From positions 764,840-828,839 of the forward strand of contig NZ_SSHH01000002.1 of assembly GCF_004965515.1 (NCBI RefSeq): a stretch of 64,000 nt of DNA, given 5' to 3'. Below, one piece after another: positions 1 to 64,000 of this stretch (position 1 is its first letter; each line of letters opens with the position of its first letter). This stretch comes from Alteraurantiacibacter aquimixticola. Lineage in GTDB: Bacteria; Pseudomonadota; Alphaproteobacteria; Sphingomonadales; Sphingomonadaceae. Below the pieces are notes generated by a model, which saw only the letters and a program-made list of their open reading frames with translations, did no database searches and was not told the DNA's origin. The position numbers and the translations under genes were made by a program.

Positions 1-200
1 CCCTTATAGACCTTCAGCCCCTGCAGCTCGTCCCGCTTGGGGTTCACCGGGTAGATGTCGCCCTTGAACTTGTACTGCACGAGGTTGTTGAGCAGCGTGC
101 AGCCCAGCGCGCCATGGCGATCCGATGCGCCGATGACGGCGACGGATTTGGGCCGCAACAGGCGGTCGATCTGTTCATTGGTGAAGCGGCGGGTGGTCAT
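1..200 (-). CDS. ferA: Acyl-CoA synthetase, ADP-forming type, probable feruloyl-CoA synthetase (N-terminal fragment)
   Basis: Only the first 66 codons lie in the window; the gene continues past base 1. The reverse-strand translation begins MTTRRFTNEQIDRLLRPKSV and continues into VAVIGASDRHGALG, the CoA-binding Rossmann start of NDP-forming acyl-CoA synthetases. It lies 118 bases downstream of a feruloyl-CoA hydratase/lyase gene on the same strand. This matches the ferB-ferA order known from Sphingobium sp. SYK-6, whose FerA belongs to this ADP-forming family rather than the AMP-forming one. The inferred role is CoA activation of ferulate and other hydroxycinnamates. The family call is firm; the substrate is inferred from context, because the ATP-grasp half is outside the window. 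Confidence 0.75.
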   Translation of the reverse strand, partial: MTTRRFTNEQIDRLLRPKSVAVIGASDRHGALGCTLLNNLVQYKFKGDIYPVNPKRDELQGLKVYK

Positions 201-225
201 GCTGTCATCCCCTCGGACATGCGAA

Positions 226-244
226 GCCCCGGCGGGACCGGGGC
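226..244 (-). other. Intercistronic hairpin between ferB and ferA
   Basis: Perfect 7-bp arms (GCCCCGG at 226-232, CCGGGGC at 238-244) enclose a 5-base loop in the gap between the two genes. No T-run follows on the transcribed strand, so it is unlikely to be a complete terminator. An mRNA-stability or processing element is possible. Confidence 0.4.
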
Positions 245-318
245 GGTTCTTTTGCCAGTGTGCCTAGAAAGAAGAAGCGGCGCGAACAAGACTGCCCGCG
301 CCGCTTCGATAATTTGGA

Positions 319-1182
319 TCAATCGTCCTTCTGGACCTTGCTCTTGTCGAAAGCGCCAAGGCCGGGCTTGAAGGTCTTCTCGTCAAGGAACTGCTTGGTA
401 GCTTCCTTGCGGGTTTCCCAGCCGCCGAAGTCGTTGAGCGCTTCCTGCGTGCGGATCAGGTAATCCTCGGCATTGTCATAGGTCATTTCCATGACCCGGC
501 GCATCGCCCACTTGGTGGCGCGCAGGGCCTGGCTGTCCTTGGCCTTCAGCTTGTCGGCCACTTCCTGCACGCGCGCCTTCAACTGGTCATGCGGCACGCA
601 TTCGGTGACGAGGCCCTGCTCTTCGGCCTGCTTGCCGGTCAGGTTCTCACCCATCATCGCGTGATACATGGCCTTGCGATAGGGCATGAGGTCGGCCGCG
701 ACCTTGGAGGCGCCGCCGCCGGGCAGGATCGCCCAGTTGATTTCGGACAGGCCGAACTGCGCCTTGTCGGAAGCAATGGCGATATCGCAGGCGAAGAGCG
801 GGCCATAGGCACCGCCAAAGCACCAGCCATTGATCATGCCGACAGTCGCCTTTTCGTACCAGCGCAGGCGTTCCCACCAGGCATAGGCCTCACGCTGGTG
901 CTGGCGGACCTTGTGCAGGCCTTCCTGCTCGGCGTGACGGAAATATTCGAGCAGGTCCATGCCGGCAGACCAGGCATCGCCTTCGCCGGTAAGGACCAGC
1001 ACCTGCACGTCGTCACGGAATTCCAGCTCGTCCAGCACCACCTTCATCTGGCGGTTGAGCTTCGGGCTCTGGCAGTTCTTCTTGTCGGGACGGTTGAGCG
1101 AGACCCAGGCGACGCCATCGACGATCTCGTATTTGACGGTTTCTTCCTGCGGACGGGGATCGGGCTTGGACGGCATGGCCAT
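319..1182 (-). CDS. ferB: Feruloyl-CoA (p-hydroxycinnamoyl-CoA) hydratase/lyase
   Basis: A 287-aa crotonase-fold protein. It should hydrate feruloyl-CoA and cleave it to vanillin plus acetyl-CoA. Signature pieces typical of this subgroup are WSAGMDLLEYF (Tyr80, matching the substrate-phenol-binding Tyr of Pseudomonas HCHL), the oxyanion segment GWCFGGAYGP near 119-128, and LSEINWAILPGG with the catalytic Glu at about 147. I chose the ATG at 1182 (MAMPSKPD) because GGAGAG precedes it at good spacing; a TTG at 1197 would extend the protein by five residues but has no ribosome binding site. It is transcribed ahead of ferA and divergently from a MarR gene. Vanillin oxidation and demethylation genes are not in the window. 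Confidence 0.9.
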   Translation of the reverse strand: MAMPSKPDPRPQEETVKYEIVDGVAWVSLNRPDKKNCQSPKLNRQMKVVLDELEFRDDVQVLVLTGEGDAWSAGMDLLEYFRHAEQEGLHKVRQHQREAYAWWERLRWYEKATVGMINGWCFGGAYGPLFACDIAIASDKAQFGLSEINWAILPGGGASKVAADLMPYRKAMYHAMMGENLTGKQAEEQGLVTECVPHDQLKARVQEVADKLKAKDSQALRATKWAMRRVMEMTYDNAEDYLIRTQEALNDFGGWETRKEATKQFLDEKTFKPGLGAFDKSKVQKDD

Positions 1183-1226
1183 GGGGGCTCTCCACAATTG
1201 GGCGCACGAGTCGCGCGCGCGTTTGA

Positions 1227-1259
1227 ATTGCTATCGCGCATAGCGATATGCATTGCTAT
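1227..1259. promoter_or_regulatory. Probable FerC-type MarR operator, three half-sites
   Basis: The ferB/ferC intergenic region carries ATTGCTAT (1227-1234), ATAGCGAT (1240-1247) and ATTGCTAT (1252-1259). Neighbouring copies are inverted relative to each other with 4-5 base spacers, so two overlapping dyads share the middle half-site. The position between divergent ferBA and a MarR gene suggests the site at which the regulator represses both directions, probably relieved by hydroxycinnamoyl-CoA as described for SYK-6 FerC. Confidence 0.65.
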
Positions 1260-1287
1260 AGACAACAACAATCGCTAGGAATCATTC

Positions 1288-1698
1288 ATGCGTGATCCGC
1301 TTCCCGCCTTTCCCGGCTATTCGCTACGCCGTGCCGCCAATGCGACGGCGGGGGAGCTGGCTTCGCGCCTGTCGGATATCGGCCTCAAGCAGGTCGATGC
1401 CTCGATCCTGATCCTTGTCGGCGAAAACCGCGACGTCACCGCCAGCGCGCTCGGCCGCCAGCTCGATATCCAGCGTGCGAACATGGTCCCGCTGCTGAAA
1501 CGGCTGGAGGATGAGGGGTGGATTTTCCGCGAGCCGCTGGACGGCAAGTCGCAGGGCCTGGCGCTGACCGAAAGCGGCGAGGCCAAGACGCGCGAGGCGC
1601 GCGACATCATCGAGGCTTTCGAGGCCGAACTGCTCGAGCGTATTCCGCCCGAACATCGCGATCACCTGCTGCCCGCATTGAATGCCCTCTGGCGCTAG
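1288..1698 (+). CDS. ferC: MarR-family regulator of the ferulate operon
   Basis: A 136-aa winged-helix protein. The recognition region (ASALGRQLDIQRANMVPLLK, about 51-70) and the wing (residues about 72-90, LEDEGWIFREPLDGKSQGLA) are typical of MarR proteins. It starts at ATG 1288 with AGGA a few bases upstream. It is transcribed divergently from ferBA across a dyad-rich intergenic region, the same arrangement as ferC in SYK-6, where FerC represses ferBA and responds to feruloyl-CoA. The family is clear; the ligand is inferred from context. Confidence 0.8.
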   Translation: MRDPLPAFPGYSLRRAANATAGELASRLSDIGLKQVDASILILVGENRDVTASALGRQLDIQRANMVPLLKRLEDEGWIFREPLDGKSQGLALTESGEAKTREARDIIEAFEAELLERIPPEHRDHLLPALNALWR

Positions 1699-1719
1699 GC
1701 CTCGCGCTTCTCTAACCCT

Positions 1720-1806
1720 CGTCATTGCGAGGCGACGAAGTCGCCGTGGCAATCCAGGGCGTTACCGCGAACCGCTCTGGATTGCTTCGCTCCGCTCGCA
1801 ATGACG
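1720..1806. repeat. Interspersed palindromic element, family A, copy 1
   Basis: Begins CGTCATTGCGAGGCGACGAA and ends with the inverse GCTCGCAATGACG, with internal GGCAATCCAG and CTGGATTGC arms. The whole unit can fold into a long imperfect stem. Related copies are at 27247-27360 and 40638-40720. It sits just upstream of the acetyl-CoA synthetase ribosome binding site. Confidence 0.8.
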
Positions 1807-1829
1807 ACGAATTGGGGAGAGCGTTTAAA

Positions 1830-3779
1830 ATGCACGAGCACGTCACCCATCCGGTCCCGGCCGAATGGGCCGCCAATGCCAAGATCGATGCCGACGCCTA
1901 TGCGCTGAAATATCGCGCCAGCGTGGACGATCCGGACAGCTTCTGGCTGGGAGAGGCGCAGCGGATCGACTGGATGCGCGCACCCACCAAGATCAAGGAT
2001 ACGTGCTTCGACACGGACAATTTCCGCATCAAGTGGTTCGAGGACGGCACGCTCAACCTCGCCGCCAATTGTCTTGACCGGCATCTTGCCACGCGCGGCG
2101 ACGATGTGGCGATCCTGTGGGAGCCCGACCATCCCGATACGCCGAACCGCCAGCTGACCTATCGCGAGCTTCACGAGGCAACGTGCAGGTTCGCAAACCT
2201 GCTGAAGGACAAGGGCGTCAAGCGCGGCGACCGCGTGACGATCTACCTGCCCATGGTGCCGGAAGCGGCGGTGGCCATGCTCGCCTGCGCACGGATCGGC
2301 GCGGTGCATTCGATCGTATTTGCGGGCTTCTCTCCCGACGCCCTCGCCCAGCGGATCACCGATTGCGAGAGCACGATCGTACTAACCTCCGACGAGGGGC
2401 TGCGCGGCGGCAAGAAGGTTCCGCTGAAGGCCAATGTCGATGCGGCATGTGCCAAGGCCAAGGTCGATACGGTCATCATGCTGCGCCACACCGGCGCGGA
2501 TGTGCCCTTCGTGGAAGGCCGCGATGTGGACTGGGCGGAGGCGGTAGCTGGCATGTCAGCCCATTGCGAACCCGAGGAAATGAACGCCGAAGACCCGCTT
2601 TTCATCCTTTACACCTCAGGCTCCACCGGCAAGCCCAAGGGCGTGCTGCATACCACCGGCGGCTATGCCGTGTGGGCCAGCATGACGCATGAATACACTT
2701 TCGATTACCGGCCCGGCCAGATCTACTGGTGCGCGGCGGATATCGGCTGGGTCACCGGGCACAGCTACGTCGTCTACGGCCCGCTGATGAACGGCGCGAC
2801 CACGCTGATGTTCGAAGGCGTGCCCAATTACCCGGATTTCTCCCGCTTCTGGCAGGTGGTCGACAAGTACGAGGTCGAGCAATTCTATGCCGCCCCCACC
2901 GCCTTGCGTGCGCTGATGCGCGAGGGCGATGAATGGGTGAAGAAGACCAGCCGCAAGAGCCTGAAAGTGCTCGGCAGCGTGGGCGAGCCGATCAATCCCG
3001 AGGCATGGGACTGGTACTATGACGTGGTGGGCGACAAACGCTGCCCGATCGTCGATACGTGGTGGCAGACTGAGACTGGCGGCCACATGATCACGCCGCT
3101 TCCCGGCGCGCATGCGCTGAAGCCCGGCAGCGCCAGCTTCCCCATGTTCGGCGTGCAGCCTGCCGTGGTCGATCCGGCGGACGGCCATGTGCTCGAAGGC
3201 GCGACCGAAGGCGCGCTCGTCATTCTCGACAGCTGGCCCGGCCAGATGCGCACCGTCTATGGCGACCATGACCGCTTCATCCAGACCTACTTCTCGCAAT
3301 ATCCGGGCAAGTATTTCACCGGCGATGGCTGCCGTCGGGACGAGGACGGCTATTACTGGATCACCGGCCGCATCGACGACGTGATCAACGTCTCCGGCCA
3401 CCGCATGGGCACGGCCGAAGTCGAAAGCGCGCTGGTGGACCATGACGCCGTGGCAGAGGCCGCCGTGGTCGGCATGCCCCATGACGTGAAGGGACAGGGC
3501 ATCTACGCCTATGTCACCACGATGGAAGGCGTCGAGAATACCGAGGAGCTGCGCAAGGAGCTGATCCAGTGGGTCCGCAAGGAAATCGGCCCCATCGCCA
3601 CGCCGGACGTCGTCCAATTCGCCCCCGGCCTGCCCAAGACCCGCAGCGGCAAGATCATGCGCCGTATCCTGCGCAAGATCGCCGAGAACGACACGGGCAA
3701 CCTTGGCGATACGTCGACGCTGGCCGATCCGAGCGTGGTGGACGATTTGCTGGCGAACAGCCCGCACGCGAAAGGGTGA
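1830..3779 (+). CDS. acsA: Acetyl-coenzyme A synthetase (AMP-forming)
   Basis: 649 aa, the usual length of bacterial Acs. It makes acetyl-CoA from acetate, ATP and CoA through acetyl-AMP. It has the P-loop-like signature [11 protein letters not shown], the acyl/adenylate region [10 protein letters not shown], the hinge [17 protein letters not shown], and the C-terminal acetylation-site motif [12 protein letters not shown] set the start at ATG 1830 (MHEHVTHP) behind GGGGAG; the upstream in-frame extension runs through the palindromic repeat and is not credible. It could recover acetate released during aromatic side-chain breakdown. The next gene overlaps its stop by one base. Confidence 0.95.
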
Positions 3780-4192
3780 TGGGACAGGGCCGCACATATG
3801 CGGGCGGTTGCCTCTGCGGAGCCTTCCAGTTCGAGGTGGAGGGCCCGCTCACCAATGTCCGCCTGTGCCATTGCGACCTCTGCCGCAAGGCAAACGGAAG
3901 CGCCTATTCGGCAAACTGCAGGGTCCCGCGCGAAATGTTCTGCATAACCAAGGATGAAGGCACTCTGCGCCGCTACGAATCCTCGCCGGGTGCGTGGAGA
4001 GTCTTCTGCGGCACTTGCGGGTCTCCTGCCTATGCGGACGTCGAGCGGGACAAGGACCACATCCGCGTCCGGCTTGGCACTTTGGAACGCGGCGCGCAGG
4101 CGGAAATCACCGCCCATGTCTGGACTGGCTCGAAAGCCGCCTGGGACACCATCGACGATGACCTCGCCTGCTACGAAGAGGGTGCAGGCTAG
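3779..4192 (+). CDS. GFA-family (glutathione-dependent formaldehyde-activating-like) zinc protein
   Basis: 137 aa. It contains the cysteine pattern of the GFA/CENP-V family: GGCLCGAFQFEV (about 10-21), CHCDLCRKANGS (about 35-46) and FCGTCGSPAY near residue 80, giving two zinc sites. The start codon overlaps the acsA stop (TGATG), so translation is probably coupled. Family members bind glutathione or formaldehyde adducts, and some have unknown substrates. Formaldehyde handling would fit a cell degrading methoxylated aromatics, but that is inference. Confidence 0.8.
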   Translation: MGQGRTYAGGCLCGAFQFEVEGPLTNVRLCHCDLCRKANGSAYSANCRVPREMFCITKDEGTLRRYESSPGAWRVFCGTCGSPAYADVERDKDHIRVRLGTLERGAQAEITAHVWTGSKAAWDTIDDDLACYEEGAG

Positions 4193-4260
4193 GAACTGTC
4201 CGCAACGCTCGCCACCCGAAGTGCAAACGGCTATGACCGATCCCGAGGGAGAGAGAGAAC

Positions 4261-4842
4261 ATGTCCGACCGTCACAGCGAACCGAAGCCGACCGCCACCT
4301 ATGACGAGGTGATGTCGGCCAATTCCGACTATGCCACCAGCTTCGGCGACAAGGGTGACCTTGCCCTGCCCCCCGCGCGCGGCTTTGCCATCCTCACCTG
4401 CATGGACGCCCGGCTCGACCCGGCGAAATATGCAGGCCTCGCAGAAGGCGATGCGCATGTGATCCGCAATGCCGGCGGCCGTGCCAGCGACGATGCGATC
4501 CGTTCGCTCGTGATCAGCCACAAGCTGCTGGGCACGAAGGAATGGTTCGTGATCCACCACACCGATTGCGGCATGCTGCTGTTCGACGGGAACACGATGG
4601 CCGGATTGCTCGAAAAGAGCCGCGCCACCGCGACTTTCGACGGTACGAAATGGGCCAACCAGAAGGAAGAGGGCGGATCGCCCGAAGGCCATCACATGGC
4701 ATGGCTCACCTTCACCGACCTGGCACAGAGCGTGCGCGACGATGTGGAACGCATTCGCAACCATCCGCTCGCGCCCAAGGACGTGCCGGTCTGGGGCTTC
4801 ATCTACGATTGCGGAACGGGCAAGCTGCTTCCGGTCGAATAG
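4261..4842 (+). CDS. Beta-class carbonic anhydrase
   Basis: 193 aa cytosolic enzyme interconverting CO2 and bicarbonate. Zinc ligands and partner are visible: Cys47-Met-Asp49-Ala-Arg51, and His100-Thr-Asp-Cys103 in [10 protein letters not shown]. It lacks an export signal. A purine-rich GAGGGAGAGAGAG ribosome binding site precedes ATG 4261. Bicarbonate supply could matter for the biotin-dependent carboxylase encoded elsewhere in the window, but the genes are not adjacent and this link is speculative. Confidence 0.88.
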
Positions 4843-4854
4843 GGACTGCAGCCG

Positions 4855-5487
4855 ATGATCACGATCTACCACGTGCCCAATTCGCGCAGCCAGCGCGTGG
4901 TCTGGCTGATGGAGGAGATGGGCGAGTCCTATAAACTCGAGACCTTCGGCATTCCGGTGCCGGAGGATTTCCTGAAGGTGAACCCGCTCGGCTCTGTCCC
5001 CACCATCGTGGACGACGATGCCGATGCACCGATCACGCAGTTCGAGAGCCTGGCGATCCTGCAATATCTCACCGGGCGCAGGCTGGTGGCGGGCAACGAG
5101 GCGGCGATAGCGCTCACCACCGGCCCGCTGCCCGATCCCGCCGCCTATGCCGAACACCTGCAATTCCTGCATTTCGGGGAGGCGGATTTGGCGACGCCCG
5201 TGGGCACGATTTTCCGCACGCGCATCTTCACTGGGGAGCAGACCAACAACACGATTGCGGACCAGTTGTCCCAGCTAGAAAAGCGCCTCGCCTTTCTCGA
5301 CAGGCACCTCGCCGACGGGCGCGAATGGGTAACGGGGGAGCGCTTCACCATCGCCGATATCTCGATCGGCTATGCCTTCCTGCTGGCCGAGTTCACGAAG
5401 TGCGAAGTGGCGCTGCCTGCCCATGTCGCGGCCTATTGGCAGCGGCTGCAGGCGCGGCCTGCCTTCAAGCGCACGCAGGCTGCGTGA
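4855..5487 (+). CDS. Glutathione S-transferase family protein
   Basis: 210 aa with an N-terminal thioredoxin-like domain: IYHVPNSRSQRVVW with candidate activating Ser10/Ser12, the cis-Pro segment NPLGSVPTIVDDD, and the FESLAILQYL glutathione-binding Glu-Ser pair. A helical C-terminal domain contains FTIADISIGYAF. It follows the carbonic anhydrase gene by 12 bases. In sphingomonads such enzymes include the lignin beta-etherases (LigE, LigF), but nothing here assigns this one to that activity; detoxification is equally possible. Confidence 0.85.
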   Translation: MITIYHVPNSRSQRVVWLMEEMGESYKLETFGIPVPEDFLKVNPLGSVPTIVDDDADAPITQFESLAILQYLTGRRLVAGNEAAIALTTGPLPDPAAYAEHLQFLHFGEADLATPVGTIFRTRIFTGEQTNNTIADQLSQLEKRLAFLDRHLADGREWVTGERFTIADISIGYAFLLAEFTKCEVALPAHVAAYWQRLQARPAFKRTQAA

Positions 5488-5582
5488 GGCGCGCCTCGCT
5501 GGCACATTACATTACAATTAACACTCTGGCCTAAGCGCGGATCGCATGGTCTATTCGCTCCCGGGAAATAGGGAGGGGATTG

Positions 5583-6608
5583 ATGATCCGACAGATTCGT
5601 CTGGCGAGTGCGCTCGCCGTCATGGCCGCCACCACGGCTTTCGCCGCACCGGCCGCCGCGCAGGTGGCGGGCGTACCGCTCGACATGGAACCGCGGTCTT
5701 GTGACCGCGCCTGCCTTGAAAGCTATGTCGAGCGTTACCTGCAGGCGATGAGCGATGGCGAGGTGTCGGACGACCTCTTCGCCCGCAACGTCCGCTTCAC
5801 CGAAAACGGCGTGCAAATGCCGCTTGGCGATGAGGGGCTGTGGGCAACCACGTCCTCTCCCCAAGGCTATCGCCTGATCGTGCCCGATGTGGTGACCGGA
5901 CAGGTCGCCGCGCTAGTCACCGTGCAGGAGGCTGCGGGAAGCTCCGCCACCGGGCCCACGCTCGAATCCGATCCGGTCGGCATTTCCTTGCGCCTGCGCA
6001 TCGATACCGATGGCAAGATCTCCGAAGTCGAGCAGATCGCCGCGCGGCCCGAACGCCCGCTTGGCCCCAATGCCGGCCCGCCCTCCAGCCCCTTCCCCGC
6101 AACGGGCGAGGCTGTGGAAGCACTCGGCAGCCCCTGGCCCGGCTATCTCGAAGCCGTGCCCGAAGCCGAACGCCACACGCGCGCCGAACTGGTCGAAGTC
6201 GCCAGCGCCTATTTCGAGGCGGTGGAGCGCAATACGGGCAATGACTACTACCCCTTCACCGACGATTGCCTGCGTTATGAAAACGGCATCATCACAGCTG
6301 GCCCCGAAGGATCGGGCGCGCGCGCGGGCTGCCGCGAGCAGCTGCAGACCACGCTGATCGGCGCGGTCACCTCGATCCGCGACCGCCGCATCGTTGCCGT
6401 CGATGTCGAACGCGGCGTGGTCTTCGCCTTCGCCTTCTTCGACCATCGCCCGATCAACTGGAGCTGGCAGCTGGGCGAGCTGTTCAAGGTGGAGAATGGC
6501 GACATCAGCCGGATCGAGGCGATCTTCATCCGCGGTCCCTACGGCATCTGCTCGGGCTGGAGCACTTACGAACAGTGCCGCAGCGAAGAACCGATGGACG
6601 TGCGCTGA
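5583..6608 (+). CDS. Exported NTF2-like (DUF8021-like) protein, copy 1
   Basis: 341 aa. An N-terminal signal peptide ends near APAAAQVAG. The mature protein starts with a CDRACLESYVERYLQAM segment, then two repeated alpha+beta units: FARNVRFTENGVQMPLG in the first half, and FTDDCLRYENGIITAGPEG followed by RRIVAVDVERGVVFAF in the second. The same layout recurs at 6633-7526, 20582-21484 and 55374-57143. The start is ATG 5583 behind GGGAGGGG. I do not know a proven function; the fold resembles SnoaL/NTF2 proteins, and periplasmic location is inferred. Confidence 0.65.
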   Translation: MIRQIRLASALAVMAATTAFAAPAAAQVAGVPLDMEPRSCDRACLESYVERYLQAMSDGEVSDDLFARNVRFTENGVQMPLGDEGLWATTSSPQGYRLIVPDVVTGQVAALVTVQEAAGSSATGPTLESDPVGISLRLRIDTDGKISEVEQIAARPERPLGPNAGPPSSPFPATGEAVEALGSPWPGYLEAVPEAERHTRAELVEVASAYFEAVERNTGNDYYPFTDDCLRYENGIITAGPEGSGARAGCREQLQTTLIGAVTSIRDRRIVAVDVERGVVFAFAFFDHRPINWSWQLGELFKVENGDISRIEAIFIRGPYGICSGWSTYEQCRSEEPMDVR

Positions 6609-6632
6609 CACCTGATGAGAGGAGAGAAACCG

Positions 6633-7526
6633 ATGCTGAAAGCAATTACCCTCGCCGCCGCCGCCATCGGCACGATGATCACCGCAAGTCCGGCGCTCGC
6701 ACAGGCGCGCCCCGGCGTGGAAGGCCTCGCCACGCGCGTCGATCGGCCGACCTGCACGAAGGATGAGCTCAAGGCGCTGACCGATGCCTATGTCGAAGGT
6801 CAGCGCTCCGGCAGCCTGTCGGGCCTGCCGCTGGTCTCCAATGCGCATTACCTAGAGAATATGGAGACGGTGGATGCGTCGGCAGGCCTGTGGAACACGG
6901 CGCTGGAAATCGACCATGCGATGAGTTTCCACGACCCGGTTCGCTGCAAGACCTTCACCGAAATCATCGTCACCGGCCCGGTCCCTTATGTGATCGGGAC
7001 CCGGCTGTTCGTGAACGAAGGCGATGTCTATCGGGTCGATTCCATCGTGACCAAGGAAGGCGACTGGCTCTTCAACGCCGATGCCTATCTCTATTACACG
7101 CAGCAGGAAGACTGGACCGACCTGTTCAAGTACCAGCTGACCGATCCGGCCGAGATGATCCGCGGCGCCAACGCCTATCTCGACGGCTTCATGGACAAGT
7201 TCACGGACATTCCCTGGGGCACGCCCTGCGCGCGCCTGGAAGGCGGTGCCTACACCAATCGCTCGGGCGATCCGCATGCCTCCTGCGAGCTGGGCATGCC
7301 GCCGGGCGTCCTCTACCTCACCAATCGCGATTACCTGATCGATGAGGAAAAGGGCGTCATCAACGTGTTCATGCGTTTCGGCAGCTCGGAATCAGGCGGT
7401 CCGGATGTGCACACCTTCCGCTATATCGACGGCAAGTTCCGCCAGATCCACACGCTGACCGCCATTCCGGGACCGCAGGTGGATGAGCGCGGCGCACCGA
7501 TCGGGAGGGATCCGAACGCCGATTGA
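6633..7526 (+). CDS. Exported NTF2-like protein, copy 2
   Basis: 297 aa. The signal peptide is MLKAITLAAAAIGTMITASP, ending near ALAQA. It is related to its upstream neighbour but has only one N-terminal cysteine (RPTCTKDELKALTDAYVEG) in place of the Cys-x3-Cys pair. The core includes ENMETVDASAGLW and CARLEGGAYTNRSGDPHASC, with a late strand GVINVFMRFG. The start is ATG 6633, preceded by GAGAGGAGAG; an upstream in-frame ATG at 6615 lies within that Shine-Dalgarno region. The 24-base gap to copy 1 indicates one transcript and probably an old tandem duplication. Function unknown. Confidence 0.65.
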   Translation: MLKAITLAAAAIGTMITASPALAQARPGVEGLATRVDRPTCTKDELKALTDAYVEGQRSGSLSGLPLVSNAHYLENMETVDASAGLWNTALEIDHAMSFHDPVRCKTFTEIIVTGPVPYVIGTRLFVNEGDVYRVDSIVTKEGDWLFNADAYLYYTQQEDWTDLFKYQLTDPAEMIRGANAYLDGFMDKFTDIPWGTPCARLEGGAYTNRSGDPHASCELGMPPGVLYLTNRDYLIDEEKGVINVFMRFGSSESGGPDVHTFRYIDGKFRQIHTLTAIPGPQVDERGAPIGRDPNAD

Positions 7527-7584
7527 GCGAATAGCGGCGGAGGTTAGGTAGGAATACCGAGTTCCATCATCGCGCCACGTTTCC

Positions 7585-7613
7585 CCATGGCCGGCGATAC
7601 AGGCCGGCCATGG
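7585..7613 (+). promoter_or_regulatory. Perfect inverted repeat burying the PilZ gene start codon
   Basis: The 10-base arms CCATGGCCGG (7585-7594) and CCGGCCATGG (7604-7613) pair perfectly around a 9-base loop. The ATG of the PilZ gene (7610-7612) lies in the 3' arm, and the only AGG-like ribosome binding residues lie in the loop. The fold would hinder translation initiation. Confidence 0.6.
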
Positions 7614-7987
7614 CGGACGATCGCATCATCCCTACCGGCAGGCGAACCAATTCGCGCCTGCACACGGAGATCCCGGCCCAGCTTATCACGCTGCGTGCCA
7701 ATCCCCGCATGAACCTGCGCGACCTGTCGCGCACGGGCGCGCATATCGAATGCGACGAAGCGCTCGTCAGGGGTGAGGACGTCGTGCTCAATTGGCTCGA
7801 ATTCGAAGCCTTCGGACGCGTCGTCTGGACATTGGGGAAACAGGCTGGGGTTGAGTTCGACGAACCGCTCGATCCAGAAGTGGTCACCGGCACCCGCCAG
7901 ATCATCGACAGCGGCCAGGTGGAACACACCCGGCAGGCCGCCTTCAGCGCCGCGCGCGACTGGTACCTGAACTCTCGCCAGATCTAA
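7610..7987 (+). CDS. PilZ-domain protein
   Basis: 125 aa single-domain protein. It shows the c-di-GMP binding pattern: an Arg-x3-Arg segment (RRTNSR, about 11-16) followed by DLSRTGAHIEC (Asp-x-Ser-x2-Gly) near residue 40, then beta strands ending in AGVEFDEPL. It would sense cyclic di-GMP in the cytoplasm and pass this to a partner not evident nearby. No other good start exists downstream, so ATG 7610 is used although it lies in a hairpin arm. Confidence 0.8.
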   Translation: MADDRIIPTGRRTNSRLHTEIPAQLITLRANPRMNLRDLSRTGAHIECDEALVRGEDVVLNWLEFEAFGRVVWTLGKQAGVEFDEPLDPEVVTGTRQIIDSGQVEHTRQAAFSAARDWYLNSRQI

Positions 7988-8106
7988 CTGCCCGAAAACC
8001 GGCAGCGTTTTTTGCACGCGCTTATGCAATCTTCGCAACTTCGCGTATATGGAGGTATCTCGCGCCGGCTGATACGGGCGGGCGCCCAACTACAAGAGGT
8101 CGTCCC

Positions 8107-8511
8107 ATGCCCCGCACCAGGCTCTATTCGCTCGATGAGCTCGATGACATTCCCGGCACCAAGGTGTTCAACGCGCGCCGCAGCCGCGAAGCCTATCACC
8201 TGCACAAGTTCTGCATGAGCCTGATGAAAGCGGAGAACCGCGAGGCGTTCAAGGCGGACGAACGCACCTATCTCGACCAGTTCAAGATGACCGAGGACCA
8301 GAAGCAGGCCGTGCTCGACCGCGACCTCGCCAAGCTGATCGAGCTGGGCGGCAACATGTATTTCCTCGTCAAGATCGCCAGCACCGACGGCTGGAGCGCG
8401 CAGAAGGCGGTCAGCTCCATGTCCGGCATGTCGGCCGACGAATATGCGCAAATGATGCTCGAAGGCGGCCGCTCGCCCGAAGGCCTCCGCTCCAAGAAGG
8501 AAGCCAAGTAA
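8107..8511 (+). CDS. ligA: Protocatechuate 4,5-dioxygenase alpha (small) subunit
   Basis: 134 aa all-helical subunit that caps the LigB active site. Recognisable LigA segments are DDIPGTKVFNARRSREAYHL near the start, CMSLMKAENREAFKADE, and LIELGGNMYFLVKIASTDG. The stop TAA is immediately followed by the ligB start. Together the subunits open the ring of protocatechuate, on which ferulate/vanillate and 4-hydroxybenzoate routes converge. Later steps (ligC, ligI, ligJ, ligK) are not in the window. Confidence 0.93.
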   Translation: MPRTRLYSLDELDDIPGTKVFNARRSREAYHLHKFCMSLMKAENREAFKADERTYLDQFKMTEDQKQAVLDRDLAKLIELGGNMYFLVKIASTDGWSAQKAVSSMSGMSADEYAQMMLEGGRSPEGLRSKKEAK

Positions 8512-9354
<843 letters not shown>

Positions 9355-9480
9355 GCCCAGCCCCCACAATCCCACGCAAATACCACGCTGGCTGGCGGCC
9401 TTTCCACGATAGTTACCACTGCAGCTACCACGAGAGACAGCCAGTTCGCGCTCCATCAAGACAGATTGATGGAGGAATAA

Positions 9481-9801
9481 ATGCGTACCCTTATTACCCT
9501 GGCCGGAGTGGCCTTTTTCGTGGCGGCCACTCCTGTTTCGGCCGGTTCGGAGGTCGAAGTCGGCTTCCGCTATCACGAGGCAGAGCTGGCGACGCCCGAT
9601 GCGGCGCAGGCCCTGTTCGAGCGGATCGAGCTGCACAGCCGCCGCAATTGCGCCAACCCCTCGCGCACCGTTTGGGAAATCCGCATGGAGCACGAATGCG
9701 CGCGGAACCTGGTGCAGCAATATGTCGCGGCGATCGACAGCCCGCTGCTCACCGCCATTGCCCGCGCCGAACATGACGGCGTGCGCATCGCCAGCCGCTG
9801 A
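9481..9801 (+). CDS. UrcA family exported protein
   Basis: 106 aa with a cleavable signal peptide (MRTLITLAGVAFFVAATPVS). The remainder follows the UrcA pattern: a short VGFRYHEAELATPDAAQALF segment, then two cysteines in RRNCANPSRTVWEIRMEHEC and a helical tail. This family is common in sphingomonads and has no established function. The ribosome binding site is GATGGAGGAATAA just before ATG 9481. Confidence 0.8.
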   Translation: MRTLITLAGVAFFVAATPVSAGSEVEVGFRYHEAELATPDAAQALFERIELHSRRNCANPSRTVWEIRMEHECARNLVQQYVAAIDSPLLTAIARAEHDGVRIASR

Positions 9802-9806
9802 TACGA

Positions 9807-9845
9807 CTGAAGGCGCGGGTGCGTAATCCGCACCCGCGCCTTCAG
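9807..9845. terminator. Bidirectional hairpin between convergent genes
   Basis: A perfect 17-bp stem (arms 9807-9823 and 9829-9845, loop TAATC) lies between the UrcA gene and the oppositely oriented hydrolase. It overlaps the hydrolase stop codon. No T-run follows, but the position and strength suggest transcription termination in both directions. Confidence 0.65.
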
Positions 9846-10645
9846 AACTGTGCGCGCTCGGTCAGGAAGCTTTCCAGCAGCGCGTTGAACTCGTCCGGCT
9901 TCTCCATCATCAGGAAGTGGCCTGTGCCGGGCACGCTGGTGTGCTGCCAGTCGGTGAGGACTTCGCGCTGGCTGTCATCGATGGGGAAATTGGTCTGGCC
10001 CGCCAGCACGGTCAGCGCGGGCGCGGCGATCACATCGTCGGTCTGCAGCGAAGGATCGAGCATCGCATTCATCGCGCCATGTGCGGTGTCGGCGGGGGCG
10101 GAGAGCATCACGCCGCGGATTTCGGCGCGCAATTCCTCGCTGGTGCCTTCCACGAACATGCTGTCGACGAACTGGCCACGCTGCTCCAGCGTCAGCTCGC
10201 CGAAATTCACGCCCGCCATGGTGCGCATGTCGAGCGGGCCATCGACGGCGACCAGCCCTGCCACGTGGTCGGGATAGTTCACCGCATATTGTCGGATCAC
10301 CGCGCCGCCCATGGAATGGCCGACGAGCACGACCTTGTCCGCCCCCACTTCATTGCGCACCGCTTCCACGGCGGCGGCGAAGAGGTCCATGGAGAAGTCC
10401 TCCTTGGCGGGGGAGGCGCTGATGCCGTGGCCCGGAAGGTCGAGCGTCACCACGCGGTAATTCTCGCTGAAATACTCGACCTGCGCATCCCATGCGGTCT
10501 CGTCGCAAGTCCAGCCATGGACGAAGATCACCGTCTCGCCCCTCCCCATGACGGAGGACTTGATCGGCAGGTCCTCCACCGAAGCGGCCGCCAGCGGGGT
10601 GGCAAGGCAGGTGGACAGCGCGAGCGCGAAAGCCATTCTCAACAT
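9842..10645 (-). CDS. Exported alpha/beta hydrolase
   Basis: 267 aa with a signal peptide (MLRMAFALALSTCLATPLAA). The fold signatures are the oxyanion motif VIFVHGWTCDETAW, the strand DLPGHGIS, the nucleophile elbow GHSMGG with its Ser near 110, and a late His in PGTGHFLMMEKP. The substrate is unknown; small esters or lactones are typical. I chose ATG 10645 because GGGGAGGATC precedes it; longer in-frame extensions lack support. It is divergent from the DUF2189 gene. Confidence 0.8.
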   Translation of the reverse strand: MLRMAFALALSTCLATPLAAASVEDLPIKSSVMGRGETVIFVHGWTCDETAWDAQVEYFSENYRVVTLDLPGHGISASPAKEDFSMDLFAAAVEAVRNEVGADKVVLVGHSMGGAVIRQYAVNYPDHVAGLVAVDGPLDMRTMAGVNFGELTLEQRGQFVDSMFVEGTSEELRAEIRGVMLSAPADTAHGAMNAMLDPSLQTDDVIAAPALTVLAGQTNFPIDDSQREVLTDWQHTSVPGTGHFLMMEKPDEFNALLESFLTERAQF

Positions 10646-10800
10646 GATCGATCCTCCCCAAGAAGATGCACGCCCGCATGATCGCCGCTTTCCGGCACGA
10701 GTCAAAGCAATGTGCGCGATTTTGCGCCAGATCATTCTCTGCATGGGACTTGCCGGGTAGTCGGCAAGACTGGAGCACTTCGCTTTGGGGGAGAGGTGTC

Positions 10801-11568
10801 ATGGAAAACAGCGAGCGGGCGAAACAGCCCGTCACCATCGCACGCGACCTGGCATGGTCGGATATTACGACCGCGCTCGCCGCTGGCTGGCGCGATTTCG
10901 CCGCCTGTCCGCAATATGCGCTGGCGATTTCTGCGGTCTACGTGTTGGCGGGGATCGGCATCGCCTATGCGCTGGTCACGCATGGGCAGGTGGTGTGGCT
11001 GGTCCCGGCCGTCGCATGTTTCCCGCTGATCGCGCCCTTCACCGCTGTCGGGATCTACGAGGTCAGCCGCAGGCGTGAGGCGGGACTGCCCATCGGCTGG
11101 ATCCATGTGCTGGGCGCGCTGCGCGGGCGCGGGGATGACCAGATCATGGGCCTTGGCGTCATCATCTTCGTGATCGTGGCCTTCTGGGTGATCCTGGCGC
11201 ACGGTATTTTCTACATCTTCCTGGCGCAGGCCGGGCTGACCACGGAATCGCTCGCGATGCTCTGGACGCCTGCCGGGATGACGATGCTGGTGGTCGGCGG
11301 AGCGGTTGGCGCGGCGATTGCCCTGTTCACCTTCTGCCTGACGGTCATGAGCCTGCCGACGCTAATCGACCGCGACGTGGACCTGATCACCGCGATGATC
11401 GCGAGCTGGAAGACGGTCGGCTTTAACAAGCCCGTGATGCTCGGCTGGGCATTGCTGATCGCGGTGGCGCTGTTCCTCGCCAGCATTCCCGCCTTCCTTG
11501 GCCTGCTGGTGGTGCTGCCCGTGCTGGGCCATGCCTCATGGCACCTCTATCGCCGCGCGATCGGGTGA
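10801..11568 (+). CDS. DUF2189 family membrane protein
   Basis: 255 aa integral membrane protein with about six hydrophobic segments, including a GRG-containing loop after the second or third helix. The order DLAWSDITTALAAGWRDFAA then VACFPLIAPFTAVGIYEVSR is characteristic of DUF2189. The start is ATG 10801 behind GGGGGAGAGG. Function unknown; some relatives lie near cytochrome oxidase or lipid genes, and here it faces a phospholipid-synthase-family gene tail to tail. Confidence 0.75.
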   Translation: MENSERAKQPVTIARDLAWSDITTALAAGWRDFAACPQYALAISAVYVLAGIGIAYALVTHGQVVWLVPAVACFPLIAPFTAVGIYEVSRRREAGLPIGWIHVLGALRGRGDDQIMGLGVIIFVIVAFWVILAHGIFYIFLAQAGLTTESLAMLWTPAGMTMLVVGGAVGAAIALFTFCLTVMSLPTLIDRDVDLITAMIASWKTVGFNKPVMLGWALLIAVALFLASIPAFLGLLVVLPVLGHASWHLYRRAIG

Positions 11569-11577
11569 CGGCGGCGC

Positions 11578-12132
11578 CTATTCGCCCTCGCGAAGCCGGA
11601 AGATGCTACCGATATCGGCACGGAAGGTCTTGAGCCTGAGCGTGACGAGGATCGTCTCCAGATTGGCCAGCATGCCGAGGACCAGCGCTGCAATGAAGAA
11701 AATCCGCGAATATCCGAAGAGATAGAGCGAGGCGACGAACAGGCCCGCGCCGCTCGCAGCGATCTTCGACAAATAGAGGTGGTAGGCGGGCAGGACGCGG
11801 AATTTCGCCAAGCCGAACCCCGCGGAGGTCGCATAGATCGCAAGGAAGGAGAGGATCCACGCCAGCTCGCCTCGCACCGTCTCCCATTCGAAGAGCCACA
11901 GGCCCAGTAGCCCCGCCAGAACGGTCGATCCGTCAGCGAAGGAATCGCGCTTGGCACCCTTGTCCGAAGCCAGCCCCATACGTCGGGCGATCGGCCCGTC
12001 GATCAGGTCGGTGATGTAGCTGACGATCAGCAGGATGAAGAAGGCGTCGCGATATCCAGCAAGCGCCATCACCGCGATGACCGGGGCGGCGGCGATGCGA
12101 TAGGCCGTCAGCAGGTTGGCCGGATTGCGAAT
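11578..12132 (-). CDS. CDP-alcohol phosphatidyltransferase family protein, probable ATT start
   Basis: 184 aa if started at 12132. The family signature is complete: DGPIAR, then G and two D residues in SDKGAKRDSFAD. It would transfer a CDP-linked phosphatidyl group to an alcohol, making a phospholipid head group at the membrane. The conserved N-terminal helix NPANLLTAYRIAAAPVIAVM lies upstream of every ATG, GTG or TTG except late ones inside the domain. The only well-placed initiation site is GGGGAGGGG-CACA-ATT at 12132. The reading frame is open up to the stop of the upstream OsmC gene 30 bases away. Confidence 0.7.
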   Translation of the reverse strand: MRNPANLLTAYRIAAAPVIAVMALAGYRDAFFILLIVSYITDLIDGPIARRMGLASDKGAKRDSFADGSTVLAGLLGLWLFEWETVRGELAWILSFLAIYATSAGFGLAKFRVLPAYHLYLSKIAASGAGLFVASLYLFGYSRIFFIAALVLGMLANLETILVTLRLKTFRADIGSIFRLREGE

Positions 12133-12162
12133 TGTGCCCCTCCCCTGCGCGACCCGACCAGT

Positions 12163-13329
12163 TCAGGCCTTCACCACCCGCACTTTCGCCTTCAGATCGG
12201 TGCGGCAGAAGGCATGAAGGAAGCAGGTCTGCTCCCCCATGTCGAGCGCGGCGCGGGCGAATTCGTCATCCTCGGATGAATGCAAATAGACATGCGTTTC
12301 CACCGGATCGGCGCTTCCCGCCTGTCCGGTGCCGCCGCTCGCGCCGCCCAGCGAGAAGTGAACGTCCTGCACGATGTTGTAGGCCGCCAGGTCCTTCTTC
12401 GCGATCTTCGCATAGCGGCCCAGCTGGGTCATAAAGCAGAAGCCGATGCCAGCAGCGATATAGCTTGCCGCATCGGGCGCGCGGCCATGCTCGTCGCAGA
12501 GGTAATGGAAGATCGAACCGTGCGGGTTGAACAGCTGCTGTTCGATCCTCTTCACCCCGTCATCGCGCAATGTGCAGATGCCGCGAATATGCAGCACGCG
12601 GTCCTGCTCCTCAGCAAGCGACGAACCTTGCGAGCTGGTCGCCTCCTCGGTCAGCGGGCTCATGCCGGCGCGGCGGATCAACTCAGTGTTTGTGGCGGGC
12701 TCCACGCCCTCGATCAGCTTTGCCGGATCATCGGGCACATCACCGATCACCGGCTTCGCCTTGTCGGGGACTACCCGCCTGCCGTGGTGCGTGAGCGTGA
12801 AGAGGCTCTCCTTCTCTCCGCGCATCAGGCCGTTGAGCGGAGAAGCGGCTACCGCATCGCAGACCAGAGCGCGCAAGGCCTCGGCATCGGCATCGCTATC
12901 GATCCGCGCTTCCAGCTCGATATCCTTCGCCCCGCCCGTCATCGTGCCTTTGAGGGCGGAGCCTTTCATCGTGTAGAAATTGTCCTGCACCAGCGTGACA
13001 TCCCGAATGGCGATCCCGCGCTGTTCGGCCAGCGCCAGCAGTTCGGTCATGTAGCTTGAGACCATGCCGGTGGTGAGGAACGACAGCGGACAAGGCGCCT
13101 CATCGAAACCGTCGAGATAGGCACCCTCGTCCGAAACCAGCCGCCAGACCGTGTCGCCATTGCTAGAGGCGACCAGCCCTTCCTTCTGCATCACGGAGAG
13201 CGAACGGGCAGCAAAGCGCACGGCAATGCCCTTGCGGTTGGGCGGCGGGGACAGCTTCGCCGTACCGCCAGCCACCGCGAAAAAGCGGGGGCGGGACTCT
13301 GCGCCCAGGATATTGGTGTGGCCAGCCAT
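12163..13329 (-). CDS. OsmC-family protein with two OsmC-like domains
   Basis: 388 aa. Domain 1 (about 20-150) contains DEAPCPLSFLTTGMVSSYMT with a single cysteine; domain 2 (about 245-388) contains AAGIGFCFMTQLGRYAKIAK, again with one cysteine where classical OsmC/Ohr proteins have two. An about 90-residue linker rich in Asp and Pro separates them. OsmC proteins reduce organic peroxides or bind thiol adducts, but the reduced cysteine set makes peroxidase activity uncertain. The start is ATG 13329 (MAGHTNILGAES) behind GAGAGGG. It is followed by the phosphatidyltransferase gene on the same strand. Confidence 0.7.
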   Translation of the reverse strand: MAGHTNILGAESRPRFFAVAGGTAKLSPPPNRKGIAVRFAARSLSVMQKEGLVASSNGDTVWRLVSDEGAYLDGFDEAPCPLSFLTTGMVSSYMTELLALAEQRGIAIRDVTLVQDNFYTMKGSALKGTMTGGAKDIELEARIDSDADAEALRALVCDAVAASPLNGLMRGEKESLFTLTHHGRRVVPDKAKPVIGDVPDDPAKLIEGVEPATNTELIRRAGMSPLTEEATSSQGSSLAEEQDRVLHIRGICTLRDDGVKRIEQQLFNPHGSIFHYLCDEHGRAPDAASYIAAGIGFCFMTQLGRYAKIAKKDLAAYNIVQDVHFSLGGASGGTGQAGSADPVETHVYLHSSEDDEFARAALDMGEQTCFLHAFCRTDLKAKVRVVKA

Positions 13330-13440
13330 GCCTGTCCCTCTCTTGCCCGATGTCCTAGCGGGGCCGGGCGGTTTCGCCAACGGCGAAGGACAGGCGGTGA
13401 AGCGCCTCGCCAGTTGCCGCTCCGGAAGTTATGAGGGGGC

Positions 13441-13794
13441 ATGAGCGTCATCCTCCCCATTGCCCTCATCCTCGCCGCGATCATCGCGGTCGTGGTGTGG
13501 CGCGGGCGCCAGTTCGGCGAGCTTGCCCGGCGCGGCGTTCCGGTGACGGGCACGGTGGTGAAGAAGTTCCGCACCGGCAGCACGGGCGGCGTCCCCAGCG
13601 GCAAACGCATCGCATTCACCTATCGCGGTCCCGACGGGAAGGACTACCGCCGCGCGGCGAGCATTGCGACCGGCAAGTGGCAGGAGCTGGAGCTGGACGG
13701 CCCGATCGACCTCATCTGTCTCCCCGATCGACCGGGCGTCAGTGCTCCTGCCTGGCTGGTCGAGGCCGCGCGAGAGGCACTGGCGAAACGCTAG
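13441..13794 (+). CDS. Small DUF3592-like membrane-anchored protein
   Basis: 117 aa. An N-terminal transmembrane helix (SVILPIALILAAIIAVVVW) is followed by a soluble beta-rich domain: GVPVTGTVVKKF, IAFTYRGPDGKDYRRAA, DLICLPDRPGVSAPAW. This TGTVV...YxGPDGKxY...YLPxxP order is the DUF3592 pattern. Function unknown. It ends three bases from the convergent CoA-transferase gene. Confidence 0.65.
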   Translation: MSVILPIALILAAIIAVVVWRGRQFGELARRGVPVTGTVVKKFRTGSTGGVPSGKRIAFTYRGPDGKDYRRAASIATGKWQELELDGPIDLICLPDRPGVSAPAWLVEAAREALAKR

Positions 13795-13797
13795 CGC

Positions 13798-14931
13798 CTA
13801 TTCACCGCGTTTCGGCATGCGCGGCGATGGCGTTCCCAATGCCAGCTCCGCATCGGAGAAGGTGATCGGCGTGCGAATGCCCTTCACCTTGGTCCCGTCC
13901 CGCCGTTCCATGTCGATCACCATGCCGCGCGCCTGCACTTGCGGATCGTTCAGCGCCTCTGCCACATCGTTGATCGGCCCTGCGGGAATGCCATGCTCCT
14001 CCAGCAGGACGAGCAGCTTGTCGCGTTCCCAGCGGCGGGTCTTGGAGGCGATTTCGGCGGAGACGTCCTCGCGGTCGGTCACCCTGCCCTCATTGCTTTC
14101 CCATCCGGGTTCGAGGACCAGTTGCAGCAGTTCCGCCAGACGGCCGAATTGCCGGTCATTACCGACTGCAATGATCAGCCAGCCGTCGGAGGTTGGGAAA
14201 GCCTCGTAAGGGACGATATTGGGGTGGGCATTGCCCATGCGGTGCGGCACCATCCCGCCGATGAGGTAGTTCATTGCCTGGTTGGCGAGCGTGCCCACCA
14301 TCGTATCGAGCAGCGCCATGTCGATATGCTGCCCGCGCCCGGTTTTCTCCCGCTGGTGCAAAGCGGCCTGGATGCCGATCACGCCGTAAAGCCCGGTCAT
14401 GATATCGGCATAGGCCATACCGATCTTGGTCGGCGGCCCGTCCTTCTCGCCCGTCAGGTCCATGATCCCGCTCATGCCCTGCACGATGAAATCGTAGCCC
14501 GCGAAAGGCGCATAAGGGCCGGTGTGGCCGAAGCCGGTGATCGAGCAATAGACGAGGCGCGGATTGATCTTCGCGCAGCTCTCGTAATCGAGGCCGTATT
14601 TGGCAAGGCCGCCGGTCTTGAAATTCTCGATCACCACGTCCGCCTCGCGGATGAGGTCGAGCACCTTCGCCCGGTCGTCCGCATCCTTGAAATCGGCGAC
14701 GATGGAGGTCTTGCCGCGATTGGCCGCGTGGAAATAGGCGGCTTCCTTGCTGCCATCGGCATTGACGACGAAGGGTGGCCCCCAGCGGCGCGTATCGTCG
14801 CCTTCGGGGCTTTCCACCTTGATCACCTCCGCGCCAAGGTCGGCGAAGATCTGGCCCGCCCATGGCCCGGCAAGGATGCGCGCCAGTTCGACGACCTTGA
14901 TGCCTTTCAGAGGGGGTTCGCCGCCGCTCAC
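13798..14931 (-). CDS. CaiB/BaiF family (class III) CoA-transferase
   Basis: 377 aa. The family start GIKVVELARILAGPWAGQIF and ADLGAEVIKVESPEGDDTRRW is clear, as is the catalytic-Asp segment HIDMALLDTMVG near 170-181. It would move CoA between carboxylic acids. It starts at GTG 14931, overlapping the stop of the upstream membrane-protein gene by four bases (GTGA). Its neighbours (LigW-like amidohydrolase, LigB-type dioxygenase) suggest an aromatic or dicarboxylic acid substrate, but that is inference. Confidence 0.85.
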   Translation of the reverse strand: MSGGEPPLKGIKVVELARILAGPWAGQIFADLGAEVIKVESPEGDDTRRWGPPFVVNADGSKEAAYFHAANRGKTSIVADFKDADDRAKVLDLIREADVVIENFKTGGLAKYGLDYESCAKINPRLVYCSITGFGHTGPYAPFAGYDFIVQGMSGIMDLTGEKDGPPTKIGMAYADIMTGLYGVIGIQAALHQREKTGRGQHIDMALLDTMVGTLANQAMNYLIGGMVPHRMGNAHPNIVPYEAFPTSDGWLIIAVGNDRQFGRLAELLQLVLEPGWESNEGRVTDREDVSAEIASKTRRWERDKLLVLLEEHGIPAGPINDVAEALNDPQVQARGMVIDMERRDGTKVKGIRTPITFSDAELALGTPSPRMPKRGE

Positions 14932-15368
14932 GCTGCAATCTCCACAGGCGCGGGGTCATCGTCATTGGAGGCCTTGCGCACACCCGCAGGCTTGCGCGCA
15001 GTGCGCTTGCGGCGTGGCCGGATCGACCGGGAAAGGCCCGCCATGGGCCGCGAAAGATAGCCGAAGCCCTTGCGCATCTCTGCCCATGCCGACAGCGCAT
15101 AGGTGACGATCACCGCATCGAAATAAATCGCCATTTCCATCGCATAGGCGGCGATGAATTCCGGCCCGAAGATGACCAGCATCTCGCCGCCGCCCAGCAT
15201 CAGCACACCCAGGAACACGGCATAGAGCAGGTGATGCCGCTCGACCTTTTCGAGCGCGGCAAGCGGCCGTGCCACCAGCTGCTCGTTCAGCGCCTTGGCC
15301 GCCGGCGATTGCGGCGCGAGCCACATCACCAGCGTAATCGCCGCCACGAAACCCAGAAATGCAACCAT
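14928..15368 (-). CDS. Small membrane protein of unknown function
   Basis: 146 aa with three likely transmembrane helices (about 2-18, 48-66, 74-92). The basic C-terminal tail contains SIRPRRKRTARKPAG. I recognise no family. GGGAGG precedes ATG 15368. It lies between an amidohydrolase gene (10 bases upstream) and a CoA-transferase gene (4-base overlap), so the three are probably co-transcribed. Confidence 0.6.
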   Translation of the reverse strand: MVAFLGFVAAITLVMWLAPQSPAAKALNEQLVARPLAALEKVERHHLLYAVFLGVLMLGGGEMLVIFGPEFIAAYAMEMAIYFDAVIVTYALSAWAEMRKGFGYLSRPMAGLSRSIRPRRKRTARKPAGVRKASNDDDPAPVEIAA

Positions 15369-15378
15369 ACGGACCTCC

Positions 15379-16416
15379 CTATTCGGGATTTATATGGAAC
15401 ACCCTTTCGGCATTTCCATGACACAGGGCGTGCCTTTCGTCATCGGTGCATTCGAAATCATTGATGAAATCGACGGCCGGCTTCATCGGCTGGTAGGGAT
15501 AGTCGATCGCCCAGATCACGTTCTCCACGCCCATGCGGTCAATCGCATAGCGCAGGGCCAGCGGGTCTTCCACGCCGCTGGTGGTGAAGACGAAATTATC
15601 CTTGAAATACTCTTCCATGCTGCGCTTCGTCTTGGGGGCACGGCCAACTTCCTGCGCGCGGGAATTCATGAAATTGATGCGCCAAATGAAGAAGGGCACC
15701 ATCTCGCCCATATGCCCGACGCAGATCTTCAGGTTCGGGAAGTGATCGAACACGCCGCCTGCCATCATGCGGAGCATATTGGTGCCGACTTCGACGCCGT
15801 ATGCCCACATGGCTGAATCCATCGCATAGTCCATAAGCGGACCCTTCAGCGTGTCTGACGGGCCGCGCGGGTGGATATAGATCGTGGCATTGTGCGCCTC
15901 TGCCGCTTCGAAGATCGGCCAGAACTTGGGATCATCGAAATATTCGCCATTGGTGTGGCTGTTCACGACCAGGCCGTTGAGATTCAGCTCCGTCATCGCG
16001 CGCTCAACCTCCTTGGCGGCGCGCTTGGGCGAATGCGGGGCGAAGCTGGCAAGGCCGGCGAAACGCGACGGATATTTGCGGCAGATTTCCGCCATCCGGT
16101 CATTGCTGAGCGCCGCAAGCTCCGTGGCGGTATCCGCATCGAACATCTGCACCCCCGGCGCCGTCAGCGTCAGCAGGTGCATGTCCACGCCATACTCGTC
16201 CATTTGCGGCAGGCGCTGATTCTCGATGTCCTTCAGGCCTTCGAGGAAGTTCATCTTGCCATAACCGGTGGTGTCATGGTCCGCGTCGTAGATCCCGCCC
16301 ACCAGCAGCTTGTCAGAGCTTTGCGAGGGGCCGCGCGCAACCTTGCGCAATTCCTCTGCGACTTCGGGGATCGACCATGCTTCCTCGCATGCGATCAGAC
16401 GGCACTTGCTTCCCAT
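15379..16416 (-). CDS. Amidohydrolase-family enzyme, LigW/gamma-resorcylate decarboxylase-like
   Basis: 345 aa metal-dependent TIM-barrel enzyme. Features of the decarboxylase branch are an N-terminal ACEEAW in place of the HxH motif, LTAPGVQMF, GLVVNSHTNGEYFDD, IYIHPRGPSD, CVGHMGEMVPFF and the late Asp in VIWAIDYPYQP. SYK-6 LigW (5-carboxyvanillate decarboxylase) has the same series. Removing a ring carboxylate is the best guess; hydration or C-C hydrolysis cannot be excluded. GGGGAGAG precedes ATG 16416. It is divergent from a LigB-type dioxygenase across 126 bases. Confidence 0.72.
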   Translation of the reverse strand: MGSKCRLIACEEAWSIPEVAEELRKVARGPSQSSDKLLVGGIYDADHDTTGYGKMNFLEGLKDIENQRLPQMDEYGVDMHLLTLTAPGVQMFDADTATELAALSNDRMAEICRKYPSRFAGLASFAPHSPKRAAKEVERAMTELNLNGLVVNSHTNGEYFDDPKFWPIFEAAEAHNATIYIHPRGPSDTLKGPLMDYAMDSAMWAYGVEVGTNMLRMMAGGVFDHFPNLKICVGHMGEMVPFFIWRINFMNSRAQEVGRAPKTKRSMEEYFKDNFVFTTSGVEDPLALRYAIDRMGVENVIWAIDYPYQPMKPAVDFINDFECTDDERHALCHGNAERVFHINPE

Positions 16417-16542
16417 TAAACTCTCCCCCTCCTCTTTTGCGCGAGCCTAAGGCGGAGCATGGGTCTGCCGCAAACATTTTCGTGGGGTGCGCCAAAGTCC
16501 TCCTGTATTGCCGGATGCGGCCAGCCTCACCATTTGCATTCC

Positions 16543-17379
16543 ATGACCGAAACGACGACCGCCTCTACGCTCCCGACATACTATCTCAGCCATGGCGGCG
16601 GACCATGGCCGTGGATGCCCAATATGGCTCCGGCCTATGCCGTGCTCGACGCTTCGCTGAAGGCGCTGCGCCGCGAACTGGACGAGAAACCGCGGGCGGT
16701 GCTGGTGGTGACGGCGCATTGGGAGACGGAGGACTTTACCTTCTCCGCCGCCGAGCGGCCGGGCATGATCTACGATTACTACGGCTTCCCGCCGGAGACC
16801 TACGAGATCACCTATCCGGCCCCGGGCCTGCCCTCGCTCGCCGCGCGTGCAGCCGGCCTGCTGCGCGATGGCGGGATGACCGCGAATATCGACGCGGCGC
16901 GAGGTTTCGACCACGGCACCTTCAGCCTGATGCAGGCGATCTATCCGGAAGCCGCGATGCCGATCGTGCAGATGTCGATCCGCAAGGACTTCGATCCGGC
17001 GCTGCATGTCGAAGCCGGAAAGCTGCTGGCACCCTTACGCGACGAGGGCGTGCTGGTTGTTGGCAGCGGTTTGAGCTTCCACAACCTGCGCGCCATGGGG
17101 CCGGTGGGTCGCGATGCCTCGCGCGCATTCGACGGCTGGTTGCAGCAAGCGCTGCTGGGCGCGACGGGTGAGCCGCGCGCCAGCAACTTGTTAGACTGGG
17201 AAAAGGCCCCTGCCGCCCGCCATGTCCACCCGCGCGAGGATCACCTGATGCCGCTTCACGCGGCTGTCGGCGCGGCGATGGAGGAGGAGGCGCACCTCTC
17301 CTACCACCAGGAAGATTTCTTCGGGGCGATCACCGCTTCCAGCTTCCGCTTCGGCGACGCCCCGCTACCCGTCAGCTGA
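16543..17379 (+). CDS. Class III extradiol dioxygenase, DODA/LigB type
   Basis: 278 aa single-subunit LigB-fold enzyme. Likely metal ligands are His17 in YLSHGGGPWPW, the His in VVTAHWETED (near 58), and the HVHPREDHLMPLH region near 229. GFDHGTFSLM resembles the acid/base His segment. It would open a catecholic ring with O2; the substrate is unknown. It has no LigA-type partner. ATG 16543 is the best start (28 residues inside the longest frame). Its divergent partner is a LigW-like gene, a pairing that recalls biphenyl-type lignin dimer catabolism but does not prove it. Confidence 0.75.
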   Translation: MTETTTASTLPTYYLSHGGGPWPWMPNMAPAYAVLDASLKALRRELDEKPRAVLVVTAHWETEDFTFSAAERPGMIYDYYGFPPETYEITYPAPGLPSLAARAAGLLRDGGMTANIDAARGFDHGTFSLMQAIYPEAAMPIVQMSIRKDFDPALHVEAGKLLAPLRDEGVLVVGSGLSFHNLRAMGPVGRDASRAFDGWLQQALLGATGEPRASNLLDWEKAPAARHVHPREDHLMPLHAAVGAAMEEEAHLSYHQEDFFGAITASSFRFGDAPLPVS

Positions 17380-17389
17380 CCTGCGGGGC

Positions 17390-18163
17390 CTAGCGATAAT
17401 AGACCAGCGATCCGAGCCAGTAGACGAATTCGTGAAACTGCGGCGTGGAGGAAACCAGCCAGTTGACCGGCTGCGGGATGACCACGATGGCCGCTGCGAT
17501 CCAGCTGGCAATGCCGACCTTTCCCGATGCCCGCCATTCGCGAAACAGCACGGCGGCCAGCATCGCATTCATCGTCATATAGGTCGCGAAGACAGGCACG
17601 CCTTCGGCACCCAGCCCGTGCATATATGTGCGGTTGATCCCCGGCATCAGCACGGCAATCGTCGCGATCAGGACAAGGTTTCGGTGTTCGGCGATGTTTC
17701 GTTTCACGGCTCGGATGGCCATGACGAAGATGGCGGCGAAGCTGGGCGGCGCGACGACCGACAGGAAGAACACCTTGGCGGTGGTCGGATCATCCAGCGA
17801 CCGCGTCACCATGGCGCCCGATGCTCCCACGATCGTGATCATCGCGCCCATGACCACGACCAGCGTGGCGATCGAGATGCCGAAAGTGCCCAGCGACCGG
17901 TGCAGCTTCAAATTCTTCGCATTCACCAGTGCGGACTGGACAAGCAGCAGCACCATCCAGGCGAAAAAGACCAGCCCGTGCAGGTGGACGACAGGCGGAT
18001 CGCCCGATCGCGTTCCCACGGCCGTCGGGTAGAGATAGCTCATGCCGAAGCCCGCGAAGACGAAGGCGCACATCAGCAGGACCATCCAGAAGTGGAAGCT
18101 CCGTCGAAAACCTCGCCGCACGGACTTATCCTGCGCGGCACCGGCTGTGGATGCGGTGGCCAT
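17390..18163 (-). CDS. DUF2306-like multi-spanning membrane protein
   Basis: 257 aa with about seven transmembrane segments starting at residue 24. Histidines lie at membrane edges (VVHLHGLVFFAWM, KLHRSLGTFG, NIAEHRNLV, TYMHGLG), a pattern suggesting heme b or quinone contact in this group. Function unknown. It faces the dioxygenase gene tail to tail and diverges from the AraC gene. Confidence 0.6.
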   Translation of the reverse strand: MATASTAGAAQDKSVRRGFRRSFHFWMVLLMCAFVFAGFGMSYLYPTAVGTRSGDPPVVHLHGLVFFAWMVLLLVQSALVNAKNLKLHRSLGTFGISIATLVVVMGAMITIVGASGAMVTRSLDDPTTAKVFFLSVVAPPSFAAIFVMAIRAVKRNIAEHRNLVLIATIAVLMPGINRTYMHGLGAEGVPVFATYMTMNAMLAAVLFREWRASGKVGIASWIAAAIVVIPQPVNWLVSSTPQFHEFVYWLGSLVYYR

Positions 18164-18268
18164 ATCCTCTTCTCCCCGTCCGGCAGATTAGCGCCTTGCA
18201 GTGGCGAGGCAATGGTCCCCGGCGGTGACACCTTGCCCCGTTCCTCCGCCCGGCCTAGCCTTGCCTGC

Positions 18269-19246
18269 ATGAACCGCCCCGCCGCCGTGACCAAGGACGA
18301 AAGCTGGAGCTCGAAAGGGCTCGCCCAACGCGATGCGATCAGCGCCTGGCGTGACTGGGCGGCGAGCACGATCGCCCCGATCGAGGTGGAGCTGTTCGAC
18401 CCCAATGCCTTTGCGGCGCAATGGGTCAGCCACGGGATCGGCCAGCTGCGCCTGCTGCATATCAATGCACCCGCGCAGCGCGTCACCCATATTGGCGAGG
18501 AAGGCGCACCAATGCGCGCCTCCCCATCGATCCAGCTGGTCTATGCGCGCCACGGCGTGCTGCGCACCACCATGGCCGGGCGTACGTTCGACGTGGCGCC
18601 AGGGCAATTCGTGCTGCTCGACAACACCCGCTTCTACCAGATGGAAATGTCCACCGAACACGAATGCATCGACCTGATGATGCCGCAGGGCTGGCTGGAG
18701 AAATACTTGCCCGACCCCTCCACCCTGCTTGCCAGGCCGGTTTCCGCCAGCGCCGGATGGGGTGCACCCTTGGGTGCCTTGATCGAGACGATCCTCGACG
18801 GCGGGCTGGACGATGCCCCCCTGCCCCGCCCGCTGATTGCCGAGCAGTTCGGCAGCCTGCTGGCGCTCGCGACGGGCATGGAGGAAACGGACAAGGCTCC
18901 CCGGCACAGGAACCAGCTGGCCGCGCGCATCCTGCGGCGGATCGAAAGCGACTATGCCGACCCGGACCTTTCGCCTGAACTGGTCGCGCGCCAGGTGGGG
19001 ATTTCCAAGCGCTACCTCCAGACGCTGCTGGCGGCGAGCGGCACCAGCTTCGTGCAGGAACTCAACGCCACGCGGCTCGACCGGGCGAGCGAGCTGCTGG
19101 CCGACCCGCGCGCGGTGGGGTTGGCGATTGCCGATATCGCCTTTCGCACCGGCTTCCTCGATCCGGGATATTTCACCCGCCTGTTCCGCAAGCGCTTCGG
19201 CATCACCCCCCGCGAGTTCCGCGCGGGTAATGCGCCGAGGAGCTAG
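18269..19246 (+). CDS. AraC-family transcription regulator
   Basis: 325 aa. The N-terminal sensing half resembles the AraC-binding-like (FeaR-type) domain, with FDVAPGQFVLLDNTRFYQME. The C-terminal tandem helix-turn-helix contains LVARQVGISKRYLQTLLAAS and IADIAFRTGFLDPGYFTRLF, closed by FGITPREFR. I chose ATG 18269 (MNRPAAVTKDE); the longer open frame upstream overlaps a membrane-protein gene in antisense. The regulated operon is unclear: the divergent membrane-protein gene is the nearest candidate. Confidence 0.82.
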   Translation: MNRPAAVTKDESWSSKGLAQRDAISAWRDWAASTIAPIEVELFDPNAFAAQWVSHGIGQLRLLHINAPAQRVTHIGEEGAPMRASPSIQLVYARHGVLRTTMAGRTFDVAPGQFVLLDNTRFYQMEMSTEHECIDLMMPQGWLEKYLPDPSTLLARPVSASAGWGAPLGALIETILDGGLDDAPLPRPLIAEQFGSLLALATGMEETDKAPRHRNQLAARILRRIESDYADPDLSPELVARQVGISKRYLQTLLAASGTSFVQELNATRLDRASELLADPRAVGLAIADIAFRTGFLDPGYFTRLFRKRFGITPREFRAGNAPRS

Positions 19247-19252
19247 AGCTGG

Positions 19253-20494
19253 CTAGCCTTGCCCCAGCCGCGCCAGGCGGGGCGTCACCATCGGGACGGT
19301 CAGCATGGTGCTGGCGATGGCCATCAGCAACAGGGCGGTGAATGTCTGCGGGGCGATGATCGCGCGATCGAGCAGGACGTTGGCGAAGATGATCATGATC
19401 AGCGCCTTGGTCTGCAACATCCAGCCGATGACCCATGCCTCACCGGAACGCCAGCCCAGCACCCTTCCGGCGATGTGAACCCCAGCCAGCTTGCCCGCTA
19501 CTGCCGCGACCAGCAGCATGGCCGCGACACCGGCGACTGCCCATCCGCCACCGCTCCAATCGGTCCTGAGGCCAGTGCTGAGAAAGAAGACGGGCATGAT
19601 GGTGAGAAGGACGATCTCGCGAAAACCATCGAGCTTGCGGCGGTCGAACCAGTCGGATTCCAGCACGCAGCCCGAAAGGAAAGCGCCGACCATGAAATGC
19701 AGCCCGGCCCAGTCGGCTGCCAGGCTGCATAATGCCAGCCATACCAGGCCGAGATACCAGCGGTCGCTTTCCGCCACGCGGCGCATGAGCTGGCGCAAGG
19801 CCCATGCCAGCAAGGCGAACACCAGCAGGAATGCGGCCTGCCGCGCGATCCGCTCCCCGTCGAGAAGGATGAGGGCCAGCACCGCCCAGATCGCTATGTC
19901 ATCGAGGCTGGCATAGCGCAGCAGGCGCTGGCCGAGGGGCTGGCGAAAGATGCCCATCCGCTCCATCAGCAGCACCAGGATCGGCAATGCCGTTACCGCG
20001 CAGGCCATCCCGATACCCGCCACTCCCTGCACATAGCTGCCATCGCTTCCCAGCCAGCCGGGCGCCTGCAGGATGGCGGCCGCCGCAAGGGCGCCGAACA
20101 GGAAGGGCGTGGCAAGTGCGAAGCCCGCGGTGACCGCCGTGTCGCGCCAGCCGTCGAGCGCGGCTTTCAGGTCCAGCTCGATCCCGGCAACGAAGACGAA
20201 CAGCATCACGGCCCACCAGGCAATGCCGTTGAGCGCGGTCACCACATCGGGCGTGAAGATCGCCTGGTAATATGCGGGATAGACTGCCCCCAGCGCCCCC
20301 GGTCCCAGCAGAATGCCGACAAGGATCTGGACCACGACGAGGGGCGCGAAATAGTCCGTCCTGAAGAAACGCCACAGGCTCCACGGAACCGCGAAAATCA
20401 CCAGCAGGGCGACGAGAAACGTCTCGACGGTATTTGGCATCGGCGTCAGCCACTCTCCCCATGCAGCGCCGGTTGCGAACAACCGGGCCGACAT
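19253..20494 (-). CDS. Cation:proton antiporter, CPA2 (Kef/NapA) type
   Basis: 413 aa with about twelve transmembrane helices. The transport core shows VQILVGILLGPGALG, FVAGIELDLKAAL, and a later FMVGAFLSGCVLES with FFLSTGLRTDW. No TrkA/RCK domain follows, unlike KefB/C. It would exchange Na+ or K+ for H+ across the inner membrane. ATG 20494 is the farthest start; ATG 20440 (MPNTVETFLV) is an alternative that begins nearer the first helix. Confidence 0.8.
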   Translation of the reverse strand: MSARLFATGAAWGEWLTPMPNTVETFLVALLVIFAVPWSLWRFFRTDYFAPLVVVQILVGILLGPGALGAVYPAYYQAIFTPDVVTALNGIAWWAVMLFVFVAGIELDLKAALDGWRDTAVTAGFALATPFLFGALAAAAILQAPGWLGSDGSYVQGVAGIGMACAVTALPILVLLMERMGIFRQPLGQRLLRYASLDDIAIWAVLALILLDGERIARQAAFLLVFALLAWALRQLMRRVAESDRWYLGLVWLALCSLAADWAGLHFMVGAFLSGCVLESDWFDRRKLDGFREIVLLTIMPVFFLSTGLRTDWSGGGWAVAGVAAMLLVAAVAGKLAGVHIAGRVLGWRSGEAWVIGWMLQTKALIMIIFANVLLDRAIIAPQTFTALLLMAIASTMLTVPMVTPRLARLGQG

Positions 20495-20581
20495 GCGCAG
20501 ATGCGCCAGAAACCCGGCGATGGGAAGCAGGGAAATCGCCCTTTCCCGGCGTCATGGCCTCATGCGCGGCCGTGTCCGGAA

Positions 20582-21484
20582 TTACCGCCGCGCGACGGGA
20601 TCCTCGCTGGCCCAGAAGCGCGGCGTGCTCGACGCCTGGAAATCGAAGAAGGCGTTGATCGCGTGGATCTCGTCCCCCCAGATCTTGAACGCCTCATAGG
20701 TGATGAGAGCGATATCCTCGCCATAGGAGCCGGTGTCGCCGAAATTCATCCAGAGGAGGACGGTGCCGTACTCCTCATCCACCGCGACCACGCTGGGGAT
20801 GATCTCCGGGTGCAACATGATGCGCCCTTCATACATGCCGCAATTGCCCCAGCCGCAGCCCTCGCCCGCGGTGATCACGCCGTTCTCGACGCGATAGGTT
20901 TCCGGAGCAAAGGGCACGCCGGCATCGGTGAAGTTGCCGATGCGCAGCCCCTCGGTGTAGAGCAGCGCCATCGCCACCATGTCCTCGCGCGACATGCGCT
21001 CGCCTTCGGGCACGGCCCGGTCCATGCCGCGCACGGGCGTGTGCAGCTGGTTGGGCTGGAAAGGCGAGTCGGGCGTCACGCGATGCACCTGCGTCTCGAT
21101 GCCGGAGAGCATGTCGCCTTCCGCGCGCAGCACCACGGTGACCAGCACGGGCACATCGCCATCGCGATAGGCGAGGTGGGCGGCGGCGACCTGGTGGGCG
21201 GTGTCGATGTAATCGTGGCGGAAATCCAGCCGTTCGGTCACGATCTCCCAAGCGCCTTCACCCAGTTCGACGAGGCGCGAATTCTCGGTAATGCGGACGT
21301 CATCGGTTACCGGCAGGCGCGAGGGGTCACGCGCCTCAAGTGCCTCTGCAAACGCCGTAATATGGTTCGACAGGCAGGCCCTGTCACAATCCTGCGCCTG
21401 TGCTGCGGGGGCCATGGCAAAAGCCCCCAGAAAACCCGCCACTACCCCTGCGGCAAGACGCCGTGCATCCTTCCAGAATCGCAT
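20582..21484 (-). CDS. Exported NTF2-like (DUF8021-like) protein, copy 3
   Basis: 300 aa. A signal peptide ends near AQAQD, then DCDRACLSNHITAFAEALEA repeats the Cys-x3-Cys opening of copy 1. TDDVRITENSRLVELGEGAW and RVENGVITAGEGCGWGNC match the two halves of the repeat. The strand SVVAVDEEYGTVLLWMNFG is shared with copies 1 and 4. GAGAGGG precedes ATG 21484. It is divergent from the aryl-ketone carboxylation cluster. Function unknown. Confidence 0.65.
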   Translation of the reverse strand: MRFWKDARRLAAGVVAGFLGAFAMAPAAQAQDCDRACLSNHITAFAEALEARDPSRLPVTDDVRITENSRLVELGEGAWEIVTERLDFRHDYIDTAHQVAAAHLAYRDGDVPVLVTVVLRAEGDMLSGIETQVHRVTPDSPFQPNQLHTPVRGMDRAVPEGERMSREDMVAMALLYTEGLRIGNFTDAGVPFAPETYRVENGVITAGEGCGWGNCGMYEGRIMLHPEIIPSVVAVDEEYGTVLLWMNFGDTGSYGEDIALITYEAFKIWGDEIHAINAFFDFQASSTPRFWASEDPVARR

Positions 21485-21561
21485 TTTCCCTCTCCCGAAA
21501 AACCGTTAGCAAGGCTAATCAAATGCGGACGCAATGTCGATCCGGCCCCGTCGGTTAGCTG

Positions 21562-21577
21562 GAAACAATGTTGTTTC
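21562..21577. promoter_or_regulatory. 16-bp palindrome, candidate operator
   Basis: GAAACAA-TG-TTGTTTC is a perfect dyad in the 319-base region between the divergent exported-protein gene and the phosphotransferase gene. A partial direct copy, GAAACAA, follows at 21582-21588. Length and symmetry fit a dimeric regulator site. No dedicated regulator gene lies beside it. Confidence 0.5.
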
Positions 21578-21740
21578 GGAAGAAACAAGACAAAACATCA
21601 TGCGCTTTTGTCCCATTTGCCATGCGCCCGAATCCTTTGGGCGGCGTGAAGAGCGCGGTATTCTGCTGGCAAGTACAACGTGTCCGCGTGCGCTTCGGGT
21701 CGTGAAGCGCAATAAGTAAAAGGCTTGGAGAGGAGCCTGC

Positions 21741-21778
21741 ACGCGCCGCCACCGTCCATCAGAGACGGGGCGGCGCGT
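21741..21778 (+). promoter_or_regulatory. Strong leader hairpin upstream of the phosphotransferase gene
   Basis: ACGCGCCGCCACCGTC (21741-21756) pairs with GACGGGGCGGCGCGT (21764-21778) with one bulged base and a 7-base loop. It ends 25 bases before the ATG at 21804 and has no T-run. It may stabilise the transcript or act in attenuation. Confidence 0.45.
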
Positions 21779-21803
21779 CAAAACCCGTCTGAAAGGTATC
21801 AGC

Positions 21804-23642
21804 ATGAGCGATGCGCAAAAGGGATTCCCGCTTCCCAGCTCGGTGAAGGTCGTCCCCGGTACGGAGGAGGCGCAGGCCGCCTACCCCTATTACACCCAGT
21901 TCCAGCCCGGCGATGACGAGCGCTTCTGGTTCTACAATTCGATGCATTTCCCCGAGCCGATGCATCATTTCGACATGATCACGGCGGAAGCCGCCTATTG
22001 CGCGCTGGGGAGCTTCAACACCCGTGTACACGTGCTGCCCACCACCAAGGGCATCGATCATCGCGTCATCAACGGCCGCGTCTTTATCGGCGGCGTGCCG
22101 GTAACCGATCCGGCCGAGATCGAGGCACGCACGGCCGAATTCCAGCAGCGCGCCTTCTATTATTACGAGCACTGGGAGAAGCTCTACGACCAGTGGAAGG
22201 ACAAGATGAAGGCGCTGATCGCCGATGCGCAGGCGCTTCCGACGCCGCATCTACCCGATCTCGAGCCCATCGAAACCACCCATACCGGCAAGGGCGTGGC
22301 CGCCAATCACGAGCTGATCGACACATACCGGAAGACGCTCGAAGGCTACTTCCGCATGTGGCACCACCATTTCGAGTTCCTGCTGCTCGGATATGGCGCC
22401 TATCTGACCTTCTTCGATTTCTGCAAGAAGGCCTTCCCGGAGATTTCCGACCAGGCGATCAGCCGCATGGTCGCCGGTATGGAAGCCGAGATATTCAAGC
22501 CGGACGAGGAAGTGAAACGCCTCGCCCGCCGCGCCGTGGAACTGGGCGTGGATCAGCATTTCACCGATGACATGGATATCGACAAGGTGCTGGCCGATCT
22601 GGATGCGGTTGGAAACAGCGGCAAGGAATGGCTGGGCGAGCTGGAGACCAGCCGCAACCCGTGGTTCAACGTCAATGTCGGCGATGGTTTCTACCACTAT
22701 CACCGCAGCTGGAACGATGACCTCTCCATGCCTTTCGCGGCGCTTCCCGGCTATATCGAGAAGATCAAGGCGGGCGAGAATATCGAACGCCCGATGGACA
22801 GGCTGGTGGAGGAGCGCGAGCAGCTCGTCGCCGACTATCGCGAACTCCTCGATACCGATGAGGACAGGGCGACCTATGACCAGCTGATCGAGCTCGCGCA
22901 CCGCGTCTTCCCCTATGTCGAGGGTCACAAGTTCTATTGCGAACATTGGTACACGAACCTGTTCTTCAACAAGATCAGGGAATTCGGTGCCCTGTTGGTG
23001 GAACACGGCTTCTTCGCTCGCGAGGAGGACGTGTTCCACCTCACCCATTACGAGCTCGAAAGCGCGATTGTGGATCTGATGCTGAGCTGGTCCTCCGGCT
23101 CCGCTCCGATCGGCCCGCAGCGCTGGCCCGCGATCGTCGAACAGCGGAAAGCAGCCATCGCCACCTGGGCAGAACACACCGTGCCCCCGGCGCTGGGCCA
23201 TGTGCCCGACGTGATCGACGATCCGGCCATCGTAATGCTGTGGGGCATCACCCGCGAGAATCTCGACAGCTGGCTGTCCGATGGGACAAGCGATCCCAAC
23301 GAGCTGAAGGGCTTTGCCGCCTGCTCCGGCGTGGTCGAAGGCACGGCGCGCGTGATCAAGTCCGTCGCTGAAATCAGCCGTATCCAGCAGGGAGATATCC
23401 TCGTCTGCCAGGTCACCAATCCCACCTGGTCACCACTGTTCCAGAAGATCAGCGCGGCGGTTTCCGATATCGGCGGATCGATGAGCCACATGGCCATCGT
23501 CGCGCGCGAATATGGCCTGCCCGCCGTGGTTGGCACCGGCTCCGCCACGCTCAAGATCAAGGACGGCGCGCGCATCCGTGTCGATGGCGGTAAGGGCACG
23601 GTAAGCATCCTCGATAATGAGCCGGTGCTGGAGGACGCGTGA
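21804..23642 (+). CDS. Aryl-ketone phosphotransferase, phosphohistidine (PEP-synthase-like) subunit
   Basis: 612 aa. The C-terminal fifth is a PEP-utilising mobile domain: IQQGDILVCQVTNPTWSPLF then GGSMSHMAIVAREYGLPAVV, with the phosphorylated His at about 562. The N-terminal 450 residues are helical and rich in Trp, Tyr and His, and do not match the PEP/pyruvate barrel of PEP synthase, so the acceptor is probably not pyruvate. The ATP-binding half is a separate gene at 24133. This split matches AcvA/AcvB of SYK-6 and HpeH/HpeI of Rhodococcus, which phosphorylate the 4-hydroxyl of acetovanillone-type ketones, and resembles phenylphosphate synthase. A strong leader hairpin lies just upstream. 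Confidence 0.75.
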   Translation: MSDAQKGFPLPSSVKVVPGTEEAQAAYPYYTQFQPGDDERFWFYNSMHFPEPMHHFDMITAEAAYCALGSFNTRVHVLPTTKGIDHRVINGRVFIGGVPVTDPAEIEARTAEFQQRAFYYYEHWEKLYDQWKDKMKALIADAQALPTPHLPDLEPIETTHTGKGVAANHELIDTYRKTLEGYFRMWHHHFEFLLLGYGAYLTFFDFCKKAFPEISDQAISRMVAGMEAEIFKPDEEVKRLARRAVELGVDQHFTDDMDIDKVLADLDAVGNSGKEWLGELETSRNPWFNVNVGDGFYHYHRSWNDDLSMPFAALPGYIEKIKAGENIERPMDRLVEEREQLVADYRELLDTDEDRATYDQLIELAHRVFPYVEGHKFYCEHWYTNLFFNKIREFGALLVEHGFFAREEDVFHLTHYELESAIVDLMLSWSSGSAPIGPQRWPAIVEQRKAAIATWAEHTVPPALGHVPDVIDDPAIVMLWGITRENLDSWLSDGTSDPNELKGFAACSGVVEGTARVIKSVAEISRIQQGDILVCQVTNPTWSPLFQKISAAVSDIGGSMSHMAIVAREYGLPAVVGTGSATLKIKDGARIRVDGGKGTVSILDNEPVLEDA

Positions 23643-24136
23643 TGACACGCGACGAGGACTCGTCTGATGGGGCTGGCTGGTCCGAACGGCAGATGCGGAA
23701 GGTCAGCTCTCGAACCGAAGTTGATTCGAGAAGGGGAAACCCTTCGATTGCCCTTCGAGGATCGGCTCCTGATGTCGTTCGATTCTTCTCGTCCGTCTCA
23801 ACGCCGCCGCCGCTGTTTAGGGTGATGGGTTTCGGAGGGGGACTATACGGCTGGCTCCATGATGCGAGAATTCCAGCCGGCCATGTGAAGTTATATTTTT
23901 TGACTGCGTTGTGGCTGCCCGTGATTCCAGTTCACGCTTACGCTGTAACGCCGGTGGATCGAGGCTTTCGCTTTCATGCTTCGATAAACCTTTTCAACTT
24001 GGTTAGGGCATTTCGAGGACGGGTTTTTCCGCTCTATCTAACCGCATTAATAGAAGGGGTCGGCTGGTTGATTGCGTTCGGCACAGTGATTGCTCTGGTC
24101 TATGGGGCGTTCTATTGGTTGAGGTCGTTGCTGTGA
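23642..24136 (+). CDS. Unknown membrane protein inserted in the phosphotransferase operon
   Basis: 164 aa. The first 60 residues are polar; then come a hydrophobic stretch around VKLYFLTALWLPVIPVHAY and a C-terminal transmembrane helix (WLIAFGTVIALVYGAFYWL). I recognise no family. The ATG overlaps the upstream TGA (TGATG) behind GGAGG, and the stop overlaps the next GTG by four bases, so it is fully coupled to the operon. By eye its DNA is clearly richer in A and T and uses codons unlike its neighbours, which suggests later acquisition. It separates two subunits expected to act together. Confidence 0.55.
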   Translation: MTRDEDSSDGAGWSERQMRKVSSRTEVDSRRGNPSIALRGSAPDVVRFFSSVSTPPPLFRVMGFGGGLYGWLHDARIPAGHVKLYFLTALWLPVIPVHAYAVTPVDRGFRFHASINLFNLVRAFRGRVFPLYLTALIEGVGWLIAFGTVIALVYGAFYWLRSLL

Positions 24137-25182
24137 GCAGTTTCAACGCCGTCGCCTGGTTTGCCGATGTCGGCATTGCCGATCGCCCTACCGTGGGCGG
24201 CAAGGGCGGTTCGCTGGGCGAATTGACCAGCGCGGGCATTGCCGTGCCGCCCGGCTTCGTGGTGACCACTTCAGCCTTCGAAACTTTCCTTGCGGCTCTC
24301 GAAGCGCGTGAGCCGATCCGCCCGCTGGTGGAAGCGCTCGACCCGCAGGACCATGGCGCGGCGACCAAGCTGTCCGAACTATTGCGCGCCCGCGTGATGG
24401 AAGAGCCAATGCCGGCACAAGTCGAGCAGGCGATCACCGATGCCATGCGCCAGCTCTGCCCGGATGGCGAGCCGGTGGCCGTGCGCTCCTCCGCCACCAC
24501 GGAAGATGCCGAAGATGCGAGCTTTGCCGGCCTGCAGGACACGTTCCTGTGGGTGCTGACGCCGAAGGACATGGCGCACAAGGTGCGCGAATGCTGGGGC
24601 AGCCTCTATTCGGTCGAGAGCATGACCTATCGCCGCAAGCAGGGCTTCCCTGAAGACCAGGTGGCGATGGCCGTGGTTGTGCAGCAGATGGTCGATGCCA
24701 GATGCGCTGGCGTGATGTTCACTCGTTCACCCACCACGGGCGACAAGTCTGTCATCACTATCGAGGGTGCATGGGGCCTCGGCTCCTCTGTCGTCTCGGG
24801 CGAGGTGACGCCGGACAAATGGGTGCTCGGCAAGATCACCGGCGAGATCAGCCAGCGCGACATCTCCGACAAGCATGCGCGGCAGGTACCCGCCGACAGT
24901 GGCGGAATTGTCGAGCTGGAGAATGACGAGGACATGCGCAAGGCGCCCTGCCTCACCGACGATGAGCTGATGGGCCTGCGCGAAGTGGGTCGCAGGATCG
25001 AGCGGCATTACGGCAAGCCGCAGGATATCGAATGGGCTCTCGACAAAGAGGGCAACATCCTGCTGCTGCAATCCCGCCCGGAGACCGTATGGTCGATGAA
25101 AGATGCCGAGGCCAAGCCCGTCGCGGCGCCAGTCGACAATCCGATGGCGCATGTGATGAACATCTTCGGAGGGCGCAAGTGA
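24133..25182 (+). CDS. Aryl-ketone phosphotransferase, ATP-binding (PPDK/PEP-synthase N-terminal) subunit
   Basis: 349 aa covering only the ATP-grasp part of PEP synthase. Visible motifs are VGGKGGSLGELTSAGIAVPP, AVRSSATTEDAEDASFAGLQ, the GVMFTRSPTTGDKSVITIEG segment, and the terminal ILLLQSRPETVW. It should take phosphate from ATP and pass it to the His of the 21804 gene product. The GTG at 24133 gives MSSFNAVAWF and a 4-base overlap with the previous stop; a TTG at 24115 is less likely. Known two-gene systems of this type are AcvAB and HpeHI for hydroxyacetophenones and PpsAB for phenol. Confidence 0.8.
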   Translation: MSSFNAVAWFADVGIADRPTVGGKGGSLGELTSAGIAVPPGFVVTTSAFETFLAALEAREPIRPLVEALDPQDHGAATKLSELLRARVMEEPMPAQVEQAITDAMRQLCPDGEPVAVRSSATTEDAEDASFAGLQDTFLWVLTPKDMAHKVRECWGSLYSVESMTYRRKQGFPEDQVAMAVVVQQMVDARCAGVMFTRSPTTGDKSVITIEGAWGLGSSVVSGEVTPDKWVLGKITGEISQRDISDKHARQVPADSGGIVELENDEDMRKAPCLTDDELMGLREVGRRIERHYGKPQDIEWALDKEGNILLLQSRPETVWSMKDAEAKPVAAPVDNPMAHVMNIFGGRK

Positions 25183-25649
25183 GCCGTCTGTCCGGCAAGG
25201 ACATTGCCGAAATCGCCAAGCTGCTCGACGAGAGCCACTTCACCTCGCTCGACTTGCAGATGGGCGAGTTCAAGCTGCGCATCCGCCGCGATGGCGGCGG
25301 CGGTGGCGGCTGGTCCGAGCGCGAGGTGGACGAGGTGGAAGCGGCTCCCGCGCCTGCTCCCTCGCCTGCACCTTCTGCCGCTGCACCCGCTGCTGCGGCC
25401 AGCGACGAGGTTGACGTCCCCGCCCCGCTGCTCGGCAATTTCTACGCCGCGCCGCGTCCGGGCGAACCGCCCTTCGTGGCCGTGGGGGACAAGGTCGGCC
25501 CCGACACCACCATCGGCATTATCGAAGTCATGAAGCTGATGAACCCGATCCGCGCGGGCGTTGCGGGCACGATCACCGCACTCCTCGCCGAAAACGGCAC
25601 GGCGGTGGAGGAAGGCCAGGCGCTCATCCGCGTGAAGGTGGACGGCTGA
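25179..25649 (+). CDS. Biotin carboxyl carrier protein (AccB-like)
   Basis: 156 aa. The N-terminal SGKDIAEIAKLLDESHFTSL and EFKLRIRRDG mirror AccB. An Ala/Pro linker (about 54-75) follows, then a biotinyl domain with EVMKLMN, the biotinylated Lys at about 119. It starts at GTG 25179 and overlaps the ATP-binding subunit by four bases. It should carry carboxybiotin from a biotin carboxylase to the carboxyltransferase encoded next. A dedicated carrier inside this operon supports a separate ketone carboxylase rather than acetyl-CoA carboxylase. Confidence 0.88.
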   Translation: MSRLSGKDIAEIAKLLDESHFTSLDLQMGEFKLRIRRDGGGGGGWSEREVDEVEAAPAPAPSPAPSAAAPAAAASDEVDVPAPLLGNFYAAPRPGEPPFVAVGDKVGPDTTIGIIEVMKLMNPIRAGVAGTITALLAENGTAVEEGQALIRVKVDG

Positions 25650-25668
25650 TGGCGATTGTTTCTTTCCT

Positions 25669-25747
25669 CGTCATTCCCGCGAAGGCGGGAATCCAGATTG
25701 AGGCGCTCGTGGCTCCGCGCTGGATCCCCGCCTTCGCGGGGATGACG
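25669..25747. repeat. Interspersed palindromic element, family B
   Basis: CGTCATTCCCGCGAAGGCGG at the left and CCGCCTTCGCGGGGATGACG at the right form a long inverted repeat with an internal AATCCAG/CTGGATC pair. It lies in the gap between the carrier and carboxyltransferase genes. It is the only copy of this family seen in the window. Confidence 0.75.
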
Positions 25748-25772
25748 AACGGGTCGGAAAGGTACTCGCGCC

Positions 25773-27233
25773 ATGGCTAAGATTGGCATCGTTGAAACGT
25801 CGCTGCGAGACGGTAACCAGTGCCTGTGGGGCGCGCTGGGTGTGGATACCGCCAAGACGCTGACCATCGCGCCTGCGATGGAGCGAGCAGGCTATCGCGC
25901 TATCGATTTCACCACCTCCACTCATATGGGCGTGGCGGTGCGCTACAAGCAGGAGGACCCGTGGGAGCGGATCCGCGGCATGGCGGAGATCTGCAAGGAC
26001 ACGCCCTTGCAGTTCCTCTCCACCGGCTTCCGCTTCATCGCATGGGAAACGGCGACGCCCGAATTCATGGAGCTGGCCTTCCGCACGCTCGCCACCAACG
26101 GCATTCGCCGCTTCGCACTGGCGGACCCGATGAACGATGCGCAGGCGAACGCCGACGTCGCCAAGATGGTCAAGCGCGCGGGCGGCGATCAGGTGGTGGG
26201 GGCGCTCGTCTATTCGATCAGCCCGATCCATGACGATGCGCATTATGCCGAGGCGGCCCGCATCATGGCCGCCAGCCCCGATATCGACGCGCTCTACATC
26301 AAGGACCCCGGCGGCCTGCTGACGCCCAAGCGCGCGCAGACGCTGATCCCTGCGATCCTGGCCGAGATCGGTGACAAGCCGCTCGAACTGCACAATCACT
26401 GCACCATCGGCCTTGCCGAACCGGCTTGCCTCGAGGCGGCGGACCTCGGCGTGGCGGCGATGCAATGCGCCAGCGGCGGCGCGGCGGACGGGACCAGCAA
26501 CCCGCCGATCATGCGCATGATCCGCAACCTGCGCGCGCAAGGCCATGAGGTGGAAATCGACGACGAGGCAGCGCAGGAAGTCGCCGACTTCTGGACCGCT
26601 GCGGCTGAGGCGGAAGGCCTGCCCACCGGCAGCCCGATGGCTTTCGATGCCGCCTATTTCCAGCACAACCTGCCCGGCGGAATGGTCGGCACCATGCGCC
26701 GCCACCTCGCCGACCAGAATGTGCCGCATCTGGAACAGGCGGTGATCGAGGAGATGGGCCGCGTTCGGCAGGAGCTTGGCTGGCCCATCGTGATGACGCC
26801 CTTCGCCCAGATGCTGCAGACGCAGGCGATGATGAACGTGACCGGCAAGGGACGCTGGGAGATTATCCCGGACGAGATCATCCGCTTCGCCATCGGCAAG
26901 TTCGGCCGCCCCAATGCGCCCGTCGATCCCGACGTGATGGACCGCATCATGTCTAATCCGCGCACCAAGGAGCTGGAAGCCGAAACAGGCATGGCGGACT
27001 TGAAGACGCTCAGGAAGAAGATCGGCGAGACCCTGTCCGACGAAGAATTCCTGCTGCGCGCCACCATGCCTGCTGAGCTAGTGAACGCCATGCAGGACGC
27101 CGGTCCTGCCCCACGCGAATACGATCCCGATACGGTGGCGGTGATGGAACTGCTGCGCACCGTCCTCTCCCGCCGCGATGTCGACAGCTTTGGGCTGGAG
27201 AAAGAGGACTTCAAACTTGAGGTCTCCGCGTGA
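25773..27233 (+). CDS. Biotin-dependent carboxyltransferase (OadA/pyruvate carboxylase CT-like)
   Basis: 486 aa TIM-barrel plus C-terminal region. The HMGL-like start ETSLRDGNQCLWG supplies the metal-binding Asp. ALYIKDPGGLLTP carries the Lys that is carbamylated in pyruvate carboxylase, and LELHNHCTIGLAEP supplies the paired His metal ligands. No biotin domain is fused; the carrier is the preceding gene. In the acv and hpe systems an enzyme of this type carboxylates the methyl carbon of activated acetovanillone to give vanilloylacetate. The substrate here is inferred from the operon, since oxaloacetate decarboxylase has the same fold. Confidence 0.78.
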   Translation: MAKIGIVETSLRDGNQCLWGALGVDTAKTLTIAPAMERAGYRAIDFTTSTHMGVAVRYKQEDPWERIRGMAEICKDTPLQFLSTGFRFIAWETATPEFMELAFRTLATNGIRRFALADPMNDAQANADVAKMVKRAGGDQVVGALVYSISPIHDDAHYAEAARIMAASPDIDALYIKDPGGLLTPKRAQTLIPAILAEIGDKPLELHNHCTIGLAEPACLEAADLGVAAMQCASGGAADGTSNPPIMRMIRNLRAQGHEVEIDDEAAQEVADFWTAAAEAEGLPTGSPMAFDAAYFQHNLPGGMVGTMRRHLADQNVPHLEQAVIEEMGRVRQELGWPIVMTPFAQMLQTQAMMNVTGKGRWEIIPDEIIRFAIGKFGRPNAPVDPDVMDRIMSNPRTKELEAETGMADLKTLRKKIGETLSDEEFLLRATMPAELVNAMQDAGPAPREYDPDTVAVMELLRTVLSRRDVDSFGLEKEDFKLEVSA

Positions 27234-27246
27234 GACCCACCACTCC

Positions 27247-27360
27247 CGTCATTGTGTGGAGTGAAACGGCGGCGGCGAAGCTCGCCGTAGGCAACCAATC
27301 CAGAGTGGTTGCGCGCGACGCCCCGGATTGCCGCGTCGCCTGCGGCTCCTCGCAATGACG
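27247..27360. repeat. Interspersed palindromic element, family A, copy 2
   Basis: A divergent copy: the left end CGTCATTGTGTGGAGTGAAA is degenerate, the right end GGCTCCTCGCAATGACG is intact. It fills the gap between the carboxyltransferase and HAD genes. As with copy 1, the right end is followed by GAATTGGG and a ribosome binding site. Confidence 0.7.
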
Positions 27361-27377
27361 AATTGGGAAGACACTGC

Positions 27378-28205
27378 ATGACCATCCGCAAGCCGAAAGG
27401 CTTCATGTTCGATCTCGACGGGACACTGATCCTCTCCAACCGCAAGCTGGGCAGCTATGACCCCATCGAAGGCGCGGCGGAGGCCTTGGGCGAGCTGGAC
27501 CGGCTCGGCATCCCATGGCTCGCGCTGACCAATGGCAGCGCCTATCCGTCCCGCGTGCAAGGCCCGCGCCTGCGCGATGCGGGCGTGCCCGTGCCGGACG
27601 AGAAGCTGTTCACGCCTAACTCCGTAGCGGCCAAAGTGATCGCCGATCGCGGCTATTCCAACGTCCTCGTGCTCGGCCTCGAAAGCGTGGCGGAGGCGCT
27701 CACCGAAATGGGCGTCTCCTGCTCGATGCTCGGCGATGACGACGCGAAGCATGCCGACGCCGTCTATGTCGCCTGGCATCCCGATTGCGTGATGGACCAC
27801 ATCCACCTCGGCTGCGAGCGGGTGATGGACGGCGCCGCCTTCCTATCCGCCAGCGACGTGCCCTTCTTCGCCACCAAGGAAGGCCGCAGCTTCGGCTATT
27901 CCTGCGCGATCAACGGCGCGATCAACCGCGTGACCGGGGTAGAGCCGGAACCGACCGGCAAGCCCTCCGCACACGCAATGGAAGTGATCGCCGACACGCT
28001 AGGCATCGCCAAGGAAGATGTCGGCGTGGTGGGCGACGATGCGACGGCGGAAATGCTGATGGCGCGTGAGGCTGGCGCGATCGGCATCGCCGTCACCTCA
28101 GGCTCCACCAGCGCCGAGGAATGGGCCGCCCAGCCGCCCGAAAAGACACCGCATCTGGTGATCGCCAATATCGGCGAACTGGTGGAGGCCTGCGGACTGG
28201 GTTAA
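27378..28205 (+). CDS. HAD-superfamily phosphatase (NagD/p-nitrophenylphosphatase-like)
   Basis: 275 aa. Motif I is FMFDLDGTLILSN (Asp12 nucleophile, Asp14), motif II is LALTNGSAYPS (Thr-Asn), and the late GVVGDDATAEMLMAREAGA holds the metal-binding acidic pair, giving a HAD-IIA type protein. SYK-6 AcvF, at the same place in its operon, dephosphorylates phospho-acetovanillone; that role is likely here. I chose ATG 27378 because the upstream frame runs through a repeat element. The last 71 bases of the gene are duplicated downstream. Confidence 0.75.
   Translation: MTIRKPKGFMFDLDGTLILSNRKLGSYDPIEGAAEALGELDRLGIPWLALTNGSAYPSRVQGPRLRDAGVPVPDEKLFTPNSVAAKVIADRGYSNVLVLGLESVAEALTEMGVSCSMLGDDDAKHADAVYVAWHPDCVMDHIHLGCERVMDGAAFLSASDVPFFATKEGRSFGYSCAINGAINRVTGVEPEPTGKPSAHAMEVIADTLGIAKEDVGVVGDDATAEMLMAREAGAIGIAVTSGSTSAEEWAAQPPEKTPHLVIANIGELVEACGLG
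28131..28201 (+). repeat. 71-bp direct repeat, copy 1 (3' end of the HAD gene)
   Basis: Identical to 28675-28745. It starts CAGCCGCCCGAAAAGACACC and ends CGGACTGGG, followed by TTAA here and CTAA in copy 2. This copy is the coding end of the HAD phosphatase gene. Confidence 0.92.
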
Positions 28206-28214
28206 GCCAGCGGC

Positions 28215-28625
28215 ATGAACGCAGTTGTGCGCCTTGTTGTGCCCACCTTAGTGCTGCTATCGCTTGCCGCCTGCGCATCCAGGGAAACGATTCCACTGGA
28301 GGATGTCCTCGCATCGGACCTCTCCGGCGATGAATTGATTGATGCCTACTTCGACAGGCTTACCTATCTGAGCAGTGATGCCGACCTGTTCGTGGCTGAG
28401 CTCGAAGAGGCGGGCTTCATCGCCTCCCTGCCAGGCCGTGAGGAGTTCCTGCTCCAGAATTCATCCTATCACTGCAATGTCTGGGAATATTACGACCAAG
28501 AGACGCCGATGTGGGCACTGATCCAGGCATGCCACGTCAAACATACGGGCGAGATCGAGTTGCGCCGCTTTGGCATCGCCCGAAAGAACATGACCGAGGA
28601 CGAACTCGGCGAAGGTGTGGATTGA
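28215..28625 (+). CDS. Small lipoprotein of unknown function
   Basis: 136 aa. The lipobox LSLAAC places the lipidated Cys at about residue 20. The mature part is acidic (LASDLSGDELIDAYFDRLTY) and has two further cysteines, in SSYHCNVWEYYD and ALIQACHVKHTG, that could form a disulfide. I do not recognise a family. The gene lies between two copies of a 71-bp direct repeat, so it seems to have entered between the HAD gene and bioB. It would sit at the outer or inner membrane facing the periplasm. Confidence 0.65.
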   Translation: MNAVVRLVVPTLVLLSLAACASRETIPLEDVLASDLSGDELIDAYFDRLTYLSSDADLFVAELEEAGFIASLPGREEFLLQNSSYHCNVWEYYDQETPMWALIQACHVKHTGEIELRRFGIARKNMTEDELGEGVD

Positions 28626-28674
28626 CCCTCTGCTATTCCATCAACGAAATGGTCCCGCGCGCGGCGGCGGCTCG

Positions 28675-28745
28675 CAGCCGCCCGAAAAGACACCGCATCT
28701 GGTGATCGCCAATATCGGCGAACTGGTGGAGGCCTGCGGACTGGG
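28675..28745 (+). repeat. 71-bp direct repeat, copy 2
   Basis: An exact duplicate of the HAD gene's last codons, including a stop codon, placed just before bioB. It is not preceded by a start or the rest of the gene, so it is a fragment. The spacing to copy 1 is 544 bases. Confidence 0.92.
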
Positions 28746-28759
28746 CTAACACCGCGCGC

Positions 28760-29773
28760 ATGACCGAGACCATCCGCACCGACTGGACGCGCGAGGAAAT
28801 CGCCGCGCTGTTCAATTTGCCCTTTACCGAATTGCTATTCCGCGCCGCAGAAGTGCATCGCCAGCACCACCGGCCGGACGAGGTGCAGCTGTGCACGCTG
28901 CTCTCGATCAAGACCGGCGGTTGCCCGGAGGATTGCGGCTATTGCTCGCAAAGCGTGAAGGCCGATAGCGGGGTCGAGGCGACCAAGCTGATGGATGTGC
29001 GCGAGGTGCTGCAGCGCGCGGCGCAGGCCCGCGATGCCGGATCGCAGCGCTTCTGCATGGGCGCCGCATGGCGCAATCCCAAGGATCGCGACATGCCCAG
29101 GATCGTCGAGATCGTGAAAGGCGTCTCCGCCATGGGCATGGAAACCTGCATGACGCTGGGCATGCTGGAGCCGCATCAGGCCAAGCAACTCGCCGAAGCG
29201 GGCCTCGATTATTACAATCACAATGTCGACACGGGGCCCGAATATTACGAGCGCGTGATCTCGACGCGATCCTATGAAGACCGGCTCGATACGCTTGCCA
29301 ATGTCCGCCAGGCGGGCATCAATGTCTGCTCGGGCGGCATCGTCGGCATGGGCGAAACGCGCGAGGACCGGGTGGGCTTCGTCCACACGCTCGCCACGCT
29401 GGAGCGGCACCCCGAAAGCGTGCCGGTGAATGCGCTGGTGCCCGTGAAAGGCACCGTGCTGGGCGACATGCTGGCCGATACGCCGCTTGCGAAGATCGAC
29501 GATATCGAATTCGTGCGCACCGTGGCCGTTGCGCGCATCGCCATGCCGATGAGCATGGTGCGCCTTTCAGCCGGGCGCGAGAGCATGTCCGAAGCGACGC
29601 AGGCCATGTGCTTCATGGCGGGCGCGAACTCGATCTTCACCGGCGACAAGCTGCTGACCGCGCCCAATGCGGGTGACGACGAGGATGCGGCCATGCTCGC
29701 GCGCCTCGGCATGAAGCCGCTCGAAGGCGAAGAACCCGCTCGGGCGTGCAAGGCTGTGGAGAAGGCGCAATGA
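28760..29773 (+). CDS. bioB: Biotin synthase
   Basis: 337 aa radical-SAM enzyme that inserts sulfur into dethiobiotin. The cluster motif is [13 protein letters not shown] near residue 54. [48 protein letters not shown] and the second-cluster region [20 protein letters not shown] are all BioB features. No bioA, bioD or bioF lies nearby. Its place directly behind a biotin-dependent carboxylase cluster suggests selection for co-expression, so that the carrier protein is biotinylated when the pathway is on. It overlaps the next gene by four bases. Confidence 0.93.
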
Positions 29774-30221
29774 TGTTTCTGATTGCCTCCCTCGCATATG
29801 CACAGGCCGTCGCAACCGAGCTTGAGCGCTGCATTGCGCTACCTGACGATCTGGCCGCTCTCGAATGTGTTTACAGTGTGGAGGGCAGCACCGGGGAGGC
29901 AATGGGCGCACGCAATTTCGAACTAGTGAATGTGCTGGGCGAATGGGACGGGACTGGCCAGCCGGACGGAACCGATTCCGAAAATGCAGCGCAGGAGGCG
30001 TTTATCGATTCCGCCTCGGCATGGATCGACAGCCGCAACGCCAGCTGCCGCTTCGAGACGATATTGCAAGAAATAGACTCGCGGCTTGCCTTTCTCGCGT
30101 GCCGCGCGCGGATGAACGCGGAGCGCGTTGTTCATATAGAGAGCTATCTTAGAAGGCTCGCAGCTCCAGGAGGGCTTTCAGAAACAGACCCCCTGTCCAT
30201 TTCGCAAGCGGAGAAGAACCC

Positions 30222-30225
<4 letters not shown>
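29770..30225 (+). CDS. Exported LprI/DUF1311-like protein
   Basis: 151 aa, starting at ATG 29770 inside the bioB stop (ATGA overlap). A short signal peptide ends near AYAQA. The mature part carries the DUF1311 pattern: [16 protein letters not shown], then [17 protein letters not shown]. Lysozyme-inhibitor LprI proteins share it, but many members are uncharacterised. It is tightly coupled to bioB and metY, which gives no clear functional hint. Confidence 0.6.
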
Positions 30226-31507
<1,282 letters not shown>

Positions 31508-31511
<4 letters not shown>

Positions 31512-32323
31512 GCTTCGACTACGAGGCCTATATCGACTGTTTCCTGACCGGCGATGACGAGGTGCTGGTCGAGCGCTTCTTTGCCGAGGATTGCGAGATG
31601 CATTCCGGCTCCGGCGTCAGGCGCGGGAAGCAGGGCATGCGTGAATTCCTCGCCTGGGCGCATGACGGTGTGCGCGAATGCCCGCGCATCCAGCGCTATG
31701 TGCAGGAAGCGGACGTGGTGTTTGCCGATATCGACATGGACTTCCATGCGACCGAGCATCGCCCCAACTTCCCTTTCGGCGAGATGCATCCGGGTGATAC
31801 CAAAACGGTTAAGTTTCTCGCTCGATATGACCTGAATGGTGAAGGAAAGATCACGAAACTGGTCACCGCCGCGTGGCCACCCGAACAGGAGGTGACGAAG
31901 CTTTCCCCATTGGGCGGGCATCCCAGCCAGCTTGCCGCCTATCACGCCTACGCCGCCGCCTTTTCCAATGGCGATGCGGAGCGCTTCACGCGCTTCTATA
32001 CCGACGACGTGGTGCTTGACCTCTCCAGCCTGCCTCCCATCGCGACCGCTCAGGGCATTGCCGAATTCTACGACACGATGTTCAAGAGCGTGCGCGAGAC
32101 GCTTACGATCCACTCGATCGAGGCGAGCGACGAGAGGATCGAGGTCGATTGCACCAGCCGCTTTACCGCTGTTGAGGATGCGCCCGATTTCGTGGTCGGC
32201 GCGCTCGCCAAAGGGGACTGGGTCGATGTCCCCATCCTTGCCAGCTACACTTTGCGCGACGGATATATCTGCCACATCCGCACGCGGCGCGGCGGGGAGC
32301 CGGTCTTCACCCGCGCCGGCTGA
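31508..32323 (+). CDS. Tandem SnoaL/NTF2-like domain protein
   Basis: 271 aa with no signal peptide, made of two SnoaL-like units: about 1-130 (FLTGDDEVLVERFFAEDCEM, MREFLAWAHDGV) and about 140-271 (AYAAAFSNGDAERFTRFYTD, IAEFYDTMF). It starts at GTG 31508 with a 4-base overlap to metY. Such folds include cofactor-free lyases and isomerases, among them the sphingomonad deformylase LdpA acting on lignin dimers. That precedent makes an aromatic substrate possible but not shown. The 3' end overlaps the convergent MobA-like gene by 17 bases. Confidence 0.7.
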
Positions 32324-32888
32324 GCAGCGCTTCGGCCCGCGCAAGGTCGTCGGGCGTATCGACATCCAGGCACATCAGCGGCGGCGGCGGGATCGCCTGC
32401 ACATCCTCGCGCGCGGCGAGCAGCGCGGCCGCGCCCTGGTCGCCCTTGAGCTTGATCAGCGCGTGCAATTCATCTGCCGGGAACAGCGCGGGGACACCCA
32501 GCCTGTGGCCGGGCCAGGTGGTCGCGGCAAGGCCATCCACCTCGGCCAGCTCGGCCAGGTGGTCGGGGTCGAGCAGCGGCATGTCCGCCAGCACCACCAG
32601 CAGAGCGCTGCCGCGTGCCTGTGCCTCGCGCGCGGCAAGGGCCAGCGAAGTGCCCAGACCTTCCGCCGCCTTGGCATTCACGCAGAGTTCCCAGCCGGAT
32701 TCCGCGGCGAACGTGGGCACCTTGTCCCCCACGACGATGATACCCGGATCGAGGTCCGCACCTGCAACGGCATCGAGCACCCATTGGGCCAGCCGCTTGC
32801 CTGCTACCGCTGCGTCAAGTTTGCCGCCGCCGAAGCGCGCAGCCTCACCTGCCGCCAGCACCGCGACCAGCAGGCCGCCCTCAGCCAC
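32307..32888 (-). CDS. MobA-like nucleotidyltransferase (molybdenum cofactor cytidylyltransferase type)
   Basis: 193 aa. The nucleotide-binding start VAVLAAGEAARFGGGKLDA and the LADMPLLDPDHLAEL segment are typical of MocA/CoxC-type NTP transferases that add CMP to molybdopterin for xanthine-oxidase-family enzymes. It starts at GTG 32888 and overlaps the XdhC gene by eight bases. No molybdenum hydroxylase subunit is present in the window, so its client is elsewhere. Confidence 0.78.
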   Translation of the reverse strand: MAEGGLLVAVLAAGEAARFGGGKLDAAVAGKRLAQWVLDAVAGADLDPGIIVVGDKVPTFAAESGWELCVNAKAAEGLGTSLALAAREAQARGSALLVVLADMPLLDPDHLAELAEVDGLAATTWPGHRLGVPALFPADELHALIKLKGDQGAAALLAAREDVQAIPPPPLMCLDVDTPDDLARAEALLSRRG

Positions 32889-33726
32889 GGCTCACCCCGT
32901 GATGCGGATGGATCGCCTCATATTCGCCCACGACGCTGGCGAGGATGGAGAGCGCCAGCGCCATCGGCTCGCGGCTGTGCTGCACTACGCCGATCGGGCT
33001 GGCGACGCGGGCGAGTGCATCTTCGTTCACGCCTGCGGCCAGTAACCGCTCGGCCCGCTCCTCACGCGCCGACCTGCCGCCCTGCGCGCCGATGAAGAAG
33101 GCAGGCGTTTGGAGCGCCCATTGCAGGATCGCCTGCTCCCATTCGTGATCGTGGAAGAGCAGCACCACACCGGTCCAGCGATCGACCGACACACCGCCCG
33201 GTGCCTTGCCGAGCGACAACCCGTCCGATCCGTCCTTGCTGAAGGTCTCCACCTCCAGCCCCGCCGAACGGCCGAGCAGCGCAAGCGCATCCAGCTCTGG
33301 CCCCTCGCCGAACAGCACCAGCCTGAGCGAAGGGACATAATGCCGCTCCGCCAGCGGTCCGAGCGGCAGCGAGAGGCTCGCTTCTTCTCGCGCCTCCAGC
33401 TTGGCCAACACTTCGCGGCAGGCCACATGGTCGGGCGCAGGATCGACAAGGATATCGAGCCCGCTGCCACACGGAAGGCGGAAATCGATGAGAGGCGAGC
33501 CCGCGCCGAAACGCATCACGCGCCGCTCGCCGCCAGAGGCGATCTCGGTCGCCAGCTGCTTTTCCAGGCACCCGTCTGCCAGGCTGCCGGTCACGCTTCC
33601 ATCGGGCGATACCGCCAGCTGCGCGCCCAGACGGCGCGAGAAGCTGCCTTCGATGCCGGTTATGGTGCACAAGCCGACGCCCTGCGTGCAGGCCGCACGC
33701 AGGGCGTCATGATCGCTTGCCAGCAA
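32881..33726 (-). CDS. XdhC/CoxI-family molybdoenzyme accessory protein
   Basis: 281 aa. GIEGSFSRRLGAQLAVSPDG followed by GSLADGCLEKQLATEIASGG is the XdhC N-terminal signature. FGEGPELDALALLGRSAGL is the Rossmann part, and TPAFFIGAQGGRSAREER is the conserved C-terminal segment. It loads sulfurated molybdenum cofactor into xanthine-dehydrogenase-like enzymes. The start is uncertain: TTG 33726 is the only candidate in frame after the upstream gene's stop. It pairs with the MobA-like gene. Confidence 0.8.
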   Translation of the reverse strand: MLASDHDALRAACTQGVGLCTITGIEGSFSRRLGAQLAVSPDGSVTGSLADGCLEKQLATEIASGGERRVMRFGAGSPLIDFRLPCGSGLDILVDPAPDHVACREVLAKLEAREEASLSLPLGPLAERHYVPSLRLVLFGEGPELDALALLGRSAGLEVETFSKDGSDGLSLGKAPGGVSVDRWTGVVLLFHDHEWEQAILQWALQTPAFFIGAQGGRSAREERAERLLAAGVNEDALARVASPIGVVQHSREPMALALSILASVVGEYEAIHPHHGVSRG

Positions 33727-33742
33727 GCCGGTGGAGGTTGCC

Positions 33743-34693
33743 CTATTCAGGCCATTCTTCCCGCGGCAGGCCCATGATCAGCGGCGCTTCCTCGCCGCGC
33801 AATTCGGCAAAGGCCACCATGATGTTGATCAGCGCGCGCGATTTCGGGCTGCCGCCATATTCGAGGCCCGGCTTCACCTCGGTGCCGAGGAAGATCGCCC
33901 AGCCCGGATTGTCGTCCAGCGCATCGAGCGCGGCGCGCTCGTCCCCGCCAAACTGCAGCGTCTGTTCGGCCGTCTGCACCAGCGCGCGGTTGAACTGAAC
34001 GAAGCTGCCGAATTCCTCCCAGCTGGAGACGTCACCATGGCCCTGGATCACGTGATCGACCCCGTCGATGCCATAATAGGCGGCGGTCAGCGTGGTCGGC
34101 AGAGCCAGCATGGAGCCGCCCGAGCCGGGATCGATCAGCGGGCTCATATGCCAGGCATAGATGTCGCCAGCGGCCATGGTGCGATCGTTCGGGAAGACCA
34201 CGAAGGCATCGCCATCGGTATGGCCGGCGCCGAAGTGGTAAAGCTCGATCCGATCGTCGCCTTCGCCAATTTCCATGAAAGTGGAGAATGCGGTGTCGAC
34301 TTCAGAAACGCCAAAGGGCCCGCCCTCCGCTTCCATGCGGTTCTTCGAGTTGAGATGGGCAACCACTTCCACGCTGTCGCCCGACAGCTCATTGTTCGAC
34401 CCCATGTGGTCGGGATGCGAATGGGTGTTGATGATCATGCCGATCGGCAGGTCGGTCACCTTGCGCACCTCGGCCAGGATCGCCTCGCCGCTATTGGGCA
34501 GCTTGGTGTCGATCAGAACGACGTCGTTTTCGCGCACGAACACGGTAGTGTTCCCGCCCGCGCCCCAGATCTTGTAAACATTGCCGTTGACCTGCTCGAT
34601 CTCGGTAATGCCCGGAAGGCCCTGCGCCGTAACGCCAACCGCGGCCAAGCCGCTCACGACCAGTGCGCCCAGCACCGCAATTCTTTTCATCAT
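33743..34693 (-). CDS. Exported MBL-fold metallo-hydrolase
   Basis: 316 aa with a signal peptide (MMKRIAVLGALVVSGLAAVG). The metal-binding motif IINTHSHPDHMGSNNEL is intact, followed by FGAGHTDGDAFVVFPND and a later His in HVIQGHGDVSSWEE. Members include lactonases, quinoprotein relay factors and arylsulfatases; the substrate is unknown. ATG 34693 is preceded by GGGAGCGG and overlaps the stop of the HupE-like gene. The longer frame starting at 34729 lies inside that gene. Confidence 0.82.
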   Translation of the reverse strand: MMKRIAVLGALVVSGLAAVGVTAQGLPGITEIEQVNGNVYKIWGAGGNTTVFVRENDVVLIDTKLPNSGEAILAEVRKVTDLPIGMIINTHSHPDHMGSNNELSGDSVEVVAHLNSKNRMEAEGGPFGVSEVDTAFSTFMEIGEGDDRIELYHFGAGHTDGDAFVVFPNDRTMAAGDIYAWHMSPLIDPGSGGSMLALPTTLTAAYYGIDGVDHVIQGHGDVSSWEEFGSFVQFNRALVQTAEQTLQFGGDERAALDALDDNPGWAIFLGTEVKPGLEYGGSPKSRALINIMVAFAELRGEEAPLIMGLPREEWPE

Positions 34694-35814
34694 CCCGCTC
34701 CCGATAGGAATACTCTGTCTATGAACCAATAGGCACCGGCCGCGATCACCGCAAGCGAACCAATTGTCGCAATCCGTCGCGCCAGCTTTTCGGACCTCTG
34801 GCGGACGAGGTGGAGCGCGAAAGTAACCACCAGAACGATGAGGAGCTGGCCGATTTCCACGCCGAAATTGAAGGCGAACAGGCTCCAGGCAAGCTGCGCA
34901 TCGGGCAGGCCGAATTCCTTCAGCACATAGGCAAAGCCGAAGCCGTGGATCAGCCCGAAGACGAAGGCGATCACGGCGCGAAAGTCCTTCCCCTCCCCGC
35001 GCATCAAGTTGTCAGCGCCGACCACCACGATGGACAGCGCGATCAGCGGCTCGATCACATGGGCGGGCACCATCACGATATCGAGCGCGGCGAGCGAGAG
35101 GGTAACCGAATGGCCGATGGTGAAGCTGGTCACGATGATCGCCAGCCGCTGCCAGCTGCCGCCCAACAGGATCAGCCCGATGATGAAAAGGATATGGTCG
35201 GGACCGATCGCGATGTGGTGGATGCCGGAAGGGATGAAGGTCCCCAGCACGGCGAAGACCCCCGCCGTGGTCCCTGCGAAATGGGTGCGCGGTCCGGCTC
35301 CGACGCCAAGGATCCATTGCTGGCGGATTTCGCCACCCTCCCACACGTTAACGAAGGTCTGGTGGATCGGGTCGTAGGTAAACAGCTGAGCCTCCACTTC
35401 CAGCGCGGAAGGCGGAGCGGAGGGGATGGTGAAGTTGAGGCGCACCGCATCGTCATCCGGAACCACAGTGATGTCCCGCCAAACGGGATCGGGAAGCTCT
35501 CCGGCCTCGCCAATGCGGAAACGTTGTTGCAAAAGCTGGGAAATTTTGCTGTGTTGCGCTTCTAATACACCTTCGTCGAGCAATATCGCCGGTTCGTCCA
35601 ATTGGAGTTCATGCGCAAGGTCGATGACATGCACGGTGACAGTGCCTTCGATCCCCTCCTCCTCCAGCTGGAGGTCGAGATAGCTGAAGGGGGCAGGATG
35701 GGCATTCGCCGGAAAGGTGAGGAGAATCAGCACCGCCAGCATGGCAAGAATGCCAAGCAAGCGGCGTTGCAGCGACGGGACAGGTAAGACAGAAAGTTTC
35801 ATGAAGAACGGCAT
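34690..35814 (-). CDS. HupE/UreJ-family membrane protein
   Basis: 374 aa. A signal or first helix (LLGILAMLAVLILLTFPANA) is followed by a periplasmic beta-rich domain (about 40-190), and then six helices carrying the family motif GIHHIAIGPDHILFIIGLIL and GLIHGFGFAYVLKEFGLP. HupE/UreJ proteins transport nickel or cobalt in some cases, though this longer subgroup is uncharacterised. The start is unclear: ATG 35814 and ATG 35802 both lack a good ribosome binding site. It is coupled to the MBL gene. Confidence 0.75.
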   Translation of the reverse strand: MPFFMKLSVLPVPSLQRRLLGILAMLAVLILLTFPANAHPAPFSYLDLQLEEEGIEGTVTVHVIDLAHELQLDEPAILLDEGVLEAQHSKISQLLQQRFRIGEAGELPDPVWRDITVVPDDDAVRLNFTIPSAPPSALEVEAQLFTYDPIHQTFVNVWEGGEIRQQWILGVGAGPRTHFAGTTAGVFAVLGTFIPSGIHHIAIGPDHILFIIGLILLGGSWQRLAIIVTSFTIGHSVTLSLAALDIVMVPAHVIEPLIALSIVVVGADNLMRGEGKDFRAVIAFVFGLIHGFGFAYVLKEFGLPDAQLAWSLFAFNFGVEIGQLLIVLVVTFALHLVRQRSEKLARRIATIGSLAVIAAGAYWFIDRVFLSGAG

Positions 35815-35901
35815 GCAGTGGATAATGCGGCTATCGAGCCTATTACCCTTTGATACAAGCCTGCAATTGGATGCCGTTCTATCGGGGGATAGGCAGCACA
35901 A

Positions 35902-37365
35902 GTGAGTTTTGCTGAATCGAGAGGGGTGATCTTGGGGTCGACTTGCCAAAAGACTGCACGCGTTCTGCGTAGAACCGCCCTGCCGCTGGCGCTCGCGCTG
36001 GGGCTGGCCGGTTGCGCGCGGCCCGATATCGCGCCTCCGCAAGCGAGCTTCGACATCCCGCAGGACTGGGCCGAGAGCGATCCTGCGCCGATCACGCTCG
36101 ACATTACCGAATACTGGACGCTGCTGGACGATCCGCTGCTGAGCGAACTGGTCGAGGCGGCAATTGCCAACAATCTCGACCTTGAACAGAGCGTAGCACG
36201 GCTGGACCAGTCGCGCGCGCAACTGGTGCAGGCACGTTCCAGCTGGTTCCCCACCTTGACCGCCAGCGGCGGTGCGGGGCGCAGCTTCCTCGACAACGAC
36301 CCGGGCGATTTCACTTTCGACCTTGGCGCCGACGCCAGCTGGGAAATGGACCTGTTCGGCCAGATCAGCGGCAATGTCGCTGCCGCCCGCGCCGACTACA
36401 CCGCCGCCGGATACAGTCTTGCCGATTTGCAGCGCCTGATCGTGGGGCAGGTGGCGATTTCCGCGATCAATGCCCGCTCGCTTTCGCAGCAGCTGGAGAT
36501 CGCGAAGAACACGCTCGCCTACCAGGAGGACAACCTGCAGATCGCGCGCTGGCGCAACCAGGCGGGGCTCGTCTCCAGCCTCGATGTCGAGCAGGCGCGC
36601 ACGCAACGCGCACAGACCGCGGCGACCATCCCGGCGCTGGAAAGCAGCCTTGCCGCGACGGCCAATTCGATTTCCACGCTGATCGGCGAACCGCCGGGCC
36701 GCGTGCGCAATGCCTTCATGGCGCCCGAGGAAATCCCGCAGCCGGTCGCGCTGGCAGGTTTCGAAGCTCCGGCCGAAGTGCTCCGCCGCCGCCCCGACGT
36801 ACGCGGTGCGGAGGCAAGCCTCTATTCCGCCAGCGCGCGCATTGGCGTGGCGCGGGCGCAATTGTTCCCGCTGCTGCGGCTGACCGGTTCAGTGGGCACC
36901 AGCTCGCTAGGCATCGACGATCTGTTCGATATCGTCACCGGCAGCGTCTTCGCCTCGGTCAGCCAGCTGATCTTCGACGGCGGGCGCACGCAGGCGCAGG
37001 TGGATAGTGCGGAGGCCGGCGCACGCGCCGCCTATGCCGCCTGGGAACAGTCGGTGCTGAACGCTCTCGAAGATGTCGAAAGCGCCGCGGTGGACCAGCG
37101 CAGCGCCCGCCAGCGGGTGGCCATTACCGAGGAAGCGGTGGATGCGGCGACCAATTCCGCCATCCTCGCGCGCAGCCAGTACCAGGCCGGTCTCGCCGAT
37201 TTTCGTACCCTGCTGACAGCGGAAAACAGCCTGCTGTCGGCACGCAACCAGCTCGTTTCCGCCGAGGCGGACCGGGCCAGCGCCTTCGTCCGCCTGACAC
37301 AGGCGCTGGGCGGCGGCTGGAGCGCAGAGGATTTTCCCCTTCCTGCCAGTGACAGGACGCAATGA
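35902..37365 (+). CDS. Outer-membrane efflux lipoprotein (NodT/TolC family)
   Basis: 487 aa. A lipobox (LALGLAGC, Cys about 38) ends an unusually long leader read from GTG 35902; another GTG at 35926 would shorten it by eight residues. Two OEP repeats follow: LLDDPLLSELVEAAIANNLD and RARIGVARAQLFPLLRLTGS mark the repeat starts, and LRRRPDVRGAEA is the conserved linker. It forms the outer-membrane channel for the MacAB-like pump encoded next, with a 4-base overlap. Confidence 0.88.
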   Translation: MSFAESRGVILGSTCQKTARVLRRTALPLALALGLAGCARPDIAPPQASFDIPQDWAESDPAPITLDITEYWTLLDDPLLSELVEAAIANNLDLEQSVARLDQSRAQLVQARSSWFPTLTASGGAGRSFLDNDPGDFTFDLGADASWEMDLFGQISGNVAAARADYTAAGYSLADLQRLIVGQVAISAINARSLSQQLEIAKNTLAYQEDNLQIARWRNQAGLVSSLDVEQARTQRAQTAATIPALESSLAATANSISTLIGEPPGRVRNAFMAPEEIPQPVALAGFEAPAEVLRRRPDVRGAEASLYSASARIGVARAQLFPLLRLTGSVGTSSLGIDDLFDIVTGSVFASVSQLIFDGGRTQAQVDSAEAGARAAYAAWEQSVLNALEDVESAAVDQRSARQRVAITEEAVDAATNSAILARSQYQAGLADFRTLLTAENSLLSARNQLVSAEADRASAFVRLTQALGGGWSAEDFPLPASDRTQ

Positions 37366-38657
37366 TGAACCAGACGATGGATAATATGCAGGATATCGAA
37401 GACTTCCTGGGCGAGAAGAAGAAGCCCTTCTGGAAGCGCAAGATCGTCTGGATCCCGGCGCTGGTGGTGCTTGCCCTGCTGCTTCTGTGGTCGATCTTCG
37501 GCGGCGGAGACGACCAGGTCGACTATATCACCGAGGAGGTGGAAACCCGCTCGCTGGACCTGGTGGTGACTGCCACCGGCAATCTGCGCCCGACAAACCA
37601 GGTCGAGGTCGGCTCCGAAGTGTCGGGCCGCATCGACGAGGTGCTGGTGGACGTGAACGACGTGGTCCGCCGCGGACAGGTGCTGGCGCTGATTAATACC
37701 GATGTGATCGACGACCAGATCACGCAAGGCCGCGCTAACCTCAACGCCATGCGCGCCGCAGTGCAGCAGGCGCAAGCCACTCTCGAAGTGGACGAAGCGC
37801 AGCTGGCGCGCTTGCAGGAAGTCTATCGCCTTTCCGACGGCCGCGTTCCCTCGCAGCAGGAGATGCAGGCCGCGGAAGGCGCCGTGCGGCGCGACCAGGC
37901 GGCGCTCGCCTCTGCCAGAGCCAATGTGACGAGCGCGCAGGCCTCGCTCTCAAGCGCCCAGACCAATCGCGATCGCGCGGTGATCCGCTCGCCCGTATCG
38001 GGTGTGGTGCTCGCGCGGCAGGTGGAGCCGGGCCAGACCGTGGCCGCCAGCTTCAACACGCCGACCCTGTTCATCCTCGCCGAGGACCTCTCGGTCATGC
38101 AGTTGCGGGTGAAGGTGGACGAAGCCGATGTCGGACAGGTGGAAGCGGGCCAGACCGCGACCTTTACCGTGGACGCCTATCCAGGCCGCGAATTCCCCGC
38201 CTCGGTGGAACGGGTGGACCTTGCCTCGGGCAATATCTCCACTGCCAGCCAGACGCAGGGCAGCAGCAATGTGGTGGAATATGAGGCACGGCTGACGGTC
38301 GACAATGCCAGCGGCCTGCTCCGCCCCGGCATGACCGCAACCGCCAATGTCGAAACCGAGAACACCGCCGCGCAAATGGTGGTGCCCAATGGCGCGCTGC
38401 GCTTCGAACCGCCGCAGGAAGAGGAAGCCGGCGGCGTGAACCTTGGCGGCGATGACTTCGGCCTCGCGCGCGAGGAAGAGCGTGCCACCATCGGCGCGGG
38501 CAGCCGCCAGACGGTCTATGTGCTGGGCGAGGAGAACGAGCTGCGCCCGATCATCGTCACCACCGGCCTTTCCGACGGGCGGCATACCATCGTGAGCTCG
38601 GACGAATTGCAGCCGGGCATGCAGGTGGTCACCGCCATCCGCGCCGGGAACCAGTGA
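37362..38657 (+). CDS. MacA-like periplasmic adaptor protein
   Basis: 431 aa. A single N-terminal membrane anchor (IVWIPALVVLALLLLWSIF, about 28-46) is followed by a lipoyl half-motif (VEVGSEVSGRIDEVLVDVND), a long coiled-coil hairpin (about 95-200), and the returning half (VIRSPVSGVVLARQVEPGQT). Beta-barrel and membrane-proximal domains complete it. It links the ABC permease to the outer-membrane channel. It overlaps both neighbours by four bases. Confidence 0.88.
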   Translation: MMNQTMDNMQDIEDFLGEKKKPFWKRKIVWIPALVVLALLLLWSIFGGGDDQVDYITEEVETRSLDLVVTATGNLRPTNQVEVGSEVSGRIDEVLVDVNDVVRRGQVLALINTDVIDDQITQGRANLNAMRAAVQQAQATLEVDEAQLARLQEVYRLSDGRVPSQQEMQAAEGAVRRDQAALASARANVTSAQASLSSAQTNRDRAVIRSPVSGVVLARQVEPGQTVAASFNTPTLFILAEDLSVMQLRVKVDEADVGQVEAGQTATFTVDAYPGREFPASVERVDLASGNISTASQTQGSSNVVEYEARLTVDNASGLLRPGMTATANVETENTAAQMVVPNGALRFEPPQEEEAGGVNLGGDDFGLAREEERATIGAGSRQTVYVLGEENELRPIIVTTGLSDGRHTIVSSDELQPGMQVVTAIRAGNQ

Positions 38658-39397
38658 GCACTGAGCAGGTGAGCGAACAGCCGATCATCGAACTGAAGGG
38701 CATCACCAAGACCTTTGGCGAGGGCGCGGCCGCGTTCCAGGCGCTGAAGGGGGTGGACCTTTCCATCAAGCGCGGCGATTTCGTCGCGGTGATGGGGCCT
38801 TCGGGCTCAGGCAAATCGACCACGATGAACATCCTCGGCTGCCTCGACGTGCCGACCTCGGGCGTGTTCAAGTTCCTCGGCACCGAGGTGCAATCGCTGA
38901 ACAAGGACCAGCGCAGCCTGCTGCGCCGGCGCTATCTCGGCTTCGTGTTTCAAGGCTTCAACCTGCTGGCGCGCACCACGGCGGTGGAGAATGTCGAACT
39001 GCCGCTGCTCTATCGCGGCGAACACAAGGCGGAGCGCCGCGAGGCAGCCTTGCGCGCGCTCGACCGTGTGGGGCTGCGGCCCTGGGCGGACCACACACCG
39101 GCGGAACTGTCGGGCGGTCAGCAGCAGCGCGTTGCCATCGCCCGCGCGCTGGTGACCGATCCCGAAGTGCTGCTGGCGGACGAACCGACCGGTAATCTCG
39201 ATTCCGAACGCTCGATCGAAATCATGGAATTCCTCTCCGAGCTGAACGGGCAGGGCATCACCATCCTGATGGTGACGCATGAGCCGGAAATGGCCGAATT
39301 CGCCAAGACCATCGTCCATTTCAAGGACGGGCTGGTCGAACGCATCGAAAACGGCGCGCGCAACCATGCGCATGCAGGCAGCGGGGTGAACGGCTAA
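38654..39397 (+). CDS. MacB-type ABC transporter ATPase
   Basis: 247 aa. Walker A is GPSGSGKST, the signature is LSGGQQQRVAIARAL, Walker B is VLLADEPTGNLDSE, and the H-loop is LMVTHEPEMAEFA. It is LolD/MacB-like and separate from its permease, unlike E. coli MacB where the two are fused. It starts at GTG 38654 in the adaptor's stop region. Likely exported molecules include toxic aromatics, siderophores or peptides; none can be chosen from sequence. Confidence 0.92.
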   Translation: MSTEQVSEQPIIELKGITKTFGEGAAAFQALKGVDLSIKRGDFVAVMGPSGSGKSTTMNILGCLDVPTSGVFKFLGTEVQSLNKDQRSLLRRRYLGFVFQGFNLLARTTAVENVELPLLYRGEHKAERREAALRALDRVGLRPWADHTPAELSGGQQQRVAIARALVTDPEVLLADEPTGNLDSERSIEIMEFLSELNGQGITILMVTHEPEMAEFAKTIVHFKDGLVERIENGARNHAHAGSGVNG

Positions 39398-40593
39398 TGT
39401 TCGGCACCACCCTCATGCTCGCCTTTCGCGAGATCCGCCGCCATTTGATGCGCAGCTTCCTGACGACGCTGGGCATCATCATCGGCGTCTCCGCCGTCAT
39501 CACCATGGTGACGCTGGGCCGCGGGGTGACCGCCGATATCGAGGAGCAGATCAGCTCCTTGGGCTCCAACGTCTTCTTCGTCTTCCCCATCCAGGGCGAG
39601 CGCGGCCAGTTCCGCCCGTTCGACGAGGATGACGTGACCGCCGTGCGCGAGCAGATCGCCGGGGTGAAATCCGCCGCCGGCCAGGTCGATAGCAATGTCG
39701 TTGCCATCTATAACGGGCAGGACTGGGAAACGACGGTCGAGGGCGTTTCCGGCGAATTCATGGATGCGCGCGGGATCGAAATGGATGTCGGCCGCCGCTT
39801 CACTGAAGCGGAGGAAACCTCCGGCGCCAATGTCTGCATCATCGGCCCGACCGTGCAGGAAGAACTGTTCCTCACTGGCGAGAGCCCGATCGGCGAACGC
39901 ATGCGCCTCAACAATGTCAGCTGCCAGGTGATCGGCGTATTCGCTTCGCGCGGCAGCGTAGGCGGCGGCGGGGATGAAGACAATTCGGTATTCATGCCGC
40001 TCACCAACGTCCAGCGCCGTTTCACCGGCAATGACAATATCGGCTACATGGCGGTGAGCTATGACAGCGCCTATGACAGCGCCACCATGACCAATGCGCT
40101 GGTAGACCTGATGCGCGAGCGGCGGGTGCTGCTGGAAGGCCAGGCCAACGATTTCGACATCGTCGATACCGCGCAGATCAACGAAACGGTGCAAAGCACG
40201 GTCGGCACGATGACGATCATGGTCGCCGCCATCGCCGCGATCAGCCTCGTGGTGGGCGGCGTCGGCATCATGAATATCATGCTGGTGAGCGTGACGGAGC
40301 GAACGCGCGAGATCGGCATACGCCTCGCCATCGGCGCCTTGGCGAAAGAGGTGCGGCTGCAATTCCTGACAGAGGCGGTGGTGCTATGCTGCTTCGGCGG
40401 GCTTGTGGGTATGATCCTCGGCTTCGTGTTCAGCTACAGCCTGGCCGGAGCGCTGGGCTTCCCCTTCATCTTCGATCCCTTCATCAACATCCTCAGCTTC
40501 GTGATCTCGGCGCTGATCGGCATCTTGTTCGGGTATTTCCCGGCAAGACGCGCCAGCCAGCTCGACCCGATCGAGGCGCTGCGGCACGAATAG
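39397..40593 (+). CDS. MacB-type ABC permease (FtsX fold)
   Basis: 398 aa. One N-terminal helix near HLMRSFLTTLGIIIGVSAVI precedes a large periplasmic MacB core domain (about 50-240), and three C-terminal helices follow, including LVVGGVGIMNIMLVSVTERT and REIGIRLAIGALAKEV. The end YFPARRASQLDPIEALRHE is the classic MacB/LolC tail. The ATG overlaps the ATPase stop (TAATG). It completes the four-gene tripartite pump. Confidence 0.92.
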   Translation: MFGTTLMLAFREIRRHLMRSFLTTLGIIIGVSAVITMVTLGRGVTADIEEQISSLGSNVFFVFPIQGERGQFRPFDEDDVTAVREQIAGVKSAAGQVDSNVVAIYNGQDWETTVEGVSGEFMDARGIEMDVGRRFTEAEETSGANVCIIGPTVQEELFLTGESPIGERMRLNNVSCQVIGVFASRGSVGGGGDEDNSVFMPLTNVQRRFTGNDNIGYMAVSYDSAYDSATMTNALVDLMRERRVLLEGQANDFDIVDTAQINETVQSTVGTMTIMVAAIAAISLVVGGVGIMNIMLVSVTERTREIGIRLAIGALAKEVRLQFLTEAVVLCCFGGLVGMILGFVFSYSLAGALGFPFIFDPFINILSFVISALIGILFGYFPARRASQLDPIEALRHE

Positions 40594-40637
40594 TCTTTCG
40601 CATCCGCATCCGCGGATGCGTCCTCGGGCTATTCCCT

Positions 40638-40720
40638 CGTCATTGCGAGGAGCGTAGCGACGCGGCAATCCAGCGCTGAGCCACCCCGCCCTGGATTGCG
40701 TCGCTTTGCTCGCAATGACG
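40638..40720. repeat. Interspersed palindromic element, family A, copy 3
   Basis: Starts CGTCATTGCGAGGAGCGTAG and ends TTGCTCGCAATGACG, with internal GGCAATCCAG and CTGGATTGCG. It lies downstream of the ABC permease and upstream of the 3' end of the convergent pirin gene, where it could also act as a terminator-like fold. Confidence 0.8.
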
Positions 40721-40782
40721 ACCTCGAAGGATCATTCCCGAACTGGCCGGATGGCCCCGTCGGCGCTTGAGGCAAGAAAGAA

Positions 40783-41484
40783 TTACGCGCTATCCACCAG
40801 CACCAGCTCGGCATCCTCCAGCGCGGTGACCTCCAGCACATCGAGATCAGCGATAGCCACACCGTCGCGCGCATTGGCTCTCTCGCCTGCGATTTCGATC
40901 TTGCCTGACGCAGGCACAAGATAGCCCTTGCGGCCGCCGAGGTCGTAGCGCACGCTCTCGCCCGCCTTGACCGTTGCGCCCAGCACGCGGGCATCAGCGC
41001 TGATGCGCAGCGCATCTTCATCCATCGCCTCCTCGCGACCGCTCGCGAGCACGGCAAACTGGCCCTCGCGCGCCTCCTTGGGGAAAGGCTTGGTGCCCCA
41101 GCTGGGCGGCAGGCCCTTCCGATCGGACATGATCCACAACTGGAAGCTCTGCAGCTCCTCCTCGGCGAGGTTGTACTCGGCATGGACGATGCCGGTCCCG
41201 GCGCTCATCACCTGCACATCGCCCGCCACGGTGGTCCCCTCGTTTCCGAGCGAGTCCTTGTGGCTGATCGCGCCTTTGCGGACATAGGTGATGATCTCCA
41301 TGTCCTCATGCGGATGCGGGGGAAAGCCGCTCTTGCCTGCGATGATGTCATCATTCCACACGCGCAGCTTGCCCCAGTGCATGCGGCGCTGGTCGAAATA
41401 GCCGGCGAAGGAGAAGTGGAAATTGGCCTTGAGCCAGCCGTGGTCGGCCTTGCCCAGGCTATCGAACGGACGGACTTCGATCAT
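40783..41484 (-). CDS. Pirin family protein
   Basis: 233 aa bicupin. The metal site is in FPPHPHEDMEIITYVRKGAI (His, His and Glu ligands) and GTGIVHAEYN. Pirins oxidise flavonols such as quercetin or act as redox-sensing cofactors. I chose ATG 41484 (MIEVRPFDSLG) because AAAGGAG precedes it; the longer open frame to 41616 has no support. A plant-phenolic role would fit the window but is not shown. Confidence 0.88.
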   Translation of the reverse strand: MIEVRPFDSLGKADHGWLKANFHFSFAGYFDQRRMHWGKLRVWNDDIIAGKSGFPPHPHEDMEIITYVRKGAISHKDSLGNEGTTVAGDVQVMSAGTGIVHAEYNLAEEELQSFQLWIMSDRKGLPPSWGTKPFPKEAREGQFAVLASGREEAMDEDALRISADARVLGATVKAGESVRYDLGGRKGYLVPASGKIEIAGERANARDGVAIADLDVLEVTALEDAELVLVDSA

Positions 41485-41615
41485 GGGATAGGCTCCTTTC
41501 GCGACCGAGATAGGGAGTGCCGCTGCCGGGACAAGCATGGCCCTAGGTCCGCACCCCGGCTTGACTCGCGGGCCGCATGTGGCAGTCTCGCCGCTTCGGA
41601 GACGGGAGAAAAACA

Positions 41616-41756
41616 ATGAGGGATCGCCGCGCCTGGCGCGAGATGTCGCCCGATGGAGAGGAGGAGCGCCGCAGCCGGTTCGACCGCGAGCGCATCATTC
41701 TGGCATTGCTGGGCCTCGCCGGCGCAGTCGCCATCTTCGCGATGAACACGCAGTAA
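41616..41756 (+). CDS. 46-residue single-pass membrane peptide
   Basis: MRDRRAWREMSPDGEEERRS begins a highly charged N-terminal half, followed by a hydrophobic helix (IILALLGLAGAVAIFAM) and the end NTQ. A good ribosome binding site (ACGGGAGAAAAAC) precedes ATG 41616. It is divergent from pirin. Function unknown; the layout suits a small membrane-protein regulator or assembly factor. Confidence 0.5.
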   Translation: MRDRRAWREMSPDGEEERRSRFDRERIILALLGLAGAVAIFAMNTQ

Positions 41757-41786
41757 GGTCGGACAGGCAGGCGCGCCCGCGCTGCC

Positions 41787-42848
41787 TCAGCGCTCCACCG
41801 TATCGCGCACCCATTCCGCCGGGTCGGAGGGATCCTCAAGCTCGCCCACGAAACGCGGGCTGGTCGTCTGGATGTAGTTCCTCACCACCGTATTGCCCTC
41901 GTGGCAGGCATATTCGAACATCTCGTACCCGTCATCCCGCGTCCATGGGAATGCGAGCTTGAACGGCTCCGTCAGCACCACCGGATCGCTCACTGTCGCT
42001 TCGTAGAAGATCGTGTCCGGACCCACCGGCGTCAGGCGCTCCACCACGGTTTGCTGCCGGCTGGTCGGGATCGGCTTGTTGCCGGGGCCGACGATGTTCA
42101 TCGGCGTTTCGCCCGTCAAATTGGTGGTGTGGATCACCAGCGTATCGCCGTCCCACTCGCCCCAGGACGAGCCGAGATATTGCCGCATGTGACCGGGCAA
42201 ATCCTGCCCGTCGGCGATCGGGATGATGCGCGTCTCGTGCACCAGCTCGAGGTTCAGCACGACATAGCCCGGCGCCTGGAATACGCGGATGCCGTTATTG
42301 TAGGGGAACGGCGTCATCGAGCTGGGAAGCCCGCGCGACATGCAGCGGTCCAGCGTGTTGAAATCGGCGATCGCATCGAACTGCGTGACGTTCCAGCTGG
42401 AGCGCATGGCGGCGGACATCGCCTCCCCCTGCTCCGTCAAGGGCGGGATGCGGCCATTGGCAGGCGCCATGATCAGGCTGGTCTGCTTCAGCGGCGTGCC
42501 CCATTCGAACCAGTGGCCGGAGCCAATCTCGTCCTTGGCATCCTCTTCCTCGTAGTTCGCGGCCACCGCATCCGCCTGCGCCATCGCCTCGGCATATTCC
42601 TCGTCAGTGAGATAGGCCTTGTCGCCCAGCTGCGCGGGCCGTTCGGTGGGCGTGCGGCCCACACGGTCGAGCGGCCAGGTGCCGCGCAGGTCCGGATCGC
42701 CCCATGGCGTGCGCGGCGCCTGCCAGCCGGCCTCGCCCACGCTGGCCCCGGCATTGATTGCCATACCGCGCGGATCGTCCTGCGCCGTGGCGGGCGTCGC
42801 CAGCGCCAGCACGGCAGCGGCGGTGAGCAGTGATTTGCGGAACGTCAT
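41787..42848 (-). CDS. Exported protein of unknown function coupled to a monooxygenase
   Basis: 353 aa with a signal peptide (MTFRKSLLTAAAVLALATPA). The mature part includes PRTPWGDPDLRGTWPLDRVG, YNNGIRVFQAPGYVVLNLEL and WGEWDGDTLVIHTTNL, segments that recur in sphingomonad exported proteins of unknown function near aromatic and steroid catabolic genes. Three cysteines are visible. The start overlaps the monooxygenase stop by four bases. I cannot assign an activity. Confidence 0.6.
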   Translation of the reverse strand: MTFRKSLLTAAAVLALATPATAQDDPRGMAINAGASVGEAGWQAPRTPWGDPDLRGTWPLDRVGRTPTERPAQLGDKAYLTDEEYAEAMAQADAVAANYEEEDAKDEIGSGHWFEWGTPLKQTSLIMAPANGRIPPLTEQGEAMSAAMRSSWNVTQFDAIADFNTLDRCMSRGLPSSMTPFPYNNGIRVFQAPGYVVLNLELVHETRIIPIADGQDLPGHMRQYLGSSWGEWDGDTLVIHTTNLTGETPMNIVGPGNKPIPTSRQQTVVERLTPVGPDTIFYEATVSDPVVLTEPFKLAFPWTRDDGYEMFEYACHEGNTVVRNYIQTTSPRFVGELEDPSDPAEWVRDTVER

Positions 42849-44440
42849 GAAGCTTCTCCCAAGCTGAAACCTTGATAGCCTTTCGCGGCCACTTCGTCAC
42901 ATTTGGCGCGATAGGCGCCGACCCCGCCGACATAGGGCATGAAAACCTCTCCCCCGTCGCGCGTGCGGCCCTTGTACCAGCTGTCGGCACGGGGAAAGAG
43001 CGTGGCCTGCGCGACTTCGTCGACATGGCGCATCCATGCCTGTTCGGCCTCTGCATCGGCCTCGATCACCGCCTTGCCACTTGTCCGTAAGTCGGCAAGG
43101 CAGCGGGCCACCCATTCGACATGCTGTTCGATGGAAACGACCACGTTGGACAACACCGAGGGGCTACCGGGACCGGTGATCGCGAACATGTTGGGAAAGC
43201 CGGAGACGGTCAGCCCGAGATAGGCGCGCGGCCCGTCCGCCCATTCCTCCCCGATCCGCTGGCCGTCGCGGCCGACCAGGTCGATCGCCTTGATCGCGCC
43301 GGTGCAGGCATCGAAGCCGGTGGCAATGGTGATCGCATCGGCGGGGTAGCGGCCTTTCTCGGTCACGACTTCGTTCGCGGTGATCTCCACCACCGGCTCC
43401 TCGCGCACATCGACAAGCGCGACATTCGGCTTGTTGAGCGCATCGTAGAAGCCGATCTCCGCGCACATGCGGCGCGAGCCGAGCGGATAGTCGGGCGTCA
43501 GCTTGCGGGCCATTTCCTTATCGTCAACCGAGGCGGCAATCTTGTCGCGGGCGAAGATGGCGGCGAATTCGTTGGAGGTCTCGTCGAACAGCAAGTCCTC
43601 GAAAGCGTTGAGCAGGCCGGTGGTCCCGGCATTCCACGCCTCTTCCAGCCGCTTGTGCCGGTCGGCAGGCGCGAACTCCTTCGCCTTGCCGGGGCGCGGC
43701 GGGGCAGCGAAGCCCAATGGCGAATGCTTCGCCGCCTCCCGCATTTCGCGGTAACGTGCCTTCTGCTCCTCCTGCTCGCCCGGCAGCAGCGGGCGGTTGT
43801 TGGCGGGCACTGCATAGCTGGGGGTGCGCTGGAACACGGTCAGTTGCCCGGCATATTCGCTCATCGCCGCGACCGCCTGGATGCCGCTGGAGCCAGTACC
43901 GAAATGGCAGATCGCCTTTCCGGCAAGGTCCGCGCTGTCATCCCACTTGGCGGTGAATAGCACCTGGCCTTCGAAGGCATCGAGATTGGGCAAGTCGGGC
44001 AGCTTGGGTTCGGACAGCGCGCCCGTCGCGAGGATCAGGAACTGCACGTCGAAGCTCTCGCCCTTGTCGGTCTCCACCAGCCAGCGGCCCATCGCCTCGT
44101 CCCAGTGCGCCGAAGTGACCTTGGTATCGAAGGCGATGTCGCGCTTCAGATCGTATCGCTCCGCCACATGGTCGAGATAAGAAAGGATTTCTCCTTGCGC
44201 GGCGTAGCGTTCGGTCCATTCCCATTCTTGCTCCAGCTCGGGATCGAACGAGTAGGAATATTCCATGCTGGGAATGTCGCAGCGCGCGCCGGGATAGCGG
44301 TTCCAGTACCACGTACCGCCCACGCCCGATCCGGCCTCCACGCCCTGCGCGGAAAAGCCCTCCTCGCGCAGCTTGATCAGCATGTAGAGCCCGGCAAACC
44401 CCGCGCCAACCACCAGCGCGTCCAGCTTGCGCACCATCAT
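42845..44440 (-). CDS. Flavin-containing monooxygenase, Baeyer-Villiger type
   Basis: 531 aa. The FAD site is VVGAGFAGLY (about 10-19), GGTWYWNRYPGARCDIPSME is the conserved BVMO stretch, and GTGSSGIQ near 181 is the NADPH Rossmann motif. The fingerprint FxGxxxHxxxW(P/D) reads FEGQVLFTAKWD at 156-167, with Phe at the His position. BVMOs turn ketones into esters; the changed fingerprint weakens but does not exclude that. The upstream gene encodes an esterase and the two overlap by four bases, the classic ketone-ester-alcohol pairing, as in 4-hydroxyacetophenone degradation. Confidence 0.8.
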   Translation of the reverse strand: MMVRKLDALVVGAGFAGLYMLIKLREEGFSAQGVEAGSGVGGTWYWNRYPGARCDIPSMEYSYSFDPELEQEWEWTERYAAQGEILSYLDHVAERYDLKRDIAFDTKVTSAHWDEAMGRWLVETDKGESFDVQFLILATGALSEPKLPDLPNLDAFEGQVLFTAKWDDSADLAGKAICHFGTGSSGIQAVAAMSEYAGQLTVFQRTPSYAVPANNRPLLPGEQEEQKARYREMREAAKHSPLGFAAPPRPGKAKEFAPADRHKRLEEAWNAGTTGLLNAFEDLLFDETSNEFAAIFARDKIAASVDDKEMARKLTPDYPLGSRRMCAEIGFYDALNKPNVALVDVREEPVVEITANEVVTEKGRYPADAITIATGFDACTGAIKAIDLVGRDGQRIGEEWADGPRAYLGLTVSGFPNMFAITGPGSPSVLSNVVVSIEQHVEWVARCLADLRTSGKAVIEADAEAEQAWMRHVDEVAQATLFPRADSWYKGRTRDGGEVFMPYVGGVGAYRAKCDEVAAKGYQGFSLGEAS

Positions 44441-45330
44441 CCCTTACCCAGCTGCGCGCGCAGGAATGCCCCCGCCCCGTCGAGCGCGGCGCGGCCTTCC
44501 TCCAGCAGGAAATGGAAGCTCTGGAAAACGTGGATCATCTCCGGCCAGACCTCCAGCTGCACATGCACTTCGGCGGCGCCTGCCCGCGCGGCGACGACAA
44601 GTGCATCGTCGAGCAGGATTTCCGAGGAGCCCACCTGCACCAGCAGCGGCGGCAGGCCAGTCAGGTCGGCATTAACCGGGGAGGCAAGCGGATGCGCGCC
44701 ATCCTGTCCCGCGAGGTAGAGCGCCGCCATCGCTTTAAGGCTGGGCGGGTCGAGCGAGGGATCGGCCGCCGCCTTGCTCTCCATCGAAGCAACCGTGCAG
44801 CCAAGGTCCGCCCATGGCGAAAGCAGATAGCCGGCGGCCGGGAGCTGATCGCCCTCCTGCCGCAGCTTCACCAGCACCGCCAGCGTCAACCCGCCACCGG
44901 CGCTATCGCCCGCGATGACTATGCGATTGGCCGGAACGCCCTTCGCCAGCAACGCGCGATAGACGGCCACCGCATCCTCTACGGCAGCGGGGAAGACGTG
45001 TTCGGGGGCGAGCCGGTAATCGGGCGCAAAGGCAGGCAGGCCCGCCACCTTGCCGATCTCCGCCACCAGCCCGCGATAGCCCTGCGGGCTGCCCGCGACA
45101 TAGGCCCCGCCATGGAGGTAAAGCAGTGCGCCCGCATTGGCAGGGCCGCTATCGATGGCGAGCGTCGGCACGCCGCCAAGGTCCACCTGGCTGTAGGTCA
45201 GCGCCGGATCAGCCGGCATGGTCGCCAGCAATTCCTCCAGGTCGCCGCGCGCCTTGATCGGATCGCCTGAAAAGTCGGGTCCGCCTGCGCGCATGCCCGC
45301 AATGATTTCCTGCAAGGCTTCGCTTGCCAT
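44437..45330 (-). CDS. Alpha/beta hydrolase, hormone-sensitive-lipase-type esterase
   Basis: 297 aa. The oxyanion motif LLYLHGGAYVAGSPQGYRGL and nucleophile elbow VIAGDSAGGGLTLAVL are those of the HSL/acetyl-esterase family; a late Asp near GSSEILLDDA and His in EMIHVFQSF complete the triad. It would hydrolyse the ester formed by the monooxygenase encoded next. It is the first gene of this operon and is divergent from two MarR genes over 206 bases. Confidence 0.85.
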   Translation of the reverse strand: MASEALQEIIAGMRAGGPDFSGDPIKARGDLEELLATMPADPALTYSQVDLGGVPTLAIDSGPANAGALLYLHGGAYVAGSPQGYRGLVAEIGKVAGLPAFAPDYRLAPEHVFPAAVEDAVAVYRALLAKGVPANRIVIAGDSAGGGLTLAVLVKLRQEGDQLPAAGYLLSPWADLGCTVASMESKAAADPSLDPPSLKAMAALYLAGQDGAHPLASPVNADLTGLPPLLVQVGSSEILLDDALVVAARAGAAEVHVQLEVWPEMIHVFQSFHFLLEEGRAALDGAGAFLRAQLGKG

Positions 45331-45536
45331 TATCTCTCCCCTCTCCCCGGCGCATCTCTCCGCGCGCCTTCTCGCAAGCGATCATACCGCATTGAAGCGC
45401 TGCGGGAAGTGCCCACAGGTTGAAGGTCGCTCGCCAAATGCTTGCATCCTCCGGCCTTTTCTGGTGACCAAAGGGGAAGGACACATTTTGTAAACCGGGA
45501 GATGGGACGCTGGACTGGGGTAAACTCGACGATTCG

Positions 45537-45956
45537 GTGGGGCCGCGTATCCGCCTCTTGCGAAACCTTCTGGCGGCAGGTTCGATCAATGTGTCGGAGC
45601 CCTTTGGCCTGCCCACAGGATCGCTCACCGTCATGGCGCTGGTGGAAGCCAATCCCGGCAGCTCGCAAGCCGCGCTGGCCACCCAAGCCGGCATCACGGG
45701 GCCCAGCCTGGTTGGCATACTGGATGAACTGGAAAAGCGCGGGCTGGTCCGGCGCGAACGCTCCCCCACCGACAGGCGGCGCAACATGCTGGTACTGACC
45801 GATGAGGGCAAGGCGATGAGCGAACGGCTGTTTACCGCCGTCGACGCCATTGAAACACCGATCCGGGAGGCACTGGGCAAGGAAGACTATGCGCAGCTGA
45901 TTGCCGCGCTTGAACGCGCGATTGCAGCCTGTGTCGAGGGTGAGGACGGCCGCTGA
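45537..45956 (+). CDS. MarR-family regulator, first of an overlapping pair
   Basis: 139 aa winged-helix protein. The DNA-binding part is SSQAALATQAGITGPSLVGI, and the wing is VRRERSPTDRRRNMLVLTDE. It starts at GTG 45537; the upstream frame (KLDDSVGPR) looks MarR-like, so the true start may be slightly earlier at a non-standard codon. It is divergent from the esterase/monooxygenase operon and overlaps the second MarR gene (TGATG). Ligands such as aromatic acids or ketones are typical. Confidence 0.75.
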   Translation: MGPRIRLLRNLLAAGSINVSEPFGLPTGSLTVMALVEANPGSSQAALATQAGITGPSLVGILDELEKRGLVRRERSPTDRRRNMLVLTDEGKAMSERLFTAVDAIETPIREALGKEDYAQLIAALERAIAACVEGEDGR

Positions 45957-46426
45957 TGGGCACCGACGGCGGCAATTTCGAGATCTACCGCCGTGGCGGT
46001 ACGACGCCCGATATCAGCCTGATGATCAAGATGGTGCTGGCCGTGCGCAGCTTTCGCGGCCTGCTGGACGAGCGCTTGCGCAAGATCGGCCAGAGCGTCA
46101 GCCGCATGGAAACGCTGGGCGCGATCATGAACATGCCCGACCCGAAGTCGCAGAGCGACATCGCCAAGCGGCTGCGTGTGGAAGGCGCAACGGTAACCCG
46201 CATGGTCGATATATTGAGCCGCGAGGGGCTGGTGAAACGCAAGCCCAACCCGGACGACAAGCGCGTGAAGTTGCTCTCCATCACGCCGGAGGGCGAAAAG
46301 GCGCTGCGCGAGATTTTCACCATCTACGACCAAACGCGCACGAGCTTCCTCGGCAATCTGTCGGATGAGGACATGGCCGAGATGCACCGCCTGATCGATG
46401 CGATGATGGCAACTCTCGAGCGGTAA
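45956..46426 (+). CDS. MarR-family regulator, second of an overlapping pair
   Basis: 156 aa. DNA-binding residues lie in SQSDIAKRLRVEGATVTRMV, and the wing is VKRKPNPDDKRVKLLSITPE. It shares little visible identity with the first MarR outside the family core, so recent duplication is unlikely. Its start overlaps the preceding stop by one base. The two may form a heterodimer or control the esterase operon and the convergent RND operon separately. It ends four bases from the RND gene. Confidence 0.82.
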   Translation: MGTDGGNFEIYRRGGTTPDISLMIKMVLAVRSFRGLLDERLRKIGQSVSRMETLGAIMNMPDPKSQSDIAKRLRVEGATVTRMVDILSREGLVKRKPNPDDKRVKLLSITPEGEKALREIFTIYDQTRTSFLGNLSDEDMAEMHRLIDAMMATLER

Positions 46427-46430
46427 GCAG

Positions 46431-49400
46431 TTACTCCGCCGGCAAGGCCGTTTCCGCCGGTTCCGCTTCCCCGCTGTCACGGCCCAGCCAGCCCTTGATC
46501 CGGTCGACCGCGCGCATCTGCAGGATCGCCAGCGAAGGGATCAGCAATTGCTGCATTGCCGTGCCGAACAGGATGCCGAAGCCCAGGCTCGCCGACATGG
46601 GGATGAGGAACTGCGCCTGCAGGTTCGTCTCGAAAGTGATCGGGGCGACGCCCAGGAAAGTGGTGATAGCAGTCAGGATGATCGGGCGGAAACGCGACTT
46701 GGCAGCATCGATGATCGCATCCTCGCGCGCCATGCCGTTGGCGAGGTTCTCGTTCATGAAGTCGATCAGCACCAGCGCGCCGTTGATCACCACGCCCGAT
46801 AGCGCGATGATCCCGAACATGGAAACGATGCCGATCGATATGCCGAGCAGCAAATGCCCCATCAGCGCACCGATCATGCCGAAGGGGATCGCCGCCATGA
46901 TGATCATCGGCTGGATGTATGACCGGAAAGGTATCGCCAGCAGCGCATAGATCGCCGCCAGCGCCAGCAAGAAGGCGGTGCCGATATCGCCGAAGCTTTC
47001 CTGCTGCTGTTCCTGCTCACCGCCGAATTCGTATACCAGCGCGGGATAATCGGCCTGGATCGCGGGCATGATCTCGCCGGAGATCAGGTTCGCCGCTTCC
47101 TGGCTGGTGATCACATCGGTATCGACATCGGCGGTCACCGTCTCGATGCGGAAGCCATCCTCACGATTGATCGCGGTTGGCGCATTGCTGATGGCGATAT
47201 TGGCGAGGCTGGACAGCGGGACCTGACCGCCCGGCACGCGAACGCGGTAATCGCCGATATCGGTCACGGAATCGCGCTGGTCCTCGGGCAGGCGGACATA
47301 GACGCGCACATCTTCGCGCCCGCGCTGCACGCGTACGGCTTCGGCGCCGAAAAAGGCCGCGCGGACCTGTCCGGCGAGGTCCTGCAGCGTGATGCCGAGC
47401 GTTCGGGCCGAGGGCTTGAGCGTCAGGTCCACCTGCCGCACGCCCTCATCCTGGTCGCTCTCGACATCGTAGACGCCGGTGACACGGGATAGCGCCTCGA
47501 TCATCCGCTGCGCGCTGCCATGCAGCACCTCCTCGTCCGGATGCGACAGGCGCACATTGATCGGGTCACCTGCGGAAACAAGGCTGGCGCTGATCGAGAA
47601 GGAGCGAACCTCGCCCAGCTCGCCCAGTTCCTCGCGCCAGGCCTGCTCGAAGTCACCGGCGGAGAAATCACGCTCGGCGGAGCTGATGAAGCTGAACTGC
47701 ACGCTGGCGATATTGGGCTGCAGGCGGTCATTGCCGCCCAGCGGGCCCTGGTTGCCCTGTTGCAGGCCAACTGTGGTGTAACTCGCCTCGAGATAGCTCT
47801 CGTCCTCGGGCAGGCCTTCGTCGAAACGCGCAGCCGCGCGCGCACCCGCATCCTCGATCCGTCCGGCCACGGCAGCCGTACGCTCGACCGAAGTGCCGGA
47901 AGGCATTTCAAGCGTGGCGGAGACCACGTCAGCCTCGATCTCGGGGAAGAATTCAGTCTTGATCAGACCGCCCGGGATCATGGCGACCATCACGATCAGC
48001 AGCGCCATGCCTGCGGCGACCACGACATAGGGCATGGTCACGGCGAATTTCAGCCCGCGATCCAGCGGCCCGTCGATAAAGGCCTGCAAGCGCTTGTCGA
48101 AACCGCGCTGCACCCGCTCGAACTGCTGCAAGATGCGGTTCTTGGTATGCGCCCCGGCGGCGGGCAGGTGGCTGAGGTGGTAGGGCAGGATCAGCAGCGC
48201 CTCGACCAGCGAGAGGCCGAGAACGGCGATCACCACGATGGGGATATCCGCCAGCACCTTGCCGATCGTGCCGCCCACGGCCAGCAGCGGAGAGAAGGCG
48301 ACAACGGTGGTCGCCACGGCGAAGATCACCGGCACCACCACGCGTTGCGCGCCGGCGATGGAGGCGCCCGTGCCGCTGCGCCCGCGCTCTCGCTCGGCAT
48401 AGATATTCTCGCCCACGACCACCGCATCATCGACCACCAGGCCCAGCGCGATGATGAAGCCGAAGAGCGACATCATGTTGATCGAGGAGCCAAACAATTC
48501 GACCACGTAAATCGCGCCGATAAAGGTCGCGCCGATGCCCGCAGCGGTCCAGAAGGCCAGCCGCACGTCGAGGAACAGGGTCAGCGCCGCCAGCACCAGG
48601 ATGAGGCCGATCACGGCGTTTTTCAGCAGCATGGACAGGCGATCGTCGAACAATTCGGACGTATCGTCCCAGATCGCATATTCGATCCCGGGAGGCAGGA
48701 TGTTGGCAGCATTCTCGTCAAGGAAGGCGAATGCCGCATCGGCCACGTCGAGCACACGCTCGTCACTGGTGCGATAGACATCGACGAAGGCGACAGGCTT
48801 GCCGTTGAAGCGGGTGATGAGGTCTGAATCCTCGAAGCCGTCGGTGACGGTGGCGATATCGCCCAGCCGCAGGATCGTGCCATCCGGCCGCGTGCGCAGG
48901 ACGATATTCTCGAAATCGTGCTGGCTGTAATTCTGCCCCACCGTGCGCACGCGTATCTGCTCGCGGTCGGTCTCGATCGAGCCGGCCGGACTGTCGAGGC
49001 TGCTCTGCCCGACGATGCGCGAGATATCGGTGAGCGACAGCCCCAGCGCCTGCAGCCGTTCCTGCGGCACGTCGATGAAGACCTGGTACTGCCTGACCGC
49101 GCTGCTATCGACATAGCTGATCTCCGGGATCGCGCTCAGCGCATCCTCCAGCGCATAGGCGCTTTCCTTCAGCGTGCGTTCCGGCACATCGCCGAACAGC
49201 GCGATACGCATCACGCTCTGCCGCGTGGTCGCCTCGGTGATGGAAGGTTCCTCGGCATCGAGCGGGAAGGTCTGGATCTGGTCGACCTCGCCCTTCACAT
49301 CGTCGAGCGCCTTGTCGAGATCCTCACCAAGCTCCAACTCAACCCGCACGCTGCCCTGGCCTTCGGAGGCGGTGCCGGTGATGCGCTTGACGCCCTCTAT

Positions 49401-49709
49401 GGACTGGACCGCCTCTTCCACCTTCTGGACGATGGATTCCTCCACCTCTTCCGGCGTGGCGCCCGGATAGGCGACGGAGACGGTGACCGCATCGAGGCTG
49501 GTTTCGGGAAACACCTCCTGCACGATGCTGCCATAGGACGCGATCCCGGCGGCGATCATGAACAGCATCAGCAGGTTTGCGGCAACGCCATTGCGCGCCA
49601 TGAAGGCGATCACGCCCTTGCGGTCGCGCGCCCGGTCGGCAGGCTTGCCGAAGCGGTCGAGCGCGGCGCCGTCGCCTTCGGGAGCGTCGGGAGTGGCCTC
49701 GTCACTCAC
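46431..49709 (-). CDS. RND-family efflux inner-membrane transporter
   Basis: About 1092 aa with twelve helices and two large periplasmic loops. The fourth-helix acidic pair is in IIALGLVVDDAVVVGENI, and the second half has FGIIALSGVVINGALVLIDF. It groups with AcrB/MexB-like or heavy-metal RND pumps; the early VFPETSLDAVTVSVAYPGAT is typical of the broad efflux branch. I prefer GTG 49709, which has GGAGG nine bases upstream, over ATG 49715 (three bases) or 49724. It overlaps the adaptor gene by eight bases. Phenolic or drug export is likely. Confidence 0.88.
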   Translation of the reverse strand: MSDEATPDAPEGDGAALDRFGKPADRARDRKGVIAFMARNGVAANLLMLFMIAAGIASYGSIVQEVFPETSLDAVTVSVAYPGATPEEVEESIVQKVEEAVQSIEGVKRITGTASEGQGSVRVELELGEDLDKALDDVKGEVDQIQTFPLDAEEPSITEATTRQSVMRIALFGDVPERTLKESAYALEDALSAIPEISYVDSSAVRQYQVFIDVPQERLQALGLSLTDISRIVGQSSLDSPAGSIETDREQIRVRTVGQNYSQHDFENIVLRTRPDGTILRLGDIATVTDGFEDSDLITRFNGKPVAFVDVYRTSDERVLDVADAAFAFLDENAANILPPGIEYAIWDDTSELFDDRLSMLLKNAVIGLILVLAALTLFLDVRLAFWTAAGIGATFIGAIYVVELFGSSINMMSLFGFIIALGLVVDDAVVVGENIYAERERGRSGTGASIAGAQRVVVPVIFAVATTVVAFSPLLAVGGTIGKVLADIPIVVIAVLGLSLVEALLILPYHLSHLPAAGAHTKNRILQQFERVQRGFDKRLQAFIDGPLDRGLKFAVTMPYVVVAAGMALLIVMVAMIPGGLIKTEFFPEIEADVVSATLEMPSGTSVERTAAVAGRIEDAGARAAARFDEGLPEDESYLEASYTTVGLQQGNQGPLGGNDRLQPNIASVQFSFISSAERDFSAGDFEQAWREELGELGEVRSFSISASLVSAGDPINVRLSHPDEEVLHGSAQRMIEALSRVTGVYDVESDQDEGVRQVDLTLKPSARTLGITLQDLAGQVRAAFFGAEAVRVQRGREDVRVYVRLPEDQRDSVTDIGDYRVRVPGGQVPLSSLANIAISNAPTAINREDGFRIETVTADVDTDVITSQEAANLISGEIMPAIQADYPALVYEFGGEQEQQQESFGDIGTAFLLALAAIYALLAIPFRSYIQPMIIMAAIPFGMIGALMGHLLLGISIGIVSMFGIIALSGVVINGALVLIDFMNENLANGMAREDAIIDAAKSRFRPIILTAITTFLGVAPITFETNLQAQFLIPMSASLGFGILFGTAMQQLLIPSLAILQMRAVDRIKGWLGRDSGEAEPAETALPAE

Positions 49710-50994
49710 CCGCATTGCCTCCATTGGCGGCTTCGCTGCGCAGGTCCATTCTTTCGACCGGGGTGCGCAGGCCGCTGGTGATCACATGGCCGCCCTCGCC
49801 CAGCCCTTCGCCGGAGACGAAAGCAAGCCGGTCGGTGCGCTGAATCACGTTGACCGGAACAATCCGCAGTTTGCCCTGTGCCAGCAGCCAGACGGTATCC
49901 CCCTCGCGCAATGCTTCGAGCGGGATGGTCGCATAGGGCTGCGCCGCGCCCGAGGTGATACTGGCACTAACGAAACTGCCCAACAGCAGTGGAGGCGCCG
50001 CACCTGCTGCGGCATCGTCCACGGCCACGCCGCCGCGCAGCGGGTTGGGCACGCGCAGGAAGACGTCGATCGTCCGCGTTTCGGGATCGAGGATCGCATC
50101 GGCCCGGTCCACCACGGCGGACCAGCGCCACATCCTGCCGCCATATTCCATTTCCACGCTCGCCGGGATGTTGGCTCCACCCACGCGGAACAGGCCGGGG
50201 ATCAAAGCCGCCTCCTGTTCAGAGAGTGAGACCCGCACCTCGTAAGCGCTGGTCGCCACCACCGAGCCAAGCGCCTGCCCCGGCTGCACCAACGTTCCGA
50301 CCGAGGCGCTTTCGCTGCGGACCAGCCCGCTGAACGGCGCGCGAACCGCCGTGCGGCTCAGGGCCAGCTGCGCGTCTGCGAGCTGCGCCTGCGCCCGCTC
50401 CTGCGCTGCTCTGGCAGAGCGCAATTGCGGCTCACGCGTGGCGAGGATGTTGGGTTCGACGGTCGTGCCTGGAGGTGCGGTGGCAACGTCCAGCCCATCG
50501 GGCGGCAGGATGCGCGCGGCGTAGTCGCTGCTATCCAATGCCCGGCCCAGCGCGCTGCGGGCGCTCTCACGATTGGCGAAGCGCTCCAGTTCTGCCTGCG
50601 CGATCGCGACCTCTTCCTGTGCCTGCAGCACGGCAACGTCCTGCGCCGCCACATCGGCCTGCGCGCTGCGCACGCGGTTCCGGTAGTCGCTGGCATCGAT
50701 GCGGAAGAGCACCTGCCCTTGCCCCACCGTTCCGCCTTCCCGGAAGGCAGGATTGACCCAGACCAGCCGCCCGGCAATTTCCGCGCCGAGCGAGACTTCC
50801 TCGCGCGGGCCGACCGTGCCGGTGCCGAGGATCTCCAGCGCGCCCGACTGGACCTGATAGGGCTGCACTTCCACCAGCGGTACGGTCGCCACCAGTTCCT
50901 GCTCCTCCGGCTCCGGCCGCAGGCCGATCATGATCGCCGCAATGGCAACCGCCCCCAGCAGCAGGCCGATGACCCAGAGCAACTGACGGTTCAT
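49702..50994 (-). CDS. RND periplasmic adaptor protein
   Basis: 430 aa. An N-terminal helix (LLWVIGLLLGAVAIAAIMIG) anchors it. The biotinyl-lipoyl halves are VSLGAEIAGRLVWVNPAFRE and VRAPFSGLVRSESASVGTLV, with a coiled-coil hairpin of about 120 residues between them. It bridges the RND pump and the outer-membrane channel. Start and stop overlap both neighbours. Confidence 0.88.
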   Translation of the reverse strand: MNRQLLWVIGLLLGAVAIAAIMIGLRPEPEEQELVATVPLVEVQPYQVQSGALEILGTGTVGPREEVSLGAEIAGRLVWVNPAFREGGTVGQGQVLFRIDASDYRNRVRSAQADVAAQDVAVLQAQEEVAIAQAELERFANRESARSALGRALDSSDYAARILPPDGLDVATAPPGTTVEPNILATREPQLRSARAAQERAQAQLADAQLALSRTAVRAPFSGLVRSESASVGTLVQPGQALGSVVATSAYEVRVSLSEQEAALIPGLFRVGGANIPASVEMEYGGRMWRWSAVVDRADAILDPETRTIDVFLRVPNPLRGGVAVDDAAAGAAPPLLLGSFVSASITSGAAQPYATIPLEALREGDTVWLLAQGKLRIVPVNVIQRTDRLAFVSGEGLGEGGHVITSGLRTPVERMDLRSEAANGGNAGE

Positions 50995-52424
50995 GGCGTA
51001 TTCCCTTCATTGTCCCAATCGCCGCCCAGCGCACGGTGCAGGCCCAAGCGAGCCAGCGCCACGTCGCGCCCGGCGGAGGAGAGCGAGCTTTCAACCTGGT
51101 AGAGCGCCCGAAGCGCATCGAGATAGGCGGTGTAATCGGCCACGCCCGCGCGATAGCGTTCGGCCTGCAAATCGGCATTGGCCTGTACTTCGGCCAGCTG
51201 CGCGGCGATCAGGCGATAGCGCTGGCGCTGTTCCTCGTAATCGGTCGCGGCAAGATCCACTTCGCGCCAGGCATTGAGCACGCTCTGGCCATAGGCGGCA
51301 GCGGCCTCGTCATAAGTCGCACGCGCGGCGCGGATATTGGCGGAAATACGCCCGCCATCGAAGATGGGCGCGGTGACATTGGCGGCGAGCTGCAGCAGCC
51401 AGTTCTGGCCAAGGTCCAGCACATCGTCCACCGCACCGCCCTGCGTACCGGTGGAGGCCGACAGGCGCAGCGCGGGGAAACGTTCGGCGCGGCGTGCGCC
51501 AATCCTGAGCCGCGCCGCCTCCAGCCGCTCCCACGAAGCAGCAACATCGGGGCGCTGCGCAAGCAGTTCGACCGGCAGGCCCATGGGCACCGGATCGAAA
51601 GTGAGGCGCGGTTGCAGAGGTTCGGAAAGCAGCGCATCCACACCTTGCGGATAGTCCGCAAGCAGCAGCGCCAGCCGCCCTTCCGCCGCCGCAAGCGCGG
51701 TTTCGCGCTGCGGCAGGCTCGCTTCCAGCCCGCGCAGTTCCTGGCGCACCTGGTAGAGCTCGAAACTCTGGGCGAGGCCTCGGCGATAGCGCTCGTCCGT
51801 GCGCGCCACGCGGTCGCTCAGCACGTCGAGCGACTGCAAGCTGTTGGCGATCTGGTAGCGCGCATCGACCACGTCGAAATAGGCGGAGATGGTCTCCGCC
51901 GCCGTGGCAAGGCGGGTGGCGCGAAAATCCTGCTCAGCCGCCAGCGCATCGGAACGTGCGGCGGCGTAATCGTTGCGTACACGGCCAAACAGGTCGAGTT
52001 CGTAGGAGGCGCCGAGGCCCAGCGAATAGGTCTCGTTCGACAGCCGCGTGGGCGCGCCGGGGAAATTGCTGAAGGCCCCGCCCGAAAGCGGCGTGTCCGA
52101 ATAGCTCGCGCCTGCCGTGGCTTCGAGCGCAGGCAAGAGGCCCGCGCGGCTGACACGGGCCTGCGCAGCGGCGCGTTCGGCGCGGGCTGCGGCCTGCGCG
52201 ATATCGAGATTGGCGTCGAGTGCACGGTCCACCAGCGCATCAAGCACCGGGTCCTCGAAGTGGCTCCACCAGGCGGCGGGGCGGTAATCGCCCTCCACCT
52301 CGGCCATGTCGAAGGCCTGCGGCATCGCCTCCACTTGCGGCGAAACCTGCGCCTCGGGCGCCATGGAGATACAGCCGGAAACGAGCAGCGCCATGGCCGG
52401 GATGGCGAAGTAGCGCGCGCTCAT
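50991..52424 (-). CDS. Outer-membrane efflux lipoprotein (NodT/TolC family), RND operon
   Basis: 477 aa. The lipobox ALLVSGC gives a lipidated Cys at about 18. OEP features include FEDPVLDALVDRALDANLDI, SLGLGASYELDLFGRVRNDY and LLAQRPDVAASWERLEAARL. It is the first structural gene after the TetR gene in the operon. It is distinct from the OMF of the MacAB-like pump at 35902, so each pump has its own exit channel. Confidence 0.88.
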   Translation of the reverse strand: MSARYFAIPAMALLVSGCISMAPEAQVSPQVEAMPQAFDMAEVEGDYRPAAWWSHFEDPVLDALVDRALDANLDIAQAAARAERAAAQARVSRAGLLPALEATAGASYSDTPLSGGAFSNFPGAPTRLSNETYSLGLGASYELDLFGRVRNDYAAARSDALAAEQDFRATRLATAAETISAYFDVVDARYQIANSLQSLDVLSDRVARTDERYRRGLAQSFELYQVRQELRGLEASLPQRETALAAAEGRLALLLADYPQGVDALLSEPLQPRLTFDPVPMGLPVELLAQRPDVAASWERLEAARLRIGARRAERFPALRLSASTGTQGGAVDDVLDLGQNWLLQLAANVTAPIFDGGRISANIRAARATYDEAAAAYGQSVLNAWREVDLAATDYEEQRQRYRLIAAQLAEVQANADLQAERYRAGVADYTAYLDALRALYQVESSLSSAGRDVALARLGLHRALGGDWDNEGNTP

Positions 52425-53035
52425 TTGCCGTTCCCCGCCAGCACCGCGCGGGCAGACTGTTCGAGCTGGTCTAGCAACATGGCTTTGGTCGCATCGTCCA
52501 GCGTCTCCTTTTCCAGCAGCATGCCGAGCGAGGCGCGGGCGTGACGCAATGTGATCGCCATGCCGAAGAGATAGACGGCCACGGCTTTCGCTTCTTCTTC
52601 CGAGAGTTCAGGACGCAGGACGCGTACCTGCGCCGCGAGATGGATCATGATCGGCATGATCCGTTCGCGCTTCAACTCAAGCACGCCCGGTGTCGGATCC
52701 TGCTGTTCGCGTCCGATAAAGAGCGCAAAGGGGGCACTTTCATCGCTGAGCATGAAGCCGCCAATCCGGCGCAGTGCATCGCAAATGGCAACCACCCGCT
52801 CTTCATCTGAAGCTCCTTCTGACGGCAGGTCTTCTACCGGGGGAGCGACATGGGTCTTCAAATGATCGAAAATATGTTCGGCCGCAGCGAGATAGAGGCC
52901 TTCCTTGCCTCCGAAATGATAGGTGATGGAGGACATGGGCGTGTCCACTGCCGCCGCGATCTCACGCGTGCCAACCGCGTCAAAACCGCGCTTGCCGAAC
53001 TTCTCGATCGCCACGTGGATGAGCTTTTCCCTCAT
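52421..53035 (-). CDS. TetR/AcrR regulator with CecR-type (DUF1956) C-terminal domain
   Basis: 204 aa. The N-terminal HTH contains GFDAVGTREIAAAVDTPMSS with ITYHFGGKEGLYLAAAEHIF. The C-terminal part resembles the CecR/YbiH group. It is the first gene of the RND operon (4-base overlap with the channel gene) and has a palindrome just upstream of its start, so self-repression of the whole pump operon relieved by a substrate is the likely mode. Confidence 0.87.
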   Translation of the reverse strand: MREKLIHVAIEKFGKRGFDAVGTREIAAAVDTPMSSITYHFGGKEGLYLAAAEHIFDHLKTHVAPPVEDLPSEGASDEERVVAICDALRRIGGFMLSDESAPFALFIGREQQDPTPGVLELKRERIMPIMIHLAAQVRVLRPELSEEEAKAVAVYLFGMAITLRHARASLGMLLEKETLDDATKAMLLDQLEQSARAVLAGNGK

Positions 53036-53052
53036 GATTCGGGTCGATATTC

Positions 53053-53064
53053 GTTCGACCGAAC
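53053..53064. promoter_or_regulatory. Dyad upstream of the TetR gene, candidate operator
   Basis: GTTCGACCGAAC is a 5+2+5 palindrome 18-29 bases upstream of the regulator start, in the intergenic region shared with the quinohemoprotein gene. Its position fits autoregulation of the efflux operon. Confidence 0.5.
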
Positions 53065-53200
53065 AAAATCAACCGTGCATGGGCCATGTCGCCTCTCAGC
53101 CGCATGATTGGCGGGGCGTTGGCAGCTTGCCCTTGTCCCCGCCCATGGTTTCGCGTTAGCGAGGGAGTTGAGGGATTTGGGAGGGGAGAGCCGCATCATC

Positions 53201-55342
53201 ATGCGTCACATGCATCTGTTGTCCGCCGGGGCCGCGCTGGCCTTGGCTTCTTGCACAATGTCGGCGCCGCCGGTGGAGGTCGCGCAGCAGGCAAGCGCAC
53301 CTGCCGGTCCCGCTGCGGTCAATACCGCGCGCATGCTCGCCACCGAAAGCACCGCCGACATCGGCAACTGGATGAGCCACGGCCGCACCTGGGGCGAGGA
53401 TCGCTTCAGCCCGCTCGACCAGATCAATGACGGCAATGTCGGCGAGCTCGGCCTCGCCTGGTATGACGATCTCGCCACCACACGCGGCGTGCAGGCGACG
53501 CCGCTGGTGATTGACGGGGTGCTCTACAACGAAAGCATCTACAACATCGTCACCGCCTATGACGCGGCGACGGGCGCAAAGCTGTGGACCTACGACCCGC
53601 AAGTCGGCCCCGAATGGGCGCGGCTGGCCTGTTGCGGACCCTCCTCTCGCGGGATCGCGGCGTGGAACGGCAAGATCATTATCGGCGCGCTCGACGGGCG
53701 GCTGATCGCCGTGGACGCGGCTACAGGCGAGGAAGTCTGGACCACCCAGACCTTCAGCACCGAAGGCCTGCTGGGCGCCTATTCGATCACCGGCGCGCCG
53801 CGCGTCTATGACGGCAAGGTGGTGATCGGCAATGGCGGCGCGGATTACGGCGTGCGCGGCTTTGTCTCGGCCTTTGATGCCGAGACCGGCGAGCAGCTGT
53901 GGAAATTCTTCCTGGTCCCTGGCAATCCGGCGGATGGCCCCGATGGCGAGGCGTCGGACAGCGCGATGGAAATCGCCATGCCCACCTGGCATGGGGAATG
54001 GTGGCGCTATGGCGGCGGCGGCACGGCGTGGGACAGCTTTGCCTACGACCCGGACCTCAACCTCGTCTATATCGGCACCGGCAATGGCTCGCCCCAGATG
54101 TGGCATTTCCGCAGCGACGGAAGGGGCGACAACCTCTTCCTATGCTCGATCGTTGCGGTCGATGCGACGACGGGCGAATACAAGTGGCACTACCAGATGG
54201 TACCCGAGGAGGACTGGGACTACACATGCACCCAGCCGATCGTGACCGCCGACCTCGAGATAGGCGGCGAGACGCGGCAGGTGTTGATGCAGGCACCAAA
54301 GAACGGCTTCTTCTACGTGATCGACCGCGCCACGGGCGAACTGGTGAGCGCGGAGAGCTATGTCTCGGTCAATACCTGGGCGAGCCATGTGGACATGGCG
54401 ACGGGCCGCCCCGTGTTGCAGCCGGGCGCGCATAACACCACCACGCCGCACATCATGAATCCCAGCTGGCTCGCCGCGCATACCTGGCACCCGATGAGCT
54501 ATAGCCCGGATACCGGCCTCGTCTATCTCTCCGCGCAGGAGCAGGGATCGGTCTATGCCAATGCCGAGGATGGCGAGTTCACCTTCGTGCGCCACCGCAG
54601 CAATTCCGGCATGCAGCGCACCAACATGCCCGAACTGCGCGCGCAGCTGCAGGAAGAGATCAACGCGGCCGAGAAGGGCTACCTCCTCGCATGGAACCCT
54701 GTGACGCAGAGCGAGGCATGGCGCGTGCCCTATCGCGTGCCGGGCAGCGGCGGCGTGTTGGCCACAGCGGGCAATTTGCTGGTGCAGGGAACGATCGACA
54801 AGACGCTGGCGATCTATGCCGCCGATACGGGGGCGAAGCTGTGGGAGATGGATATCGACCAGGCGCCGGTCGCCGGGCCGATCACCTATATGGTCGACGG
54901 CGTGCAATATATCGCCATCAATGCCGGCTGGGGCGGATCGCCGGTCTATAATCTCGGCCCGTTCAGCACCTCGAGCGCGAAGCTGCTGGTCTTCCGCCTC
55001 GGCGCGACGGGCGTGGAACTGCCCCCGCCCCCGCCGCCGAGCGACCTGCCGCGCCCGCCCTGGCTGACCGCCACCGAGGACCAGGTGGAGCGCGGCCGCG
55101 CGCTCTATGGCGATAGCTGCGTACGCTGCCATGGCGAGAACGCCGTAGGCGGGATGAAGGACTTGCGCTGGATGACGCAGGAAACCCGCGCCCAGTTCAA
55201 CGATATCGTGCTGCGCGGCATCTATGCCGATCGCGGGATGATCGGCTTTGGCGACGTGCTGTCGGAAGAGGATGCGAGTGCCATCCACGCCTTCCTGATC
55301 GCCCGCGCGAATGAGGATTATGCCGACGCCGCCCATCCGTAA
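53201..55342 (+). CDS. Quinohemoprotein alcohol dehydrogenase (PQQ plus cytochrome c domain)
   Basis: 713 aa. The N-terminal eight-bladed propeller begins HGRTWGEDRFSPLDQINDGN. The adjacent-cysteine motif RLACCGPSSRGIA, the calcium/PQQ region GTGNGSPQMW and GDNLFLCSIVAVD with the catalytic Asp, and VLMQAPKNGFFYVIDRATGE follow. The C-terminal cytochrome c domain has CVRCHGE. It oxidises alcohols in the periplasm and passes electrons to the respiratory chain. The start ATG 53201 gives a leader with ALASC, a possible lipobox, which is unusual for this family. No pqq synthesis genes are present. Confidence 0.87.
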   Translation: MRHMHLLSAGAALALASCTMSAPPVEVAQQASAPAGPAAVNTARMLATESTADIGNWMSHGRTWGEDRFSPLDQINDGNVGELGLAWYDDLATTRGVQATPLVIDGVLYNESIYNIVTAYDAATGAKLWTYDPQVGPEWARLACCGPSSRGIAAWNGKIIIGALDGRLIAVDAATGEEVWTTQTFSTEGLLGAYSITGAPRVYDGKVVIGNGGADYGVRGFVSAFDAETGEQLWKFFLVPGNPADGPDGEASDSAMEIAMPTWHGEWWRYGGGGTAWDSFAYDPDLNLVYIGTGNGSPQMWHFRSDGRGDNLFLCSIVAVDATTGEYKWHYQMVPEEDWDYTCTQPIVTADLEIGGETRQVLMQAPKNGFFYVIDRATGELVSAESYVSVNTWASHVDMATGRPVLQPGAHNTTTPHIMNPSWLAAHTWHPMSYSPDTGLVYLSAQEQGSVYANAEDGEFTFVRHRSNSGMQRTNMPELRAQLQEEINAAEKGYLLAWNPVTQSEAWRVPYRVPGSGGVLATAGNLLVQGTIDKTLAIYAADTGAKLWEMDIDQAPVAGPITYMVDGVQYIAINAGWGGSPVYNLGPFSTSSAKLLVFRLGATGVELPPPPPPSDLPRPPWLTATEDQVERGRALYGDSCVRCHGENAVGGMKDLRWMTQETRAQFNDIVLRGIYADRGMIGFGDVLSEEDASAIHAFLIARANEDYADAAHP

Positions 55343-55373
55343 GGGCGCGGGGCACAAGGGGAGAGACAACCAC

Positions 55374-57143
55374 ATGAAACTGCTGACATCCGCCGCCGCA
55401 CTGGCGCTGGCCGCCACAACGTCCCTGTCTTTGGCCATGCCCGCGCTGGCGCAGGCACCGGGAGAGGACAGCGCGGTACCCGACACCAGCTGCCAGTATG
55501 ACTGCCTGATCGAGACGGTCCGCGCGCATATGGCGGCGCTGGAGAGCCGCAATTATGGCAGCCTCCCGCTCGCTACCGATGTCATGTTCACCGAGAACAA
55601 TGTCCCGCTGAAAATCGGCCAGGGCCTGTGGCGCACGGTGGACGAGGTCGATGACAATGGCCTCGCCGTGGCGGATGAGAGCACCGGCCATGCCGCATGG
55701 TTCGGATCGGTGCGGGAGAACGGCACCGCCGCCTTCTACGCCCTGCGCATCCATGTCTCGGACGGGCTGATCGACGAGATCGAGACCGTGGTCCACCGCC
55801 GCACCGGCCTGCCCGCGCCCTTCGGCGACTGGGAGAACATGGAGCATTTCGCCGAATTCTACGAAGTGCTGCCAGAGGAAGAGCGCCGCCCGCGCGAGCG
55901 GATGCTGGCGATTGCGGACGCCTATTTCGACACGGTGGAACTGAATGACGGGCAGGTCTTCGCGCCCTTCAGCGAGGATTGCAGCCGGCTCGAAAACGGC
56001 ATCACCACCACGGCTCCGCGACCCGGCGAACAGCAAAGCGCCGCTTCCATAGCTTCGGGCTGCCGCGCGCAGTTCGAGCTGGGCCTCTACCGCATCAACA
56101 AGCGCATCCGCCGCGACCTGCCGCTGGTGGACGAGCGGCGCGGTGTGGTCGTCGGCACCGGCTTCTTCGACCATGCGAACGAATTCGACCGCTATCTCCT
56201 CACCAATGGGCGCGAGATGCGCACCGCGCTGAAATGGCCCAATTCCATCACGCTGATCGAAGCCTTCCGCATTCGCGATGCGGAGATCCAGCGGATCGAG
56301 GCGACGTTCACCTACGTCCCCTATTTCATGCACAATCCGTTCTGGAGCGAGGCCGCGCCCATGCCGCGTTTCGCACCCGATGCGGATGCCTGCGACAGTG
56401 CCTGCCTGACCGGCCTCACCAATTCGGTGCCGCAGGGCATGGTCGGGGATGACTGGCAATCGGTGAACTGGGGCGAGCAGGTCGGATACACCGAGAACAG
56501 CGTCGGCATCCGCGTGGGCGAGAGCATCTGGCGGACCGTGACCGCGATCGACAGCGCGCCGCTGGTCGTCGCCGATGCGGCAACCGGCAAGGGCGTGTGG
56601 ATCGGCCGGATCGAAGAACACGGCCAGCCCGCCTGGGCGGCCTTCACCGTGTCCGCCGATGGCGATGCGGTCGGCAGCGTCGATGCGACGATCCGCCGCA
56701 GCGAATATGGCGCGCCCTGGGCGGAGCCGGTCTCGGCCAGCGACTTCAGCGTGCTGCCCGCCAATCGCCGCACCCCGCGCGAGGCGATGGTGCAGGCTGC
56801 CGGCGCTTTCATGGCTGCGATCAGCGACAATGGCCCTGCTCCAGAGGCGGCGGCGGATGACTGCCAGTGGTTCGTCAACGGACAGCCGGTCGGCGATTGC
56901 ACCTCCCCCTTTGGCGGCCCGATCCTCGCCCGCGTGGAGCGCACGCGCGACCGCGAGATTCTCGCCATTGACGAGGAGCGCGGGCTTGCCGTGGTGAAGT
57001 TCTTCGAGGACCTGCCTGCCGCGGGCGGAGAGGGCTATCCGCTCACTTACCAGGTCATCGAACTCTACCGGTTCGAGGATGGGCGAGTGACGCGGGTGGA
57101 GGCTTTCACCAGCGAGTTGCCCTACGGCATGCGCCCGCGCTGA
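55374..57143 (+). CDS. Exported two-domain NTF2-like (DUF8021-like) protein, copy 4
   Basis: 589 aa with a signal peptide (MKLLTSAAALALAATTSLSL). It is a fusion of two units of the family seen at 5583, 6633 and 20582. Unit 1 opens SCQYDCLIETVRAHMAALES and has FTENNVPLKIGQGLWRTVDE; unit 2 opens DACDSACLTGLTNSVPQGMV and has YTENSVGIRVGESIWRTVTA. Both end with a VVVGTGFFD- or LAVVKFFED-type strand. AAGGGGAGAGA precedes ATG 55374. It lies 31 bases after the quinohemoprotein gene, so the two are probably co-expressed in the periplasm. Function unknown. Confidence 0.65.
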   Translation: MKLLTSAAALALAATTSLSLAMPALAQAPGEDSAVPDTSCQYDCLIETVRAHMAALESRNYGSLPLATDVMFTENNVPLKIGQGLWRTVDEVDDNGLAVADESTGHAAWFGSVRENGTAAFYALRIHVSDGLIDEIETVVHRRTGLPAPFGDWENMEHFAEFYEVLPEEERRPRERMLAIADAYFDTVELNDGQVFAPFSEDCSRLENGITTTAPRPGEQQSAASIASGCRAQFELGLYRINKRIRRDLPLVDERRGVVVGTGFFDHANEFDRYLLTNGREMRTALKWPNSITLIEAFRIRDAEIQRIEATFTYVPYFMHNPFWSEAAPMPRFAPDADACDSACLTGLTNSVPQGMVGDDWQSVNWGEQVGYTENSVGIRVGESIWRTVTAIDSAPLVVADAATGKGVWIGRIEEHGQPAWAAFTVSADGDAVGSVDATIRRSEYGAPWAEPVSASDFSVLPANRRTPREAMVQAAGAFMAAISDNGPAPEAAADDCQWFVNGQPVGDCTSPFGGPILARVERTRDREILAIDEERGLAVVKFFEDLPAAGGEGYPLTYQVIELYRFEDGRVTRVEAFTSELPYGMRPR

Positions 57144-57168
57144 GGCCTAGCGGTCAGACCGGCCAGAA

Positions 57169-58338
57169 TCAGACCGGCAGGCCGACGTAATTCTCGGCAA
57201 TGCTGGTCTGGGCCGCGCGGCTGGAGGCGATGTAGTCGAGCTCCGCCACCTGCATGGCGCGTTCGAAGGGGCCGTCCTCCGGGAAGCGGTGCATCAGCTT
57301 GGTCAGCGACCAGCTGAAGCGCTCCGATTTCCACACGCGGGCGAGCGCCTTGTCCGAATAGCCAGCGATCGCATCATGATCGTTCGCCTTGAAGAACGCC
57401 GCCAGCGCGGCCGAGGCATAATGCACATCCGATGCGGCGAGGTTCAGCCCCTTGGCACCGGTCGGCGGGACGATATGCGCGCTGTCACCGCATAGCAGCA
57501 GCCTGCCGTGCCGCATCGGCGCGAAGACATAGCTGCGAAGCGGGGCGATGCTCTTCTCCAGCGCCGGGCCGCGGGTGATGTTCGCGGCAGCCTCAGGACC
57601 GAGGCGGATGGCGAGCTCATCCCACAACCGCTCGTCGCCCCAATCCTCCACCGCATCGGTCAGCGGCACGTCCACGTAATAGCGGCTGCGCGTCTCGCTG
57701 CGCATGGAGGCAAGCCCGAAGCCACGCTCATGGTTGGCGTAGATCAGCTCGTGATTGCAGGGCGGCACATCAGCAAGGATGCCGAGCCAGCCGAAGGGAT
57801 AGACGCGCTCGAACTCCTTACCGACACTGGCCGGGATGGCCTTGCGGCTGGGGCCATGGAAGCCGTCGCAACCGGCAACGAAGCGGCAATCCACGCGGTG
57901 CTCGGCGCCGTCCTTGCTATACGTGACGTAAGGAGCATCGCCCTCCACATCATGCAGCGCCACGTCTTCGGCCTCGTAGACGACTTCAAGTCCGCGCTCG
58001 TCGCAGGCATCCATCAGGTCCTTGGTAATCTCGGTCTGGCCATAGACCATCACACGGCTGCCCACGAGGTCCGCCATGTCGATGCGGATCAGCCGGTCGC
58101 CATCGGCGAGGTTGAAACCGTCATGCCACAGACCCTCGGACTTCATCCGGGCGTCGAGGCCAAGCCGCTCCATCAGCTCGACCGTGATCGTCTCCAAAAC
58201 GCCGGCGCGAATGCGCGAGAGGATGTAGTCGGGCGCGCGCCGCTCCAGCACCACGCAGTCCACGCCCTCGGCCTTCAGCAAATGGCCCAGCAGCAGGCCC
58301 GCAGGCCCTGCCCCGATAATGCAAACCTGTGTTGTCAT
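57169..58338 (-). CDS. pobA: 4-Hydroxybenzoate 3-monooxygenase
   Basis: 389 aa, the usual length. FAD motifs are CIIGAGPAGLLLGHLLKAEG, the GCDGFHGPSRKAIP segment, and LCGDSAHIVPPTGAKGLNLA. The first 50 residues (VLERRAPDYILSRIRAGVLE) carry the substrate- and NADPH-side features of PobA. It converts 4-hydroxybenzoate to protocatechuate with NAD(P)H and O2, feeding the LigAB enzyme encoded at 8107. It is divergent from an AraC regulator. Confidence 0.95.
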   Translation of the reverse strand: MTTQVCIIGAGPAGLLLGHLLKAEGVDCVVLERRAPDYILSRIRAGVLETITVELMERLGLDARMKSEGLWHDGFNLADGDRLIRIDMADLVGSRVMVYGQTEITKDLMDACDERGLEVVYEAEDVALHDVEGDAPYVTYSKDGAEHRVDCRFVAGCDGFHGPSRKAIPASVGKEFERVYPFGWLGILADVPPCNHELIYANHERGFGLASMRSETRSRYYVDVPLTDAVEDWGDERLWDELAIRLGPEAAANITRGPALEKSIAPLRSYVFAPMRHGRLLLCGDSAHIVPPTGAKGLNLAASDVHYASAALAAFFKANDHDAIAGYSDKALARVWKSERFSWSLTKLMHRFPEDGPFERAMQVAELDYIASSRAAQTSIAENYVGLPV

Positions 58339-58416
58339 GGGCGTCCCGGATCGTTCGATTTCGCAAGCACATTAGGAACGCGCGCGCGCATACCCAATGG
58401 CAATCCCAACGCAGGA

Positions 58417-58434
58417 CTTGGCTTTTTCGCCAAG
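58417..58434. promoter_or_regulatory. Dyad in the pobA/pobR intergenic region
   Basis: CTTGGC-TTTTTC-GCCAAG lies 21 bases before the AraC start. It may be an operator or a leader hairpin. It is the clearest symmetry in the 116-base gap. Confidence 0.45.
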
Positions 58435-58454
58435 CCTGATGCTATAGGGAATGC

Positions 58455-59342
58455 ATGGCCACGCAGCTTCCACCCAGTTTCTTCCTCTATGGCGAAGCCG
58501 AGCAGGTCGCTAATCCCGACTTCGTCCATATCGAGGACCTAGCCGCGCGTTCGCGCCCCAGCGGCTGGAGCATCTCGCCGCACAAACATGCCGATCTCAA
58601 CCACCTGATCCTGATTTCCAGCGGCGGCGGCGTGATCCAGTATGAATCTGATTTTTCGGAATTTATTGCCCCGGCCCTGCTGGTCGTCCCGGCCGGGGCC
58701 ATCCACGGCTTCGAATGGCACACCGAATCCGGCGGGCAGGTCCTGACCATCGCCGATGTGCAATTGCAGCAGCTGTGCTCCGAACATGGCGAGTTCGCCA
58801 AGCTGTTCGAGACATCGCGCTGCATCGCCCTCGAGCCCGGGGAATGCGAGGCGATCGATGACAGCATGACGCTGATTGCGCGCGAGCTGTCATGGAAAGG
58901 TCTTGGACAATCCGCAGCCCTGCAGGCCGGCTTGCTGATGGTGATGGTGCAGGCGGCAAGGCGGCTGCAGCATGTCGAGGGTGAGATCCAGGGGACCACG
59001 CGCCAGCGCGACATCGTGGCGCGCTTCCGCCAGCTGCTCGAAAAGCGCTATCGCCAGCGCGAGCCGGTCGATACCTATGCGCGCGAGCTGGGCGTGAGCC
59101 AGACCGCCTTGCGAGAGGCTTGCGCCGCCATGGGCCAGCCCCCCATCGCCATGCGTGACCAGCGCGCGATCCTGGAATCGCAGCGCCTGCTCGCTTTTTC
59201 GGCGATGAGCATTGCCGAAATCGGCGAGGCGGTGGGCATTGGCGACCCGGCCTATTTCTCGCGCTTCTTCACCCGCAAATGCGGTTCCTCGCCCGCGCAA
59301 TGGCGGCGCGATGCGATGCGGGGCAGGACGTCGGGCCGCTAG
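58455..59342 (+). CDS. pobR: AraC-family activator, PobR type
   Basis: 295 aa. The N-terminal cupin sensor includes SISPHKHADLNHLILISSGG and LLVVPAGAIHGFEWHTESGG. The C-terminal helix-turn-helix pair includes YARELGVSQTALREACAAMG and IAEIGEAVGIGDPAYFSRFF. It is divergent from pobA, the arrangement of AraC-type PobR regulators that activate pobA with 4-hydroxybenzoate. Confident as to family; the ligand is inferred. Confidence 0.85.
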   Translation: MATQLPPSFFLYGEAEQVANPDFVHIEDLAARSRPSGWSISPHKHADLNHLILISSGGGVIQYESDFSEFIAPALLVVPAGAIHGFEWHTESGGQVLTIADVQLQQLCSEHGEFAKLFETSRCIALEPGECEAIDDSMTLIARELSWKGLGQSAALQAGLLMVMVQAARRLQHVEGEIQGTTRQRDIVARFRQLLEKRYRQREPVDTYARELGVSQTALREACAAMGQPPIAMRDQRAILESQRLLAFSAMSIAEIGEAVGIGDPAYFSRFFTRKCGSSPAQWRRDAMRGRTSGR

Positions 59343-59374
59343 CGGGCTACCGACGCTGGCATGCCCGGTGGCTC

Positions 59375-59815
59375 TTATGTCCGCTGCGGGGCGATGTAGA
59401 GCGTGGACGTCGCGGAGCCGTAAAGCTTGCCATTCGCATCGACCAGCTTGGCCTCGGCATAGGCGGTGCGCCTGGTTAGCGACAGCACGTTCCCGATCGC
59501 GCGCAATTCGCCCGCATCCTCCGTGATCGCCGCGTGATAGGCGACTTTCACTTCCAGCGTGACGCAATGCGAAGCATCGGGCAGCGCCGACGTCGCCGCG
59601 AGGCCGCAGGCGGAATCGAGCAGCGTTGCGGCGAAACCGCCATGGGCAATGCCAAGCATGTTGTAGACGTCGGGCGTCGCCGTGCCGGTGAGCACGACAT
59701 AGCCCTCTTCCGCCTCCACCAGCTCGATGCCGAGCAACTTGGTCAGGCCGTGGGGCTGTTCCCTGTCCATACCGGCCTTCAGCTTGTCGAGGCCGGTTAC
59801 GATGGCGGTTGTCAC
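59375..59815 (-). CDS. PaaI-type hotdog thioesterase
   Basis: 146 aa. The active-site region is [20 protein letters not shown], with the HGG-type loop, followed by [18 protein letters not shown]. It hydrolyses acyl- or aryl-CoA thioesters and may recycle CoA from stalled intermediates. It overlaps the EtfA gene by four bases and is the last gene of the operon. Confidence 0.85.
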
Positions 59816-60747
59816 AGCTTCTCCGTGAGTTCCGGCACGGCCTGGAACAGGTCCGCTACAAGGCCGAGATCGGCGACCTGGAAGATCGGCGCGTCGGGGT
59901 CCTTGTTGATCGCGACGATCACCTTGGAATCCTTCATGCCCGCCAGATGCTGGATCGCGCCGGAAATGCCGACGGCGATGTAAAGCTCAGGCGCGACGAT
60001 CTTGCCCGTCTGACCGACCTGGTAGTCATTGGGCACATAGCCCGCATCGACCGCGGCGCGCGATGCGCCGATGGCGGCGCCCAGCTTGTCGGCGAGCGGG
60101 GTGATGACCTGCTCGAAAGTCGGGCCGTCCTTCAGCGCACGACCACCGGATACGATCGTGCCTGCGCTGGTCAGTTCGGGCCGGTCGCTCTTCACAGCTT
60201 CGAGGCCGACGAAGCTGGAAAGCCCCGCATCGCCCGCACCGGAGACATTCTCGACCGCAGCCGAACCGCCCTCTGCGGCAGCCTTGTCGAAGGCGGTGCC
60301 ACGCACAGTGATGACGAGCTTGGCGTCGGAGCTTTCGACCGTCGCGATGGCATTGCCGGCATAGATCGGGCGGGTGAAGGTCTTGGGGCCTTCCACGCCG
60401 ATAATGTCGGAGACCTGCATCACGTCCATCAGCGCGGCAACGCGCGGGGCGATGTTCTTGCCGGTGGTGGTGGCCGAAGCGAGGAAGGCATCATAGCCAT
60501 CCATCAGCCCCGCCACGAGCGGCGCGACATTCTCGGCCAGCTGGTGAGCGTAGGCAGCGTCGGACGCCAGCAGCACCTTTTCGACGCCGGCGACCTTGGC
60601 CGCGGCATCGGCTGCGGCGGTGGCATCACCGCCCCCTGCCACCAGCACATGCACGGGACCGCCCAGCGCGGCAGCGGCGGTAACAGTGGCGAGCGTGGCG
60701 GGGTTCAGCGTGCCGCCTTCATGATCTGCGAGAACCAGTGAAGTCAT
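59812..60747 (-). CDS. etfA: Electron transfer flavoprotein alpha subunit
   Basis: 311 aa. The C-terminal FAD domain is clear: [40 protein letters not shown] and [20 protein letters not shown]. With EtfB it moves electrons from acyl-CoA dehydrogenases to ETF-quinone oxidoreductase. It lies 42 bases after etfB. Confidence 0.95.
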
Positions 60748-60789
60748 GTCATTCTTCCAAAATCAGATTTCTACGGGTGAAGGCGGCGC

Positions 60790-61539
60790 TCAGACGGCGC
60801 CCATGGCCTTGAGCTTGGCGACCAGCGTATCGACATCGGGCACGATCTCGCCCGCCTGGCGCACGGGCGGCTCGGCCACTTTCAGCGTCTTCAGGCGGGG
60901 TGCGGTATCGACACCGTAATCGGCGGGGCTCTTGGTAGACATTGGCTTCTTAGCCGCCTTTATGATGTTAGGCAGCGCAGGAAAGCGGGGTTCGTTCAGC
61001 CGCAGGTCGGTGGTGACCACGGCGGGCAGAGCCAGCCGCACCGTCTCAAGGCCGCCATCGACCTCACGTGTAACTGCCACATGGTCGCCGTCGATCTCCA
61101 CCTTGCTGGCGAAAGTGCCCTGTGGCCGCCCCAAGAGCGCGGCGAGCATCTGGCCGGTCTGGTTGTTGTCGTCATCGATGGCTTGCTTGCCCATAATGAC
61201 GAGTTGCGGCTGCTCCTCGTCCACAATGGCCTTAAGGATCTTGGCGACCGCAAGTGGCTCAACCTCCTCGTCTGTCTCGACATGGATCGCACGGTCGGCA
61301 CCTATGGCGCGGGCACTCTTGAGCGTATCGCTACCTGCCTTCGCCGGGCCGATGGAGACGGCGACGACTTCCTCGGCCTTACCTGCCTCCTTGATTCGCA
61401 CGGCTTCCTCAAGTGCGATCTCGTCGAACGGGTTCATGCTCATCTTGATATTGGCGAGGTCCACACCCGAGCCATCCGCCTTGATGCGCGGCTTCAAGTT
61501 GTAGTCGATGACCCGCTTTACGGGGACAAGGATCTTCAT
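60790..61539 (-). CDS. etfB: Electron transfer flavoprotein beta subunit
   Basis: 249 aa. It begins [40 protein letters not shown] and [20 protein letters not shown] are standard EtfB segments, including the AMP-binding region. The ATG overlaps the nitronate monooxygenase stop by four bases, tying it to the acyl-CoA dehydrogenase gene further upstream. Confidence 0.95.
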
Positions 61540-62441
61540 GCGGTCAGTTCCTTCAGGGCTTCGTTATATTGTGCGATCAACTCGCTGCAGATTTCCGCGG
61601 CAGGCCGTATCGCATGGGTCGCGCCAACGCCATGGCCGGCGGACCAGATATTCTTCCATGCCTTCGCTTCGTCAGACAAGGCCATTTCGCCGTGGCCGCC
61701 ATCGGGCAGGCTGGCGGCTTCCAGGCTGGCGCGCATGAAATTGGCGCCGACGCCGGTGACCTTGTCGGTGTAGACGATATCCGTCGCCTTCGCCTCGATC
61801 ATCATCTGCTTCTGCGGATCGGAGGCCATGCTTTCGACGGTGGGGATGAAGTGGGAGCCGACATAGGCGAAATCCGCCCCCATCGCCTTGGCGGCCAGCA
61901 CCTGGCGGCCATGGGTGATGCAGCCTGACAGGGCCAGCGGCCCGTCGAAGAATTCGCGGATCTCGCTGGTCAGCGCAAAGGGGCTGAGCGTGCCGGCATG
62001 GCCGCCCGCGCCCGCCGCCACGGCGATGAGGCCGTCCGCCCCGGCACCGATAGCCTTCTTGGCATGGCGGATACCGATCACGTCATGCATCACAACGCCG
62101 CCATAGGAATGCACCGCCTCGATCAGATCGGGCACCGCGCCCAGCGAGGTGATGACCAGCGGCACCTTGTGCTTCACCACCAGCGCCAGGTCTTCCTCCA
62201 GCCGCGGGTTGCTCTTGTGCACGATCAGGTTGGCGCCGAAGGGCTTGCCGTCCAGCCGCTCCCTCATCTCGCCGAACCACGCATCGAGGTCCTCGGTCGT
62301 GCGCGCATTGAGCGTCGGGAAAGTGCCGAGCAGCCCGTTCGATGAACAGGCCACCACCAGCTCCGTCCCCGAAACCAGGAACATGGGCGCGACGATCGCG
62401 GGGATCGCCAGCTCTTCGAACAGGGCGTTCGCCTTGCTCAA
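61536..62441 (-). CDS. Nitronate monooxygenase-family (2-nitropropane dioxygenase-like) flavoprotein
   Basis: 301 aa FMN TIM-barrel. It has [20 protein letters not shown], the flavin phosphate-binding [20 protein letters not shown] with the AGGHxG motif, and [20 protein letters not shown]. Members oxidise nitronates, but many act as other FMN oxidoreductases such as enoyl reductases. Its place between an acyl-CoA dehydrogenase and ETF, with 4-base overlaps on both sides, suggests a role in acyl-CoA metabolism. Confidence 0.82.
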
Positions 62442-64000
62442 AACGCGTGTTCCTCAAGCGCCATCATCGACTTCTTGCCGGCCTTGATCGACAGGAAGTG
62501 CGCGGAAACCTGCGGCAGGATACGCTCGAAGTAGAAGGTCGCCGTCTTGATCTTGGCGTCGTAGAATTCCTTCTCCTCGGTCCCGAAGGCGAGCTTCATG
62601 CCAGAGATCATCGTCGCGCGGGCGAAGCAGTAGCCCATGGCGACAAGGCCCATCAGGCGCAGATATTCGGTCGCGGCGGCGCCCGCCTCTTCCGGATCCT
62701 TCAGCCCGCGCTGGGCGATGGTCGCGGTGGAGAGCTGCAGCGCGCCGAAGGCCTTTTCCAGCCCTTCTATCATCGGCTTCATCGGCCCGTCGCCCTTGCT
62801 CGCTTCGATGAAGTCGGAGACCGGGTGGAAGAAGCTGCGCAGGTAACGTCCCGTATGCGCGCCCAGCTTGCGGCCGACGAGGTCCAGTGCCTGGATGCCA
62901 TTGGTACCTTCATAGATCATCGCGATGCGGGCATCGCGGGCATATTGCTCCACGCCGCTTTCGCGGATGTAGCCGTGGCCGCCATAGACCTGCACAGCGA
63001 GGTTCGCGTTTTCATGGCCGAGATCGGTGAAGAGCGCCTTCACCACCGGCGTCATCAGTGCGACGAAATCGGAAGCGCGCTGACGCACTTCGGGGTCCGT
63101 CGCATGCTTTTCCGCATCCAGCGCACGGGCAACCCATGCGCCGAGCATGCGGCAGCCCTCATTATTGGCCCGCATGGTCATCAGCATGCGGCGCACATCG
63201 GGATGGACGATGATCGGATCGGCCGGCTTGTCCGGGTGCTTGGCACCCGAAAGCGAGCGGCCCTGCAGGCGATCCTTCGCGTACCAGACGGCGGACTGAT
63301 AGGCGGCTTCGCCAATGCCCAGACCCTGGATACCGACCGACAGGCGCTCGGCATTCATCATGGTGAACATGGCCGCCATGCCCTTGTGCGGTTCGCCGAC
63401 CAGCCAGCCGGTCGATTCCTCGAACTGCATCTGGCAGGTGGCGGAGGCCTTGATGCCCATCTTGTGTTCGATGGCCGTGCAGGTCACGCCATTCGACGGC
63501 CCGACGGAGCCATCGTCCTTGGGCAGGAACTTGGGCACCAGGAACAGCGAGATGCCCTTCACGCCCTTGGGCGCATCGGGCAGGCGGGCCAGCACCAGGT
63601 GGATGATGTTGTCCGACAAGTCGTGGTCGCCGGCGGAGATGAAGATCTTGGCTCCGCTGATCTTGTAGCTGCCATCGTCTTGCGGATCGGCCTTGGTGCG
63701 CAGCAGGCCCAGATCGGTGCCGCAATGCGCTTCGGTCAGGCACATGGTGCCCGACCATTCGCCGCTGATCATCTTGGGCAGGTAGAAGTTCTTCAAATCC
63801 TCGGTCGCATGCGCCTCGATCGCGATGGAGCCGCCATGCGTCAGGCCCGGATAGAGGCCGAAGGAGAGGTTGGTGGAGCAGGTCATCTCCTCGACCAGCT
63901 TGTTCACCCGTTCGGGCAGGCCCTGCCCGCCATATTCGGGATCGGAAGCGAGCGCGGACCAGCCGCTTTCGGTGAACTGCTTGTAAGCGTCCTTGAAGCC
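62438..64000 (-). CDS. Acyl-CoA dehydrogenase, long DmdC-like form (N-terminus beyond the window)
   Basis: 521 codons are visible and the frame stays open to base 64000, so the start is outside. GEWSGTMCLTEAHCGTDLGL and KISGAKIFISAGDHDLSDNI are flavin/substrate motifs. DARIAMIYEGTNGIQALDLV holds the catalytic-Glu segment, and an extra C-terminal domain of about 150 residues follows, as in DmdC-type enzymes. It forms a 2,3-enoyl-CoA and reduces the ETF encoded downstream. The substrate is unknown; a methylated or aromatic side-chain acyl-CoA is possible. Confidence 0.88.
   Translation of the reverse strand, partial: GFKDAYKQFTESGWSALASDPEYGGQGLPERVNKLVEEMTCSTNLSFGLYPGLTHGGSIAIEAHATEDLKNFYLPKMISGEWSGTMCLTEAHCGTDLGLLRTKADPQDDGSYKISGAKIFISAGDHDLSDNIIHLVLARLPDAPKGVKGISLFLVPKFLPKDDGSVGPSNGVTCTAIEHKMGIKASATCQMQFEESTGWLVGEPHKGMAAMFTMMNAERLSVGIQGLGIGEAAYQSAVWYAKDRLQGRSLSGAKHPDKPADPIIVHPDVRRMLMTMRANNEGCRMLGAWVARALDAEKHATDPEVRQRASDFVALMTPVVKALFTDLGHENANLAVQVYGGHGYIRESGVEQYARDARIAMIYEGTNGIQALDLVGRKLGAHTGRYLRSFFHPVSDFIEASKGDGPMKPMIEGLEKAFGALQLSTATIAQRGLKDPEEAGAAATEYLRLMGLVAMGYCFARATMISGMKLAFGTEEKEFYDAKIKTATFYFERILPQVSAHFLSIKAGKKSMMALEEHAF

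Follow-up and report, generated by a model that had tools for sequence, protein, structure and literature searches.

How is the biotin of an aryl-ketone carboxylase charged with CO2 in a bacterium that has no biotin carboxylase (BC) dedicated to it? This question is raised by a gene cluster in the window, the whole stretch of 64,000 nucleotides of Alteraurantiacibacter aquimixticola DNA that was analysed. On the + strand, between positions 21804 and 29773, the genes for kinase subunit A, kinase subunit B, a biotin carrier, a carboxyltransferase, a HAD phosphatase and biotin synthase (bioB) are arranged in series, and Pfam/NCBIfam profile matches located all six genes named by the first-pass annotation, in the order that it gave. 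The kinship to acv claimed there was also borne out. On the basis of protein identity (46-86%), the cluster is an orthologue of the acv locus of Sphingobium (lignivorans) SYK-6 (L102), the aryl-ketone pathway for lignin-derived compounds, with identities of 86% for kinase A, 71% for kinase B, 46% for the biotin carrier, 72% for the carboxyltransferase and 61% for the phosphatase.

Subunit A (AcvA/HpeH orthologue; 21804..23642, + strand, 612 aa), which consists of the substrate-binding and swivel domains of a dikinase, carries a PEP-utiliser mobile domain (PF00391, E 3.5e-23) and matches NCBIfam PRK08296 over its full length. In alignment with 20 homologues, the predicted phosphohistidine His562 lies within SDIGGSMSH, fitting the dikinase pattern T/SxxGGxxxH. 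Subunit B (AcvB/HpeI orthologue; 24115..25182, + strand, start codon uncertain) is the ATP-grasp partner (PPDK_N, E 2e-102). The same family also includes kinases for phenol and 4-cresol, according to the accessible part of PMC12167813, and the substrate might thus be such a phenol instead of an aryl ketone. This is very unlikely, given that the kinase is 83-88% identical in 15 family genomes, SYK-6 among them, but only 45% identical to the phenol type and 41-42% to the P450-linked, probably cresol type, both of which have different partner genes. Phenylphosphate synthase (PpsAB) has a homologous kinase pair (subunit A about 45% identical), but the PpcABCD carboxylase genes that go with it are of another kind. 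The Azoarcus KH32C kinase, located together with ppcA, B, D and G, is only 45% identical, and a scan of 30 ORFs lying between 12163 and 42848 showed no phenylphosphate carboxylase subunit; a phenylphosphate synthase/carboxylase system was rejected on these grounds. Trees of kinase A (44 rows) and kinase B (47 rows), both built on a subset picked by hand, suggest that the substrate-binding subunit is exchangeable on its own.

The carboxyltransferase (AcvD orthologue; 25773..27233, + strand) is of the OadA/PycB type (HMGL-like and PYC_OADA domains) and is the only PYC_OADA match in the genome. It was grouped with its SYK-6 counterpart in one supported clade (100/100, 42 rows), the HPE clade. Identification as oxaloacetate decarboxylase or pyruvate carboxylase was rejected, since TTSTHMG replaces the WGGATF of the solved enzymes and the scores stay below the curated cut-offs (277 bits against 402 for PRK09282, pycB; 234 against 756.5 for TIGR01108, oadA); no oadB/oadG or pycA partner genes were seen among the scanned ORFs beside it. 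Neither phenylphosphate synthase nor oxaloacetate decarboxylase, which the first-pass annotation had named as relatives that would overturn its reading, thus fits. The phosphatase (AcvF/HpeD orthologue; 27378..28205, + strand) shows HAD-IIA domains when scanned from a longer start at 27309. Upstream lies the gene for an AraC-type regulator (18269..19246, + strand; AraC_binding_2 and HTH_18), of which the ATG at 18269 was picked by eye, the start in the ORF list being GTG 17432. It is 72% identical, over the matched stretch, to the homologue upstream of acvA in SYK-6. Among the loci with more than 2 kb of upstream sequence, taken from the best 80 of 435, an AraC homologue precedes kinase A on the same strand, at a distance of at most 4 kb, in 35 of 58 overall and in 35 of 38 in the sphingomonad block (L062-L104). 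The upstream LigB and amidohydrolase genes were weak candidates for membership in the pathway, LigB scoring below the cut-off of the DOPA-dioxygenase model.

Based on this gene set, subunits A and B would phosphorylate the phenolic hydroxyl group of a 4-hydroxyphenyl methyl ketone, probably 4-hydroxyacetophenone, acetovanillone and/or acetosyringone. Next, the acetyl carbon would receive a carboxyl group from the biotin carrier and carboxyltransferase, and the product, once freed of its phosphate by the HAD phosphatase, would be an aroylacetate.

The order of kinase pair, carrier, carboxyltransferase and phosphatase, as well as the upstream AraC homologue, is shared with acvABCDEF of SYK-6 (background in the accessible parts of PMC9618137 and PMC13101465). 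In SYK-6, however, a BC gene lies between the carrier and carboxyltransferase genes; none is present at that place here, and the carriers, at 46% identity, are of different types. A like enzyme set is described for hpeHICBAD(EF) of Rhodococcus rhodochrous GD02, with enzyme assays of its kinase, carboxylase and phosphatase; as described in the accessible part of PMC9618137, that operon includes a BC (HpeA) and downstream genes for a CoA ligase and a hydrolase, while the present cluster has no BC. The BC-bearing cluster of Rhodococcus JS3073, compared in place of GD02, showed 45% identity for kinase A and 42% for the carboxyltransferase. By description in the same source, the HpeCBA homologue XccBCA, the biotin-dependent carboxylase of the 4-hydroxyacetophenone route in Aromatoleum aromaticum EbN1, has three subunits, BC among them. 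The claim of the first-pass annotation that published systems use the same set is thus not upheld, because those systems, as far as PMC9618137 describes them, include a BC subunit without counterpart in the present genome. The absence of this gene, the main difference from SYK-6, had been overlooked.

No dedicated BC of the HpeA/AcvE type was found in the window or in the genome, and in a tblastn search of the whole window with the BC of a relative no match was better than E = 3. BC domains occur in three proteins of the genome: AccC (encoded in accBC), urea carboxylase and an alpha subunit of 697 aa. All three are at most 49% identical to the cluster BC of the relative L031; in five other family genomes, by contrast, the cluster BC is 72-82% identical to that of L031, and in a sixth (G008) two separate pieces are 73 and 78% identical to it. 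The place of the missing gene is an intergenic gap of 123 bp (25650..25772), the site of BC in SYK-6 and other relatives, within which a palindrome with 29-bp arms was detected at 25668-25748. The spacing between carrier and carboxyltransferase is 3-231 bp in BC-less loci against 1355-1664 bp in BC-bearing loci.

The gap is recurrent. It was observed in nine of 16 family genomes and in 36 of the 78 scorable named loci (from the best 80 of 435), mostly of Erythrobacteraceae; L093 and L095, at contig edges, were left out of these counts and of the carboxyltransferase tree. The named loci overlap with the family genomes (L102, for instance, comes from the SYK-6 genome, G144), and the two sets are therefore not independent. 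Using kinase A as the query against 398 genomes across the phylum yielded only three family members. On the carboxyltransferase tree four changes of BC state are needed, all forced by supported branches. Displacement of BC downstream was rejected, as the BC-like matches beside bioB in L033 and L037 belong to frames 685 and 709 aa long, the former with BC and carrier domains in a domain scan. Each of the BC-less acidobacterial genomes has two to three BC frames that are free-standing, and a displaced BC is possible there. No report of BC-less acv clusters was found in the literature at the level of titles and abstract beginnings; PMC9618137, in the part accessible, refers to hpe homologues in diverse bacteria in "various combinations" in a supplementary figure, where the gap may already be drawn.

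Loss of a catalytic subunit might signify a decaying cluster that has ceased to serve as a carboxylation pathway, and two ORFs seen only in the present genome also interrupt the gene series. These ORFs, probably the inserted genes mentioned by the first-pass annotation, encode a 165-aa protein with a hydrophobic C-terminal half (23639..24136, + strand), overlapping the kinase A stop, and a 136-aa lipoprotein-like protein (28215..28625, + strand) between the phosphatase gene and bioB. Neither showed a Pfam/NCBIfam match; the 165-aa ORF had no match in the 80 named loci (best 80 of 435) or 60 other genomes, and the 136-aa ORF none in the same 80 loci. The 3' end of the phosphatase gene (28131-28212) is duplicated after the segment holding the 136-aa ORF, at 28675-28756 (82 bp, 95% identical). 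Decay is nevertheless scarcely probable: the remaining genes are all open with catalytic residues kept, dN/dS is 0.055-0.281 across five cluster genes (0.16-0.22 for kinase A against four relatives; 0.055-0.085 for the carboxyltransferase against five), and the BC-less form is retained in those 36 of 78 scorable relatives.

The last gene of the series, bioB (28760..29773, + strand; TIGR00433, 398 bits, cut-off 225), had been taken as the cluster's own biotin synthase. It is the only match above this cut-off in the genome, and a genome-wide search found no extra copy linked to the carboxylase. Of 16 cluster-bearing genomes searched, 15 have a single bioB and the sixteenth yielded none; in nine of 52 named loci with enough sequence (best 80 of 435), the gene follows the phosphatase gene downstream at a distance of less than 6 kb. 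In five relatives it is located between methylmalonyl-CoA mutase and carboxylase alpha subunit genes, a methylmalonyl-CoA module. Since it is the sole copy and has different neighbours in these relatives, the link is not special; bioB is the general biotin synthase of the cell, adjacent by chance and outside the pathway.

The carrier itself (25179..25649, + strand; Biotin_lipoyl, E 3e-15), starting probably at GTG 25179 in overlap with the kinase B stop, has the biotinyl lysine in EVMKLMN and belongs to a BC-less type marked by APRPGE, MNPIRAG and EEGQAL. In the carrier tree all 32 BC-less sphingomonad carriers (from the best 80 of 435) form one clade (100/98), and in sphingomonads the carrier type goes with the BC gap; BC-less acidobacterial carriers (n=5) nest with BC-bearing ones. 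This tree was built without L123, which gave only a carrier fragment, and without L093, L095, L112, L125 and L138, in which no carrier was found. With L056 and L058 also left out, mean identity to 21 AccBs was 39.7% for BC-less and 35.0% for BC-bearing sphingomonad carriers (n=11), 37.0% for other BC-bearing carriers (n=27) and 33.5% for BC-less acidobacterial carriers (n=5), the shift towards AccB being small and the rows phylogenetically linked. Against the AccB of this genome alone, 31.0 (37 BC-less) and 29.5 (39 BC-bearing) of 80 residues were identical.

As the cluster has no BC subunit to charge biotin with CO2, the activity is probably borrowed from fatty-acid synthesis. We regard it as fairly probable that the cluster is a working hydroxyphenylethanone pathway of the acv/hpe type, the carrier of which would most likely be charged by AccC, the housekeeping BC of acetyl-CoA carboxylase. 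AccC is the only free-standing BC in the genome. Of 25 BC-less genomes searched, 16 yielded just one free-standing frame of BC size, which adjoins accB in each of the 13 fetched from these 16. One BC serving several carboxyltransferases has a precedent in mycobacterial AccA3; this is a fused BC-carrier of acyl-CoA carboxylases and differs from a separate BC serving an aryl-ketone carboxylase. It is unlikely that the carrier is charged instead by a different BC of the genome, be it the domain in the 697-aa fused subunit or another one: the fused subunit brings its own carrier domain, the genome has no second OadA-type carboxyltransferase, and the single BC-sized frame in those 16 genomes also argues against it. 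Two BC-less relatives (L070 and L090), however, hold further complete carrier-BC-CT-HAD sets, the BC of which could serve the BC-less cluster there.

Alternatively, the carrier and carboxyltransferase might need no BC at all and act as a transcarboxylase, with another carboxylated metabolite as the CO2 donor. The lack of a dedicated BC gene and the presence of the 5S transcarboxylase subunit among the closest solved structures are in line with this, as is residue 208, between the metal-site histidines, which is Asn in seven of nine BC-less and Ala in six of six BC-bearing family rows, a contrast that makes a functional difference between the two groups possible. A transcarboxylase, however, requires a second carboxyltransferase for the donor, and none was seen in the cluster; none of the presumed catalytic residues (Asp13, Lys177, His207 and His209) varies in any of 17 rows, and they are identical in BC-less and BC-bearing members. 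Such an activity is highly improbable here, and we give very little credence to the broader version in which BC was lost repeatedly (in Erythrobacteraceae, a Novosphingobium and Korobacteraceae) and a BC-free phospho-aryl-ketone transcarboxylase, with CO2 from another carboxylated metabolite, arose in some lineages.

If AccC charges the carrier, a pathway for lignin monomers would tap the initial step of fatty-acid synthesis directly, and transferring it to another bacterium could take five genes rather than six. Within this family, relatives with and without BC, each with its matching carrier type, should provide a natural system for learning what sets the pairing of carrier and BC.

All six named genes of the cluster were found on the + strand in the order claimed by the first-pass annotation, within a source genome of 3.43 Mb in 5 contigs (window G000:C2:764840-828839). 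They are kinase A (21804-23642; 612 aa, with a PEP-utiliser mobile domain), kinase B (24115-25182; ATP-grasp), the biotin carrier (25179-25649; probable start GTG at 25179, overlapping the kinase B stop), an OadA/PycB-type carboxyltransferase (CT; 25773-27233), a HAD-IIA phosphatase (27378-28205), and bioB (28760-29773) as the last. For ORFs 23639-24136 and 28215-28625, neither Pfam nor NCBIfam gave a family match. Downstream of bioB are an LprI-like ORF, an O-acetylhomoserine sulfhydrylase-like enzyme, and a SnoaL protein. The 3' end of the HAD gene is copied 544 bp downstream (82 bp at 95% identity; 28131-28756), and the two repeats flank a 136-aa lipoprotein-like ORF present in 0 of the 80 named relatives, an arrangement suggestive of an insertion or a duplication. 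At 15379-17379, upstream of the AraC regulator, lie divergent amidohydrolase-2 and LigB/DOPA-dioxygenase-like genes, possibly further aromatic-catabolic genes.

The same annotation correctly recognised an acv/hpe-type pathway. Identities to the SYK-6 acv locus (L102) are 86% for kinase A, 71% for kinase B, 46% for the carrier, 72% for CT, 61% for the phosphatase, and 72% for the AraC regulator. More distant than SYK-6 is the Rhizobium leguminosarum kinase, which accompanies a carrier-BC-CT-HAD set (BC, biotin carboxylase) and is 55% identical to kinase A; the Azoarcus KH32C kinase (45%) adjoins phenylphosphate carboxylase genes, and the Rhodococcus oxybenzonivorans kinase pair (41.5%), located beside a P450, would resemble cresol kinase. 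CT residues Asp13, Lys177, His207, and His209 are conserved in 17/17 rows, and the WGGATF site of the solved pyruvate/oxaloacetate enzymes reads TTSTHMG in 15/17, the exceptions being TTSTHMA in locus L056 and TSSTNLS in L058; the roles of these residues and of this site are presumably those established in pyruvate carboxylase and OadA work. In the alignment, kinase A His562 sits in SDIGGSMSH, as expected from the catalytic His581 of HpeH and its motif T/SxxGGxxxH (PMC12167813). The dN/dS values of the five cluster genes, 0.055-0.281 against up to 5 close relatives, indicate that these genes are kept.

The published systems were also supposed to share the whole set of the window, but here the BC component is absent. 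The Hpe carboxylase is built from a carrier, a carboxyltransferase, and a BC (PMC9618137). Carrier and CT are separated by a BC gene of about 450 aa in SYK-6 and other relatives (spacing 1355-1664 bp), whereas the gap in the window is only 123 bp and contains a palindrome. BC identities are given relative to the L031 cluster BC (Altericroceibacterium xinjiangense): those from the clusters of five further family genomes reached 72-82%, and that of G008, in two pieces, 73 and 78%. Three BC domains occur in the window genome, in AccC (450 aa, adjoining AccB), in an alpha subunit of 697 aa, and in urea carboxylase; they reached just 49, 47, and 46%. The gene order is carrier-BC-CT in L102, L056, and L058, but Table 1 of PMC9618137 gives carrier-CT-BC for GD02, so that either order or labels differ. 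A ChrR-type cupin protein was observed in acv-like loci of 10 of the 81 sources searched (L115, L116, L117, L119, L120, L122, L124, L129, L133, and L141); its gene in L119 (7824-8471) stands between kinases A and B.

Kinase A occurs in 16 family genomes, and 9 of them have no cluster BC anywhere in the genome. A profile scan of genome contigs with the 17-row CT alignment gave 435 relatives, and among the best 80 retained, 36 loci are without BC, 42 with BC, and 2 cut off. Of 16 BC-less genomes reached through named loci, 14 contained no BC above 50%, and in four BC-bearing controls the cluster BC was recovered. The other two are Aurantiacibacter xanthus (L070; 59, 56, and 53%) and A. rhizosphaerae (L090; 55%); the 53% BC adjoins a carrier, and the rest belong to other carrier-BC-CT-HAD sets. 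The carrier-BC-CT-HAD sets of these two genomes (L167-L169), with CTs 47-49% identical to that of the window and no kinase A/B homologue within the 10-kb stretches, are perhaps systems using another kinase. A single free-standing BC-sized frame was found in 16 of 25 BC-less genomes; all 13 retrieved adjoin accB. The remaining nine are L070, L090, L089 (further frames of 438-624 aa), L067, where the data are incomplete since not even AccC was found, and five acidobacteria, where a displaced BC is possible because each has two to three free-standing frames (461-578 aa, 47-49%).

On the CT tree, whose 81 rows comprise the window, 2 plasmid loci, and 78 named loci, absence of BC requires four changes of state, each forced by well-supported branches, with BC-less groups in Korobacteraceae, in Novosphingobium sp. 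B 225, and in Erythrobacteraceae enclosing the BC-bearing Altericroceibacterium. In contrast, on the carrier tree (78 rows, just 91 columns) 32/32 BC-less sphingomonad-type carriers, that of Novosphingobium B 225 among them, fall into a single clade (100/98) with the BC-bearing sphingomonad carriers outside it, while five acidobacterial BC-less carriers group within BC-bearing acidobacteria. This grouping indicates that carrier type and BC presence are coupled in sphingomonads; a carrier(+BC) cassette may have been exchanged, or parallel adaptation may have occurred. The AP(R/K)PG motif has Arg in 32/32 BC-less sphingomonad carriers and Lys in 11/11 BC-bearing sphingomonad, 26/27 other BC-bearing, and 5/5 acidobacterial BC-less carriers. 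Among 16 columns separating the two sphingomonad consensuses, AccB sides with the BC-less consensus in 4 and with the BC-bearing one in 1; against 21 AccBs, identity averages 39.7% for BC-less versus 35.0% for BC-bearing sphingomonad carriers, 37.0% for other BC-bearing, and 33.5% for acidobacterial BC-less carriers. These sequence comparisons are only suggestive of BC-less sphingomonad carriers being nearer to AccB. At CT position 208, which is flanked by the two metal-site His, 7 of 9 BC-less family rows have Asn; Ala stands there in the remaining 2 and in 6/6 BC-bearing family rows.

Kinase A has a separate affinity. By CT and kinase B, the window falls next to loci L062-L066 (CT 91-95%), but kinase A is just 81-82% identical to that of those holding one, and on quick trees with SH-aLRT support only it clusters with Aurantiacibacter (L086, 89-90%) and same-genus G014, with SYK-6 further out. 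This discordance, and ORF 23639-24136 (165 aa), seen only in the window genome and exactly at the kinase A 3' end, suggest that kinase A, the bearer of the substrate-binding domain, was probably exchanged on its own.

Reading bioB as the cluster's own biotin synthase was mistaken: it is the sole biotin synthase of the window genome, single-copy in 15 of 16 cluster-bearing genomes (not found in the 16th, G103), and stands in another setting in five relatives. Among the 52 named loci that extend far enough, 9 carry it no more than 6 kb downstream of the phosphatase. In L067, L076, L077, L085, and L088 a methylmalonyl-CoA mutase homologue is followed by bioB and then by a homologue of a 685-aa carboxylase alpha subunit, and the position of bioB in the window therefore probably derives from a propionyl-/methylmalonyl-CoA block with members since lost. 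The two bioF-like genes of the window genome are in fact 5-aminolevulinate synthase and serine palmitoyltransferase, and bioA had no match over the cut-off (best 232 versus 405 bits; bioF/bioA candidate sites C1:1319304, C3:26476, and C3:3325). The bioB gene is nonetheless retained, and on these grounds may serve precursor salvage.

By analogy with HpeHI and PpsAB (PMC12167813), kinases A and B would pass the ATP beta-phosphate via His562 onto a phenolic OH. AccC, the only free-standing BC here and in most BC-less relatives searched, and for that reason the predicted donor, would carboxylate the biotin carrier; CT would transfer CO2 to the phospho-ketone at its acetyl carbon. The HAD enzyme would then remove phosphate from the product to give an aroylacetate, to be cleaved by other enzymes. 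No description of a BC-less acv variant was found in the literature searched on acetovanillone and acv genes. The window cluster is a BC-less form of a known pathway, and this form is recurrent in nature.
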